DNA of 64,000 bases from assembly GCF_014647915.1 (NCBI RefSeq), contig NZ_BMQC01000019.1, forward strand, positions 1 to 64,000, given 5' to 3'. Positions within the stretch are counted from its first letter, which is position 1; every line of letters begins with the position of its first letter. Below the pieces are notes generated by a model. That model did no database searches. It saw nothing but the letters and a program-made list of their open reading frames with translations, and was not told the origin of the DNA. Made by a program: the position numbers and the translations under genes. Shown in pieces: positions 1 to 64,000 of this stretch. Source of the stretch: Pilimelia terevasa. GTDB lineage: Bacteria; Actinomycetota; Actinomycetes; Mycobacteriales; Micromonosporaceae.

Positions 1-6
1 CATAGA

Positions 7-125
7 GTTACGGCGGCAATAGCGGAGGGGAAACGCCCGGTAACATTCCGAACCCGGAAGCTAAGCCCTCCAGCGCCGATGGTACTGCACTCGTGAGGGT
101 GTGGGAGAGTAGGACGCCGCCGGAC
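7..125 (+). rRNA. rrf: 5S ribosomal RNA
   Basis: The stretch matches actinobacterial 5S rRNA throughout, with the conserved internal segments CCGAACCCGGAAGCTAAG and GATGGTACTGCACTCGTGAG. Its ends, GTTACGGCGG and CCGCCGGAC, pair as helix I. It is the last gene of an rRNA operon whose 23S gene lies upstream of the window. The exact ends are estimated from the helix I pairing and could be off by one or two bases. Confidence 0.95.
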
Positions 126-133
126 ATACTTAT

Positions 134-169
134 CGAAAAGGCGACCCGTTTACGCGGGTCGCCTTTTCG
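134..169 (+). terminator. rRNA operon terminator
   Basis: A perfect 15-bp stem (134-148 with 155-169) encloses a 6-nt loop and begins 9 nt after the 5S rRNA. The stem contains an A4 run on its left arm and a T4 run on its right arm, as in an intrinsic terminator. Confidence 0.9.
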
Positions 170-199
170 CGTTGTGCGGTAACGGGTGCAACATGGCAC

Positions 200-231
200 G
201 CCGGAGGTGAACACCAGCCGGAGGTGAACAC
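200..231 (+). repeat. 15-bp direct repeat upstream of valS
   Basis: GCCGGAGGTGAACAC occurs twice (200-214 and 217-231), separated by 2 bp, in the otherwise gene-free stretch between the rRNA terminator and valS. Each copy contains GGAGGTGA, which resembles a Shine-Dalgarno sequence, but no convincing reading frame follows. The function is unknown. Confidence 0.6.
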
Positions 232-372
232 GACGGGGAGCCTGGCCGGGCAGCGGCGGGCAGCTCTGGCGGGGCGGCTACGGCGGGTCAGGGCTGGGGG
301 CCGCGGCGGCTTCGCTGCGTCACGGCCGGTGCCGCCGACTCTGGGGGTTCGATGGCTCCGTAGAATTCCGAC

Positions 373-3300
373 GTGACCGAGTCAGCCCCGCACCGCAGTG
401 ACGCCCCCTCCGCCGACCAGGCCGACACGGCGGCGACGGCGCCGCCCGCCGCCGTCAGCGCGCCCGGGCAGCGCGCGGCCGCGCTCGACGGCGCCGGAGC
501 GACGGTCGGTCAGGACAGCGCCGCCGACGCCCACCCGGCCGGCAGCCCGCTCCCGACCGGCGGCAGTGCCGACCCTGCCCAAGAAGCTGGCGCTGCCGAG
601 CAGGAAGTCGCCGCCACGGAGGCCGGAGCAAAAGTCGTCGGAGCACAGGTCGCCGGCACCGAAGCCAAATTCGTCGAGGCCGAAGCAGGAGGCGTCGAGG
701 CCGAAGCCCGAGTTGCCGAGGTCGAAGCGGGTGGCGCCGCTGGCTCCGAGGCCACCGACACGCGCGATGTCCCCGGAGATGTGGCCGACGCAGTAGCCGG
801 TAGCGGTCGGGTGGACGCCGATCTGGCGGACGCCGGTGCGGATGGCGGGCTGGCCGGCGGCAACGGGGCCGGAGCACCGTCGGCGGGTGCAGACGACGCG
901 GACCCCGCCGGAGCGAGCCCTGTCGAGGCGCCCGCTGCGGCGCCGCCGGCCGTGGAGCTGCCCAGTCAGTACCCGGCGGGAGAGGTGGAGCAGCGCCGCT
1001 ACGCCGCGTGGCTCTCCGCCGGGGCCTTCGCCGCGGACGCCGCCAGCGACCGGCCGCCGTTCACGATGGTCATCCCGCCGCCGAACGTCACCGGCTCCCT
1101 GCACATCGGCCACGCCCTGGACCACACCATCCAGGACGCGCTGGTCCGGCGGAAGCGGATGCAGGGCTTCGAGGCGCTGTGGCTGCCCGGCATGGACCAC
1201 GCCGGCATCGCCACCCAGAACGTCGTGGAGCGGCAGCTCGCCGCCCAGGGACTCTCGCGGCACGACCTGGGGCGGGAGGCCTTCGTCGAGCGGGTGTGGC
1301 AGTGGAAGGCCGAGTCCGGCGGGGCGATCCTCGGGCAGATGAAGCGGCTCGGCGACTCGGTGGACTGGTCGCGGGAGCGGTTCACCATGGACGCGGGGCT
1401 CTCCCAGGCGGTCCAGACGATTTTCAAGAAGCTGTTCGACGACGATCTGGTGTACCGGGCCGAGCGGATCATCAACTGGTGTCCGCGCTGCCTGACGGCC
1501 CTCAGCGACATCGAGGTCGAGCACTCCGACGACGACGGCGAGCTGGTCTCGATCCGGTACGGCGAGGGGGAGGCGAGCATCGTCGTCGCCACCACGCGCG
1601 CGGAGACGATGCTCGGGGACACGGCCGTGGCGGTGCACCCGGACGACGAGCGGTACCGGCACCTGGTCGGCACCGAGGTGGAGTTGCCGCTGACCGGCCG
1701 GCGCATCCCCGTCGTCGCCGACCCGCACGTCGACCCGGCGTTCGGCAGCGGCGCGGTGAAGGTGACGCCCGCGCACGACCCCAACGACTTCGAGATCGGG
1801 CGGCGGCACGACCTGCCGAGCCTGACGGTCCTGGACGAGCGCGGCGTCATCACCGCGCACGGCCCGTTCGAGGGCCTGGACCGGTTCGAGGCGCGCCCGG
1901 CGATCGTCGCCGCGCTCCGCGAGCAGGGGCGGGTCGTCGCGGAGAAGCGGCCGTACGTGCACGCGGTCGGCCACTGCTCGCGCTGCCGGACGACGGTGGA
2001 GCCGCGCCTGTCGCTGCAGTGGTTCGTCAGGACCGAGCCGCTGGCACGGGCCGCCGGGGAGGCGGTCCGCGACGGGCGGGTGCGGATCGCGCCGCCGGAG
2101 CTGGCCAAGCGGTACTTCGCGTGGGTCGACAACATGCACGACTGGTGTATCTCGCGGCAGCTCTGGTGGGGGCACCGGATCCCGGTCTGGTACGGCCCCG
2201 ACGGCGAGGTGCGCTGCGTCGGGCCGGGCGAGACCCCGCCGTCGGGGGAGGGCTGGCGGCAGGACGAGGACGTGCTGGACACCTGGTTCTCCAGCGCGCT
2301 GTGGCCGTTCTCGACGCTGGGCTGGCCGGAGAAGACGCCGGACCTGGCGAAGTTCTACCCGACCAGCGTGCTGGTCACCGGGTACGACATCCTGTTCTTC
2401 TGGGTCGCGCGGATGATGATGTTCGGCCTGTACGCCATGGAGGGCACGCCGCCGTTCGCGGTCGTCGCCCTGCACGGGATGGTGCGCGACCAGCACGGCA
2501 AGAAGATGAGCAAGTCCTCCGGCAACGTGATCGACCCGCTGGACTGGATCGACCGGTTCGGGGCCGACGCGACGCGGTTCACGCTGGCCCGCGGGGCGAA
2601 CCCCGGCGGGGACGTGCCGGTCAGCGAGGAGTGGTGCCAGGGGTCGCGGGCGTTCTGCAACAAGCTGTGGAACGTGACCCGGTTCGCGCTGCTCAACGGC
2701 GCCACCGTCGCGGGGGCGCTGCCCTCGCCGGGGGCGCTGTCCAGCGTCGACCGGTGGATCCTGTCGCGGCTCCAGGACGTGGTGGAGCAGGCCGACGAGC
2801 AGTTCGAGGCGTACGAGTTCGCCAAGGCGTGCGACCTGCTGTACCACTTCGCGTGGGACGACGTGTGCGACTGGTACGTCGAGCTGGCCAAGCCGGTGCT
2901 GGCCGCGGGCGGTCCGGCCGCCGAGGCGACCCGGCGGGTCCTCGGCCATGTGCTGGACGAGCTGCTGCGGCTGCTGCACCCGGTGATCCCGTTCGTGACC
3001 GACGAGCTGTGGACGGCGCTGACCGGCTCGCTGACCGTCGCGACGGCGGCGTGGCCGATCCCCGCGCAGTCCTACCTGGACCCCTCGGCCGAGGCCGAGA
3101 TCGGGCGGCTCCAGCGGGTGGTGACCGAGGTGCGGCGGTTCCGTGCCGACCAGGGGGTGAAGCCCGCGCAGCGGGTGCCCGCGGCGCTGGTCGGCCTGGC
3201 CGAGGCCGGGCTGGACGCGCACGAGGGCCTGATCCGGGCGATCGCCCGGCTGGACCCGCCCGGCGAGGACTTCACCGCGGGCGCCAGCCTGGCCGTGACC

Positions 3301-3546
3301 GGCGCGGTGAGCGTGGAGCTGGACACCCGCGGCACCATCGACGTCGCCGCCGAGCGTGCCCGGCTGGCCAAGGACGCCGCGGTCGCCGAGAAAGAGATCG
3401 CCCAGTGCCGGGCCAAGCTCGGCAACGAGGCGTTCGTCGGCAAGGCGCCGGCCGAGATCGTCGACAAGATCAAAACCAGGCTGGCGGCCGCCGAGGCCGA
3501 CGCCGTGCGCATCGCGGCGGCGCTGGCGACCCTGGCGGACGCGTGA
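373..3546 (+). CDS. valS: Valyl-tRNA synthetase
   Basis: Charges tRNA-Val with valine in the cytoplasm. The class I signatures are present: HIGH in [12 protein letters not shown] near residue 243 and KMSKS in [10 protein letters not shown] near residue 713. The CP1 editing domain lies between them, followed by the anticodon-binding domain and a C-terminal coiled coil (about residues 990-1057). The protein has 1057 residues, against roughly 850-880 for most actinobacterial homologues. The difference is an N-terminal extension of about 193 residues rich in Ala, Gly, Glu and Asp, with degenerate EAE/VEA repeats, before recognisable homology begins at VELPSQYP. The GTG at 373 is the first start after an in-frame stop region and has only a weak ribosome-binding site, so translation may begin further in. 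The stop overlaps the folC start as GTGA. Confidence 0.95.
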
Positions 3547-4928
3547 GCGGCCCGGCGGATCCGGGGACCGGCCGGCCCGGTGCGCCGGCCGGCGTGGCGG
3601 GTCCGGTGACGTTCGCCGACGCGGAGGCGGCGCTGCTGGCGCGCGGCAACACCCGGATGGTGTTCGACCTCGACCGGATCACCGGCCTGCTGGAGCTGCT
3701 CGGCGACCCGCAGCGCAGTTTTCCGAGCATCCACCTGACCGGTACCAACGGGAAAACCTCCACCGCCCGCATGATCGACGCGCTGTTGCAGGCGCACGGG
3801 CTGCACACCGGCCGGTTCACCAGCCCGCACCTGGAGACCGTGCGCGAGCGCGTCGCCCTCGACGGGGTGCCGCTGGACGAGGAGCGGTTCGCCGCGGTGT
3901 ACGCCGAGGTGGCGCCCCTGGCGGCGCTGGTCGACGCGGCCGGTTCGCACGCGCTCACCTACTTCGAGATGACGGTGGCGATGGCCTTCGCCGCCTTCGC
4001 CGACGCGCCCGTGGACGTGGCCGTGATCGAGGTCGGGCTCGGCGGCGCCGAGGACGCGACCAACGTGCTCCAGGCGCCGGTCTGCGTGCTCACGCCGATC
4101 GGCCTGGACCACACCGAGTGGCTCGGCGACCGGGTGTCCGACATCGCCGACGCCAAGGCGGGGATCATCCACGACGGCGCGACCGTGGTGACCGCCGCGC
4201 AGGACGACGAGGCGGCCGAGCCGATCCTGCGCCGGTGCGCCGAGGTGGGGGCGAGCGTCGCGCGCGAGGGCGGCGAGTTCGGCGTGATCGGCCGGGAGCT
4301 GGCCTTCGGCGGGCAGCTACTGTCCCTCCAGGGGCTCGGTGGACGGTACGACGAGGTGTTCCTGCCTCTGCACGGGGCGCACCAGGCGCAGAACGCGGCG
4401 GTCGCGCTCGCCGCCGTCGAGGTCTTTCTCGGCGCCGGCAGCCGGCGGGCGCTGGACGCCGACGTGGTCCGGGAGGGCTTCGCCCGGGTCAGCACGCCGG
4501 GGCGGCTGGAGCGGGTCCGCACCGCCCCGACGATCCTGCTCGACGGCGCGCACAACCCGCACGGGATGGCGGCGACGGTGGCCGCCATCCAGGAGGAGTT
4601 CACGTTCCGGCGACTGGTCGGCCTGGTGTCGGTGCTGGCCGACAAGGACGTGCCGGCCGTCCTGGACCTGCTCGAACCGATCCTCGACGCCGTCGTCGTG
4701 ACCCGCAACAGCGCCGAGCGGGCGATGCCGGCGGCGGCCCTGGCCGAGGTCGCCCGGGAGGTGTTCGGGCCGGAGCGGGTGACGGTCCGCGCCGCGTTCG
4801 CCGACGCGATCGAGGCGGCGGTGGCGCTGGCCGAGGAGAGCGTCGACAGCGGGCTCGCCGGGGCGGGCGTGCTCGTCACCGGGTCGGTCGTGACGGTCGC
4901 CGACGCGCGGAAGCTGCTGGCGCGGTGA
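3543..4928 (+). CDS. folC: Folylpolyglutamate synthase / dihydrofolate synthase
   Basis: Adds glutamate to folates and probably also makes dihydrofolate from dihydropteroate, using ATP. The Mur-ligase-like P-loop is visible as [11 protein letters not shown] near residue 70, with the downstream motifs FTSPHLE, the HTEWLG region and [10 protein letters not shown]. The protein has 461 residues, a normal length. The GTG start overlaps the valS stop by 4 bp and the gene ends in a GTGA overlap with the next one. It is therefore translationally coupled within valS-folC-DUF4233, an order conserved in actinomycetes. Confidence 0.93.
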
Positions 4929-5317
4929 GCGACGGCGGCGGTCCGCGCGACGGCGAGGGCGGCGGGGCGCCGTCCGGGCCGCGGTCGGGTCTGCGCAACC
5001 CCGCCGCCGCCGTGCGCGGCATGGGTACCGGGACCCTGGCCATGGAGGCCCTCGTCCTGCTGCTGGCCGTCCAGCCGCTGCGGACGCTCGACGACGGCCT
5101 CGGTACCGCCGGGGTGGTCGCCGTGCTGGTGCTGGCGGCGGCGCACCTGCTGCTCATCGGGGCGCTCCGCCGGCCGTGGGGCTGGTGGGCGGTCCTCGGG
5201 GCGCAGGGCGTACTGCTCGCCTGCGGGCTACTGCATGGGGCGCTGGGTGTCCTCGGGGTGCTCTTCGGACTCGTCTGGTGGTACCTGCTGCGGGTCCGTC
5301 GCAGCATCCTCGGCTGA
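4925..5317 (+). CDS. DUF4233 small membrane protein
   Basis: A 130-residue protein with a Gly-rich basic N-terminus and about four hydrophobic segments, matching DUF4233, a family of unknown function conserved between folC and ndk in actinomycetes. Examples of the segments are AMEALVLLLAVQPL and [13 protein letters not shown]. Start is GTG in a 4-bp overlap with folC. Its last 90 bp overlap tail-to-tail with the opposite-strand VOC gene ending at 5228. The C-terminus ([11 protein letters not shown]) looks normal for the family, so the overlap seems real. Confidence 0.85.
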   Translation: MSDGGGPRDGEGGGAPSGPRSGLRNPAAAVRGMGTGTLAMEALVLLLAVQPLRTLDDGLGTAGVVAVLVLAAAHLLLIGALRRPWGWWAVLGAQGVLLACGLLHGALGVLGVLFGLVWWYLLRVRRSILG

Positions 5318-6559
5318 CTCCGCCGGCCGCCACTGCGTGATAGCCAGGCCGTTGCCGTCCGGGTCGCGGAACGGCGCCGACCAGAGCTGGAGCCGGGCGC
5401 CGCCGCCGACGACCGCCGGCTCCGCCAGGAACCGCACCCCGGCGGCGCGCAGCGCCTGGTGGCTGGCGTCGATGTCGCCGACCTCCAGGTTGAGGTGCCC
5501 CGCCCCGCGCGGCGCGCCGTCGCCGGCCGCCGTGCGCAGGAGCAGCCGGGTGTCGCCCGAGGCGAGGATCGCCAGGTCGGGGCCGCGGTCGATGGTGGCG
5601 AAGTCCAGGACGCCGGTGTAGAAGTCGACGGCCCGGTCGAGGTCGCCGACGGTCAGGGTGGCGCCGACGCCGTGGACCGGGCCGGCGCCGGCCGGGCGGG
5701 CCGTCCGGTGCACGGTGGCGACGTCCGCGACGCCGGCGAGCGGGACGGCGCCGCTGACCCGGGGCCGGGGTACGGCGACCGGCTCCTCGGGGCGGCGCGC
5801 CGCCGGTACCGCGGGCGGCTCCGCCTCCTGGTCGTAGACGTCGCCCGCGCCGCGGTCGGCGGCGGGGTCGCCCGGGCCGGCGGTGCCCGCGGGCGGCTGG
5901 TCGGGCGCGGGCGCGCCGGCCGGGTCGTCGCCGGCGCGGGGCGCGGGCGCGCGGCGCGGCGCGGGGGCGGCGAAGTCGCGGATCTGCGCGGGGGTGGCGA
6001 ACTCGTGGGTCTGCCCGGGGCCGGTCAACTCGCGGGTGGGCGCGTCGGCGGTGCGCGGGACGTCGATCGGCGCCACGCCCACCGTGGTGGGTACGCGCGG
6101 GGTGTCGACGGGGTCCGGCCGGGCGGCGGGGACCTCGTCCCACTGCACCCGGACGTTGCGCCGGTCGTCGACGGCCACGAGGACGGGCAGCGCGGTACCG
6201 GGCCGGGGCCAGCGGTCCACGGGGACCTTCGGGTCGCGCACCTTGACGGCCACCGTCGGCAGCCCGGGGCCGGTGAGGACCAGTTCCAGCTCCGCGCGGC
6301 CGTACTCCTGGTTGGCCGGCGCCGGGGAGGCGGCGATGACGTGGGCGGAGGCGGCCATCCAGGCCCGCTCGCCGCCCCGGACGGCCTGGACGGTGACCAG
6401 CCCGACCGCGACCAGGCCGAGCGCCGCGCCGACCGCCACCACCGACCAGCTCGGCACGCCGATGCCGATGGACAGGATGAACAGCCCGACCGCGCCCAGC
6501 AGCGCGGCGGCCGCCCTGCGGGCCGTGCTGGTGCCGGCCTTCGGCTGTCGGGTAGTCAC
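5228..6559 (-). CDS. Membrane protein fused to a VOC (glyoxalase-like) domain
   Basis: The 443-residue protein has three parts. Residues 1 to about 75 carry two transmembrane segments, followed by a DUF3592-like soluble region ([20 protein letters not shown]) to about residue 155. A Pro/Ala-rich linker of about 130 residues leads to a C-terminal VOC domain starting at [20 protein letters not shown] and ending in [16 protein letters not shown] domains bind metals or small molecules, and some confer drug resistance. A GGAGGTG ribosome-binding site lies just upstream of the GTG at 6559 and supports this start. The gene converges on and overlaps DUF4233 by 90 bp. Function is not known. Confidence 0.8.
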
Positions 6560-6739
6560 GTGCGCACCTCCGGGGGGACGTCCGGGGGCAAGGCTAAGCC
6601 CGCATCGGACGGTGCGCCAAGGCCCACCGGCGAGTCGCCGTGCCGGTGCTCGGTACGCTGCCGTCCGGTATGTGGGCCGGGCGGCACGGAGGTCGCCGCG
6701 GCCGGGGAGCGGCCCCGGGCCGCCGTCGGGAGGAGACCT

Positions 6740-7159
6740 GTGTCCAGCGAGGACAGCGAACGCACGCTCGTGCTGATCAAGCCGGACGCGGTCCGCCGCG
6801 GCCTGGTCGGCGAGATCCTGGGCCGGCTGGAGCGCAAGGGCCTGACGCTGGCGGCGGTGACGCTGCGGACGATGTCGGCGGACCTGGCCGACGCGCACTA
6901 CGCCGAGCACGTGCAGCGGCCGTTCTACCCGCCGCTGAAGCAGTTCATGACCTCCGGGCCGCTGGTGGCCGCGGTCGTCGCCGGGGACCAGGCGGTGGCG
7001 GTGGTCCGCACCCTGGTCGGCGCCACGGACGGGCGGGCCGCGGCGGCCGGCACGATCCGCGGCGACCTGTCGCTGTCCAACCGGGAGAACCTGGTGCACG
7101 CCTCCGACTCGGCGGCGAGCGCGCAGCGCGAGATCGCCCTCTGGTTCCCGGCGGGTTGA
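6740..7159 (+). CDS. ndk: Nucleoside diphosphate kinase
   Basis: Transfers the gamma phosphate from ATP to other NDPs through a phosphohistidine. The protein has 139 residues, normal for the family. It begins with the typical [20 protein letters not shown] and has RGDLS and the region surrounding NLVHASDS, where the catalytic His sits. GTG start with AGGAG about 6 nt upstream. Its placement after folC/DUF4233 is conserved, but the mreB cluster that follows ndk in Streptomyces is absent here. A strong hairpin follows. Confidence 0.95.
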
Positions 7160-7171
7160 GTCCGGGACACG

Positions 7172-7212
7172 CGGCAGGGGGCGGGCCACCGTGGGTGGCC
7201 CGCCCCCTGCCG
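7172..7212. terminator. Bidirectional terminator between ndk and the DUF4360-type gene
   Basis: A perfect 19-bp inverted repeat (7172-7190 with 7194-7212) with a 3-nt loop, lying between two converging genes. There is no long T-tract, but the stem is very stable and well placed to stop both transcripts. Confidence 0.8.
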
Positions 7213-7226
7213 TTCGTGTGGCCCGG

Positions 7227-7919
7227 TCAGCAGACCAGGTTGACCAGTTTCACCGTGAGGCCGGCCTTGGTCTTGGACGGCATCAGGTTGAGCGTCGTGG
7301 TCGCCTTGGCGGAGCTGCTGCCCCGGTTGGTGGCCACGGCGCTGGTCAGGGTGAGCGCCCGGGTGGGTGCGCCGCAGTCCCCGCGGACCGGCGGCGCGAG
7401 GCTGCCGGTGCCGGAGTAGGCGCCCTTGACCGGTCCCTTGAGCGCCTTGGTGAAGGCGCCGGTGACCGCCGGCTGCCCGGCCGCCGTGACGTCGGCCTGG
7501 GCGCGGGCGCCCTTGGCGACGCCGGCCACCCCGTCGACGCGGACGGACTTGATCCCGTAGGTCAGGCCCTGGTCCGTGCTGACGCGGAGCGAGACGGTGC
7601 AGGCGCGCCGCCGCTCCTTGGCGTTGACCTTCGGACCGACCCGGGCCGACAGCTTCGTGAACCGGATGGTGAAGAAGCCGCTCTTGAGGTTCGTCACCGC
7701 GATGCTCTTGGTGTTCGGGCAGCCTTCGCCGTTGGCCCCGAGCAGCTTCACGGTCGGCGCCTTCGCGGCGTTCAGGAGAGCCTGTGCGGCGGCCGCCGCA
7801 CGGGCGCTGTCGGTCGCGTCCAGAGTCTGTGCCGACGCGGTGCCGCACCCCGTCAGGAGTGCGGCGACCGCGACCGAGGCACCGACAGTGGCGAGACCGT
7901 TGCGGGTCCGCCGATTCAT
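7227..7919 (-). CDS. Secreted lipoprotein, divergent DUF4360 type
   Basis: A 230-residue exported protein. The N-terminus MNRRTRNGLATVG is followed by a hydrophobic core and the lipobox LLTGC (Cys near residue 25), so it is probably a lipoprotein. The mature part shows a GANGEGCP start, a central region with a Cys (RRACTVSLRV) and a late GDCG motif. This is the same layout as the DUF4360 protein encoded just upstream, but at low identity. The gap to that gene is 31 bp on the same strand, so the two probably form an operon. The role is unknown; an envelope-associated or secreted function is inferred from the signal peptide. Confidence 0.75.
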   Translation of the reverse strand: MNRRTRNGLATVGASVAVAALLTGCGTASAQTLDATDSARAAAAAQALLNAAKAPTVKLLGANGEGCPNTKSIAVTNLKSGFFTIRFTKLSARVGPKVNAKERRRACTVSLRVSTDQGLTYGIKSVRVDGVAGVAKGARAQADVTAAGQPAVTGAFTKALKGPVKGAYSGTGSLAPPVRGDCGAPTRALTLTSAVATNRGSSSAKATTTLNLMPSKTKAGLTVKLVNLVC

Positions 7920-7950
7920 AGTCCGTTTCCCCTCAGTGAGTGAATGGGGG

Positions 7951-8604
7951 CTACGCCGGGCACTTGACGGCGTTGAGGCTCAGCAGGACGTCGTGGTCCT
8001 CCGCGGAGTTCGAGCGGAGGGTCATGATCGCCGAGCTGTTCTTCGGGTCCTTGCCGGCGTTGGCCTGCACCCGGGTGTTGACGTTGAGCTTGCGGTCCTC
8101 GCCGCACGGGGCCTGGATGGCCTTGTCCGGCGCGTCGAGCTGGACCCAGCGGCCGTTGTACTTGCCTTCGAGGTTCGTGCTCACCTCGCCGGTCTCGGTC
8201 ATGCCGCTGATGTAGGACGTGACCAGCGCCATGCCCGTCGTGCCCTCGCCCAGGTACGCGAAGCCCTTGACGCCGATGGCGTCCAGCGACCAGGTGTAGC
8301 CGGCCGGCACGGTGATCGCGAGGTTCGCCTGGCAGTTGACGTTGGCGCGGGCGCCGTTCTTGCCGCCGGCCTTGGCCTGCATCCTCGGCAGGTTGATCTG
8401 GACGACGCCGGTCGGGAAGCTCGTGACCGTGACCTCCTTGCCGTCGTTGACCTTGCAGCCCGTGCCGTTGGCGGCCTCCAGCTTGGCGCTGATCGGCACG
8501 TTGGCCGGGTCCTCGGCGGTGGCCATGGCGGGTGCGCCGGCCAGCGCGGTGCCGGCGACGACAGCGGCGACTCCGGCCGAGGAGATGAACATCTTGAGTG
8601 TCAT
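7951..8604 (-). CDS. DUF4360 secreted protein
   Basis: A 217-residue protein with a signal peptide (MTLKMFISSAGVAAVVAG... ending APAMA). A DUF4360 domain follows: NGTGCKV, NCQANLAITVPAGYTW, GFAYLGEG, GMTETGE and a terminal Cys. The function of DUF4360 is unknown. An upstream ATG at 8646 is in frame, but the ATG at 8604 has a clear AAGGGGG ribosome-binding site and starts directly at the signal peptide. A promoter-like pair lies about 55-80 bp upstream. It is a paralogue of 60465-61103. Confidence 0.85.
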   Translation of the reverse strand: MTLKMFISSAGVAAVVAGTALAGAPAMATAEDPANVPISAKLEAANGTGCKVNDGKEVTVTSFPTGVVQINLPRMQAKAGGKNGARANVNCQANLAITVPAGYTWSLDAIGVKGFAYLGEGTTGMALVTSYISGMTETGEVSTNLEGKYNGRWVQLDAPDKAIQAPCGEDRKLNVNTRVQANAGKDPKNSSAIMTLRSNSAEDHDVLLSLNAVKCPA

Positions 8605-8658
8605 TTGGTCCCCCTTCGTGTCGGCGGGGAAGTTCCTTTCCGCCACCTGACAGAGCGG

Positions 8659-8687
8659 ACGTTAGCGGTCTCATCGGTGTGCGTCAC
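8659..8687 (-). promoter_or_regulatory. Candidate promoter of the DUF4360 pair
   Basis: On the minus strand GTGACG (8687-8682) and TAACGT (8664-8659) are separated by 17 nt, a good match to the actinobacterial housekeeping spacing. The predicted transcript would start about 47 nt before the ATG at 8604. Seen by eye only. Confidence 0.45.
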
Positions 8688-8834
8688 TACCTGAACGGTC
8701 GATGTTTACCCCCGCGCGGTCGCGGCCGGCGTGCCGGCAGGATTTTCGTCACGTCGCATGTGGGAGTGGTGGTGGCGGCGACCTGCTCCGTTAGCGTGTG
8801 GGCAGCAGATCCCTGCGAGGACGGAGAATTTAGG

Positions 8835-9509
8835 TTGCCGCCGCTGTACGCCATCGCGAAGCTCACCGTCGTCCCGCTGCTGCGCCTGGGCTGGCTACCG
8901 CGCGTCGAGGGGATCGGCCACATTCCGGCGACCGGCGGCGCGATCCTGGCCGGCAACCACCTGTCGGTGGCCGACGAGCTGTTCGTGGGGGCGCTCGCGC
9001 CGCGGCACATCGCCTTCTGGGCCAAGTCGGACTACTTCACCGGCTCCGGCGCGCGCGGCTGGCTGAGCCGGACCGTGCTGGAGGGCCTCGGCGCGATCCC
9101 GGTGCACCGGGCGACCGGCCGGGCGTCGCTGGCGGCCTTCGACGGCGCGTTCCCGGTCCTGGCGGCGGGGGGGCTCGTCGTGGTGTACCCCGAGGGCACC
9201 CGGTCGCCGGACGGCCGGCTGTACCGGGGGCGCACGGGCGTCGCCCGGCTGGCGCTGCGCTCCGGCGTGCCGGTGGTGCCGGTCGGGGTCCGCAACACCG
9301 CGCGGGTGCAGCCGATCGGCGCCCGGCTGCCGCGGCCGTTCACCGCCCGCCCCGACATCCGGTTCGGCGCGCCGCTGCACTTCGGCGGCCGGGAGGAGAC
9401 CGCGAGCGAGCGCCGCGCCGTCACCGACGAGATCATGCGGGCGATCCAGCGGCTGAGCGGGCAGGAGTACGTGCCGCGGTACGCGCCCCGGCGCGAGCCG
9501 GTCGGGTGA
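8835..9509 (+). CDS. 1-acyl-sn-glycerol-3-phosphate acyltransferase family protein
   Basis: Transfers an acyl chain to lysophosphatidate or a similar acceptor at the membrane in phospholipid synthesis. The PlsC signatures are present: NHLSVAD (HX4D, catalytic His and Asp, near residue 39) and YPEGTRSPDG (block III, near residue 118). A TTG at 8835 with GGAG 8-9 nt upstream gives 224 residues starting at the usual family start, PPLYAIAKL. In-frame GTGs further upstream would only add unlikely sequence. It stands alone between two transcription units. Confidence 0.85.
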   Translation: MPPLYAIAKLTVVPLLRLGWLPRVEGIGHIPATGGAILAGNHLSVADELFVGALAPRHIAFWAKSDYFTGSGARGWLSRTVLEGLGAIPVHRATGRASLAAFDGAFPVLAAGGLVVVYPEGTRSPDGRLYRGRTGVARLALRSGVPVVPVGVRNTARVQPIGARLPRPFTARPDIRFGAPLHFGGREETASERRAVTDEIMRAIQRLSGQEYVPRYAPRREPVG

Positions 9510-9636
9510 GCCGGCCGGGCCGCGTCACCGCAGCCCCGGGGGCCACCGCGGCCCCGTCCGGTACCCCGCGGGGCGCCTGAGCGGCGGGCCGCGCCGCGCC
9601 CGCGTACCCTGGTGGGCTGGACTTCCGGGAGGTGTC

Positions 9637-11589
9637 ATGCCGGTGACCAGCGTGTTCCCCCAGTTGGAGCAGTTGCTGCCGCGGGTCAGCAAGCCGATCC
9701 AGTACGTCGGCGGCGAGCTCGGGGCCGTCGTCAAGGACTGGGACGCGGCGACCGTGCGCTGGGCGTTGATGTACCCCGACGCCTACGAGGTGGGGGTGCC
9801 GAACCAGGGCGTCCAGATCCTGTACGAGGTGCTCAACGAGCGGGCCGACGTCCTGGCCGAGCGGACCTACGCGGTCTGGCCGGACCTGGAGGCGCTGATG
9901 CGGGAGCACGGCGTGCCGCAGTTCACCGTCGACGCGCACCGGCCGGTCGTGGACTTCGACGTGTTCGGGATCTCGTTCGCCACCGAGCTGGGGTACACGA
10001 ACCTGCTGACGGCGCTGGACCTGGCGGGGATCCCGCTGCTGGCGGCCGACCGCGACGGGCGGCACCCGGTGGTGCTGGCCGGCGGGCACGCGGCGTTCAA
10101 CCCGGAGCCGATCGCGGACTTCGTGGACGCGGCGGTCCTCGGCGACGGCGAGGAGGCCGTCCTGGAGGTCACCGACATCGTCCGGGCCTGGAAGGCGCAG
10201 GGGTCGCCGGGCGGGCGCGACGAGCTGCTGCTGCGGCTGGCCCGCACCGAGAGCGTGTACGTGCCGCGGTTCTACGACGTGGAGTACCTGCCCGACGGGC
10301 GGATCCAGCGGGTGGTGCCGAACCGGGCTGACGTGCCGTTCCGGGTGCACAAGCGCACGACGATGGACCTGGACCAGTGGCCGTACCCGAAGCGGCCGCT
10401 GGTGCCGCTGGCCGAGTCGGTGCACGAGCGGTTCGCGGTGGAGATCTTCCGGGGCTGCACGCGGGGCTGCCGGTTCTGCCAGGCCGGGATGATCACCCGG
10501 CCGGTGCGGGAGCGGTCGATCACGACGGTCGGCCAGATGGTGCGCGACGGGCTGGAGTTCTCCGGCTTCAACGAGGTGGGGCTGCTGTCGCTGTCCTCGG
10601 CGGACCACTCCGAGATCGGGGACATGTGCTCGGGGCTGGCCGAGCAGTACGCGGGTGAGAACGTGTCGCTGTCGCTGCCCTCGACGCGGGTGGACGCGTT
10701 CAACATCGAGCTGGCGCAGGAGCTGTCGCGCAACGGGCGCCGGACCGGGCTGACGTTCGCGCCCGAGGGCGGGTCGGAGCGGATCCGCAAGGTGATCAAC
10801 AAGATGGTGTCGGAGGACGACCTCATCCGCACGGTGGTCACCGCGTACGGCAACGGGTGGCGGCAGGTGAAGCTGTACTTCATGTGCGGGCTGCCGACGG
10901 AGACCGACGAGGACGTGCTGGAGATCGCCTCGATGGCGCACCGGGTGATCCGGGCGGGCCGGGAGGCCACGGGCAGCAAGGACATCCGCTGCACGGTCTC
11001 GATCGGCGGTTTCGTCCCCAAGCCGCACACGCCGTTCCAGTGGGCGTCGATGGCCACGCCGGAGGTGATCGACAACCGGCTGCGGATGCTCAAGCAGGCG
11101 ATCAACAGCGACCGGTCGCTGGGGCGGGCGATCGGGCTGCGGTACCACGACGGGGAGCCGTCGCTGATCGAGGGCCTGCTGTCGCGGGGCGACCGCCGGG
11201 TCGGCGCGGTGATCCGCCGGGTGTGGGAGGACGGCGGCCGGTTCGACGGCTGGAGCGAGCACTTCTCGTACCGGCGCTGGGTCGACGCCGCCGCGGCCGC
11301 GCTGCCGCCGTTCGGGGTGGACCTGGACTGGTACACGACGCGGGAGCGCGACGAGCTGGAGGTCCTGCCGTGGGACCACCTGGACTCGGGGCTGGACAAG
11401 GACTGGCTCTGGCAGGACTGGCAGGACGCGCTGACGGAGTACGAGCAGGACGACTGCCGGTGGACGCCGTGCTTCGACTGCGGGGTGTGCCCCTCGATGG
11501 ACACCGAGATCCAGATCGGCCCGACGGGCCGCAAGCTGCTGCCGCTGACACCGGTACCGGCGGGGCAGCCCGCCACGTCGCCGAGTTGA
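9637..11589 (+). CDS. TIGR03960-type B12-binding-like radical SAM protein
   Basis: A 650-residue radical SAM enzyme. The N-terminal part resembles a cobalamin-binding region (YPDAYEVGVPNQG, VVLAGGHAAFNPEP). The core carries GCTRGCRFCQAG (CxxxCxxC, 4Fe-4S and SAM, near residue 275). Cys-rich FDCGVC lies near the C-terminus. The family is widespread and its reaction is not established. Its partner DUF2344, usually the next gene or fused to it, is here 11 kb downstream at 22838. ATG start with GGGAGG 5 nt before it. Confidence 0.9.
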   Translation: MPVTSVFPQLEQLLPRVSKPIQYVGGELGAVVKDWDAATVRWALMYPDAYEVGVPNQGVQILYEVLNERADVLAERTYAVWPDLEALMREHGVPQFTVDAHRPVVDFDVFGISFATELGYTNLLTALDLAGIPLLAADRDGRHPVVLAGGHAAFNPEPIADFVDAAVLGDGEEAVLEVTDIVRAWKAQGSPGGRDELLLRLARTESVYVPRFYDVEYLPDGRIQRVVPNRADVPFRVHKRTTMDLDQWPYPKRPLVPLAESVHERFAVEIFRGCTRGCRFCQAGMITRPVRERSITTVGQMVRDGLEFSGFNEVGLLSLSSADHSEIGDMCSGLAEQYAGENVSLSLPSTRVDAFNIELAQELSRNGRRTGLTFAPEGGSERIRKVINKMVSEDDLIRTVVTAYGNGWRQVKLYFMCGLPTETDEDVLEIASMAHRVIRAGREATGSKDIRCTVSIGGFVPKPHTPFQWASMATPEVIDNRLRMLKQAINSDRSLGRAIGLRYHDGEPSLIEGLLSRGDRRVGAVIRRVWEDGGRFDGWSEHFSYRRWVDAAAAALPPFGVDLDWYTTRERDELEVLPWDHLDSGLDKDWLWQDWQDALTEYEQDDCRWTPCFDCGVCPSMDTEIQIGPTGRKLLPLTPVPAGQPATSPS

Positions 11590-11603
11590 ATGTCCGAGTT
11601 GCG

Positions 11604-11609
11604 TAGAAT
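11604..11609 (+). promoter_or_regulatory. -10 element for leaderless transcription of the aminotransferase gene
   Basis: TAGAAT ends 6 nt before the GTG at 11616, so the transcript would start at the start codon. No ribosome-binding site is visible and no good -35 element is seen. Confidence 0.5.
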
Positions 11610-11615
11610 AGGGTA

Positions 11616-12770
11616 GTGACCGAGCTACCCGAGATCCCCTTCTCCCGCCCGCACCGCGCCGCCGCCGAGGACAGGTACGTCCTGGACGCGCTGGCCGGCG
11701 GCCGGACCGCGGGCGACGGCCCGTACACCCGCCGGGCGGCCGCGCTGCTCGGCGGGCTCGTCGGCGGGGGTACCGCGCTGCTCACGACGTCGTGCACGCA
11801 CGCGCTGGAGATGACCGCGCTGCTGCTCGACCTGGCGCCCGGCGACGAGGTCGTCGTCCCGTCCTTCACGTTCGTCTCCACCGCCAACGCCTACGCGCTG
11901 CGCGGCGCGGTGCCGGTCTTCGCCGACTGCCGGCCCGACACGCTCTGCCTGGACCCGCGCGCCGTCGAGGCCGCGGTGACCCCGCGCACCCGCGCGATCG
12001 TGGCGGTGCACTACGGCGGCGTGGGCAGCGACCTGGCCGCGCTGGCGAAGATCGCGGAGAGCGCCGGGGCCACGCTGGTCGAGGACAACGCGCACGGACT
12101 CGGCGGCGGGTACGGCGACCGCCCGCTCGGCGCGATCGGCGCCCTGTCCACGCTGAGCTTCCACGCGACCAAGAACATCCAGTGCGGCGAGGGCGGGGCG
12201 CTGGTCCTGCACGACCCGGCGCTGGCGGCGCGGGCGGAGGTCATCCGCGAGAAGGGCACCGACCGGAGCCGGTTCTTCCGCGGCGAGGTGGACCGGTACC
12301 GCTGGCAGGAGCTGGGGTCCAGCTACCTGCCCTCCGACATCCTCGCCGCCGTGCTCACCGCGCAGTTGGAGGAGTTCGGCGCCATCCAGGCCCGCCGGCA
12401 CGCGATCTGGGACAGCTACGACCGGGAGCTGGCCGACTGGGCGGCCGGCCACGGCGTGGCCCGGCAGCGGGTGCCCGCGGAGAGCCGGCACACCGCGCAC
12501 CTGTACGCGCTCCTGCTGCCCGACGCCGCCGCCCGGGCCGGGCTGCTGGCGCACCTGGCGGCCGCCGGGATCCGGGCGGCCACCCACTACCAGCCGCTGC
12601 ACTCCTCGCCGGCCGGGCTGCGGTACGGGCGGGTGGGGCCGGGCGGCTGCCCGGTGACCACCGACGTCGCCGACCGGCTGCTGCGGCTGCCGCTGTCCGC
12701 CGACCTGACCGAGGCCGACGTCGCCCGCGTCGTCACCGCGGTCCGCGGCTTCCGCCCGGGACCGTCGTGA
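11616..12770 (+). CDS. rffA: dTDP-4-amino-4,6-dideoxyhexose transaminase (RffA/WecE-like, DegT family)
   Basis: Expected to aminate C4 of dTDP-4-keto-6-deoxyglucose with glutamate and PLP, giving dTDP-4-amino-4,6-dideoxygalactose (Fuc4N). The 384 residues follow E. coli RffA closely: GDGPYTRR, SCTHALEMTALLLD, PSFTFVSTANAY, VHYGG. The PLP lysine is in SFHATKN (near residue 189). The RffA-specific block IREKGTDRSRFFRGEVD is followed by GSSYLPSD. It is the first gene of the island, probably leaderless, and its stop overlaps the next start (GTGA). The specificity call rests on this motif match; a related 4-aminotransferase cannot be excluded. Confidence 0.88.
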   Translation: MTELPEIPFSRPHRAAAEDRYVLDALAGGRTAGDGPYTRRAAALLGGLVGGGTALLTTSCTHALEMTALLLDLAPGDEVVVPSFTFVSTANAYALRGAVPVFADCRPDTLCLDPRAVEAAVTPRTRAIVAVHYGGVGSDLAALAKIAESAGATLVEDNAHGLGGGYGDRPLGAIGALSTLSFHATKNIQCGEGGALVLHDPALAARAEVIREKGTDRSRFFRGEVDRYRWQELGSSYLPSDILAAVLTAQLEEFGAIQARRHAIWDSYDRELADWAAGHGVARQRVPAESRHTAHLYALLLPDAAARAGLLAHLAAAGIRAATHYQPLHSSPAGLRYGRVGPGGCPVTTDVADRLLRLPLSADLTEADVARVVTAVRGFRPGPS

Positions 12771-15139
12771 CCTCATCGCTGGCCGCGCCCGGCGGGCGCA
12801 CCGCCCCGGCCGCCGCCGACCCGCCGCCCGCCGCGGACCGGCCGGCGGCCGGCCCGCCCGGCGGCCGGCGGCGGATGCCGCGCTGGCTGCCCGCGCTGGC
12901 GGCCGCGGCACCGTGCCTCGTGGCCGCGCACCACTACGGCGCCGGCTGGGGGCCGCTCGGCGCGTTCGGCGCGTACGTGATGCTCGTGCTGGCCGTCCCC
13001 GGAACGCTGCTGTGGCGGCTCGCGCACGGGCGCGCGCGGTCGCTGGCCGAGGACCTGGCGCCCGGCCTGGCGGTCGGGTACGTCGGCGAGGTCCTCGGCT
13101 ACTTCGCCGGCCGGGCCGTCGGGCTGCCGCTGCTGCACCTGGTCCTGCCGGCGGGGGTGCTCGCGGCGTTCGCGGCGGTCCGGCCGCTGCGGCGGTACTG
13201 GCGGGCGGCGCCCGACGCCGCGCGGCCGCCGGCCGGCTGGCTGTGGACGATGGCCGGCACCGCCGGGCTGCTGGTGCTGTGGGCATGTGTGTACTTCATG
13301 CGCAGCCGCGGCGCGACGTACAGCCTCAACGACGCCGACCTGCCGTTCCACCTGGCGCTGATCGGCGAGCTGAAGCACCACCTGCCGCCGACCGTGCCGT
13401 GGGTGTCCGGGGAGCCGCTGCACTACCACTGGTTCGCCTACGCCGACCTCGCGGCGACGAGCTGGAGCACCGGCATCGAGCCTGAGACGCTGCTGCTGCG
13501 GCTGTACTTCCTGCCGCTGCTCGCGGTGCTGCCGTTCGCGGTCGGCGCGCTCGCCCGGCGGCTGACCGGGCGGTGGTGGCCGGGGCCGGTGGCGATGGCG
13601 CTGACGCTGTTCGCGGTGGCGCCCTACCCGTACGGCTGGGGGCTGCCCGCGACCTACGTCAGCAACGGGCTGGGGCCGGTCGAGGACGGGGTGCTGCTGC
13701 GGTTCGGGCTGTTCGCCAGTCCGACCCAGACGTTCGCGGCGGTCCTGGCGCTGCCGCTGGTCCTGCTGCTGGTCGACCGGCTGCGCGGGGACGGCCGCGG
13801 CTGGCGCGTCGGGGCGCTGCTGGCCGCGTTCGTGGCCGTCCTCTGCGGCGCCAAGGCGACCTACCTGCCGATCATCCTGTGCGGGCTGCTGCTGGTGGTC
13901 GGCCTGGAGCTGGTGCGGCACCGGCGGTGGCACCGGGCGGCGCTGGGGTGCGTGGCGTTCGTGGTGCCGGGCATCCTGTTCGCCCAGTTCGTGCTGTTCG
14001 GCGGGGCCAGCCAGGGGATGGTCGTGGACCCGCTGGGCGGGCTCGGCCGGTACGGGCTCGGCGCCGCCACCGGGATCGGGGCCACGAAGTTCGGCGCGGT
14101 GCCGACGACCGGGCTGGCGCTGGTCGCGGTCACCGGCGTGACCCTGCTGGCCTGGCTGGCGATCTGGGGCGGTACCGCCGGCCTGGCCCGCGCGCGGCGG
14201 GACCCGGCGACCCCGCTGCTGCTGGGCATCGGCGCGGCCGGGATGGGCGGGGCGCTGGCGCTCAACCAGTACGGCTTCAGCCAGACCTGGTTCCTGGCCG
14301 CCGCCCGCCCGTACCTGGCCCTGGCCGCCGCCGCCGGGCTCGCCGCGCTGCTGCCGGCCGCCGGGCCGGCCCTGCGCCGCGTGGCCGACTGGCTGGTCGG
14401 CGCGGCCGGGGCGGGGCTGCTGGCGGTGTACGGGCTGCGCGCGCTCGGGCCGGCGCAGGCGCCGACGGTGCGGGCCGACGGCCGGCGCCGGGTGCTGCTG
14501 GAGCTGCTCTGGCCGAACGCGGCCCTGGTCGGGCTGGCGGTGCTGGCGGCGCTCGCCGGCTGGCTGGTCGCGCGGCGGGCGGGCCTGGCGCTGGCACTGG
14601 CCGCCGCGCTGCTGGGCGGGGCCACCCTGCCGGGCGTGCTCGACGTGTTCGCGCGCGACGCGCGGGCCGCCCGCGCGCAGGGCTTCCCCGCGACCGACGC
14701 GCGGCGGGTCCTCATGCCGGCCGGCGCCCGCGAGGCCGGCCGGTGGCTGCGCACCCACTCCGACCCCGACGACCTGGTGGCCACCAACGCCCACTGCCGC
14801 AGGCCGGAGCCGTGCGACAACCTGCACTTCTGGTTCGCCGGGCTGAGCGAGCGCCGGTTCCTGGTGGAGGGCTGGGGCTACACGGCGACGGTGAACCGGA
14901 TCCAGACCGAGACCGGCCAGAGCGGGAACCTCATCGGGTACTGGCGGCCGGCGGTCCTGGCCGACAACGACGCCGCGTTCCAGCGGCCGGACGCGGCGAC
15001 GGTCGGCCGGCTGCGCGGGCACTACGGCGTCCGCTGGCTGCTGGTCGACACCCGGGTGCCGCGCCTGGACGAGGCGGGACTGGGCCGGCACGCGGCACTG
15101 CGGTACCGCGCGGGGGAGACGGCCGTCTACGCGCTGTGA
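12767..15139 (+). CDS. Large GT-C-like membrane glycosyltransferase (paralogue 1)
   Basis: A 790-residue polytopic protein with a Pro/Ala-rich cytoplasmic N-terminus and about 12-14 hydrophobic segments. A first external loop carries DADLPFHLALIGELKHH and LHYHWFAYADLA. A soluble C-terminal domain carries ATNAHCR, FWFAGLSERRFLVEGWGY and YGVRWLLVDTR. The acidic loop after an early membrane segment is typical of GT-C enzymes, which use polyprenyl-phosphate sugars as donors outside the membrane. It is coupled to the aminotransferase by a GTGA overlap and is a full-length paralogue of 20519-22822. The acceptor is unknown. It could be a non-catalytic polysaccharide-related membrane protein, as no characterised member was recognised. 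Confidence 0.7.
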   Translation: MTSSLAAPGGRTAPAAADPPPAADRPAAGPPGGRRRMPRWLPALAAAAPCLVAAHHYGAGWGPLGAFGAYVMLVLAVPGTLLWRLAHGRARSLAEDLAPGLAVGYVGEVLGYFAGRAVGLPLLHLVLPAGVLAAFAAVRPLRRYWRAAPDAARPPAGWLWTMAGTAGLLVLWACVYFMRSRGATYSLNDADLPFHLALIGELKHHLPPTVPWVSGEPLHYHWFAYADLAATSWSTGIEPETLLLRLYFLPLLAVLPFAVGALARRLTGRWWPGPVAMALTLFAVAPYPYGWGLPATYVSNGLGPVEDGVLLRFGLFASPTQTFAAVLALPLVLLLVDRLRGDGRGWRVGALLAAFVAVLCGAKATYLPIILCGLLLVVGLELVRHRRWHRAALGCVAFVVPGILFAQFVLFGGASQGMVVDPLGGLGRYGLGAATGIGATKFGAVPTTGLALVAVTGVTLLAWLAIWGGTAGLARARRDPATPLLLGIGAAGMGGALALNQYGFSQTWFLAAARPYLALAAAAGLAALLPAAGPALRRVADWLVGAAGAGLLAVYGLRALGPAQAPTVRADGRRRVLLELLWPNAALVGLAVLAALAGWLVARRAGLALALAAALLGGATLPGVLDVFARDARAARAQGFPATDARRVLMPAGAREAGRWLRTHSDPDDLVATNAHCRRPEPCDNLHFWFAGLSERRFLVEGWGYTATVNRIQTETGQSGNLIGYWRPAVLADNDAAFQRPDAATVGRLRGHYGVRWLLVDTRVPRLDEAGLGRHAALRYRAGETAVYAL

Positions 15140-15207
15140 CCGCGCCCGCTACCGCCCGCGGAGGCACCGGGCCGCGGGCGGTCCGGGCGCGGGTGGTGGC
15201 CGTCGCC

Positions 15208-15969
15208 TCACGAGGTGCTGGCGGCGAGCCGGGACTCCGGCTCGCGGACGGCGGGGGCGCCGACCGGCCGGTGCGCGCGCAGCATCAGCGAGACGCCGGG
15301 CAGGCCGCCGGTGGGCAGGTACCGCTCGGCCACGACGACCGAGGTCAGCGCGGCGTTGAGGAGCCGGGGCAGCAGGTCCACGTCGCTGCCCGAGGCCGAC
15401 CGGCGGCGCAGGGCCACCACCGGGCGCAGCAGCACGTTCCAGCTCCACAGCTCGTCGACGGCCAGGCCGGCGCCGGTCAGCACCCGGGTCAGGCCCGCCC
15501 GGTCGTACCGGCGGAAGTGGTGGCTGGCCACGTCGTGCGCCGACCACAGCCGCATGTCGCACGGCACCGTGACCAGCGCCGTGCCGCCCGGCCGCAGCAC
15601 CCGCCGGATCTCGGCCGCCGCCCGCCCGTCGTCGTCGATGTGCTCCAGGACGTCGAACGCGGTGACCAGGTCGAGCGCCCCGTCGGGCAGCGGGAGGCGG
15701 CGGGCGTCCCCGCGCAGGACGGCCAGCCCGCGCTCCCGCGCCACCTGCGCCCCCTCGGCGCTGTACTCCAGGGCCAGCGGCCGCCAGCCGTGGGTGCGCA
15801 GGACCCGGGTGTTGCCGCCGCCGGCCGCGCCGAGGTCGAGCGCGACACCGGGGCTGGTCCCGTCGCGGGCGAGCCGGCGCAGCCAGCGGGCGAGGATCCG
15901 CCGCCGCTCCTGGAACCACCAGTGGCGGTCCTCGATCGCGGCGAGCTTCCGGATATCACTAGCGTCCAT
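15208..15969 (-). CDS. Class I SAM-dependent methyltransferase
   Basis: A 253-residue methyltransferase with SAM-binding motif I LDLGAAGGGNT (near residue 45), a post-motif acidic residue (LALEYS), DVLEHIDDD and LRPGGTALVTVP. The N-terminal EDRHWWFQERRRIL segment is typical of methyltransferases in polysaccharide and glycosylation clusters. It lies on the minus strand inside the glycosylation island, converging on the first GT-C gene, and may methylate a sugar or its lipid-linked form. A TAAAAT box 6 nt before the ATG suggests its own leaderless transcript. Confidence 0.8.
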   Translation of the reverse strand: MDASDIRKLAAIEDRHWWFQERRRILARWLRRLARDGTSPGVALDLGAAGGGNTRVLRTHGWRPLALEYSAEGAQVARERGLAVLRGDARRLPLPDGALDLVTAFDVLEHIDDDGRAAAEIRRVLRPGGTALVTVPCDMRLWSAHDVASHHFRRYDRAGLTRVLTGAGLAVDELWSWNVLLRPVVALRRRSASGSDVDLLPRLLNAALTSVVVAERYLPTGGLPGVSLMLRAHRPVGAPAVREPESRLAASTS

Positions 15970-15975
15970 ATAGGT

Positions 15976-15981
15976 ATTTTA
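15976..15981 (-). promoter_or_regulatory. -10 element for leaderless transcription of the methyltransferase gene
   Basis: TAAAAT on the minus strand, exactly 6 nt before the ATG at 15969. It sits in an unusually AT-rich stretch for this genome. No ribosome-binding site is present. Confidence 0.55.
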
Positions 15982-16037
15982 CCGATCGAATCGGGCATCA
16001 GTGGCGGCGCCTCACGGAAGAGATGTCACGCGGGCCG

Positions 16038-16931
16038 TCAGCCGAAGCGGGTGCGGAAGCGCGGCAGCGGCAGCATGCTCGCCCGGCCGGCGTCGTCGCG
16101 GACCAGCTCCTCCACGCGCAGTAGGCCGGTGCCGCAGACCACCGTCGGCCGGCCGCCGCGGACGAAGATGACCTTCCCCGGGGTCCGGTTGGCGATCACC
16201 ACGTCGTCCTCGACGGCGACGTCGAGCAGGCGGGCGGGCACGCCGTCGACCAGGGTGCGGGCGCCGCGGTACGGCGGGCCGACGGCGTACACGGTGTCGC
16301 GGATCCGGGTCGCCGGCTGCGACCAGTCCACGGTGTAGTCGGCGTCGTCGCGCCACAGGCTGTACGAGGCGGCGGCCTCGTCCTGCGGCCGGCCGACCAG
16401 CGGCGCGCCGGCCAGCACCCGCGCCCCGATCTCGGCGGCGAGCGCCCCGTACGCCGCGGCGACCAGGTCGATCGCGGCCGCCAGGCGGACCGGCCGGGGC
16501 AGCGGCACGGCCACCTGGCCGACGATGTCGCCGCGGTCGTACTCGTCGGTGGCCAGCAGCGCCGTCACGCCCGTCTCGGCGTCGCCCTCGATCAGGGCGG
16601 TGACCAGCGGGTTGAACCCCCGGTACCGGGGCAGCAGCGAGTCGTGGAACGCGAGCAGGGTCGTACCCTGGGCCGGCGGGACGAGCCACCGCCAGCCGAT
16701 GGCCAGCGCGTGGGTGCTGTCCTCGGGCGGGACGCCGTCGCGCCGGTCGTGGAAGGGCACCCCCCGGGCCGCGCAGTCCTGCCGCAGCCGCGCGAAGGAC
16801 CCGTCGGCGACCCCCGGGTCGTCGGCCGAGACGACCCGCCGGACCAGCGTCGGGTCCAGCTTGTCCAGGGCGTCGCACACCGCGACGCCCTTGGCGGTCA
16901 TCGCGTACAGGGTGATCCCCGGGGCCGGCAC
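16038..16931 (-). CDS. Sugar N-formyltransferase-like protein
   Basis: A 297-residue protein of the methionyl-tRNA formyltransferase fold, as used by ArnA, VioF and QdtF to formylate amino sugars with N10-formyl-tetrahydrofolate. Seen: the start PAPGITLYAMTAKG, the LLPRYRGFNPL loop and DEYDRGDIVGQ with the conserved Asp. The family's N-x-H is AFHDS here: the His is kept but the Asn is replaced by Ala. The C-terminal region keeps the sugar-binding extension. It is the fourth gene of the rmlA operon, 2 nt after the glycosyltransferase stop. Its likely substrate is the 4-amino-4,6-dideoxyhexose made by the RffA-like enzyme. Confidence 0.75.
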   Translation of the reverse strand: MPAPGITLYAMTAKGVAVCDALDKLDPTLVRRVVSADDPGVADGSFARLRQDCAARGVPFHDRRDGVPPEDSTHALAIGWRWLVPPAQGTTLLAFHDSLLPRYRGFNPLVTALIEGDAETGVTALLATDEYDRGDIVGQVAVPLPRPVRLAAAIDLVAAAYGALAAEIGARVLAGAPLVGRPQDEAAASYSLWRDDADYTVDWSQPATRIRDTVYAVGPPYRGARTLVDGVPARLLDVAVEDDVVIANRTPGKVIFVRGGRPTVVCGTGLLRVEELVRDDAGRASMLPLPRFRTRFG

Positions 16932-16933
16932 GG

Positions 16934-17920
16934 TCAGCCCCGCTGCCCGGCCGGCGACGGGCGCGCCGCGCGGGCGGCGTGGGCCGCGCCGTCGGGGTCC
17001 GGTTCGCCGACGCACTCGCGGATCAGGTACGTCGGGCGGCCCATCCGGTCGGTGTGGATCCGGCCGACGTACTCGCCGAGGACGCCCAGCGCGATGAGCT
17101 GCACGGAGGCGAAGATCGCCACCAGCGAGGCGACGGTGGTGAAGCCGGCGACCCGGGTGACGCCGCTGAAGTACTGGTACGCCGTCAGCCCCGCGAACCC
17201 CAGCCCGACCACGCCGACGGCGAACCCGAGCGCCATCACCGCCCGCAGCGGCGCCGTCGAGTAGCCGAGCACCATGTTGGCAGTGTGCCGCAGCAGGCCG
17301 CGCAGCGTGTACCCCGACCGGCCGGTGGCCCGCGCGTTCATCGGCACCGTCACCGCGACGCTGCGGTCGGTGGCCCAGGACAGCGCGACGTCCACGGAGG
17401 CGTGCGGGCCGGCGATCTGGTCGAAGGCGCCGCACAGGTAGGACCGGAACGCGCGGAAGGCGCTCAGGTCGCGCGCGTTGCGCACCCGCAGCGTGGCCGC
17501 GATGCCGCGCTTGGCGACCCGGGAGGCCAGGCTGCGCACCGGGCCGTGCTCCTCGCGCTCCGGCACCCCGTACACGAGGTCGACCCGCGAGGACAGCGCG
17601 GCGAGCAGGGTGGGGACCGCCTCGGGCGGGTGCTGGAGGTCGTCGTCCATGGTCACGACCGTCTCGTGCCGGGCGGCCCGGACCCCGGCCACCAGCGCGT
17701 TGTGCTGGCCGTAGTTGCGGGCCAGCCGGATCGCCCGGACCTCGGCCAGCCGGCGCGCCTGCGCGGCGGCCACGGCCCAGGTGGTGTCCTCGCCGTCGTC
17801 CACCACGAGGATCACCTCGTGGGCCTCGGTGTGCGCCGGCAGGACCTGCGCCAGCCGCTCCACCAGCGCCGGCAGGGTGGCGGTCGACCGGAAGCAGGGG
17901 ACGACGACGGAGACGCGCAT
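16934..17920 (-). CDS. Polyprenyl-phosphate glycosyltransferase (GT2, ArnC/GtrB-like)
   Basis: A 328-residue GT2 enzyme with SVVVPCFRS at the start, the catalytic DDDLQHPPE (near residue 97), RNYGQHNAL, and two C-terminal transmembrane helices (LRAVMALGFAVGVVGLGFAG and a second segment around VASLVAIFASVQLIALGV). This is the layout of ArnC, GtrB and DPM1-like enzymes, which load a sugar from a nucleotide onto undecaprenyl phosphate on the cytoplasmic face. It overlaps the rmlB stop by 1 nt (TGATG). The donor is inferred to be the dTDP-amino sugar made by neighbouring genes. Confidence 0.85.
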   Translation of the reverse strand: MRVSVVVPCFRSTATLPALVERLAQVLPAHTEAHEVILVVDDGEDTTWAVAAAQARRLAEVRAIRLARNYGQHNALVAGVRAARHETVVTMDDDLQHPPEAVPTLLAALSSRVDLVYGVPEREEHGPVRSLASRVAKRGIAATLRVRNARDLSAFRAFRSYLCGAFDQIAGPHASVDVALSWATDRSVAVTVPMNARATGRSGYTLRGLLRHTANMVLGYSTAPLRAVMALGFAVGVVGLGFAGLTAYQYFSGVTRVAGFTTVASLVAIFASVQLIALGVLGEYVGRIHTDRMGRPTYLIRECVGEPDPDGAAHAARAARPSPAGQRG

Positions 17921-18888
17921 CAGCGGCCCGACTCCGTCAGCGGGCGCCACCAGGACTCGTTGTCGCGGTACCAGCGCACCACGTCGGTCAGGCCGCTGGC
18001 GAACGGCACCCGGGGGGCGTACCCCAGGGCCGCGAGCTTGCGGGTGTCGACGCTGTACCGGCGGTCGTGGCCGGGCCGGTCGGCGACGTAGGTGACGGCC
18101 GACCAGTCGGCGCCGCAGGCGGCCAGGAGCTGGGCGGTCAGCTCCTTGTTGGACAGCTCGGTGCCGCCGCCGATGTTGTAGACCTCGCCCGCGGCCCCGC
18201 GCTCCAGCACCAGGTGGACGCCGCGGCAGTGGTCGTCGACGTGCAGCCAGTCGCGGACGTTGCCGCCGTCGCCGTACAGCGGCACCTGCCGGCCGTCGTG
18301 CAGGTGGGTGACGAACAGCGGGATCAGCTTCTCCGGGTACTGGTGCGGGCCGTAGTTGTTGGAGCAGCGGGTCACCCGCACGTCCAGCCCGTAGGTGCGG
18401 TGGTAGGCGCGGCACAGCAGGTCCGCGCCGGCTTTCGCCGCCGAGTACGGCGAGTTGGGCAGCAGCGGGTGGTCCTCGGGCCAGGAGCCGACCTCGATCG
18501 AGCCGTACACCTCGTCGGTGGACACGTGCACCATCCGCGCCCCGGCCGCCCGGACCGCCTCCAGCAGGCACTGGACGCCGAGCACGTTGGTCCGCAGGAA
18601 CGCGGTCGGGTCGGCGATGGACCGGTCCACGTGGGTCTCGGCGGCGAAGTTGACGACCACGTCGTGGCCGGGCACGAGGTCGGCGAGCAGGGCGGCGTCG
18701 GCGATGTCGCCGTGCACGAAGCGGTAGCCCGGGTGGTCGGCGACCGGCGCCAGGTTGGCCGGGTTGCCGGCGTAGGTCAGCGCGTCCAGGACGGTCACTG
18801 CCGCCGCGCCGCCGAAGGCGCCGGTGAGCAGGCCGCGCACGTAGTGCGAGCCGATGAAGCCGGCGCCGCCGGTGACCAGCAGCCTCAC
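17920..18888 (-). CDS. rmlB: dTDP-glucose 4,6-dehydratase
   Basis: Converts dTDP-glucose to dTDP-4-keto-6-deoxyglucose. The short-chain dehydrogenase signature is clear: TGGAGFIGSH (NAD binding, residues 6-15), FAAETHVDRS, STDEVYGS, and the catalytic pair in YSAAKAGAD, followed by NNYGPHQYPEK and DWLHVDDHC. The 322 residues are normal for the family. The GTG start overlaps the rmlA stop by 4 bp, so it is translationally coupled. It supplies the branch-point intermediate for the RffA-like aminotransferase at 11616. Confidence 0.95.
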   Translation of the reverse strand: MRLLVTGGAGFIGSHYVRGLLTGAFGGAAAVTVLDALTYAGNPANLAPVADHPGYRFVHGDIADAALLADLVPGHDVVVNFAAETHVDRSIADPTAFLRTNVLGVQCLLEAVRAAGARMVHVSTDEVYGSIEVGSWPEDHPLLPNSPYSAAKAGADLLCRAYHRTYGLDVRVTRCSNNYGPHQYPEKLIPLFVTHLHDGRQVPLYGDGGNVRDWLHVDDHCRGVHLVLERGAAGEVYNIGGGTELSNKELTAQLLAACGADWSAVTYVADRPGHDRRYSVDTRKLAALGYAPRVPFASGLTDVVRWYRDNESWWRPLTESGR

Positions 18889-19949
18889 GCGAGCCTCAGC
18901 GCGCACTGGTCGCCGACCACCAGGCGGTGGGTGCGGGGGGTCTTGGGGGCGGCGGTCACCTCGACGTCGCGGCCGATCAGCGACGCCTCGATCCGGCTCA
19001 CCCCGCGCACCGTCGCGCTGCCGACCAGGATCGAGTACTCGATCTCGGCGTCCTCCAGCGTGCAGCCGTCGCCGATGGAGGTGAAGGGGCCGACGTAGGA
19101 GCGCAGCACCTTGGTGTCGGCGCCGATGATCAGCGGGCCGCGCAGCACCGACTCCTCGACGACGGCGCCCGGCTCCACGACGACCTGGCCGATGACCTCG
19201 GTGCGGTCGTCGACGGTGCCGTCGAGCCGGCCGGTGAGCGACTGCAGGACGATCCGGTTGCACTCCAGCATGTCGTGCACCCGGCCGGTGTCCTTCCAGT
19301 ACCCGGTGACCCGGTGCGAGTGGACGGGGTGGCCGTGGTCGATCAGCCACTGCACCGCGTCGGTGATCTCCAGCTCGCCGCGCGCCGAGGGCCGGATCGC
19401 CCGGACGGCCTCGTGGATGGCGGGGGAGAACATGTACACGCCGACGATGGCCAGGTCGCTGCGCGGGGAGTCCGGCTTCTCCTCCAGCCCGACGATCTCG
19501 CCGCTGCGGCCGAGGACGGCGACGCCGTAGGAGCCGGGGTCGTCGACGGGGGTGAGCAGGATCTGGGCGGCGTACCCGCTGCCGTCGAACGCCTCGACCA
19601 GCGCGTTGATGCCGCCGACGAGGAAGTTGTCGCCGAGGTACATCACGAAGTCGTCGTCGCCGAGGAAGTCGCGGGCGATGAGCACGCAGTGCGCCAGGCC
19701 CAGCGGCGCCTCCTGCGGGAGGTAGGTGATCCGCACGCCGAGGTCGCCGCCGTCGCCGAGGGTCCGCCGGATCTCGTCGCCGGTGTCGCCGACGACGATG
19801 CCGATGTCGGTGATGCCGGCGTCGCGGATGGCCTCCAGCCCGTACCGCAGCACCGGTTTGTTGGCGACGGGGAAGAGCTGCTTGGCCGAGGTGTGGGTGA
19901 GCGGCCGCAGCCGCGTGCCCCGGCCGCCGGCGAGCATCAGCGCCTTCAT
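18885..19949 (-). CDS. rmlA: Glucose-1-phosphate thymidylyltransferase, long type
   Basis: Makes dTDP-glucose from dTTP and glucose-1-phosphate. It begins KALMLAGGRGTRLRPLT, the nucleotide-binding signature, with LGDNF and EEKPDSPRSD. The 354 residues exceed the short RmlA form (about 290). The C-terminal 100 residues form a hexapeptide-like left-handed helix (GPLIIGADTKV, SIGDGCTLEDAEIEYS), as in StrD-type enzymes of actinomycetes. The ATG at 19949 has AAGGAAG 4 nt upstream. It is the first gene of the operon rmlA-rmlB-GT2-formyltransferase and is divergent from gtrA. Confidence 0.93.
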   Translation of the reverse strand: MKALMLAGGRGTRLRPLTHTSAKQLFPVANKPVLRYGLEAIRDAGITDIGIVVGDTGDEIRRTLGDGGDLGVRITYLPQEAPLGLAHCVLIARDFLGDDDFVMYLGDNFLVGGINALVEAFDGSGYAAQILLTPVDDPGSYGVAVLGRSGEIVGLEEKPDSPRSDLAIVGVYMFSPAIHEAVRAIRPSARGELEITDAVQWLIDHGHPVHSHRVTGYWKDTGRVHDMLECNRIVLQSLTGRLDGTVDDRTEVIGQVVVEPGAVVEESVLRGPLIIGADTKVLRSYVGPFTSIGDGCTLEDAEIEYSILVGSATVRGVSRIEASLIGRDVEVTAAPKTPRTHRLVVGDQCALRLA

Positions 19950-20054
19950 CGTCTTCCTTACCGTCGAGGGTGTGACATAACGAACCAACGACTCGTAAAC
20001 AGGTAGGTATCGTAACCGAGCCGGCAATTTGGATGTTTACGGACATAGTTTCGG
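19950..20054. promoter_or_regulatory. Divergent promoter region between rmlA and the GtrA gene
   Basis: This 105-bp gap is clearly more AT-rich than its surroundings. It holds the start region of both arms of the island. CATAGT (20044-20049) lies 5 nt before the GtrA start. For rmlA no strong -35/-10 pair stands out. Confidence 0.5.
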
Positions 20055-20522
20055 ATGCCGGTCGCACGGAGGAGGAGTCCGCTGGGTACCAGCAGCACGT
20101 GGCGCCGGTTGGCCGACGACCGGCGGGTCCGGTACGTCGCGGCCGGCGGCCTCAGCTCGGCGATCTACTACGCCGCCTTCAGCGCCCTGTGGCTCGCCGC
20201 CGGACACCTCGTGTCCTACCTGCTGGTCGCCGTGGTGACCAACGTCTTCACCGCGCTGGCGACCTACCCCGTCTACCGGGTCGGCGTGTTCCGCGCCGAA
20301 GGACCCTGGGTCAGCGGCTTCCTGCGCTTCTACGCGGTCTGCCTGTGGTCGCTGCTGTTCATCCTCGGCGGGCTGTGGCTGCTGGTGGAGGCCGCCGGCC
20401 TGCCGGTCCTGCTCGCCCAGGCGGTCGTCATCGTCGTCGGACCGCTGATCAACTACCAGATGGGGCGGCGCTGGGCGTTCCGCGCCCGCCCCCGGCCGGC
20501 CGCCCCGGCGGTGCGGCCGTGA
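20055..20522 (+). CDS. GtrA-family membrane protein (candidate polyprenyl-phosphate-sugar flippase)
   Basis: A 155-residue protein with four membrane segments. It has the GtrA hallmarks VRYVAAGGLSSAIYY in the first helix, TNVFTALATYPVYRVGVF between helices 2 and 3, and INYQMGRRWAF at the end. GtrA proteins are thought to flip polyprenyl-phosphate sugars to the outer face for GT-C enzymes. It is divergent from the rml operon and its stop overlaps the second GT-C start (GTGA), so donor flipping and transfer appear to be encoded together. The ATG at 20055 may be used by a leaderless mRNA. Confidence 0.87.
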   Translation: MPVARRRSPLGTSSTWRRLADDRRVRYVAAGGLSSAIYYAAFSALWLAAGHLVSYLLVAVVTNVFTALATYPVYRVGVFRAEGPWVSGFLRFYAVCLWSLLFILGGLWLLVEAAGLPVLLAQAVVIVVGPLINYQMGRRWAFRARPRPAAPAVRP

Positions 20523-22822
20523 CCGCGGTGGCCGCGCCCGCGGTCCCGGCGCCCCCCGCCGCCACCGCGCCGCCCGCCCGGCGGGTCGGCCCCGGCTGGC
20601 TGCCCGCCCTGCTGGTGGGCGCGGCCACCGTGGCCTGCCTGCGCTGGTACGGGGTCGGGCTCGGGCCGCAGGCGCGGTTCGCCGGGTACCTCGCCGCCGT
20701 CGTCCTGCTGCCCGGCACGCTGCTGTGGCGGGCGCTGCGCGGGCGGGCCGGGGCGCTGCCGGCGGACGCCGTCGGCGGGGCGGCGCTCGGGTACGCGGTC
20801 GAGGTGGGGCTGTACGTCGCCGGGCGGGCCGCCGGCTGGCCGTACCTGCCGGTGGCCGGCGCGGCGGCCGTCCTCGCCGCGTTCGCCGCCGCACCCCGGC
20901 TGCGGCGCTGGTGGCGGGGGTCCGGCGCGCCCGTCGACGCCCGCTGGGCCTGGGCGGTGGCCGGACTGGTCGCCCTGATCACGGCCTGGTGCGCGCTGAC
21001 CTACTTCCGGGTCCACGGCCTGGACTGGCCCGCCAGCGGCACCCCGTCGGCGGACCTGGCATACCACCACGCCCTCGTCGCCGAGCTGCGCCACCACCTG
21101 CCCGGACAGATCCCGTACGTCACCGGCGTGCCGCTGCGGTACCACTGGTTCGCGCACGCCGACTGGGCCGCCGCCACCTGGGGCTCCGGCGTCGACGCGA
21201 CCCTGGTCACGTACCGCCTGGGTACCCTGCCCGCCGCCGTCCTCGGCGTCGTCGGGATCGCCGTCCTCGGCGGGCGGGTCGTCCCCGGCCGCTGGTGGGC
21301 CGGGCCGCTGGTGGCGCTGTGCGCGCTGTTCGCCGTCACCCCCGACCCCGCGCCCTGGTCGCGGGCGCTCACGCCGAGTGCCAACATCCCGTACACGATG
21401 TGGCTGAGCCCGACCCAGACCTTCGCGGCGCTGCTGTTCCTCGGGCTCGTGCTCGTCCTCGGCGACCTGCTCGACCGGCGCGGCGGCCCCGGCGCCTGGG
21501 TCGCCTTCGGCCTGCTGCTGGCCGCGGTCGCGGGCGCCAAGGCGAGTTTCGTGCCGCTGCTGCTGGCCGGCCTGCTGCTCGTGGTGGCGGCGACCCGCCT
21601 GCGCCGGGCGGGCTGGTGTCCGCCGGCAGCAGCCGCCGCCGGCCTGACGGCGCTGGCGCTGGCCGGCGCGCAGTACGCGCTGTACCGGGGCACCAGCGCC
21701 GGGCTCATGGTCGACCCGCTGGCCGCGGTCCGGGTGATGCTGCCGGCGCGCGCCGGCTGGCCGGTCTGGCTCGGCCTCGCCGTGTGGGCGCTGTGCTGGG
21801 CGGCGGTACCGGCGGCCGCCCTGGTCCTGCTGTGCCGCCGGGCGTGGGCCGACCCGCTGCGGGTGCTCTGCGCCGGCATCGGGGCGGCCGCGCTCCTGGT
21901 GGTCCTGGTCACGTACCAGATGGGCGGCAGCCAGCAGTACTTCCTCCAGGCGGCCCGGCCGTACCTGGCCGCCCTCGTCGTCGCCGGCCTGGCCGCCGCG
22001 CTGCCGGCCGCCGGAGTCCGGCGGCCCTGGGCGCGGGCGCTGCTGTGGGGCGCCCTCGGCCTCGGCGCCGCCGTGACCGCCGCGGCGGCGCTGGGCGGCC
22101 CGCCCCGCTGGCCGACCGCCGCGGGCGGCTGGCTCGCCCCGCGGGCGCTGTGGCCGTACGCCGTGCCGCCGCTGGCCGCCGCGGCGGCGGGGCTGGCCGC
22201 CGCCGCGCACCGCCGCACCCGCCCCTGGGCCGCCGCACTCGCCCTGCTCACCCTCGTCGGCGCCGCGGTCCCCGGCAGCCTGGCCGAACTGCGCCGGATG
22301 GCCCCCGCCGACGGCCGGTACCGCGACGCGGTGGCCGCCCAGCCGGGCCGGGCCGCCCCCGGTCCGCCGGCGGTCCCCGACGGGGCCGCCGCGGTCGGGC
22401 GCTGGCTGCGCCGGCACACCGGCACGGACACGCTCCTGGCCACCAACAGCCACTGCCGCTTCCCGGTCGCCGACCGGGCGGCCTGCGACGGGCGACAGTT
22501 CTGGGTGGCGGCGCTCGCCGAGCGGCGGGTCCTGCTGGAGGGCTGGGCGTACACCCCGCCGGCCAACGCCGTCGCCGCCCGCGACCGGCTCCAGTCCAAC
22601 GAGGTGCCGTACTGGGACCCCGCGCTGATGGCCGTCAACGACGCCGCGTTCGCGGCGCCCTCGGCGGCGACGCTCGGCGCGCTGCGGGACCGGTACGGCG
22701 TGCGCTGGCTCGTGGTCGACCGCCGCCACCCGGTGGACCTGCCCGCCCTGGACCGCGTCGCGCCGCGGCGCCTGGCCGCCGGGGACTGTGCGGTGTACGA
22801 GGTCGGTCCCGCGACCCCGTGA
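20519..22822 (+). CDS. Large GT-C-like membrane glycosyltransferase (paralogue 2)
   Basis: A 767-residue polytopic protein with the same architecture as 12767-15139: Pro/Ala-rich N-terminus, an external loop with SADLAYHHALVAELRHH and LRYHWFAHADWA, a central LSPTQTFAALLFLG segment (shared as SPTQTFAAVL), and a soluble C-terminus with ATNSHCR, QFWVAALAERRVLLEGWAY and YGVRWLVVDRR. It is coupled to gtrA by a GTGA overlap. Having two full-length paralogues in one island suggests two acceptors or two linkages. Catalytic residues are inferred only from the conserved acidic loop. Confidence 0.7.
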   Translation: MTAVAAPAVPAPPAATAPPARRVGPGWLPALLVGAATVACLRWYGVGLGPQARFAGYLAAVVLLPGTLLWRALRGRAGALPADAVGGAALGYAVEVGLYVAGRAAGWPYLPVAGAAAVLAAFAAAPRLRRWWRGSGAPVDARWAWAVAGLVALITAWCALTYFRVHGLDWPASGTPSADLAYHHALVAELRHHLPGQIPYVTGVPLRYHWFAHADWAAATWGSGVDATLVTYRLGTLPAAVLGVVGIAVLGGRVVPGRWWAGPLVALCALFAVTPDPAPWSRALTPSANIPYTMWLSPTQTFAALLFLGLVLVLGDLLDRRGGPGAWVAFGLLLAAVAGAKASFVPLLLAGLLLVVAATRLRRAGWCPPAAAAAGLTALALAGAQYALYRGTSAGLMVDPLAAVRVMLPARAGWPVWLGLAVWALCWAAVPAAALVLLCRRAWADPLRVLCAGIGAAALLVVLVTYQMGGSQQYFLQAARPYLAALVVAGLAAALPAAGVRRPWARALLWGALGLGAAVTAAAALGGPPRWPTAAGGWLAPRALWPYAVPPLAAAAAGLAAAAHRRTRPWAAALALLTLVGAAVPGSLAELRRMAPADGRYRDAVAAQPGRAAPGPPAVPDGAAAVGRWLRRHTGTDTLLATNSHCRFPVADRAACDGRQFWVAALAERRVLLEGWAYTPPANAVAARDRLQSNEVPYWDPALMAVNDAAFAAPSAATLGALRDRYGVRWLVVDRRHPVDLPALDRVAPRRLAAGDCAVYEVGPATP

Positions 22823-22837
22823 CCGGGCGGGCGGGCG

Positions 22838-23701
22838 GTGCGGGAAAATGGGCCGACCGCGCCGGACCCGCCGGCCGTACCCCCTGTGAGGAGCCCCACG
22901 ATCGCCAGGAAGCCGCAGCCGGAGAGCAACCAGGCCCCGGTGGTCCAGCGGGTGCGCCTGCGCTACGCCAAGCGCGGCCCGCTGCGCTTCACCTCGCACC
23001 GGGACTTCGCCCGGGCCTTCGAGCGGGCGCTGCGCCGGGCCGCGGTGCCGATCGCCTACTCGCAGGGCTTCACCCCTCACCCCAAGATCTCCTACGCCTC
23101 GGCGGCCCCCACGGGCGTCGCCAGCGAGGCGGAGTACCTGGAGCTGGGCCTCCAGCGGGAGGTCGACCCCGAGCAGCTCCGCGGCGCCCTGGACGCCGCG
23201 CTCTCGCCCGGCCTGGACATCGTCGAGGCGGTGGTCGCGGCCGCCCCCGGCAGCCTGGCGGACCGGATCGACGCCGGTCGCTGGCGGATCGCCCTGACCG
23301 GCGTGACCGTCGAGGCGCTGACCGCCGCGGCGGCGGCCTTCGAGTCCGCCCCGGAGGTGCTGGTCGAGCGGCTGACCAAGCAGGGCAAGCGCCTGATCGA
23401 CGCCCGCGCGGCGGTCGTCTCGCTGGCCGTGTCGGCCGAGCCGGCGGCCGCGGCGGCGGCCGGGAATGATCCACCTTCCGAGGTCGGCGCCGGGCCGTGT
23501 GCGATACTCGACCTTGTCGTACGGCTGGCCAGTCCGACCGTACGGCCCGATGACGTTCTGTCCGGCCTCCGCGTGGTGGCCGACCTGGAGCCGCCGGTTC
23601 CGCCGCGTGCGACCCGGCTGGCGCAGGGATTGCTGACCGCGCAGGGGGGCCTCGCCGATCCGTTGGAGGCGGATCGGACAGCGACAATCGGCGAGCGCTG
23701 A
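22838..23701 (+). CDS. DUF2344 / TIGR03936 protein, partner of the radical SAM enzyme
   Basis: A 287-residue protein (from the outermost GTG) with the family core RLRYAKRGPLRFTSHRDFARAFERAL, SQGFTPHPKISYA and a C-terminal domain. It is normally adjacent or fused to the TIGR03960 radical SAM protein, and its role is unknown. The start is uncertain. GTG at 22838 and GTG at 22886 lack a ribosome-binding site, whereas GAGGAG at 22888-22893 is well spaced for the ATC at 22901, where homologues start MARKP. It lies 15 nt after the island's last stop, so it may be read from there, and precedes rne. Confidence 0.85.
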   Translation: MRENGPTAPDPPAVPPVRSPTIARKPQPESNQAPVVQRVRLRYAKRGPLRFTSHRDFARAFERALRRAAVPIAYSQGFTPHPKISYASAAPTGVASEAEYLELGLQREVDPEQLRGALDAALSPGLDIVEAVVAAAPGSLADRIDAGRWRIALTGVTVEALTAAAAAFESAPEVLVERLTKQGKRLIDARAAVVSLAVSAEPAAAAAAGNDPPSEVGAGPCAILDLVVRLASPTVRPDDVLSGLRVVADLEPPVPPRATRLAQGLLTAQGGLADPLEADRTATIGER

Positions 23702-23856
23702 CCGACTGGTCCGCGTGCAACGGGAAGACTTCGGCGGCGACCGTCCGCGGGTGCCGACAGGCCCCGACGGCGGTCCGACGCCGGGAACATCTGCGGCGAA
23801 CCTGAGTGGCAGCGTCACGTACGCGCCCGGGGGAGCCAGAACTGGAGAGCGCCCGC

Positions 23857-26814
23857 ATGCTCGACAACGAGCCCGAGGGCGGCGACCGGACCGGCGACAA
23901 GCCGGCCGAGGCCGCTGAGACCACGACCCGCCCGGCGACCCGTCGCCGGACCCGGGCCAAGACGACCCCGCCGGCCGAGGCCGCGACACCCGTCGCGGCG
24001 GACCTGCCGGAGCAGGGGGAGCCGGCGGAGGCGCCGGTGAAGAAGACCACCCGGCGCCGCCGTACGGCCGCGGAGCGGGCGGCCGACGAGGCCGCCGCCG
24101 CCCCGGCCGAGGTGGCCGGGACCACCGGCCCGGCGGAACCCGCCGCGGCCGCCGCACCCGCCGCGGAGCCCGCCGCGCCCGCCGCCGCGTCGCCCGCGGC
24201 GCCGTCGCCGGACGCCGCCGAGGAGGAGCCGGCGGAGGAGCGGCCGCGCCGCCGGAGCCGCGGCAGCCGGGCCCTGCCCCCCACCGTGCTGTTCATGCCG
24301 CCGGACCCCGCGGTCGCGGAGGTCCCGGAGCCCGCCGCCGCGCCCGCCGCGTCGCCGGCCGCCGTCGAGGACGCTGAGGAGGACGAGCGGCCCCGCCGTC
24401 GCCGCCGCGGCCGGCGCGCCGAGCCGGAGGAGCCCGCCGCCGAGCCGGCCCCCGAGCCGGTCGCGCAGGACGAGTCGGACGGCGAGGACGACGACGAGGA
24501 CGAGGACAGCCGGCAGCGCCGCCGTCGCGGCCGCCGCGGCCGTGGCCGCGGCAAGGGTCCGGCCGAGGACGGCGAGGACGCCGAGACCGCCGAGGCGCCG
24601 GCCGCCGAGGACGACGACGAGCCGCTGACCCGCCGCCGGCGCCGCCGTCGGCGCAAGGGCGCGGACGGCGAGGACGGCGACGACGACGGCGTACCGACCG
24701 TGGTCCGCATCCGGGAGCCGCGCCGGGTCGCCGACGAGGTACAGGGCGTCACCGGCTCCACCCGGCTGGAGGCCAAGCGCCAGCGCCGCCGGGACGGCCG
24801 CGACCAGCGCCGCACCCGCCCGCCGATCCTGACCGAGTCGGAGTTCCTGGCCCGCCGCGAGGCGGTCGACCGGGTGATGGCCGTCCGGCAGATCGGCGAC
24901 CGGACGCAGATCGCGGTCCTGGAGGACGAGGTCCTCGTCGAGCACTACGTGACCCGCGAGGCCACCGCCACCATGGTCGGCAGCGTCTACCTGGGCAAGG
25001 TCCAGAACGTGCTGCCCAGCATGGAGGCGGCGTTCGTGGACGTCGGCCGCGGCCGCAACGCGGTCCTGTACGCCGGTGAGGTCAACTGGGACGCCACCGG
25101 CCTGGAGGGCCGCGGGCGGGCGATCGAGCAGGCGCTGCGGCCCGGCGACCCGGTGCTGGTGCAGGTCACCAAGGACCCGATCGGGCACAAGGGCGCGCGG
25201 CTGACCAGCCACATCGCGCTGTCCGGCCGGCACCTGGTGTACGTGCCGCACGGCAACGCCTCCGGCATCAGCCGCAAGCTGCCCGACAACGAGCGCAAGC
25301 GGCTGCGCGACATCCTCAAGAAGCTGATCCCGGACGGCGCGGGCGTGATCGTCCGCACGGCCGCCGAGGGCGCCACCGAGGACGAGCTGGCCCGCGACGT
25401 CACCCGCCTCCAGGCGCAGTGGGAGGACATCCAGGCCAAGTCGGCCACCAGCAGCGCCCCGGCGGTGCTGTACCAGGAGCCCGACCTGGTGATCCGGGTC
25501 GTCCGGGACCTGTTCAACGAGGACTTCCGCGAGCTGGTCATCCAGGGCGACGCCGCCTACGACGAGGTGGCCGGGTACCTGTCGCACGTCTCGCCCGACC
25601 TGCTGGAGCGGCTCAGCCGGCACACCGGCGTCGCCGACATCTTCGCCGCGCGGCGCATCGACGAGCAGATCCTCAAGGGCCTGGACCGCAAGGTCTACCT
25701 GCCCTCCGGCGGCCACCTGGTGATCGACCGGACCGAGGCGATGACGGTCGTCGACGTGAACACCGGCAAGTACACCGGTGCCGGCGGCAACCTGGAGGAG
25801 ACGGTCACCCGCAACAACCTGGAGGCGGCCGAGGAGATCGTCCGCCAGCTCCGGCTGCGCGACCTCGGCGGCATCGTGGTGATCGACTTCATCGACATGG
25901 TCCTGGAGTCCAACCGCGAACTCGTGCTGCGCCGCCTCACCGAGTGCCTGGGCCGGGACCGGACCAAGCACCAGGTCACCGAGATCACCTCGCTGGGCCT
26001 GGTTCAGATGACCCGCAAGCGGATCGGCGCGGGGCTGCTGGAGGCGTTCAGCGAGAACTGCGAGCACTGCAAGGGCCGCGGCCTGCTCATCCACCCGGAG
26101 CCGGTGCCCGACAGGGGCAAGGGCGGTACCGGCGAGAAGGTCCGCGCGGTCGCCTCGGCGGGCGTCAAGCCCGAGGGCGGCGCCGGCAGCGGACGGCGGC
26201 GGGGCCGCAAGGCCGCCGCGGAGCCGGTGGCCGACAGCCCGCCCCCGGCGCGGGTCGAGGAGCCGGCGGTCGAGGAGCCGGCGGCGCAGGCCGGCGCGTC
26301 CCCGGCGGACACCGGCGCGTCGGCGGCGGAGCACCCGCCGGCGGCGGTCGACCTTCCGCCGGCCGCCCAGGACGCCGTCGACAGCAGGCCCGAGCCCGCC
26401 ACCCGTCGCCGCCGCGCGTCCGGCGCCCGGCGCGAGCCGGTCAACGGCCGCGCCGAGCCGACCGCGGAGCCGGCGCCGGCCGGCCCGGCGGGTGACGCCG
26501 CGGCCGCGGCGCCGCCGGTGCGCGAACCGCGCTCCGGCTCCTCCGGGATCGTCTCCGGCGCGGGCGCGGCGATGACCGGCCCGCCCGCCGACGAGAACCG
26601 GTTCGAGGGGTACGACCTGGGCCGCTACGACGACCCGGACGACGACGCCGAGGACGAGGACGAGGACGAGGACCTTCCCGTGGTCCCGGGAATCCTGGCG
26701 GGCGTCGACGACGACCTCGCGGACCTGGACGAGGACGACGAGGACGACGACGCCGAACCGGTCGGCATCGGCGGCCGCCGCCGGCCGCGGACCCGCCGCC
26801 GCACCCGCCCCTGA
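23857..26814 (+). CDS. rne: Ribonuclease E/G family endoribonuclease
   Basis: Cleaves AU-rich single-stranded RNA in mRNA decay and rRNA processing. The 985 residues comprise an unstructured N-terminal third of alternating acidic and Arg-rich blocks, an S1 domain (GSVYLGKVQNVLPSMEAAF near residue 375), and the catalytic DNase I-like region with VDVNTGKY (near 632) and DFIDM (near 676). The Zn-link CEHCKGRG (near 734) and a disordered acidic tail follow. The catalytic core sits in the middle, as usual for actinobacterial RNase E. ATG with GGAG 9 nt upstream was preferred to an in-frame start 51 bp upstream. A strong hairpin follows. Confidence 0.93.
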   Translation: MLDNEPEGGDRTGDKPAEAAETTTRPATRRRTRAKTTPPAEAATPVAADLPEQGEPAEAPVKKTTRRRRTAAERAADEAAAAPAEVAGTTGPAEPAAAAAPAAEPAAPAAASPAAPSPDAAEEEPAEERPRRRSRGSRALPPTVLFMPPDPAVAEVPEPAAAPAASPAAVEDAEEDERPRRRRRGRRAEPEEPAAEPAPEPVAQDESDGEDDDEDEDSRQRRRRGRRGRGRGKGPAEDGEDAETAEAPAAEDDDEPLTRRRRRRRRKGADGEDGDDDGVPTVVRIREPRRVADEVQGVTGSTRLEAKRQRRRDGRDQRRTRPPILTESEFLARREAVDRVMAVRQIGDRTQIAVLEDEVLVEHYVTREATATMVGSVYLGKVQNVLPSMEAAFVDVGRGRNAVLYAGEVNWDATGLEGRGRAIEQALRPGDPVLVQVTKDPIGHKGARLTSHIALSGRHLVYVPHGNASGISRKLPDNERKRLRDILKKLIPDGAGVIVRTAAEGATEDELARDVTRLQAQWEDIQAKSATSSAPAVLYQEPDLVIRVVRDLFNEDFRELVIQGDAAYDEVAGYLSHVSPDLLERLSRHTGVADIFAARRIDEQILKGLDRKVYLPSGGHLVIDRTEAMTVVDVNTGKYTGAGGNLEETVTRNNLEAAEEIVRQLRLRDLGGIVVIDFIDMVLESNRELVLRRLTECLGRDRTKHQVTEITSLGLVQMTRKRIGAGLLEAFSENCEHCKGRGLLIHPEPVPDRGKGGTGEKVRAVASAGVKPEGGAGSGRRRGRKAAAEPVADSPPPARVEEPAVEEPAAQAGASPADTGASAAEHPPAAVDLPPAAQDAVDSRPEPATRRRRASGARREPVNGRAEPTAEPAPAGPAGDAAAAAPPVREPRSGSSGIVSGAGAAMTGPPADENRFEGYDLGRYDDPDDDAEDEDEDEDLPVVPGILAGVDDDLADLDEDDEDDDAEPVGIGGRRRPRTRRRTRP

Positions 26815-26832
26815 GGCGGCGCACCACGCACA

Positions 26833-26881
26833 CAGACAGTCAGGCGCCGGACCCGTTCGCGGTCCGGCGCCTGACTGTCTG
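26833..26881. terminator. rne terminator
   Basis: A perfect 21-bp stem (26833-26853 with 26861-26881) with a 7-nt loop, 18 nt after the rne stop. It lies between rne and a converging small gene, so it may serve both. No T-tract follows. Confidence 0.85.
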
Positions 26882-26905
26882 AGGGGGTTCCAGGCCCGAC
26901 GGGGG

Positions 26906-27160
26906 TCAGTCGCGGGGGCGGGGCAGGGCGGCGGCGGGGATGCCCTGGAGGATCTCGCGGACCCACGCCATCCGACGCAGCGCGGTCTCGGGGTGGTCGC
27001 CGAACTCGTGGGCGAACGAGCCGGCACAGCCGCTGCTGCCGAGCCGGGCGACCGTGGCGCTGACCGCGGCGGCGACCTCGTCGCGCGTCGGCTGCTGCGA
27101 GGGCTGGAGGTCGGAGACGAACAGGGCCTCCGCGGCGAGATCGGCTGCGGTGACGGTCAT
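26906..27160 (-). CDS. Small conserved actinobacterial protein
   Basis: An 84-residue protein without signal peptide or membrane segment. The central LFVSDLQPSQQPTRDEVAAAV and the EFGDHPETALRRMAWVRE motif are of a kind I associate with small actinomycete proteins of unknown function. It is predicted mostly helical. CGGAGG precedes the ATG at 27160. A 6-6-6 inverted repeat lies about 35 bp upstream, a possible operator. Confidence 0.75.
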   Translation of the reverse strand: MTVTAADLAAEALFVSDLQPSQQPTRDEVAAAVSATVARLGSSGCAGSFAHEFGDHPETALRRMAWVREILQGIPAAALPRPRD

Positions 27161-27195
27161 GGCTGCCTCCGGGCGGTGCGACGGGTCGGTGCGTG

Positions 27196-27213
27196 CTGTT
27201 ACCCAGCTAACAG
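27196..27213. promoter_or_regulatory. Perfect inverted repeat, possible operator
   Basis: CTGTTA-N6-TAACAG, a perfect dyad of two 6-bp arms in the divergent region between the small gene (start 27160) and the lipoprotein gene (start 27351). It is AT-richer than its surroundings. No regulator is assigned. Confidence 0.4.
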
Positions 27214-27350
27214 GCGGTCGAGTGCGGCCCCGGCATCGACTGGGTTGCGGGCCAGTTGCCCGCTTCGGGCCCGCCGAACCGGCCCGGCCGGCCTGCCGCG
27301 GCCCGCTAGCCTGGTGCGGAGTATGGCGGCCGGCGTACCGGAGGTGTGGT

Positions 27351-27818
27351 TTGTCCCGCGGGGTGAGGTGGGCGGCGGTCTGGGCGGTTGCGGCAGTGCT
27401 CGCCGGCTGCGGGGCGGACACCGCCCGGCCGGGTGCGGCGCCCCCGCCCCCGCTGTCGGGCGCCGGACAGACGGCGTGCCGCGACGCGCTGGCCACGCAG
27501 AAGGTGCGCTGGGCCGCCTTCGACGGCCGCTGGGGCGAGGTCCTGCGGGCACTGGACAGCGGCGACGAGACCGGTAGCGCCGCCGCCGGGGAGATCGCCT
27601 CGCAGGAGCTGTACGAGTGGGCGCGGGAGCTGGGGCTGCTGCTGCCGCGGGCCCCCGACCCGCCGCTGCGGACCGGCCTGGAGGGCGCCATCAGCGCGCT
27701 CAACGCGCTGGCGGCGCCAGAGGACGAGACGCCGGCCAACGAGATGCGGGCGCGGGTGCGCGACGCCGCCCAGCAGGTGGCGGGCGTGTGCGGCGGTACC
27801 GCGCCGCCGGTTCCCTGA
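27351..27818 (+). CDS. Small lipoprotein
   Basis: A 155-residue exported protein. The start VRWAAVWAVAAVLAGCGAD holds the lipobox LAGC with Cys near residue 20. The mature part has two further Cys (TACRDAL and GVCGG near the end), which could form a disulfide, and is helical and Glu/Ala-rich between them. The TTG at 27351 has CGGAGGTG about 5 nt upstream, which decides the start. No family was recognised. It precedes the rplU promoter. Confidence 0.75.
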   Translation: MSRGVRWAAVWAVAAVLAGCGADTARPGAAPPPPLSGAGQTACRDALATQKVRWAAFDGRWGEVLRALDSGDETGSAAAGEIASQELYEWARELGLLLPRAPDPPLRTGLEGAISALNALAAPEDETPANEMRARVRDAAQQVAGVCGGTAPPVP

Positions 27819-27825
27819 CCCGTTT

Positions 27826-27853
27826 TTGTGGCCCGTGCGCGATGGCGTAGGCT
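27826..27853 (+). promoter_or_regulatory. Candidate promoter of rplU-rpmA
   Basis: TTGTGG (27826-27831) and TAGGCT (27848-27853) are spaced by 16 nt, close to the actinobacterial housekeeping consensus, just after the lipoprotein stop. It predicts a leader of about 245 nt before rplU. Confidence 0.6.
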
Positions 27854-27890
27854 GTCCTGCGGCGCATCGTCATGCGCCCGGTACCTGCAC

Positions 27891-27974
27891 CAGTGGCCCC
27901 GCGCCAGTGGCCCTGCGCCATTGGCCTCGTGTCAGTGGACTCGCGCCCTCGGCCTCGCGCCGGTGGGACGCGAC
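27891..27974 (+). repeat. Six-copy degenerate 14-bp tandem repeat in the rplU leader
   Basis: Units of 14 bp starting at 27891, 27905, 27919, 27933, 27947 and 27961. The first is CAGTGGCCCCGCGC and the second differs at one base, with progressive divergence after that. The array lies between the rplU promoter and coding sequence, so it would be transcribed into the leader RNA. Confidence 0.7.
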
Positions 27975-28105
27975 TGGGGACCGGGCAGGACCCACCGGAC
28001 TCCGGGCCGGGCCCCCGCATGGAGGCGACCCAGAACCATCCGTTCGCAGCCAGGCGGTCGAGCGTCACGGCTGCGACACGTCATCACGACAGGAGTACGC
28101 GACTT

Positions 28106-28420
28106 ATGTACGCGATCGTCAAGACCGGCGGCAAGCAGTACCGGGTCGCCGAGGGCGACGTGATCGAGGTCGAGAAGCTCGTCGGCACCCCCGGCGACTC
28201 CGTGACCCTGTCCGCGGTGCTGCTCGTCGACGGCGACAACCTCGTCACGGACGCGGCGGCTCTGGCCAGCGCCACCGTTGCCGGCGAGCTGGTGGCCCAC
28301 ACCAAGGGCCCCAAGATCCGCATCCACAAGTTCAAGAACAAGACCGGCTACCACAAGCGCCAGGGTCACCGCCAGCCGCTGACCCAGGTGAAGGTAACCG
28401 GCATCTCGACCGGGAAGTAG
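28106..28420 (+). CDS. rplU: Ribosomal protein L21
   Basis: A 104-residue large-subunit protein that binds 23S rRNA. It begins [18 protein letters not shown] and ends in the L21 signature [21 protein letters not shown]. The ATG at 28106 has AGGAG 10 nt upstream. It is followed 9 bp later by rpmA, the universal pairing. The promoter and a long repeat-containing leader lie upstream. Confidence 0.97.
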
Positions 28421-28429
28421 GCGTCCACG

Positions 28430-28687
28430 ATGGCACACAAAAAGGGTGCGTCCAGCTCGCGGAACGGCCGCGACTCCGAGGCCAAGCGCCTCGGCGTGAA
28501 GCGCTTCGGCGGCCAGCGGGTCAACGCCGGCGAGATCCTGATCCGCCAGCGCGGGACCAAGTTCCACCCGGGCGAGCTGGTCGGCCGGGGCGGCGACGAC
28601 ACGCTGTTCGCACTGGCGACCGGCAGCGTCCTGTTCGGCACCAAGCGCGGTCGCAAGACCGTCAGCATCGTGCCCGTCGAGGGCTGA
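28430..28687 (+). CDS. rpmA: Ribosomal protein L27
   Basis: An 85-residue protein that sits near the peptidyl-transferase centre. It begins [20 protein letters not shown] with the typical basic N-terminus and ends [11 protein letters not shown]. It forms an operon with rplU and ends at a terminator before obgE. Confidence 0.97.
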
Positions 28688-28702
28688 TCGTACGAAGCAA
28701 CG

Positions 28703-28737
28703 CGGCGGGCCGGGGCTGACGCCCCGCCCGCCGTTTT
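28703..28737 (+). terminator. rpmA intrinsic terminator
   Basis: A GC-rich stem (28703-28716 with 28721-28733, one bulged base) and a 4-nt loop, followed by TTTT at 28734-28737. Confidence 0.8.
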
Positions 28738-28783
28738 CGGTTTCCGGCGCGCGTGGGCGCCCGGACGGAAAGGGGTCGTCGGC

Positions 28784-30283
28784 GTGGCGATGTTCGTGGA
28801 CCGGGTGGTCCTGCACCTCCAGGCCGGCAACGGAGGCCACGGCTGCGTCTCCATCCACCGGGAGAAGTTCAAGCCGTTCGGCGGCCCGGACGGCGGCAAC
28901 GGCGGCCACGGCGGCGACGTGACGCTCGTCGTCGACCCCGCCGTCCACACGCTGCTGGACTTCCACTTCCGCCCGCACATCAAGGCGGACAACGGCAAGG
29001 GCGGCGCGGGTAGCAACCGCGACGGCGCCAACGGCAAGGGCCTGGTGATCAAGGTCCCGAACGGCACCGTCGTGCAGACGCCCGACGGCGAGGTGCTGGC
29101 CGACCTGGTCGGCGTCGGTACCGTCTACGAGGCGGCCAAGGGCGGGCGCGGCGGGCGGGGCAACGCCTCGCTGGCCAACGCCAAGCGCAAGGCCCCCGGC
29201 TTCGCGGAGCTGGGCGAACCCGGCGACGCCTACGACCTGGTCCTGGAACTCAAGAGCGTCGCCGACGTCGGCCTGGTGGGCTTCCCGTCGGCCGGGAAGT
29301 CCTCGCTGATCGCCGTGATCTCGGCGGCCAAGCCGAAGATCGCCGACTATCCGTTCACCACCCTCGTGCCCAACCTCGGCGTCGTCCAGGCCGGCGAGCA
29401 GACCTTCACCGTCGCCGACGTGCCCGGGCTGATCCCCGGGGCGGCCACCGGCAAGGGCCTCGGGCTGGAGTTCCTGCGGCACATCGAGCGGTGCGCGGTC
29501 CTGGTCCACGTCGTGGACACCGCCACGCTGGAGCCGGGGCGCGACCCCGTCGCCGACATCCGGGCGCTGGAGGCCGAGCTGGCCGCGTACGGCGGCCTGG
29601 CCGACCGGCCCCGCCTCGTCGTCCTCAACAAGATCGACGTACCCGACGGCCGGGACCTCGCCGAGATCGTCCGCCCGGACCTCGCCGAGTTCGGCTGGCC
29701 GGTGCACGAGATCAGCGCCGCCACCCGGGAGGGCCTGCGCGAACTGGTGTTCGCCATGGGCGCCGCCGTCCAGGCCCACCGCGAGGCGCAGCCGGTCCTC
29801 GAACCGACCCGCATCGTGCTGCGCCCGCCGGCCGTCGACGAGGCGGGGTTCCGCATCGTGGCCGCGGACGACGGCGTGTTCGAGGTGCTCGGGCAGAAGC
29901 CGCGCCGGTGGGTGCTCCAGACGAATTTCGACAACGACGAGGCGATCGGGTACCTCGCCGACCGGCTCGCCCGGCTCGGTGTGGAGGAGGCGCTGGCCAA
30001 GGCCGGTGCGACCCCCGGCTGCACGGTACGGGTCGGGCCGCGCGAGTTCGACTGGCAGCCCGCCGTCTACGCCGGTGTGGAGTACACCCCCACCTCCCGC
30101 GGGGTCGACAGCCGGTTGGACGAGTTGGACCCGCGCGAGTCGGCCGCCCAGCGGCTCGCCGCCCGCAAGGCCCGCCGCCGGCCCTTCGAGGAGCAGCAGG
30201 CGGCCGCCGTCGACGCGACGCCCGCCACCGGGGCACCGGCGACGGTCGGGTCACCCGAGTCGGGCGGCGACGCCGCCGGCTGA
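28784..30283 (+). CDS. obgE: GTPase Obg
   Basis: A ribosome-associated GTPase linked to 50S assembly and growth control. The Gly-rich Obg domain (about residues 3-160) is followed by the G domain with Walker [10 protein letters not shown] (near 166), DVPGLI and NKID. An OCT domain (about 345-430) precedes a variable charged tail, giving 499 residues. GTG at 28784 with AAAGGGG 8 nt upstream; an ATG two codons later is also possible. proB does not follow, unlike in many actinomycetes. The last 217 bp overlap the convergent lipoprotein frame. Confidence 0.95.
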
Positions 30284-31629
30284 GGCCCCGTCGCCGCCGG
30301 TGCGGCGGTCCGCCACAGGTGGGTCGTGGTGCCGTCGTCGGCGGTCAGCACGAGGCCGCGGGCGTCCGCGGCCAGGTCCGCCGTACAGCCCGCGCAGGCG
30401 GCGGCCGCCTCCGGCGGCAGGGCCACCTCGGCCCAGCGCACCCCGCCGTCCCCCGACCGCCACAGCCGGCGGGTGCCGTCGGCGCCGACCAGCGCGTACA
30501 GGCCGTCGTCGGTGGCCGCCGCCGCGGCGACCGACGACGCGGCCCCGCCGCCGAACCGGCCCAGCGGCGTCACCGCGCCGTCGGCCACGCGCCAACTGAC
30601 ATGACCCCGCTGCGCCGTGCCGACGCCCACCGCGCCGTCGGCGACGGGCAGCAGGCGGTCCACCGTGCCGCGGGCACGGGCGGGAACGGCCAGGGCGGTC
30701 CACGTGGCGCCGTCCGGCGAGGACCAGGCCAGCGGTGTCTGCGGTGCGTCCGCCGCGGCGCCTGCCAGGAGCCAGCCGGCGGGCGTGGCGGCGCCGTCCG
30801 AGGCCCACGCCCGCCGCCGGGCGTCGTGGGCCAGCGCCCCGCCGCCGCGCAGCGTGAAGGCGGCGCCGTCGGCCGAGGTCCAGGCCGCGCCGCCGGTGAC
30901 CCGGTTGCCGGTGAGCAGCCAGCCGCGCGGGCCGGCGGCCACCCGGGCCACGTTCACGGCGTCGGCGCCGCCGAACAGCGTGTACGCGTCGGGCGCCTCC
31001 ACCAGCCCGGGCGGCGCGGGTACCGCCGGGCGCGGCGTCGCCGGCCGGCTCGCGGGCCGGCCGGACCAGGTGCTCGTCCGCGGGTACCCGTGCGCGCCGC
31101 CGGGCGCCGCACCCAGCGCGACGAGCGCCGGCCCCCGGCACGCCAGCGCGTACAGCGTGTGCTCCGGCCCGTACGGTGACCGCGGCCGCAGGGGCACCAG
31201 CCGCCACGCCGCGGCGTCGGCGCTCACCCAGAGGGCCGGTCCGGCGCGGCCGGCGGGACCGCGCGCCCCACCGGCGGCGAACCACGTGCCCGCGCACTGC
31301 GCCAGCGCGCGCACCACGGGGCGGCCGCCCGAGGGCGCGTCGGGCAGCGTGACGGCCGTCCAGGCCAGGGCGGCCGGCGGCGCGGAGGGGTGCGGCGGCC
31401 CGCCTCCGGTGCAGCCCGCGAGCAGCAGCGCGAGCACCGCCGCGACGGCCGCGGCGGACACCGCCGGCCGCGGTGTCGCGGGCGGCGCCGGGCCCGCCAC
31501 AGCTCTCGCCGGTGTGGGGTCCGTCGCGACTCGCGCGCGCACGGCCGCCGGCGCCCGCGGTCCCCACCCCGGCGTCGGCGCGGCCGGGGGCGCGGCCGTC
31601 CGCGCGCGTCGCTGCCGCCCACCTGTCAT
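30067..31629 (-). CDS. Secreted lipoprotein with Asp-box (BNR-like) repeats
   Basis: An open frame of 520 residues. The hydrophobic segment [15 protein letters not shown] (Cys near residue 77) looks like a lipoprotein signal but is preceded by an unusually long basic N-terminus, so the true start may be further in. The mature part has four or more S-x-D-x-x-x-W blocks ([29 protein letters not shown]), typical of a beta-propeller. The frame has no stop before 30067, so its last roughly 72 residues are read from DNA that also encodes the obgE C-terminus on the other strand. The real protein probably ends at the propeller and the tail may be junk. Function unknown. Confidence 0.6.
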
Positions 31630-31657
31630 GGCACTCACGGTAGGCCAACCCCCTCAT

Positions 31658-31673
31658 TCGAACACCTGTGCGA
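31658..31673 (+). promoter_or_regulatory. LexA-like (SOS box) operator
   Basis: TCGAACACCTGTGCGA differs at one base from the actinobacterial LexA palindrome TCGAAC-N4-GTTCGA and overlaps the -10 box of the HTH gene at 31684. LexA binding there would block that promoter, and perhaps the divergent one. Confidence 0.5.
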
Positions 31674-31677
31674 TAGT
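31672..31677 (+). promoter_or_regulatory. -10 element for leaderless transcription of the HTH gene
   Basis: GATAGT ends 6 nt before the GTG at 31684. It overlaps the right half of the LexA-like box. Confidence 0.5.
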
Positions 31678-31683
31678 CGTAGC

Positions 31684-32226
31684 GTGTGGGTGCTGGAGCA
31701 GGAGCGGGCGACGTACGAGTCGGCGGCGGCCGGTGCGGTGCACCGGTTCCACCTGGTCCTGGACCGGGCCCCGGCCGCCGCCTTCCCGGGCGCGCCGCGG
31801 CGGCCCGGCCCGGCGGGCACCGTCGAGGTAGGGGTGCGCTGGGCGGCGGCCGACCTGGCGGCCGCCGTGGCCGCGGCGGTCCGCCACGCCGAGGCCGCCG
31901 GTGCCCGGGTGTGGCGGGTCGTCGCCGACGACTGGGTGACGGTCGCCGAGATCGGCGTGCGGATCGGCCGGTCGCGGGAGACCGTGCGCCGCTGGGCGGC
32001 GGGGAGCCGCCCGCCGGCCGGCTTCCCGCCGCCGCTGAACCCCGGCTGCGCCGTGATGTTCTATAGCTGGGCGGAGGTGCGGCGGTGGCTGCGGTACGAG
32101 GCGGACATCGCGGTCGCCGACGCGCCGCCGGTGCTGGCCGCGGCGAACCTGGCCCTGCACCTGCGCCGGACCGCCGCCGACATCCCCGACGCGGCGGCCA
32201 TCTGGAGCCTGCTGTTCCCCGACTGA
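31684..32226 (+). CDS. Helix-turn-helix DNA-binding protein
   Basis: A 180-residue soluble protein. The middle contains VAEIGVRIGRSRETVRRWAAG (about residues 83-103), a clear helix-turn-helix, followed by PLNPGCAVMFYSWAEVRRWLRYE, which resembles MerR/excisionase-like DNA-binding domains. The N-terminal half (VWVLEQERATYES, a beta-rich region) is unrecognised and the C-terminus is helical. GTG start, no ribosome-binding site, probably leaderless. A LexA-like box over its promoter and radC as convergent neighbour hint at a DNA-damage context, but this is inference. Confidence 0.7.
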   Translation: MWVLEQERATYESAAAGAVHRFHLVLDRAPAAAFPGAPRRPGPAGTVEVGVRWAAADLAAAVAAAVRHAEAAGARVWRVVADDWVTVAEIGVRIGRSRETVRRWAAGSRPPAGFPPPLNPGCAVMFYSWAEVRRWLRYEADIAVADAPPVLAAANLALHLRRTAADIPDAAAIWSLLFPD

Positions 32227-32269
32227 CCCCTCCCCGCCGGTCCCTCCCCGGCCGCCTGCGGACGCGGTG

Positions 32270-32926
32270 TCAGTCGACCCGGCGCCACTGCGTGTCGGTG
32301 AGGACGACGTGGTCGAGGAACCGCAGGTCCAGGGTGTTGGCCGCCTCGCCGATGCGGGCGGTCGCGGCGCGGTCGGCGGCGCTGGGCCGCACGTCGCCGT
32401 CGGGGTGGTTGTGCGCCAGGGCGAAGGCGGCCCCGTCGCGCCGCAGGACCGCGACGGTGATCTCCCGGACGGGCAGCAGCGTGCGTCCGGCGCCGCCCTC
32501 GCTGACCACCTCGCACGAGGTGACCTGGTTGCGCCCGTCGCAGACGACGAGGACCAGGCGCTCGCGGGCGCGCCCGTGCAGCAGGGGGGCGGCGATGCTG
32601 ACGAGGTCGGAGGTACCGCGGATGACCGCCGCGGCGGCCGGTCGGCGGGCGCGGCGGCCCAGCTCCGCGGCGGCGGCGAGGATCGCGGCCTTGGCCGGGC
32701 CGACCCCGTGCAGCGTGGTCAGCTCGGCGGGGTGGGCGCGGGCGAGCGCGGCCAGCGACCCGTACCGGGCCAGCAGCGCCGCGGCCAGCTCGTGGGCGCC
32801 GTCGCCCGGCCCGGCGCCGGTGCGCAGGAGGACGGCGAGCAGTTCCCGGTCGGCGAGGGCGGCCGGCCCGTGGGTGTGCAGGCGTTCGCGGGGACGGTCG
32901 GTGGAGGGGAGGTCGGCGATCCGCAT
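32270..32926 (-). CDS. radC: RadC/JAB1-domain DNA-repair-associated protein
   Basis: A 218-residue RadC family protein. It has an N-terminal helix-hairpin-helix region (TTLHGVGPAKAAILAAAAELG) and a JAB1/MPN+ metal-binding domain with the HNHPDGDVRPSAAD motif (H-x-H ... D, near residue 170) and EVVSEG. The role in repair is historically proposed but unproven. The ATG at 32926 is chosen because a TAGGGT box ends 7 nt before it. A GTG 9 bp upstream is also in frame but overlaps that box. Confidence 0.85.
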   Translation of the reverse strand: MRIADLPSTDRPRERLHTHGPAALADRELLAVLLRTGAGPGDGAHELAAALLARYGSLAALARAHPAELTTLHGVGPAKAAILAAAAELGRRARRPAAAAVIRGTSDLVSIAAPLLHGRARERLVLVVCDGRNQVTSCEVVSEGGAGRTLLPVREITVAVLRRDGAAFALAHNHPDGDVRPSAADRAATARIGEAANTLDLRFLDHVVLTDTQWRRVD

Positions 32927-32933
32927 GGCCGGC

Positions 32934-32939
32934 ACCCTA
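32934..32939 (-). promoter_or_regulatory. -10 element for leaderless transcription of radC
   Basis: TAGGGT on the minus strand, 7 nt before the ATG at 32926. No ribosome-binding site is present. Confidence 0.45.
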
Positions 32940-33081
32940 GGGCGCCCCTACGACGGGACATCGGCGGACGTGCACCGCGCGGACCGCTGGTGCCCCGCGC
33001 GGGCCGCGCCGGCGGCCGGCCCCGGCGCCCGGGTGCGGACAGGTGCCGGCGGTCCGGTGGGAGGGCCGCTGGTGATCGACA

Positions 33082-33087
33082 TACGAT
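33082..33087 (+). promoter_or_regulatory. -10 element for leaderless transcription of nadD
   Basis: TACGAT ends 6 nt before the nadD ATG, predicting transcription from the start codon. Confidence 0.55.
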
Positions 33088-33093
33088 GCCGGA

Positions 33094-33699
33094 ATGGCGG
33101 AGGACGGCGAGGTGCGCCGGGTCGGGATCATGGGCGGCACGTTCGACCCGGTCCACCACGGGCACTTGGTGGCGGCGAGCGAGGTCGCCGACCGGTTCGC
33201 GCTGGACGAGGTCGTGTTCGTGCCGACCGGCCAGCCCTGGCAGAAGGCCGGCCGGCCGGTCAGCGCCGCTGAGGACCGGTACCTGATGACGGTCATCGCC
33301 ACCGCCTCGAACCCGCGGTTCACGGTGAGCCGCGTCGACATCGACCGCCCCGGGCCGACCTACGCCATCGATACGCTGCGTGACCTGCGGGCGGCGTACG
33401 GGGGCCGCACCGCGCTGTACTTCATCACCGGTGCCGACGCCCTCGGCCGGATCCTCTCCTGGAAGGACTCGGCACAGGTCTTCGCGCTGGCGCACTTCGT
33501 GGGCGTGACCCGGCCGGGCTTCGCGCTCAGCGCCGCCCACCTGCCCGCGGACACCGTGAGCCTGGTGCAGGTACCGGCCATGGCGATCTCCTCCAGCGAC
33601 TGCCGGGCCCGGGTCGCCGCCGGCCAGCCGGTCTGGTACCTCGTCCCCGACGGCGTCGTCCAGTACATCGCCAAGCGGAGCCTGTACGCCGGGGTGTGA
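33094..33699 (+). CDS. nadD: Nicotinate-nucleotide adenylyltransferase
   Basis: Joins ATP and nicotinate mononucleotide to form deamido-NAD. The 201 residues include the nucleotidyltransferase signature [15 protein letters not shown] (residues 11-25) and SSSDCRARV near 168, the ISSxxIR-like motif. It is probably leaderless. rsfS follows, the standard arrangement in Actinobacteria. Confidence 0.95.
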
Positions 33700-33790
33700 G
33701 AGGCTTGACCGGCCGCGCGCCGTGAGGCGCCGGCGGACCGCCGCCGGCGCACCCCAGGGGAGCCGGCCACCCGAAGGAGAAGCCAACCCG

Positions 33791-34207
33791 GTGCCCGCCG
33801 CATCCCCGCGCGCCGTCGAGCTCGCCACCGTCGCCGCCCAGGCCGCGGCGGACAAGAAGGCGCACGACATCACGATCATCGACGTCGGCGACCAGCTCGC
33901 CATCACGGACGCCTTCGTCATCGCCTCCGCCCCCAACGAGCGCCAGGTCCAGGCCGTCGTCGACGCCATCGAGGAGGCGCTGCTCGACCTGCCCGACAAG
34001 GCCAAGCCGGCCCGCCGCGAGGGCGAGCGGGCGGGCCGCTGGGTGCTGCTGGACTACGTCGACATCGTGGTGCACGTCCAGCACACCGACGAGCGCGAGT
34101 ACTACGCGCTGGACCGGCTGTGGAAGGACTGCCCGCTCATCCCGTTCACCGACCGCGACCTGGCCGGGGAGGAGCACGGGGAGCCCGCGGCCGGCGCCGG
34201 GCAGTGA
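33791..34207 (+). CDS. rsfS: Ribosome silencing factor
   Basis: Binds L14 and blocks joining of the ribosomal subunits during starvation. The 138 residues include the core KKAHDITIIDVGDQLAITDAFVIASA and WVLLDYVDIVVHV. GTG at 33791 with AAGGAG about 11 nt upstream. The stop overlaps the next start (GTGA). Confidence 0.94.
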   Translation: MPAASPRAVELATVAAQAAADKKAHDITIIDVGDQLAITDAFVIASAPNERQVQAVVDAIEEALLDLPDKAKPARREGERAGRWVLLDYVDIVVHVQHTDEREYYALDRLWKDCPLIPFTDRDLAGEEHGEPAAGAGQ

Positions 34208-34854
34208 CCGCCGGGCAGTTGGTCGTCTGGCGGCACGGCAACACCGACTGGAACCGCGAGGGCCGCGTGCAGGGGGGTACCGACGTCCCGCTCAACGACC
34301 TCGGGCGGGCACAGGCCGCCGCGACGGCCCGCGCCCTCGCGGCGCTCGCGCCCACGGCGATCGTGAGCAGCGACCTGCGCCGCGCCGCCGACACGGCGGC
34401 GGCGCTCGCCGCGCAGACCGGGCTGCCGGTGCGGACGGACGCGCGGCTGCGGGAGCGCTTCTTCGGGCAGTGGCAGGGCCGGCTGATGGCCGACGTCCGG
34501 CGCGAGCACGCCGCCGCGCACGCGCGGTGGACCGCGGGCGACCCCGACCCCGGCTGCGACATCGAGCCGGTCGACGCGCTCGCGGCGCGCGGCGTCGCGG
34601 GCCTGCGCGCCGCGCACGACCCGGCCGGGACGACCGTCGTCGTCAGCCACGGCGGCACGGCCCGCTACGCGGTGGCGGGCCTTCTCGGCTGGACCGCCCA
34701 GGCGCGGGCCACCCTGGCCGGGCTGGACAACTGCGCCTGGGCGGTGCTGGCCCCGCGCGGCGCCGGCTGGCAACTGCGGGCGTACAACCTCACGGCTCCG
34801 CTCGACGCCGCGGCGACGGGTGACCTCGCGGGGGAACCGGCCGAGAGCCGGTGA
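34204..34854 (+). CDS. Histidine phosphatase (phosphoglycerate-mutase family)
   Basis: A 216-residue protein with the catalytic RHGNTDWN near residue 10, SSDLRRAADTA and the second His in VVSHGGTARY. In this position (after rsfS) actinobacteria often carry a phosphatase of the GpgP/broad-specificity type, so the substrate may be glucosyl-3-phosphoglycerate or another small phosphate ester. Coupled to rsfS by a GTGA overlap. Confidence 0.88.
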   Translation: MTAGQLVVWRHGNTDWNREGRVQGGTDVPLNDLGRAQAAATARALAALAPTAIVSSDLRRAADTAAALAAQTGLPVRTDARLRERFFGQWQGRLMADVRREHAAAHARWTAGDPDPGCDIEPVDALAARGVAGLRAAHDPAGTTVVVSHGGTARYAVAGLLGWTAQARATLAGLDNCAWAVLAPRGAGWQLRAYNLTAPLDAAATGDLAGEPAESR

Positions 34855-34867
34855 CGTCGGTACGGAC

Positions 34868-35272
34868 ATGGACTTTTCGCGTACCCCCCGCCGCGGCGCC
34901 GGCTGGCTGCTCGGGGTTGCCCTCCTGACCGGGGCGGCCGGCTGCCAGGACGCCGGTGACCCGGCGCCCGTCGGCTCCCCTTCGCCCAGCCCGTCATCCA
35001 CTCCCACCGGATCCGCGTCGCCCACCGCGGGCGGTGGTCCGTCGGCCGGCCCGGCGCCCGCGGCCAAGGTGTTCCGCGGGACGGTCGTGGCCGGCGTCGA
35101 GGAGGGGTGCCGCATCCTGCGTACCGCCGGCGGCTCCTACGTGCTGGTCGGCCAGGTGCCGGCGGTGCGCGACGGCGCCCAGGTGACCGTCCGCGGGATC
35201 CCCGAACCGGGGACGGCGAGCATCTGCAACCAGGGCACGGTGCTGCGGGTGACCGCGGTGGTGGCTCCCTGA
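34868..35272 (+). CDS. Small lipoprotein
   Basis: A 134-residue exported protein with an RRGAGWLLGVALLTGAAGC signal (lipobox GAAGC, Cys near residue 27), a Ser/Pro/Thr-rich spacer, and a compact C-terminal beta-rich domain. That domain starts at FRGTVVAGVEEGCRIL and carries two Cys, in EGCRIL and SICNQG. ATG at 34868; an in-frame GTG 48 bp upstream would only add a basic stretch and overlap the phosphatase gene. No family recognised. Confidence 0.7.
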   Translation: MDFSRTPRRGAGWLLGVALLTGAAGCQDAGDPAPVGSPSPSPSSTPTGSASPTAGGGPSAGPAPAAKVFRGTVVAGVEEGCRILRTAGGSYVLVGQVPAVRDGAQVTVRGIPEPGTASICNQGTVLRVTAVVAP

Positions 35273-35470
35273 CCGGTGACGCCCTCTGATCCCCGCGCCC
35301 GCCGTCGGGGTGTTCGCGTCGTCGTGCTCGCGCGCCGGGCCGGGCGGGTCGGCGCGTGGCGTCCCGCCGTCCATAGCAGAACCGCCCGGGTGTGTCGCGC
35401 GCTGTCCACAGCGCGGCGGCCGTCCACAGGCGCGCCGCTAAACCCGGTGCGGGTACGCCGGCCGTCCTCC
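35273..35470. other. Gap before comEA
   Basis: About 200 bp without a convincing gene. It contains three TCCA(C/T)AG-type words at roughly 35370-35430 that resemble weak DnaA boxes, but nothing firm. Confidence 0.3.
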
Positions 35471-35476
35471 TAGCGT
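35471..35476 (+). promoter_or_regulatory. -10 element for leaderless transcription of comEA
   Basis: TAGCGT ends 7 nt before the GTG at 35484. Confidence 0.45.
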
Positions 35477-35483
35477 CACCGCC

Positions 35484-36359
35484 GTGCCCGCGACCTCGTA
35501 CCCACCCGGCCCGCCGTCCCGCCCGCGACGGCCGTGGCCGGTGTCCGACGACGACCTGTACCGCCCGCCGGGCGGCGCCGCCGCCGACGACCCCGACCCG
35601 TGGCCGGACCCCCCGCCGACCGTCCCGGACGTGCCGCGGACCTTCGGCGCGACCGCGTTCGACCGACCCAGCGGCTGGCTCCTGGACCCGGGCCGGCGCG
35701 GTCTGCGCGCGCTGGCCGTCGTCGCCGTGATCGTGGTGGTGATCGCCGCCGCGGCCGCGTGGTGGAGCCGCCCGCGGGTCGACCCGGTCCCGGAGCCGGC
35801 GGAGAGCGGCCTGGTCGCCAGCGTCCCCGCCGGCCGGCCGGCGGCCGACGCTACCGGAGCCCCGCCCGCGGACGGGGCCGCCCCCGGCAGCGCCGGGCCG
35901 CCCGGCGGCGCGGCCGCCGAGGTCGTGGTGTCGGTCGGCGGCCGGGTCCGCCGGCCGGGCCTGGTCCGGCTGCCCGCGGGGGCGCGCGTCGCCGACGCGG
36001 TGGCCGCGGCCGGCGGCGTGCTTGCCGGCGCCGCCACGCCCTACCTCAACCTGGCCCGCCGTGTCGTCGACGGCGAACTGATCCTCGTGGGCGTGACGCC
36101 CCCGCCGGGCGGCATCCCGGGCGCCGCGCCGGCCGCCGGGTCCGGAGCCGGGCCGGCGGCGCCGGCCGGCCGGGTCAACCTGAACACCGCGACCGTCGCC
36201 CAGTTCGACACGCTGCCCGGCGTCGGTCCGGTCCTGGCGGCGCGGCTGGTCGAGTTCCGCGAACGCAACGGGGGCTTCCGGGCCGTCGCCGACCTGCGCC
36301 GGGTCGACGGTATCGGGAGCACGCGCTACGAGCGCCTCAAGGACCTGGTGGCGCTGTGA
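35484..36359 (+). CDS. comEA: ComEA-type DNA-binding protein
   Basis: A 291-residue membrane-anchored protein. A cytoplasmic Pro-rich N-terminus is followed by one transmembrane segment (about residues 76-93), an SLBB domain (VVSVGGRVRRPGLVRLPAGARVADAV, about 147-200) and a C-terminal double helix-hairpin-helix (VNLNTATVAQFDTLPGVGPVLA ... GIGSTRYERLK). In competence systems ComEA binds incoming DNA outside the membrane. GTG start, probably leaderless, and coupled to comEC by a GTGA overlap. Confidence 0.9.
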   Translation: MPATSYPPGPPSRPRRPWPVSDDDLYRPPGGAAADDPDPWPDPPPTVPDVPRTFGATAFDRPSGWLLDPGRRGLRALAVVAVIVVVIAAAAAWWSRPRVDPVPEPAESGLVASVPAGRPAADATGAPPADGAAPGSAGPPGGAAAEVVVSVGGRVRRPGLVRLPAGARVADAVAAAGGVLAGAATPYLNLARRVVDGELILVGVTPPPGGIPGAAPAAGSGAGPAAPAGRVNLNTATVAQFDTLPGVGPVLAARLVEFRERNGGFRAVADLRRVDGIGSTRYERLKDLVAL

Positions 36360-38850
36360 GCGCGGCCCGGGCCGTCGACCTGCGGCTCGCGGCGGCGGCC
36401 CTCGGCGTGTGGCTCGGCGCCGCCGCCGCCCTGTGGCTGCGGGCGGGCGTCGCGGCCGCCGCGGGCGGGGTGGCCGCGGCCGCGGCGCTGCTGCTGGCCC
36501 GGCGCGCGGCGTGCGCGCGGACCGCGGGCGCGCCGCCTCCGCCCTCCCGCCGCCGGGCCGGTCGGTGGAGCCGCTGCGTCGCCGCAGCGGCCCGGCGGTG
36601 CGGGTGGGCGGTGCTGGCCGCGGTCGCCGGAGGGCTGGCGGTGGGTGCGGCGGTCACCGCGCTGCGGGTGGCCGAGCGCGACGCCGCGCCGGTGCGGGAG
36701 GCGGTGGCGGCGGGCTGGCGGAGCGAGGTCGCCCTGACGGTCACCGACGACCCGCGACCGGTGGGCGGCGGCGCGGGGCCGGCGACGTACCTGGTGCCGG
36801 CCCGGCTGACCGCCACCCGGTCGCCGACCGGTGCCGTGCTCCGGTCCGACGTGCAGGTCGTCGTGCTGGGGCGGCACGTCGGCTGGCGGAACCTGCTGCC
36901 CGGCCAGCGGGTCGCGGCCGCGGTGCGGTTCGGCGCCGCGCGCCCCGGGGACCTGACCGCGGCGGCGGTCAGCGCCGCCGACGCTCCGCTGCCGCGGGGC
37001 CGACCGCCCTGGGTACAGCGAGCGGCCGGCGGCCTGCGCGCGGGCCTGGCGACGGCGTGCCGCCACCTGCCGCCGGAGCCCGGCGGGCTGCTCCCCGGGC
37101 TCGTTCTGGGCGACACCTCCCGCCTGCCGGCGGCCGTCGCGGCCGACTTCCGCACCACCGGGATGACCCACCTCGTCGCCGTGTCGGGCAGCAACGTGGC
37201 GATCGTGCTCGGCGCCGTGCTGCTGGCGGGCCGGTGGTCCCGGGCCGGACCGCGGTGGTGCGGCGCGGCGTGCCTCGTCGCGCTCGTCGGTTTCGTGGTT
37301 CTCGTCCGGCCCTCGCCGAGCGTCCTGCGGGCGGCCGCGATGGGGGCGGTCGGCCTGGTGGCGCTGGTCGGCGGCCGGCGCAAGGTCGCGGCACCGGCGC
37401 TGTGCGCGACGGTGATCGCCCTGGTCGTCCACGACCCCGCCCTGGCCGGTGAACCGGGCTTCGTGCTGTCGGTCGTGGCCACCGCCGCCCTGATCCTCGT
37501 GGCGCCGCGCTGGCGGGACGCACTGCGCGCGCGGGGCGTACCGGCGGGCCTCGCCGAGGCACTGTGCGTTCCGGCGGCGGCGCAGGTGGCCTGCGGACCG
37601 GTGGTGGCGGCGCTGTCCGGCACGGTGAGTCCGGTGGCGGTGGCGGCCAATCTCCTCGCGGCCCCGGCGGTCGCCCCGGCAACCGTCCTGGGCGTCGGCG
37701 CGACGGTCGTGGCGCCGTGGGCGCCGCCGCTCGGCGACCTGCTCGTGGCGGTCGCCCGCTGGCCGGCCGAGTGGCTGGTGGCCGTTGCGCACGTCGGGGC
37801 GCAGGTGCCGGGTGCGGTGCTGCCGTGGCCGGCCGGTGTCACCGGCGCCGCCCTGTTGGCCGTCGTGACGGGCGGGCTGCTCTGCGCGGGTCGCCGGCAG
37901 GCGGTGCGGCGGGTCGTCGCGGTAGCGGCGGCCGCGGGCGTCGTGGGGGCGCTTCCCGTCCGGCTCGTCGCCGCCGGCTGGCCGCCGCCGGGCTGGGTGG
38001 CGGTGGCGTGCGACGTGGGCCAGGGCGACGCCGTCGTCCTGCCGGCCGGCGGCGCCGACGCCGTGGTCGTCGACGCGGGGCCGGAGCCGGCGGCGGTCGA
38101 CCGCTGCCTCACCGCGCTGGGGGTGCGCCGCGTGCGGCTGCTGGTCCTCAGCCACTTCCACCTCGACCACGTCGCGGGGGTGCCCGGCGTGGCCCGCGGC
38201 CGGATGATCGACACCGTCGTCGCCCCCGCCGTCGCCGGGGACATGGCCGGCGGACGCCTGCCGGCGACCGTCCGCGCGGCGCTGCCCGGCCCGCCGCGCG
38301 TGCCGGGGCCGGGGTGGACCTTCAGGGCCGGCCCGGCGCGGCTGACCGCCCTCGGCCCGGCCACCCCGCTGCGCGGCACCCGGTCGGACGCCAACAACAA
38401 CTCGCTGGTCGTCGTCGCGCAGGTGCGCGGGGTGTCGGTCCTGCTCACCGGTGACGCCGAGGTGGAACGCCAGCAGGAGCTGCTCGCCGCCCCCGGGTCG
38501 GTCCGCGCGCAGGTCCTGAAGGTCGCCCACCACGGCAGCGCCTACCAGGAGCCCGGCTTCCTCGACGCGGTCCGCCCCACGGTCGCGTTGATCTCGGCGG
38601 GCCGCGGCAACCGGTACGGGCACCCCCACCCGTCCGTCGTCGGCCAGCTCCGGCGCGCGGGCGTGCGGGTCCTGCGCACCGACGTGGACGGTGACGTCGC
38701 CGTCGCCGTCGGGGCCGGGGGGCTGGCGGCGGCCGTGCGCGGCCCGGCCCCGGGTACCCGTCGGCGCGCCGGGCGCCGGCGCCCGGCACCACCCCGGCGG
38801 TGTACGGCGGAGGGCGGCCCGGGCGTCTCCGTGCGACGATGGCGGGGTGA
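36356..38850 (+). CDS. comEC: ComEC/Rec2 family membrane protein, frame lacks its own stop
   Basis: The N-terminal membrane part has the ComEC core (TTGMTHLVAVSGSNVAIVL near residue 265; RPSPSVLRAAAMGAVGLVAL). The C-terminal metallo-beta-lactamase domain has DVGQGDA, LSHFHLDHVAG, LLTGDAE and KVAHHGS, and ends near 38740. DNA uptake channel function is inferred. No in-frame stop occurs after this domain: the GTG frame from 36356 stays open through all of holA, in a different frame, and joins the next gene's frame to a stop at 41002. A single-base indel between about 38740 and 38848 would end it at the TGA 38848-38850 with a GTGA overlap to holA, so that end is given here. Confidence 0.7.
38835..38840 (+). 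promoter_or_regulatory. -10-like element for leaderless transcription of holA
   Basis: GACGAT ends 6 nt before the GTG at 38847. It lies inside the extended comEC frame. Confidence 0.35.
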
Positions 38851-39818
38851 CCCCCACCGTCCCGCCCCCGCTGCTGCTCGTCCTCGGCGACGAGGAACTG
38901 CTCGTGGGTCGGGCGATCCAGGCCGCCAAGGCGTCCAACCCGGGCGGCGACATCGCCGAGTACGAGGCCGGCGCGCTCGACGCGGGGGCGGTGGCCGAGA
39001 TGCTGAGCCCGTCCCTGTTCGGCGGCCGGCGGGTGGTCATCGTGCGGGCCGGCCAGGACGCCCGCAAGGACCTGGCTGCCGCCCTGCTCGCGTACGCCGC
39101 CGCTCCCGACCCCGAGATCAGCCTCGTCGTGGCGCACGCGGGCGGCGCCAAGGGCAAGGCGCTCGCCGAGGGCCTGCGCGCGGCCGGCGCGACGGTGGTA
39201 CCGGCGGCGAAGGTCACCAGACACCGCGACCGGGTGGACTTCGTCCGCGACGAGGTGCACCGCTGCGGGGGCCAGATCACTGCCGACGGTGTGGAGGCGC
39301 TGGTGGAGGCGGTCGGCAACGACCTGCGGGAGTTGTCCGCCGCCTGCTCCCAGCTCGTCGCCGACGTCACCGGCCGGATCGACGCGCAGACCGTGGCCCG
39401 GTACCACCGCGGTCGGGCCGAGGTCAGCGGGTTCACGGTGGCGGACGCGGCCGTGGTCGGCGACCTGCCCGCGGCGTTGGTGGCCCTGCGCTGGGCGCTG
39501 ACGGTCGGGGTGGACCCGGTGCCGATCGCCGACGCGCTGGCCGACGGCGTCCGCACCGTCGGCCGGGTGGCCGGCGGGCGCGGCAGCGCCCACCAGCTCG
39601 CGAGTACCCTCGGCCTGCCTCCGTGGAAGGTCGAGCGCGCGCAGCGGCAGGCCCGGGGCTGGACCCCCGAGGGCATCGTCGCGGCCATGCGCGCGGCCGC
39701 CGACTGCAACGCCGCCGTCAAGGGCGGCGCCGAGGACCGGGCCTACGCGCTGGAGCGGGCGCTGACGACCATCGTCGCGGCCCGCCGCGCCGAGGCCCCG
39801 GCAGCAAGCCGACGCTGA
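38847..39818 (+). CDS. holA: DNA polymerase III delta subunit
   Basis: The clamp-loader delta subunit opens the beta clamp. The 323 residues match the family: VLGDEELLVGRAIQA at the start, SLFGGRRVVIV, AVGNDLRELSAACSQL and a C-terminal helical region ending in a basic tail (DRAYALERALTTIVAARR). GTG start, no clear ribosome-binding site. It overlaps the next gene by 1 nt (TGATG). The comEC frame runs through it in the +2 frame. Confidence 0.9.
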   Translation: MTPTVPPPLLLVLGDEELLVGRAIQAAKASNPGGDIAEYEAGALDAGAVAEMLSPSLFGGRRVVIVRAGQDARKDLAAALLAYAAAPDPEISLVVAHAGGAKGKALAEGLRAAGATVVPAAKVTRHRDRVDFVRDEVHRCGGQITADGVEALVEAVGNDLRELSAACSQLVADVTGRIDAQTVARYHRGRAEVSGFTVADAAVVGDLPAALVALRWALTVGVDPVPIADALADGVRTVGRVAGGRGSAHQLASTLGLPPWKVERAQRQARGWTPEGIVAAMRAAADCNAAVKGGAEDRAYALERALTTIVAARRAEAPAASRR

Positions 39819-41002
39819 TGGCGGCCTTCCGGAAGTACCTCGACCCACGCCGTCGCCACCACACGTGGTACACCCGCCTGCTGCGGCTCCGCCACCTGCA
39901 CCTCACCGGCATCCGGGGCCTCCTGCTCGGCGAGGGGTCGGTTCTCGCGGCCCTGCTGCTCGCGTTCGCGGAGATCGCGCCCTGGTGGGGCGCCGCGATC
40001 CTGCCGCTGGCGGTGGCGGGCGTGGTCAAGTGGAACGACCAGCTCGCCGGTGCCCTGCCGGCCGCCGGTCCGGCCGCGGCGCGCCCCGGCCCCGTGGCGC
40101 GCGCCACCACCGGCCGCGGCGCCGGCCCCCGCGGCGGCACCGGCTCCCCGCGAGTTCCCGTCCCCGCAGGGGCAGCCTTCCGGCCTGCTCGGCCCACCGG
40201 TGGGACGGCGACGCCCCGCCGAGGTCCCGCGGCGCCGTGGCCCGCGGCGGTGGCCGGCCGGACGGTGCCCACTGCCGCACCCGCAGGCAGCGACGCCTGC
40301 GTGCCCGCTGCCAGGCAGGCGGGTGTGGATCCCGCGCAGCACGACGTTCGCGGCCCCCTGGTGCCCTACCCCCTCGACCCGAGCGGCGAGCTGCCCGGTT
40401 CCCGGTCGGAAGCGCCCGCACGGCGCCGCGGCCGTCGGTACCGCTCCGGTGCGTCGGCCCCGTCCCGGCAGGAGGCGTCCGACTCCGACGCGTTGTGGCA
40501 GGAGGCGGCCGGTGCGGCCGCGGGTACGGGCACCGGCACGTCGGCGCACAGCCGGCACAGCAGCCACGGCCGGCCCGGAGGACGGCACGCCGCCGTCAGC
40601 ACCGCAGCACCGGCTGCCGAGTCGGACGCCGGCGGCGGCCACCCGGTTGGGCTCGCCGGACCGGGCACCGCCACTGGCGAACGCGACGCCGGGACAAACC
40701 CCTACGTGACGCCGCCAGCGAACCCCGCCACCGGCGCGAGCGGAACAACCAGCGCAAACAGGACGACCAGCGGGAGCAGGACGACCAGCGGAGCCAGCAC
40801 GATCGGCGAAGGTGCGACAGGCGCGGACCGACCGCCCGGCCAGGATCCGTCCACGAGCCTGGAGAGAGCGGCGTACCGGGACGGGGCAGCCAGCCGGCAG
40901 GCGGCGCAGCGGATCGTCGGACAGCGCCCGGTCCCCGACGCCGAGCAGGCGGCGCACTCCGGCTGGCGCGCTCGCCAGTCGGCCGCCCACTACTACGACT
41001 GA
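39818..41002 (+). CDS. Membrane protein with a long disordered tail
   Basis: A 394-residue protein. It begins MAAFRKYLDPRRRHHTWYTRLLRLRHLHLTG..., a very basic stretch, then has two hydrophobic segments (VLAALLLAFAEIAPWWG and AAILPLAVAGVVKW). About 310 residues rich in Pro, Ala, Gly, Ser and Thr follow, with SGTTSANRTTSGSRTTSG-type repeats. The last 30 residues are charged. Its start overlaps the holA stop by 1 nt, and it shares the reading frame of comEC. I do not recognise a family. Confidence 0.6.
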   Translation: MAAFRKYLDPRRRHHTWYTRLLRLRHLHLTGIRGLLLGEGSVLAALLLAFAEIAPWWGAAILPLAVAGVVKWNDQLAGALPAAGPAAARPGPVARATTGRGAGPRGGTGSPRVPVPAGAAFRPARPTGGTATPRRGPAAPWPAAVAGRTVPTAAPAGSDACVPAARQAGVDPAQHDVRGPLVPYPLDPSGELPGSRSEAPARRRGRRYRSGASAPSRQEASDSDALWQEAAGAAAGTGTGTSAHSRHSSHGRPGGRHAAVSTAAPAAESDAGGGHPVGLAGPGTATGERDAGTNPYVTPPANPATGASGTTSANRTTSGSRTTSGASTIGEGATGADRPPGQDPSTSLERAAYRDGAASRQAAQRIVGQRPVPDAEQAAHSGWRARQSAAHYYD

Positions 41003-41115
41003 CCGCGCCGCACCCGACGGCTACTTCCGCGCCTGGGCGGACGCTCGCGCCTGTATGTCGCCGCGTCGCCCACGGGCGAGCGGCGGTGTGGGGGCTGTCC
41101 CGTCAGGCAGTATCG

Positions 41116-41161
41116 GATTCCCGCGCGTGCGTTGATGTCAGATTCCCGTGTGTGCCGTTGA
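41116..41161 (+). repeat. Imperfect 20-bp direct repeat
   Basis: GATTCCCGCGCGTGCGTTGA (41116-41135) and a 21-bp near copy (41141-41161) that differs by two substitutions and an inserted base, 5 bp apart. Confidence 0.5.
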
Positions 41162-41181
41162 CCGGCCGGCGGACGTAACGA

Positions 41182-41222
41182 CCGCGGGGCGCGTCGCGGG
41201 AGACCCGCCACGCGCCCCGCGG
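41182..41222 (-). terminator. Hairpin downstream of rpsT
   Basis: A perfect 13-bp inverted repeat (41182-41194 with 41210-41222) with a loop that itself contains GCGGG/CCCGC. A second 8-bp hairpin lies at 41258-41276, nearer the rpsT stop. Confidence 0.6.
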
Positions 41223-41257
41223 TGCGGAGTCGCTGGTCGCCCGCATGACCGGGCGGT

Positions 41258-41276
41258 GCCGGCTCCGGGAGCCGGC
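41258..41276 (-). terminator. First hairpin after rpsT
   Basis: GCCGGCTC-CGG-GAGCCGGC, an 8-bp perfect stem with a 3-nt loop directly after the rpsT stop. Confidence 0.5.
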
Positions 41277-41282
41277 CTGGCT

Positions 41283-41549
41283 TCAGGAGCCCAGCGTCTG
41301 GAGCTTCTTCGCGATCGCCGACTTGCGGTTCGCGGCCTGGTTCTTGTGGATGACGCCCTTGCTGACGGCCTTGTCGAGCTTGCGGCTGGCCTCGCGCAGG
41401 AGGGCGCCCGCGGCGTCGTTGTCGCCGCCGGTGGCGGCCTCGTGGAACCGTCGGACAACCGTCTTCAGCGACGACTTGACCGACTTGTTCCGCAGCCGAC
41501 GCTTCTCGTTCTGCCGGTTGCGCTTGATCTGGGACTTGATGTTCGCCAC
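41283..41549 (-). CDS. rpsT: Ribosomal protein S20
   Basis: An 88-residue small-subunit protein that binds 16S rRNA. It begins [21 protein letters not shown] and has [24 protein letters not shown] and [16 protein letters not shown], the standard S20 layout. GTG start. Convergent to the upstream cluster and divergent from lepA, the conserved actinobacterial arrangement. Two hairpins follow. Confidence 0.97.
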
Positions 41550-41848
41550 GCGACAGCCTCGTCCTGGTAGCTCGGGATGATCAGTTCATGGTGCGCGCGG
41601 GCACGCCGGAGCATCCGCCACACACGCGAAAAGTGAGGTTACCAGTTCGCCGCCCCGCCACGAAAACGGGGGACGACCCCGACGGGCCGCCGCGCACCCG
41701 ACGCCGCCCCGCGGCGACCGTGCCCGAGCTGCCCGCCGCGCCGCCGCGGCGGGATGCCCGCCCGCCGACCCCGGGCGGGGGCGGGGTCCGGCGCGCGACG
41801 CCATGGGAGGATGGGAGGCCGTTGACGGGACCTGGAGATCGGACGACT

Positions 41849-43726
41849 GTGCCACCGACGCATTCCGGCGTGAGTAAGCCTGGGGCGACCGTGCCCGCAC
41901 ACATCCGAAACTTCTGCATCATCGCCCACATCGACCACGGCAAGTCGACGCTGGCGGACCGGATGCTCCAGCTCACCGAGGTGGTCGACCCGCGGCAGAT
42001 GCGGGCGCAGTACCTGGACCGGATGGACATCGAGCGCGAGCGCGGCATCACCATCAAGAGCCAGGCCGTGCGGATGCCGTGGACCGTGCGCGAGGGGGAG
42101 CGGACCGGCGAGTCGGTGATCCTGAACATGATCGACACCCCGGGGCACGTCGACTTCACGTACGAGGTGTCGCGCAGCCTCGCCGCCTGCGAGGGTGCCG
42201 TCCTGCTCGTGGACGCCGCGCAGGGCATCGAGGCGCAGACGCTGGCCAACCTGTACCTGGCCATGGAGAACGAGCTGCACGTCATCCCGGTGCTCAACAA
42301 GATCGACCTGCCGGCCGCCCAGCCGGAGAAGTACGCCGAGGAGCTGGCGCACCTCATCGGCTGCCAGCCCGAGGACTGCATCCGCGTCTCCGGCAAGACC
42401 GGTCTCGGGGTGCCGTACCTGCTGGACGAGATCGTCCGCCAGTTCCCCGCCCCGGTCGGCGACGCCGACGCCCCGGCCCGCGCGATGATCTTCGACTCGG
42501 TGTACGACATCTACCGCGGGGTGGTGACCTACGTCCGGGTCATCGACGGGCGCATCGAGGCCCGCGACCGGATCAAGATGATGTCCACGGGCGCGGTGCA
42601 CGAGTTGCTGGAGATCGGCGTCATCTCGCCCGAGATGGTCAAGGCCGGCGCGCTGAGCGTCGGCGAGGTCGGGTACCTGATCACCGGGGTGAAGGACGTC
42701 CGCCAGTCCCGCGTCGGCGACACCGTGACGATCAACCAGCGCCCCGCCAGGGAGGCGCTGGGCGGCTACAAGGACCCGAAGCCGATGGTCTACTCGGGCC
42801 TGTACCCGATCGACGGCTCGGACTACCCGGCGCTGCGCGACGCCCTGGACAAGCTGAAGCTCAACGACGCCGCGCTGGTCTACGAGCCGGAGACCTCGGC
42901 CGCGCTCGGCTTCGGTTTCCGCTGCGGCTTCCTGGGCCTGCTGCACCTGGAGATCATCGCCGAGCGGCTGGAGCGCGAGTTCAACCTCGACCTGATCTCG
43001 ACCGCGCCGAACGTCGTCTACCGGGTCGACCTGGAGGGCGGCGCCTCGGTGGTGGTGACCAACCCGAGCGAGTACCCCACCGGCAAGATCCACCAGGTGC
43101 ACGAGCCGACGGTCAAGGCCACCGTCCTGACGCCCAACGACTACGTCGGCGCGGTGATGGAGCTGTGCCAGGGCCGCCGCGGCGTCCTGCAGGGCATGGA
43201 CTACCTGTCCGCCGACCGGGTCGAGCTGCGCTACACGCTGCCGCTGGCCGAGATCATCTTCGACTTCTTCGACCAGCTCAAGAGCAAGACCAAGGGGTAC
43301 GCCAGCCTCGACTACGAGCCCAGCGGCGAGCAGGTCAGCGACCTGGTCAAGGTGGACATCCTGCTGCACGGCGACGCGGTGGACGCGTTCAGCGCGATCG
43401 TGCACAAGGACAAGGCGTACGCCTACGGCACCACCATCGCCGCCAAGCTCCAGAAGCTGATCCCGCGCCAGCAGTTCGAGGTGCCGATCCAGGCGGCCAT
43501 CGGCAACCGGGTCATTGCCCGCGAGACGATCCGCGCGATCCGCAAGGACGTGCTGGCCAAGTGCTACGGCGGCGACATCAGCCGCAAGCGCAAGCTGCTG
43601 GAGAAGCAGAAGGAGGGCAAGAAGCGGATGAAGATGGTCGGCCGGGTGGAGGTACCGCAGGAGGCCTTCATCGCCGCGCTGTCGACCTCCGACGCGCCCG
43701 AGGCCGGCAAGGGCGGAAAACGCTGA
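41849..43726 (+). CDS. lepA: Elongation factor 4
   Basis: A 625-residue ribosome-binding GTPase that back-translocates stalled ribosomes. The G domain has AHIDHGKST (near residue 27), [18 protein letters not shown] and NKIDLP. The LepA-specific C-terminus follows, with [43 protein letters not shown] at 41849 with GGAG about 12 nt upstream was chosen; another GTG at 41870 would also fit, and a TTG at 41822 follows GGGAGG too closely. Confidence 0.93.
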
Positions 43727-43806
43727 GTTGGTGGCGCGTTTGGGCCGCGATCGCCCCGGGCATCTAGCCAGGTGTCCAAGGGTATCCCGCACGTGAGGAG
43801 CGGATC

Positions 43807-44091
43807 GTGACCGTCACTGGCATTTTCACGGCGTTGATCGTCGGTCTGGTCATCGGCGCGCTGGGTCGGCTGGCCGTTCCCGGCAAGCAGAACATCCCGG
43901 TGTGGCTGACGATGCTGATCGGTGTCGTCGCCGCCCTGCTGGGCACGGCGCTGGCGCGCGTGCTCGGGGTGGACACCGAGGGCTTCAGCTTCCTGGAGCT
44001 GGGCGTGCAGGTGGCCCTGGCAGCGGCCGGCGTCTTCGCGGTCGTAGGCCTGACCGGCCGCGGCGACCGCACCACCCGCAGCATTCACTGA
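43807..44091 (+). CDS. GlsB/YeaQ/YmgE-type small membrane protein
   Basis: A 94-residue protein with three hydrophobic segments and the Gly-rich helices of the transglycosylase-associated family (IVGLVIGALGRLAVPG, MLIGVVAALLGTALA). Some homologues respond to acid or envelope stress. GTG at 43807 with GAGGAG 7 nt upstream. It stands alone after lepA and ends at a shared terminator. Confidence 0.85.
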   Translation: MTVTGIFTALIVGLVIGALGRLAVPGKQNIPVWLTMLIGVVAALLGTALARVLGVDTEGFSFLELGVQVALAAAGVFAVVGLTGRGDRTTRSIH

Positions 44092-44112
44092 TCAGAGGAC
44101 CAGACAGCACGC

Positions 44113-44154
44113 GCGGCGGGCGGGGAGACCGGGAACGGTCGACCCGCCCGCCGC
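44113..44154. terminator. Terminator between two converging genes
   Basis: A 12-bp perfect stem (44113-44124 with 44143-44154) between the GlsB-type gene and the minus-strand secreted protein gene. Confidence 0.6.
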
Positions 44155-44177
44155 GTGCGTGTGCCGCGGCGCCGCGC

Positions 44178-45035
44178 TCAACCGGCGGTGAAGACCTCGG
44201 CCGTGACGCCGCGCCCGGTCGCCTCGGGCGACGCGCCCCAGTCGCCCCGCTCGGCCGTCCAGCGCAGGCCGGCGTACGAGACGGCGCGGACGCCGTGCGC
44301 GGCCGCGTGGGCGACGAGCCAGTGGGCGTACCGCCAGCCGTGGCGGGCGGAGCCCGGCGCGACCGTGACGGCGTGGGTGTCCACGCCGCTGGTGGCGAAG
44401 TCGCCCCAGTCCAGCCGCAGCCCGCGCAGCACCGAGGTCGTGGCCGCGCCGTCGGCCGGGGAGTCGCCGCGGGGGACCGTGCAGGCGACCGCGCCGGTGG
44501 CCCGGCCGAGCAGCGCCCGCGTGAGCACCTCGGCCTCGTCGACCCACTTCTCGTACGCCTGCGGGAACGCCGAACGCTGCACGTGCTGGGCGGCGTCGGT
44601 GACCCGCATCCGCTCCCAGCCCCGCACCTTGGCCAGGCCCTGGTAGAACTTGCGGGCCGCGTACCGCGGGTTGCGGATCTGCTTCGGCGACCCCCAGCCC
44701 ATGCTCGGCCGCTGCTGGAACAGCCCGACCGAGTCGCGGTCGCCGCCGGGCAGGTTCTTCAGCTTCGACTCCTGCAGGGCCGTGGCCAGGGCCACCACGA
44801 CGGCCCGCTCTGGCATCTCCTGGCGCACGCCCATCGCGGCGATCGTGGCGGCGTTGGCGGTCTGGTCGGCGTCCAGGGCCACCTCGCCGCTGGCCTTCAC
44901 CGTGCAGTGCCGGTCGATGGCCGCCAGCCGCAGGCCGTCGAGGACGTCCCGGACCACGACGACCCCGAAGCCCGCGACGACCACGGCGGCGACCGCCGTC
45001 ACGACAACGGCGGTCACCTTGCGGCCACGTGACAT
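44178..45035 (-). CDS. Secreted lysozyme/transglycosylase-like protein
   Basis: A 285-residue protein with an N-terminal signal or anchor (VTAVVVTAVAAVVVAGFGVVVV). The segment ALATALQESKLKNLPGGDRDSVGLFQQRPSMGWG carries the catalytic-type Glu of SLT-like folds, followed by RYAARKFYQGLAKVRGWERM. Homologues are common in actinomycetes and are often given no function. The C-terminal half is unrecognised. AGGGAG precedes the ATG at 45035. A peptidoglycan role is inferred from the motif only. Confidence 0.75.
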   Translation of the reverse strand: MSRGRKVTAVVVTAVAAVVVAGFGVVVVRDVLDGLRLAAIDRHCTVKASGEVALDADQTANAATIAAMGVRQEMPERAVVVALATALQESKLKNLPGGDRDSVGLFQQRPSMGWGSPKQIRNPRYAARKFYQGLAKVRGWERMRVTDAAQHVQRSAFPQAYEKWVDEAEVLTRALLGRATGAVACTVPRGDSPADGAATTSVLRGLRLDWGDFATSGVDTHAVTVAPGSARHGWRYAHWLVAHAAAHGVRAVSYAGLRWTAERGDWGASPEATGRGVTAEVFTAG

Positions 45036-45130
45036 CTGCGTTCGCTCCCTGTGCGCGGTCGGGTCTCGCAAGCTTACGTCGCCCCCGCACCGTGACCGGT
45101 CCGCCGGGAGGGGGCCGACCAGGCGATCGG

Positions 45131-45922
45131 TCAGTCTTCGGGCGTCCAGGCCGGCGGGCGCTTCTCCTTGAAGGCCGTCACGCCCTCCCGACCCTCGTCC
45201 GACCCGAAGTAGGCCACCGACAGGGCGGTCAGGTCGTCGAGCTCGGCCCGCACGGTCGGCCCGGCGGGCCGGCGCAGGAGCTGCTTGGTGGCGCCCAGGG
45301 CGATCGGTCCGCCGCAGGTCAGCGCGTCGGTGTACTCGGCGACCGCCTCGTCGACCTCGGCCGCCGGCACCGCCCGCGTGGCCAGGCCGATCTCGGCGGC
45401 CCGGAGGCCGTCGAAGACCTCGCCGGTGAGCAGCAGCTCGGCGGCCGGGCGGGGGGCCACCCGCCGCAGCACCGGCGCGGAGATGATCGCCGGAACGACG
45501 CCGAGGCGCACCTCGCTGAACGCGAACGTCGCGTCCTCGGCGACCACCGCGATGTCGGTGGCCGCGATCAGGCCCAGCCCGCCGGCCCGGGCGGCGCCGC
45601 CGACGCGGGCCACGGTCGGCTTCGGGAAGTCCCACACGGCGCCGAGCAGGTCGCCGAGCATCGCGGCCGGCATCTCCGCCGTGCCCGCGTACGCCGCCGC
45701 GGTCTCCGCCAGGTCGGCGCCGGAGCAGAACACCGGGCCGGTGTGGGCCAGCACCACCGTGCGTACGGCGTCGTCGTCGGCGGCCTCGGCCAGCGCGTCG
45801 AGGAGCTGGGTCATCAGCGCCCGGGACAGCGCGTTGCGGTTGCCGGGGCTGTCCAGCGTGAGCGTGGTGACGCCGCGCGCGGTGGCGGTCCTGATCAGTT
45901 CCGGGGCGGACTCTGCGGTCAT
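45131..45922 (-). CDS. Enoyl-CoA hydratase/isomerase family protein
   Basis: A 263-residue crotonase-fold protein with SPGNRNALS, the oxyanion-hole segments SGADLAE and RAGGLGLIAATDIAVVAED, FSEVRLGVVPA and a C-terminal EGVTAFKEKRPPAW. Likely hydrates trans-enoyl-CoA in fatty-acid or branched-chain catabolism, but crotonase substrates vary widely. ATG at 45922; TAAGGT lies 8 nt upstream, so the leader may be very short. Confidence 0.9.
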   Translation of the reverse strand: MTAESAPELIRTATARGVTTLTLDSPGNRNALSRALMTQLLDALAEAADDDAVRTVVLAHTGPVFCSGADLAETAAAYAGTAEMPAAMLGDLLGAVWDFPKPTVARVGGAARAGGLGLIAATDIAVVAEDATFAFSEVRLGVVPAIISAPVLRRVAPRPAAELLLTGEVFDGLRAAEIGLATRAVPAAEVDEAVAEYTDALTCGGPIALGATKQLLRRPAGPTVRAELDDLTALSVAYFGSDEGREGVTAFKEKRPPAWTPED

Positions 45923-45988
45923 GGGGGCACACCTTAGTAGCCGTACGCCCGTCGTGGATGCCGCCGGGGTCACATCGGCGCCGGGTGC

Positions 45989-45994
45989 GACGAT
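45989..45994 (+). promoter_or_regulatory. -10-like element for leaderless transcription of hemW
   Basis: GACGAT followed by six G and then the ATG at 46001. The G run could also act as a weak ribosome-binding site. Confidence 0.35.
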
Positions 45995-46000
45995 GGGGGG

Positions 46001-47224
46001 ATGCCCGGTCCGCTTCCCGACGGCGCGCCCGTCCCCGTCGACGGCGCGCTGCCCGAGGCCGCCCGCGCGGCGGTCGGGCGGGCCGGCTTCGGCGTGTACG
46101 TCCACGTGCCCTTCTGCGCCAGCCGGTGCGGCTACTGCGACTTCAACACCTACACCGCCGCCGAGCTGGGCGGCGGCGCCAGCCGCGAGACGTACGCCGA
46201 CACCGTGCTCGCCGAGCTGGCCCTGGCCCGCCGCGTGCTCGGCGACGCCCCGCCGGCCCGCGTCGACACCGTGTTCGTCGGCGGCGGCACGCCGACGCTG
46301 CTGCCGCCGGCCGACCTCGCCCGGATCCTCGCCGCCGTCGACCGGACGTGGGGGCTGGCGCCCGACGCCGAGGTCACCACCGAGGCCAACCCCGAGTCCG
46401 TCGACCCGCGCAGCCTGGCGGCCCTGCGGGCGGCCGGCTTCACCCGGATCTCGCTGGGGATGCAGTCCAGCGCCCCGACGGTGCTGCGGCTGCTCGACCG
46501 GCAGCACACCGCCGGCCGCGCGACCGCGGCGGTCGCGGAGGCCCGCGCGGCGGGGTTCGACCACGTCAACCTCGACCTCATCTACGGCACGCCGGGCGAG
46601 CGGGCCGAGGACTTCGCGGACTCGCTGGCCGCCGTCGTCGCCGCCGGGGTGGACCACGTCAGCGCGTACGCGCTGATCGTCGAGGACGGGACCCGGCTGG
46701 CCGCCCGGATGCGCCGCGGCGAGGTGCCCTACCCCTGCGACGACGTCGCCGCCGACCGGTACCTCGCCGCCGAGGCGGCGCTGGGCGCCGCCGGGCTGGG
46801 CTGGTACGAGGTGTCGAACTGGGCCGCCGCGCCGGCCGCCCGCTGCCGGCACAACCTGCTGTACTGGGCCGGCGCCGACTGGTGGGGCCTGGGGCCGGGC
46901 GCGCACAGCCACGTCGGCGGGGTCCGCTGGTGGAACGTGAAACACCCGGCGGCGTACACCCGCCGGCTCGCCGAAGGCGTGTCGCCGGGCGCGGGCCGGG
47001 AGATCCTGGACGCGGCCCAGCGGTACACCGAACGGGTCATGCTCGGGCTGCGGCTGGCCGACGGCCTCGCGCTGGACGCGCTGGCGCCGGCCGGCCGGCG
47101 GGCGGCGGCGGGCGCCGCGGCGGACGGACTGCTGGAGCCGGACGCGCTCGCGGCGGGGCGGGCCGTCCTGACGCTGCGCGGCCGGCTGCTGGCCGACGGC
47201 GTGATCCGCACCGTCCTCGCCTAG
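46001..47224 (+). CDS. hemW: HemW-type radical SAM protein
   Basis: A 407-residue heme-binding radical SAM protein, long mislabelled as coproporphyrinogen oxidase. It has PFCASRCGYCDF (4Fe-4S, near residue 37), GGGTPTLL, EANPE, SLGMQS and the HemW C-terminal domain with YEVSNWA and GLGPGAHS. HemW proteins have been proposed to deliver heme to respiratory enzymes. A 13-bp stem terminator follows. Confidence 0.93.
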   Translation: MPGPLPDGAPVPVDGALPEAARAAVGRAGFGVYVHVPFCASRCGYCDFNTYTAAELGGGASRETYADTVLAELALARRVLGDAPPARVDTVFVGGGTPTLLPPADLARILAAVDRTWGLAPDAEVTTEANPESVDPRSLAALRAAGFTRISLGMQSSAPTVLRLLDRQHTAGRATAAVAEARAAGFDHVNLDLIYGTPGERAEDFADSLAAVVAAGVDHVSAYALIVEDGTRLAARMRRGEVPYPCDDVAADRYLAAEAALGAAGLGWYEVSNWAAAPAARCRHNLLYWAGADWWGLGPGAHSHVGGVRWWNVKHPAAYTRRLAEGVSPGAGREILDAAQRYTERVMLGLRLADGLALDALAPAGRRAAAGAAADGLLEPDALAAGRAVLTLRGRLLADGVIRTVLA

Positions 47225-47245
47225 CCGGCGGGAGCGGGGACGGGT

Positions 47246-47274
47246 GCGGGGCGGGTCCGGCGGACCCGCCCCGC
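47246..47274. terminator. Terminator between hemW and the DUF4870 gene
   Basis: A perfect 13-bp stem (47246-47258 with 47262-47274) and 3-nt loop between two converging genes. Confidence 0.75.
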
Positions 47275-47290
47275 GGTGACCCGGTGCGCG

Positions 47291-47902
47291 CTACTTCACC
47301 ATCCGCAGCGCGGTCGGATAGGTGTAGAGGACGCCGTCGTTGGCCTTCACGCCGCCGATGATCCCGAGGATCACGGCCACGGCCACGGTGATGATCGGCA
47401 TGAAGAACAGCAGTCCGATGCTGCACACCGCCATCACGTAGGCGATGACGGTGGCGATGGTCCAGGTGAGCTGGACGTTCAGGGCCGCCACCGCGTGCGC
47501 GCGGGTGTTCGGCGACTCCTTGCCCCGCGACACGAGCGCGACCAGCGGGGGTACCCAGCCGAGGCTGCCGCCGCTGACGAAGGCCGCGGCCGCGCCGCCG
47601 AAGTGGGAGATCAGCGCCCAGGTCTTCTCCTCGGCGCTGGCGTACCCGCCGGGCGCCGCGCCGAAGCCGCCCACCGGCGGGTACGCGCCGGTGCTCCGGT
47701 ACTCGCCCGGCGGCGGGGAGTAGGCGGGCGGCAGGGACTCCTGCCCCAGCGGCGGGCCAACCGGCGGCGGGCCGCTCGGCGGCGGGCCGCTCGGCGGCGG
47801 CGGGGCCGGGGTGCCCGGTGCCGGGTACGCCGGCGGCGGCGCGGTCGGGTCGGGGGGCAGGCCCCCCGGCTGGTCACCGGGCGGACGAGGCGGTTCGGTC
47901 AT
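47291..47902 (-). CDS. DUF4870 membrane protein
   Basis: A 203-residue protein. The first 90 residues are Pro/Gly-rich and disordered (many PPP and GPPP runs). The rest is a DUF4870 domain with three membrane segments: [41 protein letters not shown] and [20 protein letters not shown]4870 is of unknown function. ATG at 47902, with TACGGT 6 nt before it, predicts a leaderless mRNA. Divergent from hrcA. Confidence 0.83.
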
Positions 47903-47908
47903 ATCGTC

Positions 47909-47914
47909 ACCGTA
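47909..47914 (-). promoter_or_regulatory. -10 element for leaderless transcription of the DUF4870 gene
   Basis: TACGGT on the minus strand, 6 nt before the ATG at 47902. Confidence 0.5.
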
Positions 47915-47991
47915 CGGCGGGCCAGCGCCCGATACCAGCGTTACCCTCACGATCCGCGAATCGTGATCTCGGAGTCGGTGCGGCGGCGGAG

Positions 47992-48022
47992 TAGACTGGC
48001 ACTCATTTCCGGCGAGTGCCAG
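47992..48022 (+). promoter_or_regulatory. hrcA promoter -10 and CIRCE operator
   Basis: TAGACT (47992-47997) resembles a -10 box. Overlapping it, CTGGCACTC-N9-GAGTGCCAG (47996-48022) is a perfect 9-9-9 inverted repeat, the CIRCE operator bound by HrcA. It predicts autoregulation of hrcA-dnaJ and heat-shock induction. Confidence 0.85.
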
Positions 48023-48051
48023 CCGTCGGCGGCCGGCCGCAGCCAGGGGCC

Positions 48052-48100
48052 GCGGGCTACGAGGTATGGGCTGCGGGCTACGAGGTACGGGCTGCGGGCT
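48052..48100 (+). repeat. 21-bp tandem repeat in the hrcA leader
   Basis: Two 21-bp units (48052-48072 and 48073-48093) differ at one base, and a third partial copy starts at 48094. The array lies between the CIRCE operator and the hrcA start, inside the mRNA leader. Confidence 0.75.
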
Positions 48101-48127
48101 GCGGAGCGCGAAGTGCAGGAGGGTGGC

Positions 48128-49153
48128 GTGGTGGGAGCGGACGACCGCCGGCTGGACGTGCTCCGCGCCATCGTCGAGGACTACGTGCTCACCCAGGAGC
48201 CGGTCGGCAGCAAGGCGCTGGTCGAGCGGCACCGCCTCGGCGTGTCCCCGGCGACGGTCCGCAACGACATGGCGGCGCTGGAGGAGGAGGGCTACATCCG
48301 GCAGCCGCACACCAGCGCCGGCCGGGTGCCCACCGACCGGGGGTACCGGCTGTTCGTGGACCGGCTGTCCCGGGTCAAGCCGCTGTCGGTCGCCGAGCGG
48401 CGGGCCATGGAGCGCCTGCTGGTCGGGGCGGTCGACCTCGACGACGTGGTACACCGCACCGTCCGGCTGCTCGCCCAGCTCACCCGCCAGGTGGCGGTGG
48501 TGCAGTACCCGAGCCTGGCCCGCTCCTCCGTCCGGCACCTCGAACTGGTCCCGATCTCCACCACCCGGCTCACGCTCGTCATGATCACCGACACCGGGCG
48601 GGTGGAGCAGCGGATGGTGGAGCTGCCCGAGCCGGTCCCGGCCGAGGACGTCCTGCACCTGCGCGGGGTCATCAACGCCAGCCTCGGCGGCGTGGCGCTC
48701 AGCCAGACCCCCCCGATCGTGGCGGACCTCGTCGAGACGGCGGCCGCCGAGCACCGGACGGCCATGCGCGCGCTGGCCAGCGTCCTGCTGGAGACCCTCG
48801 TGGAGCGCACCGAGGAGCGGCTGGCGCTGGCGGGCACCGCCAACCTGACCCGCGGCAACGTGCTCGACTTCCCCGGCTCGCTGCGGCCCATCCTGGAGGC
48901 GCTGGAGGAGGAGGTCGTCCTGCTCAAGCTGATCGGCGAGGTCGAGCCCAGCACGACCCGGGTGCGGATCGGCGACGAGAACGAGATAGAGGACCTGCGG
49001 GCGGCCTCCGTGGTGAGCACCGGCTACGGTCCGGGGCGGACTGTCGTCGGCAGTCTCGGCGTGGTGGGTCCGACCCGGATGGACTACCCCGGCAACATCG
49101 CCGCCGTACGTGCCGTGGCACGCTACCTCGGCGATGTGCTGGCGCAGAACTGA
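48128..49153 (+). CDS. hrcA: Heat-inducible transcription repressor HrcA
   Basis: Represses chaperone genes through CIRCE elements. The 341 residues include an N-terminal winged helix ([42 protein letters not shown]), [14 protein letters not shown] and the C-terminal GAF-like domain ending in [21 protein letters not shown]. Two adjacent GTGs (48128 and 48131) are possible; GGAGGG lies upstream. It is followed 70 bp later by dnaJ. Confidence 0.95.
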
Positions 49154-49223
49154 CCCGGCGCCACCAGGTCAGCCGACAGCGACGACGCCGCACGGACCGA
49201 TCGGACACGAGGACATAGACGCA

Positions 49224-50372
49224 GTGGCCAAGGATTACTACGGGATTCTCGGGGTCAGCCGGGAAGCGACCGACGACGAGCTGAAGAAGGCGTACCGGCG
49301 GCTGGCCCGCCAGTACCACCCCGACGTCAACCCCGATCCTGAGGCGCAGGAGAAGTTCAAGGAGATCAACGCCGCGTACGAGGTGCTCACCGACGACACC
49401 AAGCGGCAGATCGTCGACATGGGCGGCGACCCGCTGGCGCCCGGTGGGGGCGGCGGCCCGGGGCCCGGCGGTCCGGGCGGGCCGTTCGTCGGCTTCCAGG
49501 ACATCATGGACGCGTTCTTCGCCACGGCCGGTACCGGCGCGGGCCCCGGCCGCGGGCCGCGGCCGCGCACCCGGCCCGGCGCCGACGCGATCCTGCGACT
49601 CGAACTGGACCTGGCCGAGACCGTCTTCGGCATCGAGGCGCCGATCACCGTGGACACCGCCGTGCTGTGCACGACGTGCACCGGCGCCGGCACCGCCGCG
49701 GGTACGCAGTTGGCCACCTGCGACACGTGCGGGGGCCGCGGCGAGGTGCAGACGGTGCAGCGCACCTTCCTCGGCCAGATGGTCGCCACCCGGCCGTGCG
49801 CCGCCTGCCAGGGCCAGGGCGCGACGATCCCGCACCCGTGCCAGACCTGCGCCGGGGACGGCCGGGTCCGCACCCGCCGCTCGCTGACCGTCAAGATCCC
49901 GGCCGGGGTCGAGGACGGGATGCGCATCCGCCTGGCCCAGCAGGGCGAGATCGGGCCGGGCGGCGGCCCGGCCGGCGACCTGTACGTGGAGATCCACGAG
50001 CGGCCGCACGACGTCTTCTCGCGCAAGGACGACGACCTGCACTGCAAGGTCACCCTGCCGATGACCTCCGCCGCGCTGGGCACCCGCCTGACGATCAAGA
50101 CGCTGGACAGCGAGGAGGCCATCGAGGTCCGGCCCGGCACCCAGCCCAACGCGACGCTGCGGCTGCGCGGCAAGGGCGTCCCGCACCTGCGCGGCCAGGG
50201 CCGCGGCGACCTGTTCGTGCACCTCGACGTCCGCACGCCGACCAAGCTCGACGCCGACCAGGAGCGGCTGCTGCGCGACTTCGCCAGCTCCCGCGGCGAG
50301 GAGGTCGCCGAGCTGGCCAAGCAGGGCGGCTTCTTCTCCCGGGTGCGCGACGCCTTCCAAGGGCACGCCTGA
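49224..50372 (+). CDS. dnaJ: Chaperone DnaJ
   Basis: A 382-residue DnaK co-chaperone. J domain (residues 2-68) with the HPD tripeptide (near residue 32), a Gly/Pro-rich linker, and four CxxCxG zinc-binding repeats ([32 protein letters not shown]; about 152-220). The C-terminal substrate-binding domains follow. This is the DnaJ2 type normally found beside hrcA rather than beside dnaK. GTG start at 49224. Confidence 0.95.
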
Positions 50373-50374
50373 GG

Positions 50375-51142
50375 GTGAGCGCCCCGCTGTTCCTGGTCGA
50401 CGCGCTGCCCGCGGGTGACACCTGCACCCTGGCCGGCGCCGAGGGGCACCACGCCGCGGACGTCGTGCGGCTGCGCGTCGGTGAGCCGGTCCTGCTCGGC
50501 GACGGCCGCGGCGGCGTCGCCCACGGCCACGTGACGGCCGTCGCGCGCGGCGAGGTGCAGGTGGCAGTCGCCGCGCGGCGGCGCGAGCCGGCGCCGGACC
50601 CGCGGCTCGTCGTCGTCCAGGGGCTGCCCAAGGGCGAGCGCGGCGAACTGGCCGTCCAGGCGATGACCGAGGTGGGCGTCGCCGAGATCGTGCCCTGGGC
50701 GGCGCGGCGCAGTGTCGCCGTCTGGCGCGCCGAGCGCGGCCGGCGGGCCCAGGCCAGGTGGGCGGCGACCGCGCGGGAGGCCGCCAAGCAGGCCCGCCGC
50801 GCCTGGCTGCCCGCGGTCGCCGGGGCGGCGCCGGACCCGACCGGCCCGACCCCCGAGGGCGGCGCCTACCCGACCGCGCGGGTCGCCGCGCGGGTCGCCG
50901 CCGCGACCGGCGCGTTCCTGCTGCACGAGGAGGCCGACGCGCCGCTGAGCGCCGCGGCGCTGCCGGCGGCCGGCGACATCCTCCTGGTGGTCGGCCCGGA
51001 GGGCGGGGTCGACGACGCCGAGGTCGCGGCCCTGCGGGCGGCGGGGGCGGTACCGGTCCGGCTGGGCCGCACGGTGCTGCGCACCTCGACGGCGGGGGTG
51101 GCCGCGCTGGCGGTACTCCAGGCGCGGCTCGGGTACTGGTAG
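50375..51142 (+). CDS. rsmE: 16S rRNA m3U1498 methyltransferase
   Basis: Methylates U1498 of 16S rRNA. The 255 residues include a PUA-like N-terminus (EGHHAADVVRLRVGE), QGLPKGERGELAVQAMTEVGV and the SPOUT knot motifs LLVVGPEGGVDDAEV and RLGRTVLRTSTA. GTG start 3 nt after the dnaJ stop. This hrcA-dnaJ-rsmE order is standard in Actinobacteria. Confidence 0.93.
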   Translation: MSAPLFLVDALPAGDTCTLAGAEGHHAADVVRLRVGEPVLLGDGRGGVAHGHVTAVARGEVQVAVAARRREPAPDPRLVVVQGLPKGERGELAVQAMTEVGVAEIVPWAARRSVAVWRAERGRRAQARWAATAREAAKQARRAWLPAVAGAAPDPTGPTPEGGAYPTARVAARVAAATGAFLLHEEADAPLSAAALPAAGDILLVVGPEGGVDDAEVAALRAAGAVPVRLGRTVLRTSTAGVAALAVLQARLGYW

Positions 51143-51195
51143 CGCCCGGCCCGGCCGGTGTCCGCGGTGGGATGTCCGGCTGCGGCCCGGAGTCG

Positions 51196-51201
51196 TAGGA
51201 T
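51196..51201 (+). promoter_or_regulatory. -10 element for leaderless transcription of the HIT gene
   Basis: TAGGAT ends 6 nt before the ATG at 51208. Confidence 0.55.
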
Positions 51202-51207
51202 CGCCCG

Positions 51208-51558
51208 ATGACGAGCGAATGCCTGTTCTGCCGGATTGCCGCGGGCGAGATACCCGCCGAGGTCGTGCGGGAGACGCCCACCACCCTGGCCTTCCGGGAC
51301 ATCGACCCGAAGGCGCCCTCGCACGTGCTGGTGATCCCGCGCACCCACCACCCGGACGTCGCGGCGCTCGCCGCGGCGGACCCGGGGCTCGCGGGCGAGG
51401 TGCTCGCCACGGCCGCCGCGGTGGCGCGGGCGGAGGGGCTGGCCGGGCCGGGCTTCCGGCTCATCTTCAACACCGGCGCTCACGGCGGCCAGGAGGTCCC
51501 GCACGTGCACGCGCACGTCCTCGGCGGCGCGCCGCTCGGCCCGATGCTCGCCCGATGA
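51208..51558 (+). CDS. HIT-family nucleotide-binding protein
   Basis: A 116-residue histidine-triad protein (HINT type) that hydrolyses AMP-linked substrates. It has CLFCRIAAGEIPAEVV near the start, DIDPKAPSHVLVIPRTHH and the triad HVHAHVLGG near the end. Likely leaderless. Its stop overlaps the next start (ATGA). Confidence 0.94.
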   Translation: MTSECLFCRIAAGEIPAEVVRETPTTLAFRDIDPKAPSHVLVIPRTHHPDVAALAAADPGLAGEVLATAAAVARAEGLAGPGFRLIFNTGAHGGQEVPHVHAHVLGGAPLGPMLAR

Positions 51559-51614
51559 CGCCCCCGACGATGACGCCCCCGACGATGACGCCCCCGACGA
51601 TGACGCCCCCGGCG
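51555..51614 (+). repeat. 15-bp tandem repeat with a start codon in every unit
   Basis: Four 15-bp units begin at 51555, 51570, 51585 and 51600. The first three are identical (ATGACGCCCCCGACG) and the fourth differs at one base; a diverged fifth copy follows. Each encodes MTPPT or MTPPA, so gain or loss of a unit keeps the frame and leaves an ATG. Confidence 0.9.
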
Positions 51615-53021
51615 ACGGCGCCCCCGGCGATGCCGGCGGACGTCCGGCGCCAGCTCGCCCGCATGGCCGCCCGCGTCCAGGCCGACGCCCGGGTACCGGC
51701 GCTGGCGATCGCCGTCCACCGCGCCGACCGGGCGCCGTGGACCCACCAGTTGGGGACCACGGGCAACGCCACCCCCCTGGACGCCGACACGCAGTTCCGC
51801 CTCGGCTCGGTCACCAAGACGTTCACCGCCGTCCTGGTGATGCAGTGCCGCGACGACGGCCTGCTGGAGCTGGACGACACCCTCGACGCGCACCTGCCGG
51901 TACCGGCGCACGGCCGCGCGACGGTCCGCCAGCTCCTGTCGCACACCTCGGGCCTGCAGCGGGAGCCGTACGGCGACGTCTGGGACACCCTGGACATGCC
52001 GGACGTCGCCGGGCTGGTCGGCGCGCTGACCAGGGCCGAGCGGATCCTGCCGCCGGGGCACCGGTACCACTACTCCAACCTCGGCGTGGCGCTGCTCGGC
52101 CACCTGGTGGCGCGGGTGCGCGGCGGGACGTGGGCGGAGGTGCTGGCCGAGCGGATCCTGGCGCCGCTGGGGCTGGCCGCCACGACGGTCCTGCCGACGT
52201 CCCGGACGGCCACCGGCCACCTCGTCGACACCTACTCCGACCACGCCCGCCCGGAGCCGGACACCGACTTCCGGGCGCTCGGCCCGGCCTGCCAGCTCTG
52301 GGGGACCGCCGCCGACCTGGCGCGCTGGTCGGCGTTCCTGGCCGACCCCGCGTCGTGCGACCCCGCGGGCCGGGTCCTCGCGCCCGGCTCGGTCGAGGAG
52401 ATGCGCTGGCCGCTGACGGTGACCGACGACCGGGAGTGGCACACCGCCCTGGGACTCGGTCTGATGATCGCGCCGCGCCCCGGCCGGGCCGTCCAGGTCG
52501 GACACTACGGCGCCATGCCCGGCTACCTGGCCGCCGGCATGGGCCAGGTCGGCGGCGCCGACACCCCGCCCGGCTGCGGGGTCGGCGTGCTCGGCTCGGC
52601 GGGTACCGCCGACGCGGTCCTGACGCTGGCCCACGACCTGCTGACCCGCGCCGTCGAGCTGGACCCGGCCGACATCGCCCCCTGGTCCCCCGCGCCACCG
52701 GCGCCCGCGCCGTACCGCTCGGTGCTGGGCCGCTGGTGGAGCGAGGGCACCGGCTACGACTTCTCCTGGCGGGACGGCCAGCTCCAGGCGCGCGCCCCGC
52801 GGGTGCCGGCGGGCCACCCGCCCTCGGTGTTCGCGCCGCTGGACGGCGACCCGGACGTGCTGCGCACGGTGTCCGGGCGGGAGACCGGCGAGCTGCTGCG
52901 GCTGACCCGCGACGACACGGGGACGGTGGTCCGGCTGCACTGGGCGACCTACCGGTTCACCCGGCGCCAGGAGACCTTCGACGGCGTGTCGGCGAGCGAC
53001 GACGACATTACCGGCCGGTAA
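51555..53021 (+). CDS. Serine beta-lactamase-family hydrolase
   Basis: A 488-residue protein of the class C beta-lactamase/DD-peptidase-like group. SVTKTF (SxxK, near residue 83) holds the active serine, YSN is the second motif, and HYGA near residue 318 is the likely third. The C-terminal domain after about residue 375 has WWSEGTGYDFSWRDGQLQ. No signal peptide is present. The start falls in a tandem repeat with several in-frame ATGs; the first overlaps the HIT stop. The substrate is unknown and may be an ester or a D-amino-acid peptide. Confidence 0.85.
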   Translation: MTPPTMTPPTMTPPTMTPPATAPPAMPADVRRQLARMAARVQADARVPALAIAVHRADRAPWTHQLGTTGNATPLDADTQFRLGSVTKTFTAVLVMQCRDDGLLELDDTLDAHLPVPAHGRATVRQLLSHTSGLQREPYGDVWDTLDMPDVAGLVGALTRAERILPPGHRYHYSNLGVALLGHLVARVRGGTWAEVLAERILAPLGLAATTVLPTSRTATGHLVDTYSDHARPEPDTDFRALGPACQLWGTAADLARWSAFLADPASCDPAGRVLAPGSVEEMRWPLTVTDDREWHTALGLGLMIAPRPGRAVQVGHYGAMPGYLAAGMGQVGGADTPPGCGVGVLGSAGTADAVLTLAHDLLTRAVELDPADIAPWSPAPPAPAPYRSVLGRWWSEGTGYDFSWRDGQLQARAPRVPAGHPPSVFAPLDGDPDVLRTVSGRETGELLRLTRDDTGTVVRLHWATYRFTRRQETFDGVSASDDDITGR

Positions 53022-53102
53022 TCCGGCCTCGCGCCGCGGGCCCCCGCGGCGGGTCGGCGGCCCGGCGGGGTCAGGGGCGCGGCGGCCCGTTCGGGGGCCG
53101 GA

Positions 53103-53108
53103 TACGAT
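53103..53108 (+). promoter_or_regulatory. -10 element of phoH
   Basis: TACGAT ends 9 nt before the ATG at 53118, predicting a leader of only a few bases. Confidence 0.4.
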
Positions 53109-53117
53109 GACCGGACT

Positions 53118-54221
53118 ATGAGTGGCGACACAGACGGCGGCGCCCGCGGCGGCGGCCGGAACAAGCCCGGCACCCGCGCCGCGGGGCGCGGCGACCCGCC
53201 GGCCGCCGCGCGGGTCACGACGACGATCACCGTCCCCGACCCGCACGTGATGGTCGGCCTGCTGGGCACCGGGGACGCGCACCTGCGCCTGGTGGAGCAG
53301 GCGGTCTCCAGCGACATCCACGTCCGCGGCAACAAGATCACCATCACCGGCGCGCCGGCCGACAACGCCCTGGCCGAGCAGGTGTTCTCCGAGCTGCTGG
53401 AGCTGCTCACCCGGGGTGAGACGCTGACCGCCGACGCGGTGCGCCGCACCGTCGACATGCTCGCCGACGGCGCCCCCGAGCGCCCGGCCGAGGTGCTGAC
53501 CCTCAACATCCTGTCCCGGCGCGGGCGGACCATCCGGCCCAAGACGCTGGGCCAGAAGCAGTACGTCGACGCCATCGACCGGCACACCGTGATCTTCGGG
53601 ATCGGGCCGGCCGGTACCGGCAAGACGTACCTGGCGATGGCCAAGGCGGTCCAGGCGCTCCAGGCCAAGCAGGTCAGTCGGATCATCCTGACCCGGCCGG
53701 CGGTCGAGGCCGGCGAGCGGCTCGGCTTCCTGCCCGGGACGCTGTACGAGAAGATCGACCCGTACCTGCGGCCGCTCTACGACGCCCTGCACGACATGAT
53801 CGACCCCGAGTCGATCCCCCGGCTGATGGCCGCCGGCACCATCGAGGTCGCGCCGCTGGCCTACATGCGGGGGCGTACCCTCAACGACGCGTTCATCATC
53901 CTGGACGAGGCGCAGAACACCACGCCGGAGCAGATGCGGATGTTCCTGACCCGGCTGGGCTTCGGCTCGCGGATCGTCGTCACCGGCGACATCACCCAGG
54001 TTGACCTGCCCGGTGGCACGCGCAGCGGGCTGCGCGTCGTCCAGGAGATCCTGGACGACGTCGAGGACGTGCACTTCTCCCGGCTGACCAGCGGGGACGT
54101 GGTCCGCCACCGGCTGGTCAGCGACATCGTCGACGCGTACGCCCGCTGGGACGCCGCGCAGGACGAGCCGCCCGCACCGCCGCAGCCGCGCGCCGCCCAC
54201 CGCGGCCAGCGGCGGCGGTGA
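53118..54221 (+). CDS. phoH: PhoH-like ATPase
   Basis: A 367-residue P-loop protein with Walker A GPAGTGKT (near residue 165), the Walker B-like ILDEAQN (near 258) and [11 protein letters not shown]. The N-terminal domain (about 35-110) binds RNA-like ligands in the family. It may act with YbeY, its neighbour 22 bp away, in RNA processing. The C-terminal tail is basic and Pro-rich. Confidence 0.93.
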
Positions 54222-54243
54222 CCTCAGGAGGAAGACCCGCACC

Positions 54244-54708
54244 GTGTCCATCGAGATCGCCAACGAGTCCGGCGTCGCCGTCGACACCGAGTCCATCCTC
54301 GCCGTCGCCCGGCACACGCTGGAGCAGATGGGCGTCAACCCGCTCGCGGAGCTGTCGGTCCTGCTCGTCGACGTCGGGTACATGGCCGAGCTGAACCACC
54401 GCTGGATGGGCGGCGACGGCCCGACCGACGTGCTCGCGTTCCCGATGGACGAGGGCAACGTCGACCACGGCCCCGGCGAGCCGACGCCCGGCGAGCCGGC
54501 CCTGCTGGGCGACATCGTGCTGAGCCCGGAGGTCGCCGCGAACCAGGCGGCCACCGCGGGGCACGCCCCGATCGACGAGCTGCACCTGCTGACGGTGCAC
54601 GGCTGCCTGCACCTGCTCGGGTACGACCACGCCGAGCCGGAGGAGGAGAAGGAGATGTTCGACCTCCAGTCCCGCCTGCTGGCGAGCTGGCGGAGCGCGG
54701 CGCGTTGA
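54244..54708 (+). CDS. ybeY: Endoribonuclease YbeY
   Basis: A single-strand endoribonuclease for 16S rRNA 3' maturation and ribosome quality control. The 154 residues include the zinc-binding H-x3-H-x5-H in [11 protein letters not shown] (near residue 119) and [14 protein letters not shown] at 54244 with AGGAGGA upstream. The stop overlaps the next start (TTGA). Confidence 0.94.
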
Positions 54709-56051
54709 CCGGCTGGTCAGCGGTCCCCCTACCCGTCGAGCTGCCGGACGCGCAACTGCCGGACGCGCAGCTCCTGCTTTCGGCCGCCGGCCTGGTGGTG
54801 CTGGCGGGCGTGTTCGCGATGTCCGAGGCGGCGCTGGGCGCGGTCTCGGAGGCGCGCGCCGCCGAGCTGGTCCGCCACGGCGCCCGCGGCGCGCGGGCGC
54901 TGCGCGCCGTCGCGGCGGACCGGGCCCGCCACCTCAACCTGCTGCTCCTGCTGCGGCTGCTGTGCGAGCTGACGGCCACGACCCTGGTCGCCCTGGTCGC
55001 GGTGGACTCGTTCGGGGCCGGCTGGCAGGCGGCGCTGGTCACGGCCGGCGCGATGACGGTGGTCAGCTTCGTGGTCGTCGGCGTCGGGCCGCGCACCATC
55101 GGCCGCCAGCACGCGTACGCGGTGGGGCAGGGGATCGCCCCCGTCGTCCGCTGGCTGGGCCGGGTGCTCAACCCGCTGGCGTCCCTGCTGATCGTGATCG
55201 GCAATGCGGTCACCCCGGGCAAGGGGTTCCGCGAGGGGCCGTTCGCCAGCCAGGTCGAGCTGCGCGAGCTGGTCGACCTGGCCGAGGAGCGCGGGGTGGT
55301 GGAGCACGGCGAGCGCCAGATGATCCACTCGGTGTTCGCCCTCGGCGACACGATCGCCCGCGAGGTCATGGTGCCGCGCACCGAGATGGTGTGGATCGAG
55401 TCGGACAAGTCGCTGGAGCAGGCGCTCACGCTGTTCCTGCGCTCGGGCTTCTCCCGGATCCCGGTCGTCGGCGAGGGCGTGGACGACGTCCTGGGCCTGC
55501 TGTACCTCAAGGACGTGATCCGGCGGACCAACAACGGCGCCGCCGACGGCGCGACGGTCGGCGACCTGATGCGCGAGGCGTCGTTCACCCCGGAGTCCAA
55601 GCCGGTCGACGACCTGCTCTCGGAGATGCAGGCCGCCCGCACCCACCAGGTGGTGGTGATCGACGAGTACGGCGGCACGGCCGGGCTGATCACCATTGAG
55701 GACATCCTGGAGGAGATCGTCGGCGAGATCACCGACGAGTACGACGTCGAGCGCCCGCCGGTCGAGCGTCTGGCCGACGGCGCGGTCCGGGTGACCGCGC
55801 GGCTGCCGATCGAGGACCTGGGCGAGCTGTTCGACGTGGAGCTGCCCGCCGAGGAGGTCGAGACCGTCGGCGGCCTGCTTGCCCAGCAGCTCGGCCGGGT
55901 GCCCATCCCGGGCGCCACGACGGACGTGGCCGGCCTGCGGCTGGTCGCCGAGGGCACGGCCGGCCGGCGCAACCGCATCGACACGGTCCTGGCCCGCCGG
56001 ATCGCCGACGGCGACCCGGCCCTGTCCGCGCCGGTCCCGGCCCCCTCCTGA
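54705..56051 (+). CDS. CorC/HlyC-type CNNM transporter-domain protein
   Basis: A 448-residue protein with an N-terminal CNNM membrane domain of four helices, then two CBS domains (about 200-330; [19 protein letters not shown] and [19 protein letters not shown]). A C-terminal CorC-type transporter-associated domain ([16 protein letters not shown]) follows. It is proposed to act in magnesium or cobalt handling. It starts with TTG in a 4-bp overlap with ybeY. The first residues repeat [10 protein letters not shown]. Confidence 0.9.
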
Positions 56052-56069
56052 GGCGGGCCGGAGCCTCAG
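56048..56069. terminator. Small hairpin between two converging genes
   Basis: CTGAGGC-N8-GCCTCAG overlaps the stop codons of both the CorC-like gene and the pentapeptide-repeat gene. Confidence 0.5.
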
Positions 56070-57223
56070 ACGGCGACGCGGTCGCGCGACGGGCCGGGCG
56101 GGCGGACCCGGAACACGCCCGGTTCGACCTCGTCGGAGGAGTGGTGCACGAGGTCGTGCAGGTACGCCGGCCAGCGGGTCTCGCGGGTCCAGCGCGCGTT
56201 GGCGATCAGCGGGAGCGTCAGGCAGCGCGCGCCGGTCAGCACGGCGCCGTGGAGCCTCGCCTCGTGCAGGACCGCCTCGGACATCGGCGCCTCGCTGAGG
56301 TCGGCGTCGTCCAGCCGCGCCCCGCGCAGGTTCGCCCGCAGCAGCCGCGCCCGGTGCAGGGTCGCGCCCTCCAGGCCCGCCCCGCGCAGGTCGGCCTGTT
56401 GCAGGTCAGCGCCCGTGAGGTCGGCCCGGTACAGGTTGGCGGCGATGAGCAGGGACTGCGGCAGGCTCGCGCCGGTCAGCGACGCGCCCGCCAGGCAGGC
56501 GCTGCCCAGGTGCGCGTGCGCCAGGTCCGCATGGTCGAGGGCGGCCTCGGTCAGGACGGCGCTGCCCAGGTTGGCGGCGCGCAGTTCGGCGTGGTCCAGG
56601 GCGGCGCCGGTGAGGTTCGCCCGGCGCAGGTCGGCGTCGTCCAGCCGGGCGCGGGACAGGACCGCGTTGCGGAGGGTGGCCTGCCGCAGGTCCGCCCGGC
56701 GCAGGTCGGCGTCGTCCAGCCGGGCGGCCCGCAGCGCGGCGTGCGCCAGCCGCGCGCCGCCGAGGTCGGCGCCCCGCAGGTCGGCGCGCGGCAGCAGCGC
56801 GCCGGACAGGTCCGCCTGGCGCAGCCGGGCGCGGGCGAGGTCGGCGCCGGACAGGTTGGCCCCGGGCAGCCGCGCCAGGGTCAGGTCGGCCCCGCTGAGG
56901 TCCGCGGCGGCGAGCTGGGCGCCGTGCAGGTGCGCCCGGGGCAGCCGGACGCCCGGCAGCGCCACCCCGCGCAGGTCCTTCCCCGACAGTCGTGCCCGGA
57001 CGCCCAGCCGGGCCAGCCGCAGGCGCCAGCGGACGGCGTGCCGGCGTTGCCGCGCGTCCGGGGTGGGCGCCGCGGTGCGGGCGGGCCGGGGGTCGTCACC
57101 GCGCAGCGCGATGCCCGCCAGCACCTCCCCCCAGAAGCCCGGCAGCACCGGGGCCGCCCCGGCCGGCGGGTCGTCACCGCGCAGGGCGTGGCGCACCTGG
57201 TCGAGGAACGAGTCGTCGCGCAT
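56066..57223 (-). CDS. Pentapeptide-repeat protein
   Basis: A 385-residue protein. After a 75-residue N-terminal part, about 50 consecutive A(D/N)LxxA-type pentapeptides (for example ADLSGADLTLARLPGANLSG) run to about residue 335 and predict a long right-handed quadrilateral helix. A short C-terminal domain (CLTLPLIANARWTRETRWPAY) follows. Some such proteins mimic DNA and bind gyrase, while others are scaffolds. The start is 2 nt after the stop of the membrane protein at 57226. Confidence 0.85.
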   Translation of the reverse strand: MRDDSFLDQVRHALRGDDPPAGAAPVLPGFWGEVLAGIALRGDDPRPARTAAPTPDARQRRHAVRWRLRLARLGVRARLSGKDLRGVALPGVRLPRAHLHGAQLAAADLSGADLTLARLPGANLSGADLARARLRQADLSGALLPRADLRGADLGGARLAHAALRAARLDDADLRRADLRQATLRNAVLSRARLDDADLRRANLTGAALDHAELRAANLGSAVLTEAALDHADLAHAHLGSACLAGASLTGASLPQSLLIAANLYRADLTGADLQQADLRGAGLEGATLHRARLLRANLRGARLDDADLSEAPMSEAVLHEARLHGAVLTGARCLTLPLIANARWTRETRWPAYLHDLVHHSSDEVEPGVFRVRPPGPSRDRVAV

Positions 57224-57225
57224 CC

Positions 57226-57654
57226 CTAACCCCCGGTCCGTTCGGTCTGTGGGGGGTGGACGGGGTCGGCCGGGGCATCGCGGTGCGGGTCGGGGATGAC
57301 CGTCGCGGTGTCGGTCGCGGGCCGGCGGCGGGGGAGCGGCCGGCGGGTCGTCGCGGCGGCCCCGGGGGGCAGGTCGGCGACGGTACCGAGGCGGGCGAGC
57401 CGCTGGAGGATCTGCTGGGCGCTCACGCCGATCGCCAGCGCGATCGGGACCGGGTTCAACGTGGCCAGCAGCGCGGCCAGGCCGGCGCCCACCAGCGCCT
57501 GGAGGAGGACGGCGACGAGGTACCCGCGCGGGGTGACGAGCTCCCGGTCCTGCCACGGCCAGTGGCCGGTGCGGCGGTAGCGCGTGCTCGCCTCGACGGC
57601 GGGTACGGCCACCCCGCCGAAGAATCCACAGAGGGCGAGGAGAGCGACCGACAC
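57226..57654 (-). CDS. Small membrane protein
   Basis: A 142-residue protein with one N-terminal hydrophobic segment (VALLALCGFFGGVAVP), a second longer one (LVAVLLQALVGAGLAALLATLNPV) and a basic Thr/Pro-rich tail. A TAGGGT box ends 7 nt before the GTG at 57654, so this GTG is favoured over one at 57663 that overlaps the box. Operonic with the pentapeptide-repeat gene (2-nt gap). No family recognised. Confidence 0.65.
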   Translation of the reverse strand: MSVALLALCGFFGGVAVPAVEASTRYRRTGHWPWQDRELVTPRGYLVAVLLQALVGAGLAALLATLNPVPIALAIGVSAQQILQRLARLGTVADLPPGAAATTRRPLPRRRPATDTATVIPDPHRDAPADPVHPPQTERTGG

Positions 57655-57661
57655 AACGGGC

Positions 57662-57667
57662 ACCCTA
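57662..57667 (-). promoter_or_regulatory. -10 element for the 57654 gene
   Basis: TAGGGT on the minus strand, 7 nt before the GTG at 57654. Confidence 0.45.
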
Positions 57668-57780
57668 CGCCAACCACTGCTTTAATGCACAAATAGGAAG
57701 TTTGCGCTACCCCCTCCACGCTGCCGCCGGGCCGCGCCGGGCCCCCGCGCACCCCTCAGGAGCGGCGGGCGCAGGCGCCG

Positions 57781-57786
57781 TAAGCT
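57781..57786 (+). promoter_or_regulatory. Candidate -10 element of era
   Basis: TAAGCT, about 62 nt before the era start. No convincing -35 element is visible. Confidence 0.3.
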
Positions 57787-57848
57787 GGTCGCCACGACGA
57801 CAGCGTGCGGCGCGGCCGCGAGGCGGCGCCGCGGAGACGGACGGCACA

Positions 57849-58817
57849 GTGGGGTCAGGCGAGGCGGCGCGGTCAGGGGCCGCGGCGGCACCGGACGGGC
57901 AGCAGGGCGCGGGCGGACGGGGGCGGCGCGCGACGACATCGACCTACCAGGCCGGGTTCGCCTGCTTCGTCGGGCGGCCCAACGCCGGCAAGTCGACCCT
58001 GACCAACGCGATCGTCGGCCAGAAGATCGCGATCACCTCGAACAAGCCGCAGACCACCCGGCACATCATCCGGGGCGTCCTGCACCGGCCGGACGGCCAG
58101 CTCGTCCTCGTCGACACCCCCGGCCTGCACCGCCCCCGCACCCTGCTCGGCGAGCGCCTCAACGACCTGGTCCGGGCGACCTGGAGCGAGGTGGACGTGA
58201 TCGGCCTGTGCATCCCGGCCGACGAGCCCGTGGGCCGGGGCGACCGGTTCATCACCGGCGAGCTGGCCGCCCTGAAGGCGACCGTGCTGGCCGTGGTCAC
58301 CAAGACCGACCTCGTGGGCAAGGAGGCGCTGGCCAAGCAGCTCCTGGCGGTCAGCGAACTGGCCGACTTCGCCGCCGTCGTACCGGTCAGCGCGATCGCC
58401 GACCACCAGGTCGACACGCTGGTCGACGTCATGGCCGGGTACCTGCCGGACTCCCCGCAGCTCTACCCCGACGACATGTTCACCGACGAGCCCGAGCACG
58501 TCCTCATCGGCGAGCTGATCCGCGAGGCGGCCCTGGAGGGCGTCCGCGACGAGTTGCCGCACTCCATCGCCGTCGTGGTGGAGGAGATCCAGCCCGAGGC
58601 CCGGATCACCAGGATCTTCGCCGACCTGTACGTCGAGCGCACCAGCCAGAAGGGCATCGTGATCGGCCACCGGGGCGCCCGCCTCAAGGAGGTCGGCTCG
58701 ACGGCCCGCGCCCACATCGAGGAGCTGCTCGGCACCCGGGTCCACCTCGACCTGCACGTGCGGGTCGCCAAGGACTGGCAGCGCGATCCGAAGCAACTGC
58801 GCAAGCTCGGGTTCTGA
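57849..58817 (+). CDS. era: GTPase Era
   Basis: A 322-residue GTPase that binds 16S rRNA in 30S assembly. The G domain has GRPNAGKST (near residue 42), DTPGLHRPR and TKTDLVG. The C-terminal KH domain has RTSQKGIVIGHRGARLKEVG. An extra 30-residue Ala/Gly-rich N-terminus precedes the G domain. The GTG at 57849 has GGAG 12 nt upstream; longer in-frame starts exist but add only low-complexity sequence. Confidence 0.93.
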   Translation: MGSGEAARSGAAAAPDGQQGAGGRGRRATTSTYQAGFACFVGRPNAGKSTLTNAIVGQKIAITSNKPQTTRHIIRGVLHRPDGQLVLVDTPGLHRPRTLLGERLNDLVRATWSEVDVIGLCIPADEPVGRGDRFITGELAALKATVLAVVTKTDLVGKEALAKQLLAVSELADFAAVVPVSAIADHQVDTLVDVMAGYLPDSPQLYPDDMFTDEPEHVLIGELIREAALEGVRDELPHSIAVVVEEIQPEARITRIFADLYVERTSQKGIVIGHRGARLKEVGSTARAHIEELLGTRVHLDLHVRVAKDWQRDPKQLRKLGF

Positions 58818-58821
58818 CCTG

Positions 58822-59601
58822 GTGCCCGGCTTCCGGCGCCAGCTCTACCGCGACGAGGCGGTGGTCCTGCGGGTGCAGAAGCTCGGCGAGTCCGACCGGA
58901 TCATCACGCTGCTCGCCCGGCGGCACGGCAAGGTCCGGGCGGTCGCCCGCGGGGTCCGGCGCACGATGTCGCGGTTCGGGGCGCGGCTGGAGCCGTTCGG
59001 CCACGTCGACGTCCAGGTGGCGGGCGACCCGGGTACGCCCGGCCTGCACACGGTCAGCCAGGTCGAGGGCATCGCCCTGTACGGGCGGTCGCTGGTCGAC
59101 GACTACCCGCTGTACACCGCCGCGTCCGCCGTCGCCGAGACCGCCGAGCGGCTCACGCCGGTCGAGCAGGAGCCCGCCGGCCCGCTGTTCGCCCTGACCC
59201 TGGGGGCGCTGCGGGCGCTGGCGACCCGGGCCCACGACAGCTCGCTGGTCCTGGACGCCTACCTGCTGCGCGCGATGGGGTACGCCGGCTGGGCGCCCGC
59301 GCTGGCCGAGTGCGCGCTGTGCGGCGAGCGCGGCCCGCACCGGGCGTTCGCGGTGTCCGCCGGCGGCAGCGTCTGCCCCGACTGCCGGCCGCCCGGCTCC
59401 ACCCACCCCGACCCGGCGACGGTCGCGCTGATGGCCGCCCTGGCCGGCGGCGACTGGGCGGTCGCCGACGCCGCGGCGCCCCCGCCGCGGCGCGAGTGCA
59501 GCGGGCTGGTGGCCGCGCTGCTGCAGTGGCACCTCGAACGCGCCCTGCGCTCCCTGCCGCTGGTCGACCGCGGCACCCCCACGACTGGAGGACGTCCATG
59601 A
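58822..59601 (+). CDS. recO: DNA repair protein RecO
   Basis: A 259-residue recombination mediator with an OB-fold N-terminus ([20 protein letters not shown]) and a C-terminal helical part with a zinc-binding pair (CALCGE and VCPDC near residues 169 and 193). It starts 4 nt after the era stop and its stop overlaps the uppS start (ATGA), the conserved era-recO-uppS order. Confidence 0.94.
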
Positions 59602-60398
59602 GCCGCCGCACCGCCCCCGCCGCCCGGCCGGCCCCGCACCGCTCCGGCGCCCGCCCGCCGGAGCTGCCGGCGGGGAGCGTGCCGCGGCACGTGGCGATCG
59701 TGATGGACGGCAACGGCCGGTGGGCCAAGGAGCGCGGCCTGCCCCGGACCGAGGGGCACCGCCGGGGCGAGGACGCGCTGTTCGACGCCGTCGAGGGCGC
59801 GATCGAGCTGGGCATCCCGTACCTGTCGGCGTACGCGTTCTCGACCGAGAACTGGAAGCGCTCGCCGGAGGAGGTGCGGTTCCTCATGGGGTTCAACCGC
59901 GACGTCATCCGGCGCCGCCGCGACCAGCTCGTGGACCTCGGCGTGCGGGTGCTCTGGTCCGGGCGCCGCGGTCGACTGTGGAAGAGCGTGATCAACGAGC
60001 TGGAGACCGCCGAGCGGATGTCGGCGGACAACCGCACCCTGACGCTCCAGTTCTGCGTGAACTACGGCGGCCAGGCCGAGGTGGTGGACGCCGCCGCCGC
60101 GCTGGCCCGGGACGTGGCCGCCGGCCGGGTGGACCCCGGGAAGATCACCGAGAAGGTGTTCGCGCGGTACCTGTACCACCCGGAGGTGCCGGCGGTGGAC
60201 ATGTTCCTGCGCCCGTCGGGGGAGCAGCGCACGTCGAACTTTCTGATGTGGCAGTCGGCGTACGCCGAGCTGGTCTACCTGGACACCCTGTGGCCGGACT
60301 TCGACCGCCGGCACCTGTGGTACGCCTGCCAGCTCTACGCCCGGCGGGACCGCCGGTTCGGCGGCGCGATCCCGAACCCGGTCGCCCCGCCGACCTGA
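59598..60398 (+). CDS. uppS: Isoprenyl (undecaprenyl-type) diphosphate synthase
   Basis: A 266-residue cis-prenyltransferase with [17 protein letters not shown] (near residue 31), the FSTENWKR segment and a C-terminal [18 protein letters not shown]. It makes the long-chain carrier lipid for cell-wall synthesis. That lipid, as the phosphate, is also the expected acceptor for the ArnC-like enzyme of the island at 16-18 kb. GGAGGA precedes the ATG at 59598. Confidence 0.94.
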
Positions 60399-60415
60399 GC
60401 GCCGACCGCCGGCCT

Positions 60416-60449
60416 GCGGCCCGGCCCCCCGCGGGGAGCGCCGGGCCGC
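60416..60449. terminator. uppS terminator
   Basis: A 10-bp outer stem (60416-60425 with 60440-60449) with a GC-rich inner stem, between uppS and a converging DUF4360 gene. Confidence 0.65.
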
Positions 60450-60464
60450 GGGCTGGTCGTCACC

Positions 60465-61103
60465 TCAGCAGCGCCGCCACTCCAGGTTGGCGACGGTGGC
60501 GTCCAGGGTCATCTCGCTCAGCGACTGGCGGTCGGCCTTGCTGGCGTCGACCTGGATGCGGGCGTTGACGTTCAGCGCGCGGGTCTTGCCGCACTCGGAC
60601 CAGTTCGGCGACCCGACCCCGTCCAGGTAGCTGTAGGTGTCGGTGAGCGGGCCGGTCAGCGCGGACTGGAACTCGCCGGTCTCGGTCATGCCGGCGAAGT
60701 AGTACGTCCCGATGCTCTTGGCCGTGGTCCGCTCGGCGAGGTCGGCGTAGCCCATGCCCCCCACCCTGGTCACCGCGAAGGTCCAGCCGGCGGGGTAGCT
60801 GAGCTTGAGGTTGACCTGGCAGTTCCTGTTGGCCCGGGGCACCCAGGGCCGTGTCCCGTTGTCCTGGGGAACCTGGCCCGCCTGGGTGTAGAGGGCCGGG
60901 TACTCGATGGTCAGCCGCCTGCTCCTGTTCTCCAGGTGGACCAGCGGGCGGGCGTCGGCACCGCAGCCGGTGCCGTTGGCGACCACCTCGGAGACGACCA
61001 CCTCCGGCGGGTCCTCCGCTGCGGCGGCGTGGGCGGGTACCGCCAGGGCCGCCGACGCCAGCGCCGTCGCGGCGCCGAGAGCGGCGATCTGGATCGGGTT
61101 CAT
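60465..61103 (-). CDS. DUF4360 secreted protein
   Basis: A 212-residue protein with a signal peptide (NPIQIAALGAATALASAALA, cut near AHA). The DUF4360 features are NGTGCG, NCQVNLKLSYPAGWTF, MGYADLAE, YYFAGMTETGEFQ and a C-terminal Cys pair. It is a paralogue of 7951-8604, sharing NGTGC and GMTETGE blocks. GAGGAGG precedes the ATG. Function unknown. Confidence 0.85.
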   Translation of the reverse strand: MNPIQIAALGAATALASAALAVPAHAAAAEDPPEVVVSEVVANGTGCGADARPLVHLENRSRRLTIEYPALYTQAGQVPQDNGTRPWVPRANRNCQVNLKLSYPAGWTFAVTRVGGMGYADLAERTTAKSIGTYYFAGMTETGEFQSALTGPLTDTYSYLDGVGSPNWSECGKTRALNVNARIQVDASKADRQSLSEMTLDATVANLEWRRC

Positions 61104-61587
61104 GGGTTCCTCCTCGCGTGGGCCGTGTCGCCACGACCGCGTGGGTGGTTACGGGACCGGGTGCGGGCGCGTGGATGGACGGCCGCCCGCGAGCGGACAG
61201 TCGCGCGCGGGCGGCTCACATATCTGACATCCCCGGTGAAACGGCCTCGGTCCACTGTTCCAGTCCACAGTGGGGGGTCGCATCGGCTGTCCGGTGGAGT
61301 TACCGGCGTCGATCGACCCGGGTGGGTGGCCTGTCCGGCTGCTGTCCGCTTCGCCGGGTGCCGTGCCCGGTGCAGCGGCGACCGTCGATCGCGGGCGGCG
61401 GCGCGCAGTTGCCGATTGTCGGTTATGCGCGTTAGTCAGGCGGGTGCCCGGGTGGGTGCCCGCGGCCGCCTCCGGCCGGCCGGACACCGTCGGCGTCGCG
61501 CCGGCAGGGGGTAGGCGGCGGCGCGTCGGGCCGGATAGCCTGAGCTGCCCCGCACCGCGCGCTATTCCATTGTCCGTCGTCAATCCA
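61104..61587. other. Gene-free region upstream of the permease
   Basis: About 480 bp between divergent genes. Short open frames on both strands show no plausible protein. It contains CCACTGT-N8-ACAGTGG (61252-61273), a perfect 7-bp dyad, and several GTCGATCG-type words. No riboswitch or Zur box was recognised. Confidence 0.6.
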
Positions 61588-61593
61588 TAGGAT
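61588..61593 (+). promoter_or_regulatory. -10 element for leaderless transcription of the permease gene
   Basis: TAGGAT ends 6 nt before the GTG at 61600. No ribosome-binding site is present. Confidence 0.55.
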
Positions 61594-61599
61594 CTCGCC

Positions 61600-62700
61600 G
61601 TGACCTCCCAGACCCGAACCGCCGGCGGAGCCGACCCGGAACAGCCGGCTGCGTCCCCCGACCCGCCCGCCGGAGACGACCACGCCGGAAACGACCACGC
61701 CGGGCACGACCACACGGGACACGACCACGCCGGTGCCGCGCGCCGCCGGTGGGGCGGGATCGGCTCGGTCGAGATCCTCGCCGCCATCCTGATCCTCCTG
61801 GTGATCTTCAAGAACCAGGTCTCGGCGCTGCTGTCGGTCCAGTCGCTGGCCACCTGGACGACCGTCTTCGTCTCGGTGATGGTGCAGGCCATGCCGTTCC
61901 TGGTCTTCGGTGTCGCGCTCTCCGCGGTCATCGCGGTCTACGTGCCGCGCGCGTTCTGGGCCAGGGCGCTGCCCAGGCACCCCGCCCTCGCCGTACCGGT
62001 GGCCAGCGTCGCCGGGGTGATCCTGCCCGGCTGCGAGTGCGGGTCGGTCCCGATCGGCGCGTCGCTGATCCGGCGCGGCGTCACCCCGGCGGCGGCGCTG
62101 GCGTTCCTGCTGGCCGCCCCGGCGATCAACCCGATCGTCCTGACCGCCACGGTGGTCGCGTTCCCCAACAACCCGGAGATGGCCGTCGGCCGTGGCATCG
62201 CCGGCCTGGTCGTCGCAATGATCATGGGCTGGCTGTGGACCCGGCTGGGCCGGCAGGAGTGGATCCGGCTGCCCTACCGGCCGGACCTGGAGGGGGTCAG
62301 CAAGGCCCGCGCGTTCTGGACGGCGGTCCGGCACGACATCGTGCACGCGGGCGGCTTCCTCGTCATCGGGGCGATGGCCGCGGCGACCATCAACGTCGTG
62401 ATCCCCGAGCGGTGGCTGCTCACCCTCGCCGACAACCCGGTGCTGTCGGTGATCGCGCTCGCCGTCCTCGCGGTGCTGCTGTCCATGTGCTCCGAGGCCG
62501 ACGCGTTCGTCGCGGCGTCGCTGTCGCAGTTCTCGCTCACCTCGCGGCTGGTGTTCCTCACCGTCGGCCCGATGGTGGACCTCAAACTGATCTCCATGCA
62601 GTCGGGGGTGTTCGGCCGGCGCTTCGCCGCCCGGTTCGCCCCGACCACCTTCGTCGTGGCCGTCCTGGTCGCGGTCGCCGTCGCGGCGTTCGCGTTCTAG
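61600..62700 (+). CDS. DUF318-family permease with a His-rich N-terminus
   Basis: A 366-residue membrane protein with about eight helices and the DUF318 motifs GCECGSVPIG (near residue 146), LAAPAINPIVL and LSMCSEADAF. Related permeases include the organoarsenical exporter ArsP. The N-terminus carries a four-unit D-H-x-x-H/N repeat, likely to bind metals such as zinc. GTG start, probably leaderless. The TIGR03943 gene follows, a frequent pairing of unknown substrate. Confidence 0.85.
   Translation: MTSQTRTAGGADPEQPAASPDPPAGDDHAGNDHAGHDHTGHDHAGAARRRWGGIGSVEILAAILILLVIFKNQVSALLSVQSLATWTTVFVSVMVQAMPFLVFGVALSAVIAVYVPRAFWARALPRHPALAVPVASVAGVILPGCECGSVPIGASLIRRGVTPAAALAFLLAAPAINPIVLTATVVAFPNNPEMAVGRGIAGLVVAMIMGWLWTRLGRQEWIRLPYRPDLEGVSKARAFWTAVRHDIVHAGGFLVIGAMAAATINVVIPERWLLTLADNPVLSVIALAVLAVLLSMCSEADAFVAASLSQFSLTSRLVFLTVGPMVDLKLISMQSGVFGRRFAARFAPTTFVVAVLVAVAVAAFAF
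61678..61737 (+). repeat. 15-bp tandem repeat encoding the His-rich motif
   Basis: Four 15-bp units from 61678 encode DHAGN, DHAGH, DHTGH and DHAGA, giving a cluster of Asp-His pairs near residues 27-46 of the permease. Confidence 0.85.
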
Positions 62701-62720
62701 GCCGGCGGAGAGGACACCCG

Positions 62721-63479
62721 ATGAACCGGCGGGCACAAGCGGTCACCATGCTGCTGCTGGGCGGCGCGCTGCTGCGCGCGACGTTCGCGGACCTGCACCT
62801 GCGCTACGTCAAGGAGGCGCTGGGGCCGTTCCTGATCGCGGCGGGCGCCGTCCTGGTCGCCGCGGGGGCGATGACGCTCTGGTACGACCTGTTCGGCAGC
62901 AAGGCCGATGCGGCGGCCGACCTGCCCGAGTGCGCCGACGACGGCCACAGCGGCGAGGACGGCCACGGCCAGCGGGTCCACAAGGAGCCCCGGGTCGGCT
63001 GGATGCTGCTGCTGCCCGTCCTCGGCCTGCTGCTGGTCTCACCACCGGCGCTGGGCGCGTACGCCGCGGGGCAGGCCGGCAGTGCGCTGTCCACCCAGCA
63101 GCAGTCGGACTTCCCGGCGCTGCCGCCGGGCGACCCGATCGCCCTGAACGTCTCCGACTACGCCGCCCGGGCCGTCTTCGACAAGGGCGTCTCGCTCCAG
63201 GGCCGGACCGTCGAGCTGACCGGCTTCCTGGCCGCGAACCCCGAGGGCGGGCAGTACCTGGCCCGGATGGTGCTGTCCTGCTGCGCCGCCGACGGCCGGC
63301 CCATCAAGGTCGGGCTCGCGGGCGACGCACCCACCGGCCAGGCCGACGACCGGTGGGTGAAGATCACCGGCGTGTACAACGACAGGATCGGCGCTGACCC
63401 GGTGAACAAGTCCCAGATCCCCTACCTCCAGGTGACCGCCTGGGCGCCGACGGAGCAGCCCCGCAACCCGTACGAGTAG
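62721..63479 (+). CDS. TIGR03943-family protein, permease partner
   Basis: A 252-residue protein with two N-terminal helices (VTMLLLGGALLRATF, FLIAAGAVLVAAGAMTLWY), an acidic His-containing loop (DDGHSGEDGHGQRVH), a third helix (MLLLPVLGLLLVSPPAL) and an extracytoplasmic domain with MVLSCCAADGRPIKVGL. The double Cys and the His loop suggest metal binding. It starts 20 nt after the permease stop with GGAGAGGA upstream. Confidence 0.85.
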   Translation: MNRRAQAVTMLLLGGALLRATFADLHLRYVKEALGPFLIAAGAVLVAAGAMTLWYDLFGSKADAAADLPECADDGHSGEDGHGQRVHKEPRVGWMLLLPVLGLLLVSPPALGAYAAGQAGSALSTQQQSDFPALPPGDPIALNVSDYAARAVFDKGVSLQGRTVELTGFLAANPEGGQYLARMVLSCCAADGRPIKVGLAGDAPTGQADDRWVKITGVYNDRIGADPVNKSQIPYLQVTAWAPTEQPRNPYE

Positions 63480-63665
63480 TGGGCGAGCCCCACACGGCGG
63501 GTGTGCATGGGTGTACTGACAGTGAGGTGAGCGGTAGCCTGGAAGTCAGCACATGCCGGCGACACCCGCACCGCGACGCGGCCGGGGCGCGCGCCGGGCG
63601 TCGATCCCGGGCGCCCCGGCGGGCTTGCCAGGCCGCGCGCGGGACCCTTGCGAGAGGGGCCAGCC
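63480..63665. other. Gap before the acyl-CoA dehydrogenase gene
   Basis: 186 bp without a gene. A TAGCCT (63535-63540) and a CTGACA (63516-63521) are only 13 nt apart, too close for a normal promoter. Confidence 0.4.
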
Positions 63666-64000
63666 GTGACGACGATGCGCGACCGACCTAATTCCGCGCC
63701 GCCCCCGGCCGACCCCGCCGGGGTGTCCGCCGCCGAGGCGCGCCGCGTCGCCGAAGCGGCCCGGGAGACCACCTGGACGCGCCAGAGCTTCGGCCGGGAC
63801 CTGTTCCTGGGCCGGCTGCGCCTGGGGCTGGTCGACCCGCTGCCCGTCCGCGCCCCCACCCCGGGGGCCGAGGAGTTCCTGCGCGACCTGGAGGCGTTCG
63901 CCCGCACGGAACTCGACGGCCCCCGGATCGAGCGCGAGGCCCGGATCCCCGACGAGGTGCTCACCCGCCTCGCCGCGCTGGGCGCCTTCGGGATGAAGGT
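63666..64000 (+). CDS. Acyl-CoA dehydrogenase family protein, 5' end
   Basis: Incomplete at the window edge; 111 codons are visible. After a 40-residue N-terminus it has TTWTRQSFGRDLFLGRLRLGL and the typical helical start of acyl-CoA dehydrogenases, ending IPDEVLTRLAALGAFGMK. GTG at 63666 with GAGAGGGG upstream. It probably oxidises fatty acyl-CoA, but the domain that would show this lies outside the window. Confidence 0.8.
   Translation, partial: MTTMRDRPNSAPPPADPAGVSAAEARRVAEAARETTWTRQSFGRDLFLGRLRLGLVDPLPVRAPTPGAEEFLRDLEAFARTELDGPRIEREARIPDEVLTRLAALGAFGMK

Follow-up and report, generated by a model that had tools for sequence, protein, structure and literature searches.

A comEC reading frame without its usual near stop runs through holA into the next gene in Pilimelia terevasa

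Introduction

ComEC/Rec2 proteins are described by the model TIGR00361 and by the Pfam pair Competence and Lactamase_B. The comEC locus studied here shows the same comEA-comEC gene order, the metallo-beta-lactamase motif and a match that reaches the end of the model; it differs in that no stop codon closely follows the conserved end and in that it scores under the curated cut-off. In the portions of PMC3887535 and PMC2542354 drawn on here, unidirectional overlapping genes arise when the upstream gene loses its stop codon and its 3' end comes to extend into the gene that follows in the same orientation, base composition being sufficient to explain this. As set against those portions, comEC is likewise elongated 3' into its same-strand neighbour, whereas the overlap here spans the whole of holA and enters the gene that follows. 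Leaderless genes, which are common in Actinobacteria, carry a -10 signal about 12 bases before the start codon according to the part of PMC3160421 used in this study. The holA gene at this locus has a motif of the -10 type near its start, and the last six bases of that motif start 12 bases 5' of the GTG; they read GACGAT, however, and not the TANNNT of that source. A literature search for a link between comEC and holA in Actinobacteria found none.

Materials and methods

The window is the whole stretch of DNA that was analysed, 64,000 nucleotides of contig NZ_BMQC01000019.1 from Pilimelia terevasa (Micromonosporaceae). For comparison, 41 genomes of the family, including that of the window, were used and holA was obtained from 39 of these. 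Another 40 stretches from a search of 200 family genomes and 7 of 14 further loci were added, giving 85 loci, or 82 after deduplication. The comparison set consists of the 69 loci with comEC on the same strand as holA and no more than 700 bases 5' of it. Sampling is uneven, with many rows from some genera, and counts out of 69 are therefore not independent. The other 13 loci were set aside, 6 of them with 880-3378 bases between comEC and holA. The codon score was trained on comEC, holA and lepA, so that comEC and holA were scored with their own training data. The motif upstream of holA was searched as TG[CG][GC]ANNAT, 5-8 bases 5' of an in-frame holA start codon, a pattern chosen after these sequences had been viewed.

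Results

The comEA gene (35484-36359, + strand) encodes SLBB and helix-hairpin-helix domains (Pfam HHH_3, E-value 3.6e-17; SLBB, 1.6e-10), and its TGA overlaps the start of comEC in a GTGA at 36356-36359. This is one of six junctions with 4-bp overlaps elsewhere in the window, a usage which the initial annotation had described correctly. The comEC frame itself is open from GTG 36356 to TGA 41000-41002, with no stop between and a length of 1548 residues. The same frame is stop-free even 5' of that GTG, from 35474, crossing comEA, whose own reading frame is a different one. The DNA polymerase III subunit delta gene holA (38847-39818, + strand; TIGR01128, 3e-44; NF005918, 1.8e-102; Pfam DNA_pol3_delta_C, 1.5e-06), running from GTG 38847 to TGA 39816-39818, lies entirely within this open frame and is read in a different one, and the gene starting at ATG 39818 shares one common frame with comEC. 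The third frame contains a TGA at 38848-38850. The initial annotation was borne out by the sequence as to the open frame from 36356 to 41002, the different frame of holA within it, the shared frame of the next gene and the third-frame TGA. The upstream frame thus runs beyond the usual end of comEC into the next gene, as in overlaps made by stop loss. It extends for 758 codons past the conserved end, 394 of which are the downstream gene's own frame, and the local G+C content of the stretch is 76-84%.

The conserved coding part of comEC was placed at 36356-38755 (+ strand) from the TIGR00361 match, tblastn comparison with relatives, comparison of tails and coding signature. The protein contains a Competence domain (PF03772, 3.2e-48, 164.9 bits against a cut-off of 23) and a C-terminal metallo-beta-lactamase domain (PF00753, 1.1e-10, 42.3 bits against 22.7), with SHFHLDH present in the translation. 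TIGR00361 is matched to its last model position, 663, at residue 779 (E-value 5.7e-48); the score of 163.5 bits is below the curated equivalog cut-off of 190.05, the 1548-residue frame having been scanned and no relative having been scored as a yardstick. Homology in frame reaches approximately residue 779-790, and the tblastn matches to relatives extend to residue 790, which is the end of the query. Past residue 790 the ComEC tails of the relatives resemble that of the window for some further residues, as judged by eye. In coordinates, the model match ends at 38692, the alignable part at about 38725, and the coding end of comEC was placed at about 38755. Base composition by codon position follows the comEC frame to about 38740, the holA frame from about 38840 and again the comEC frame from about 39818. 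The codon score is +0.46 log2 units per codon in comEC and falls to -1.20 where the comEC frame crosses holA, the coding signature being lost there. From 38756 to 39817 the comEC frame would encode 354 residues with 31% arginine. The best reading of these features is that comEC is an ordinary ComEC gene, predicted by homology to act in DNA uptake, whose usual stop is missing.

In the relatives, the comEC stop lies at most 25 codons past the conserved end in 63 of 69 loci and at 5-19 codons in 62, with a median of 12, and comEC ends upstream of holA in 64 of 69. The near stop is absent in the remaining six, with tails of 30-158 codons: in L106 comEC ends just 5' of holA, in L062, L083 and L135 its stop is the TGA within the start of holA, and in L077 and L131 it ends inside holA, out of frame. 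L131 represents another species in which comEC is read beyond its usual end, with a tail of 158 codons that stops after entering holA out of frame; the holA start used for this locus lies downstream of the likely true start, which leaves its class unaffected. Two of the six assemblies consist of one contig and one of three contigs. A comEC frame running all the way through holA was found in none of the 69 relatives. A search for a second genome of the window's genus found none, and the best DNA matches in the draw of 200 family genomes were 74% identical over the whole query and up to 78% over the holA part; matches this distant do not reveal the ancestral state of the stop.

The spacer between comEC and holA (38756-38846, + strand) is the site of the comEC stop in most relatives, and it looks non-coding in all three frames. 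Over 38755-38846 (92 bp) the codon scores are -0.68 per codon in the comEC frame, -0.32 in the holA frame and -0.33 in the third frame. The distance from the conserved end of comEC to holA is 121 bp, inside the range of the relatives. Within the spacer, at 38768-38787, a palindrome scan identified a perfect G+C palindrome of 20 bp, which may form a hairpin; folding of 38700-38850 (151 bases) against shuffled sequences did not reveal an unusually stable one (z -0.02).

Six bases before the GTG of holA lies the motif TGCGACGAT (38832-38840, + strand), a putative -10 region. The search pattern was found at the spacing of 5-8 bases in 61 of 69 relatives, as compared with 40 of 17048 background 54-mers, for which the start codon could be in any frame. 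In the explanation favoured here, holA is read separately, beginning at its own start, probably from a promoter of the leaderless type. As an observation on the family, the occurrence of the motif in 61 of 69 relatives suggests a leaderless holA transcript family-wide. The holA start has the form xTGA in 44 of 69 relatives and serves as the comEC stop in only 3; since such starts are common, TGA 38848 is most simply taken as part of the holA start and not as a comEC stop.

The extent to which chance explains the open frame was estimated in several ways. Synonymous shuffling of codons within holA preserved an open comEC frame in 21.7% of 20,000 draws; with holA recoded from the codon usage of neighbouring genes, the figure was 33.3%. 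A holA stop-free in the comEC phase was seen in 3 of 46 rows (45 distinct, window included). Among the 23 relatives with comEC in the window's phase to holA, there are 5 in which no stop interrupts that phase over holA and the frame is closed only by a stop 5' of the gene. A hypothetical stop loss in 56 called genes of the window, from a caller which did not list comEC and some of whose calls may be wrong, gave an extension of at least 300 codons in 12 genes and of at least 700 in one, with a maximum of 719. The 758-codon extension of comEC exceeds all 56, because the next gene happens to lie in the same phase.

The downstream gene in the frame of comEC (39818-41002, + strand) opens with about 80 conserved residues at its N-terminus; the long remainder, some 300 residues, has a weak coding signature. 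Its first 90 residues gave tblastn matches 3' of holA in 69 loci, and searches of Pfam and NCBIfam with the gene gave no match. It shares one frame with comEC in 22 of the 62 relatives that could be scored, which is about the chance rate of one in three.

Elsewhere in the window, the Obg GTPase gene (28784-30283, + strand), which encodes 499 residues and has its last domain ending at residue 424, overlaps a called antisense frame (30067-31461, - strand) tail to tail by 217 bases. The antisense frame has no Pfam match; either the tail of Obg is long or the call of the antisense frame is doubtful.

Discussion

The explanation that we regard as probable is a natural loss of the usual comEC stop, the length of the resulting frame being due to base composition and to a chance drift through holA. 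According to this explanation, the coding part of comEC would end at about 38755 and the stop that most relatives have shortly after the conserved end would have been lost in the organism itself. At 76-84% G+C the spacer and the out-of-phase holA happen to be free of stops, and the frame drifts across holA and then drops into that of the downstream gene, closing at 41002. The extension would in that case carry no selected function. Several points weigh against a natural loss: the near stop is kept by most relatives (63 of 69) and its absence is unusual, the extension of 758 codons surpasses every one of the 56 hypothetical extensions in the window, the best DNA matches are too distant (74-78% identity) to show the ancestral state, and a faulty assembly of the spacer would look identical.

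Such a sequencing or assembly error, concealing a normal comEC stop in the spacer so that the gene in the living cell is ordinary, is a possible explanation, clearly less likely than natural loss. The draft state of the assembly (42 contigs), the perfect G+C palindrome at the place where the stop is expected and the near stop in most relatives are all in keeping with it. On the other hand, the spacer length is within the range of the relatives and the motif of holA is intact. Moreover, the near stop is missing from six of the 69 relatives as well, and three of these six come from assemblies of 1-3 contigs; hence no error is needed to account for its absence.

The initial annotation had considered the simplest cause to be an indel of one base, placed somewhere from 38740 to 38848, with the true end of comEC in the third frame at a GTGA overlap with holA. 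We consider this improbable. Loss of the stop by substitution fits the same facts. The third-frame TGA does exist at 38848, L062, L083 and L135 end comEC exactly there, and overlaps of 4 bp, such as that of comEA and comEC, are used at other junctions; yet 66 of 69 relatives end comEC elsewhere, 62 of them at 5-19 codons, and in 61 of the 69 the promoter-like motif sits in the last 15 bases before holA, between the two genes. The third frame does score above the comEC frame in the spacer, which is a small point in favour of the indel, but it looks non-coding and is no better than the holA frame. What may be retained from the earlier proposal is an error of sequence in general, with the probability given above; the particular indel that restores the GTGA overlap is disfavoured.

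If the sequence is right, ribosomes starting at comEC would meet no stop before 41000. Even so, it is doubtful that a lasting ComEC of 1548 residues is made, in which the arginine-rich stretch of 354 residues is dual-coded with all of holA and joined to the next protein; if it were, extreme G+C content would have made one lost stop enough for a fusion spanning three genes. A real, selected fusion that joins ComEC to the downstream protein and makes holA dual-coded is hardly credible in spite of the stop-free frame, as none of the 69 relatives has it, the arginine-rich segment over holA lacks a coding signature and the downstream gene falls in the frame of comEC at the chance rate. A conserved fusion was rejected on the first two of these grounds, in agreement with the initial annotation.

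The locus is mainly a cautionary case for annotation. At 76-84% G+C, chance alone is expected to give long open frames that cross adjacent genes; annotation which simply follows the frame therefore yields a ComEC of 1548 residues that is probably no functional unit. Shorter versions of the same read-on from comEC are present in six of the 69 relatives. If the spacer sequence is true, this locus would illustrate clearly, in nature, that extreme G+C content lengthens the consequence of one stop loss.
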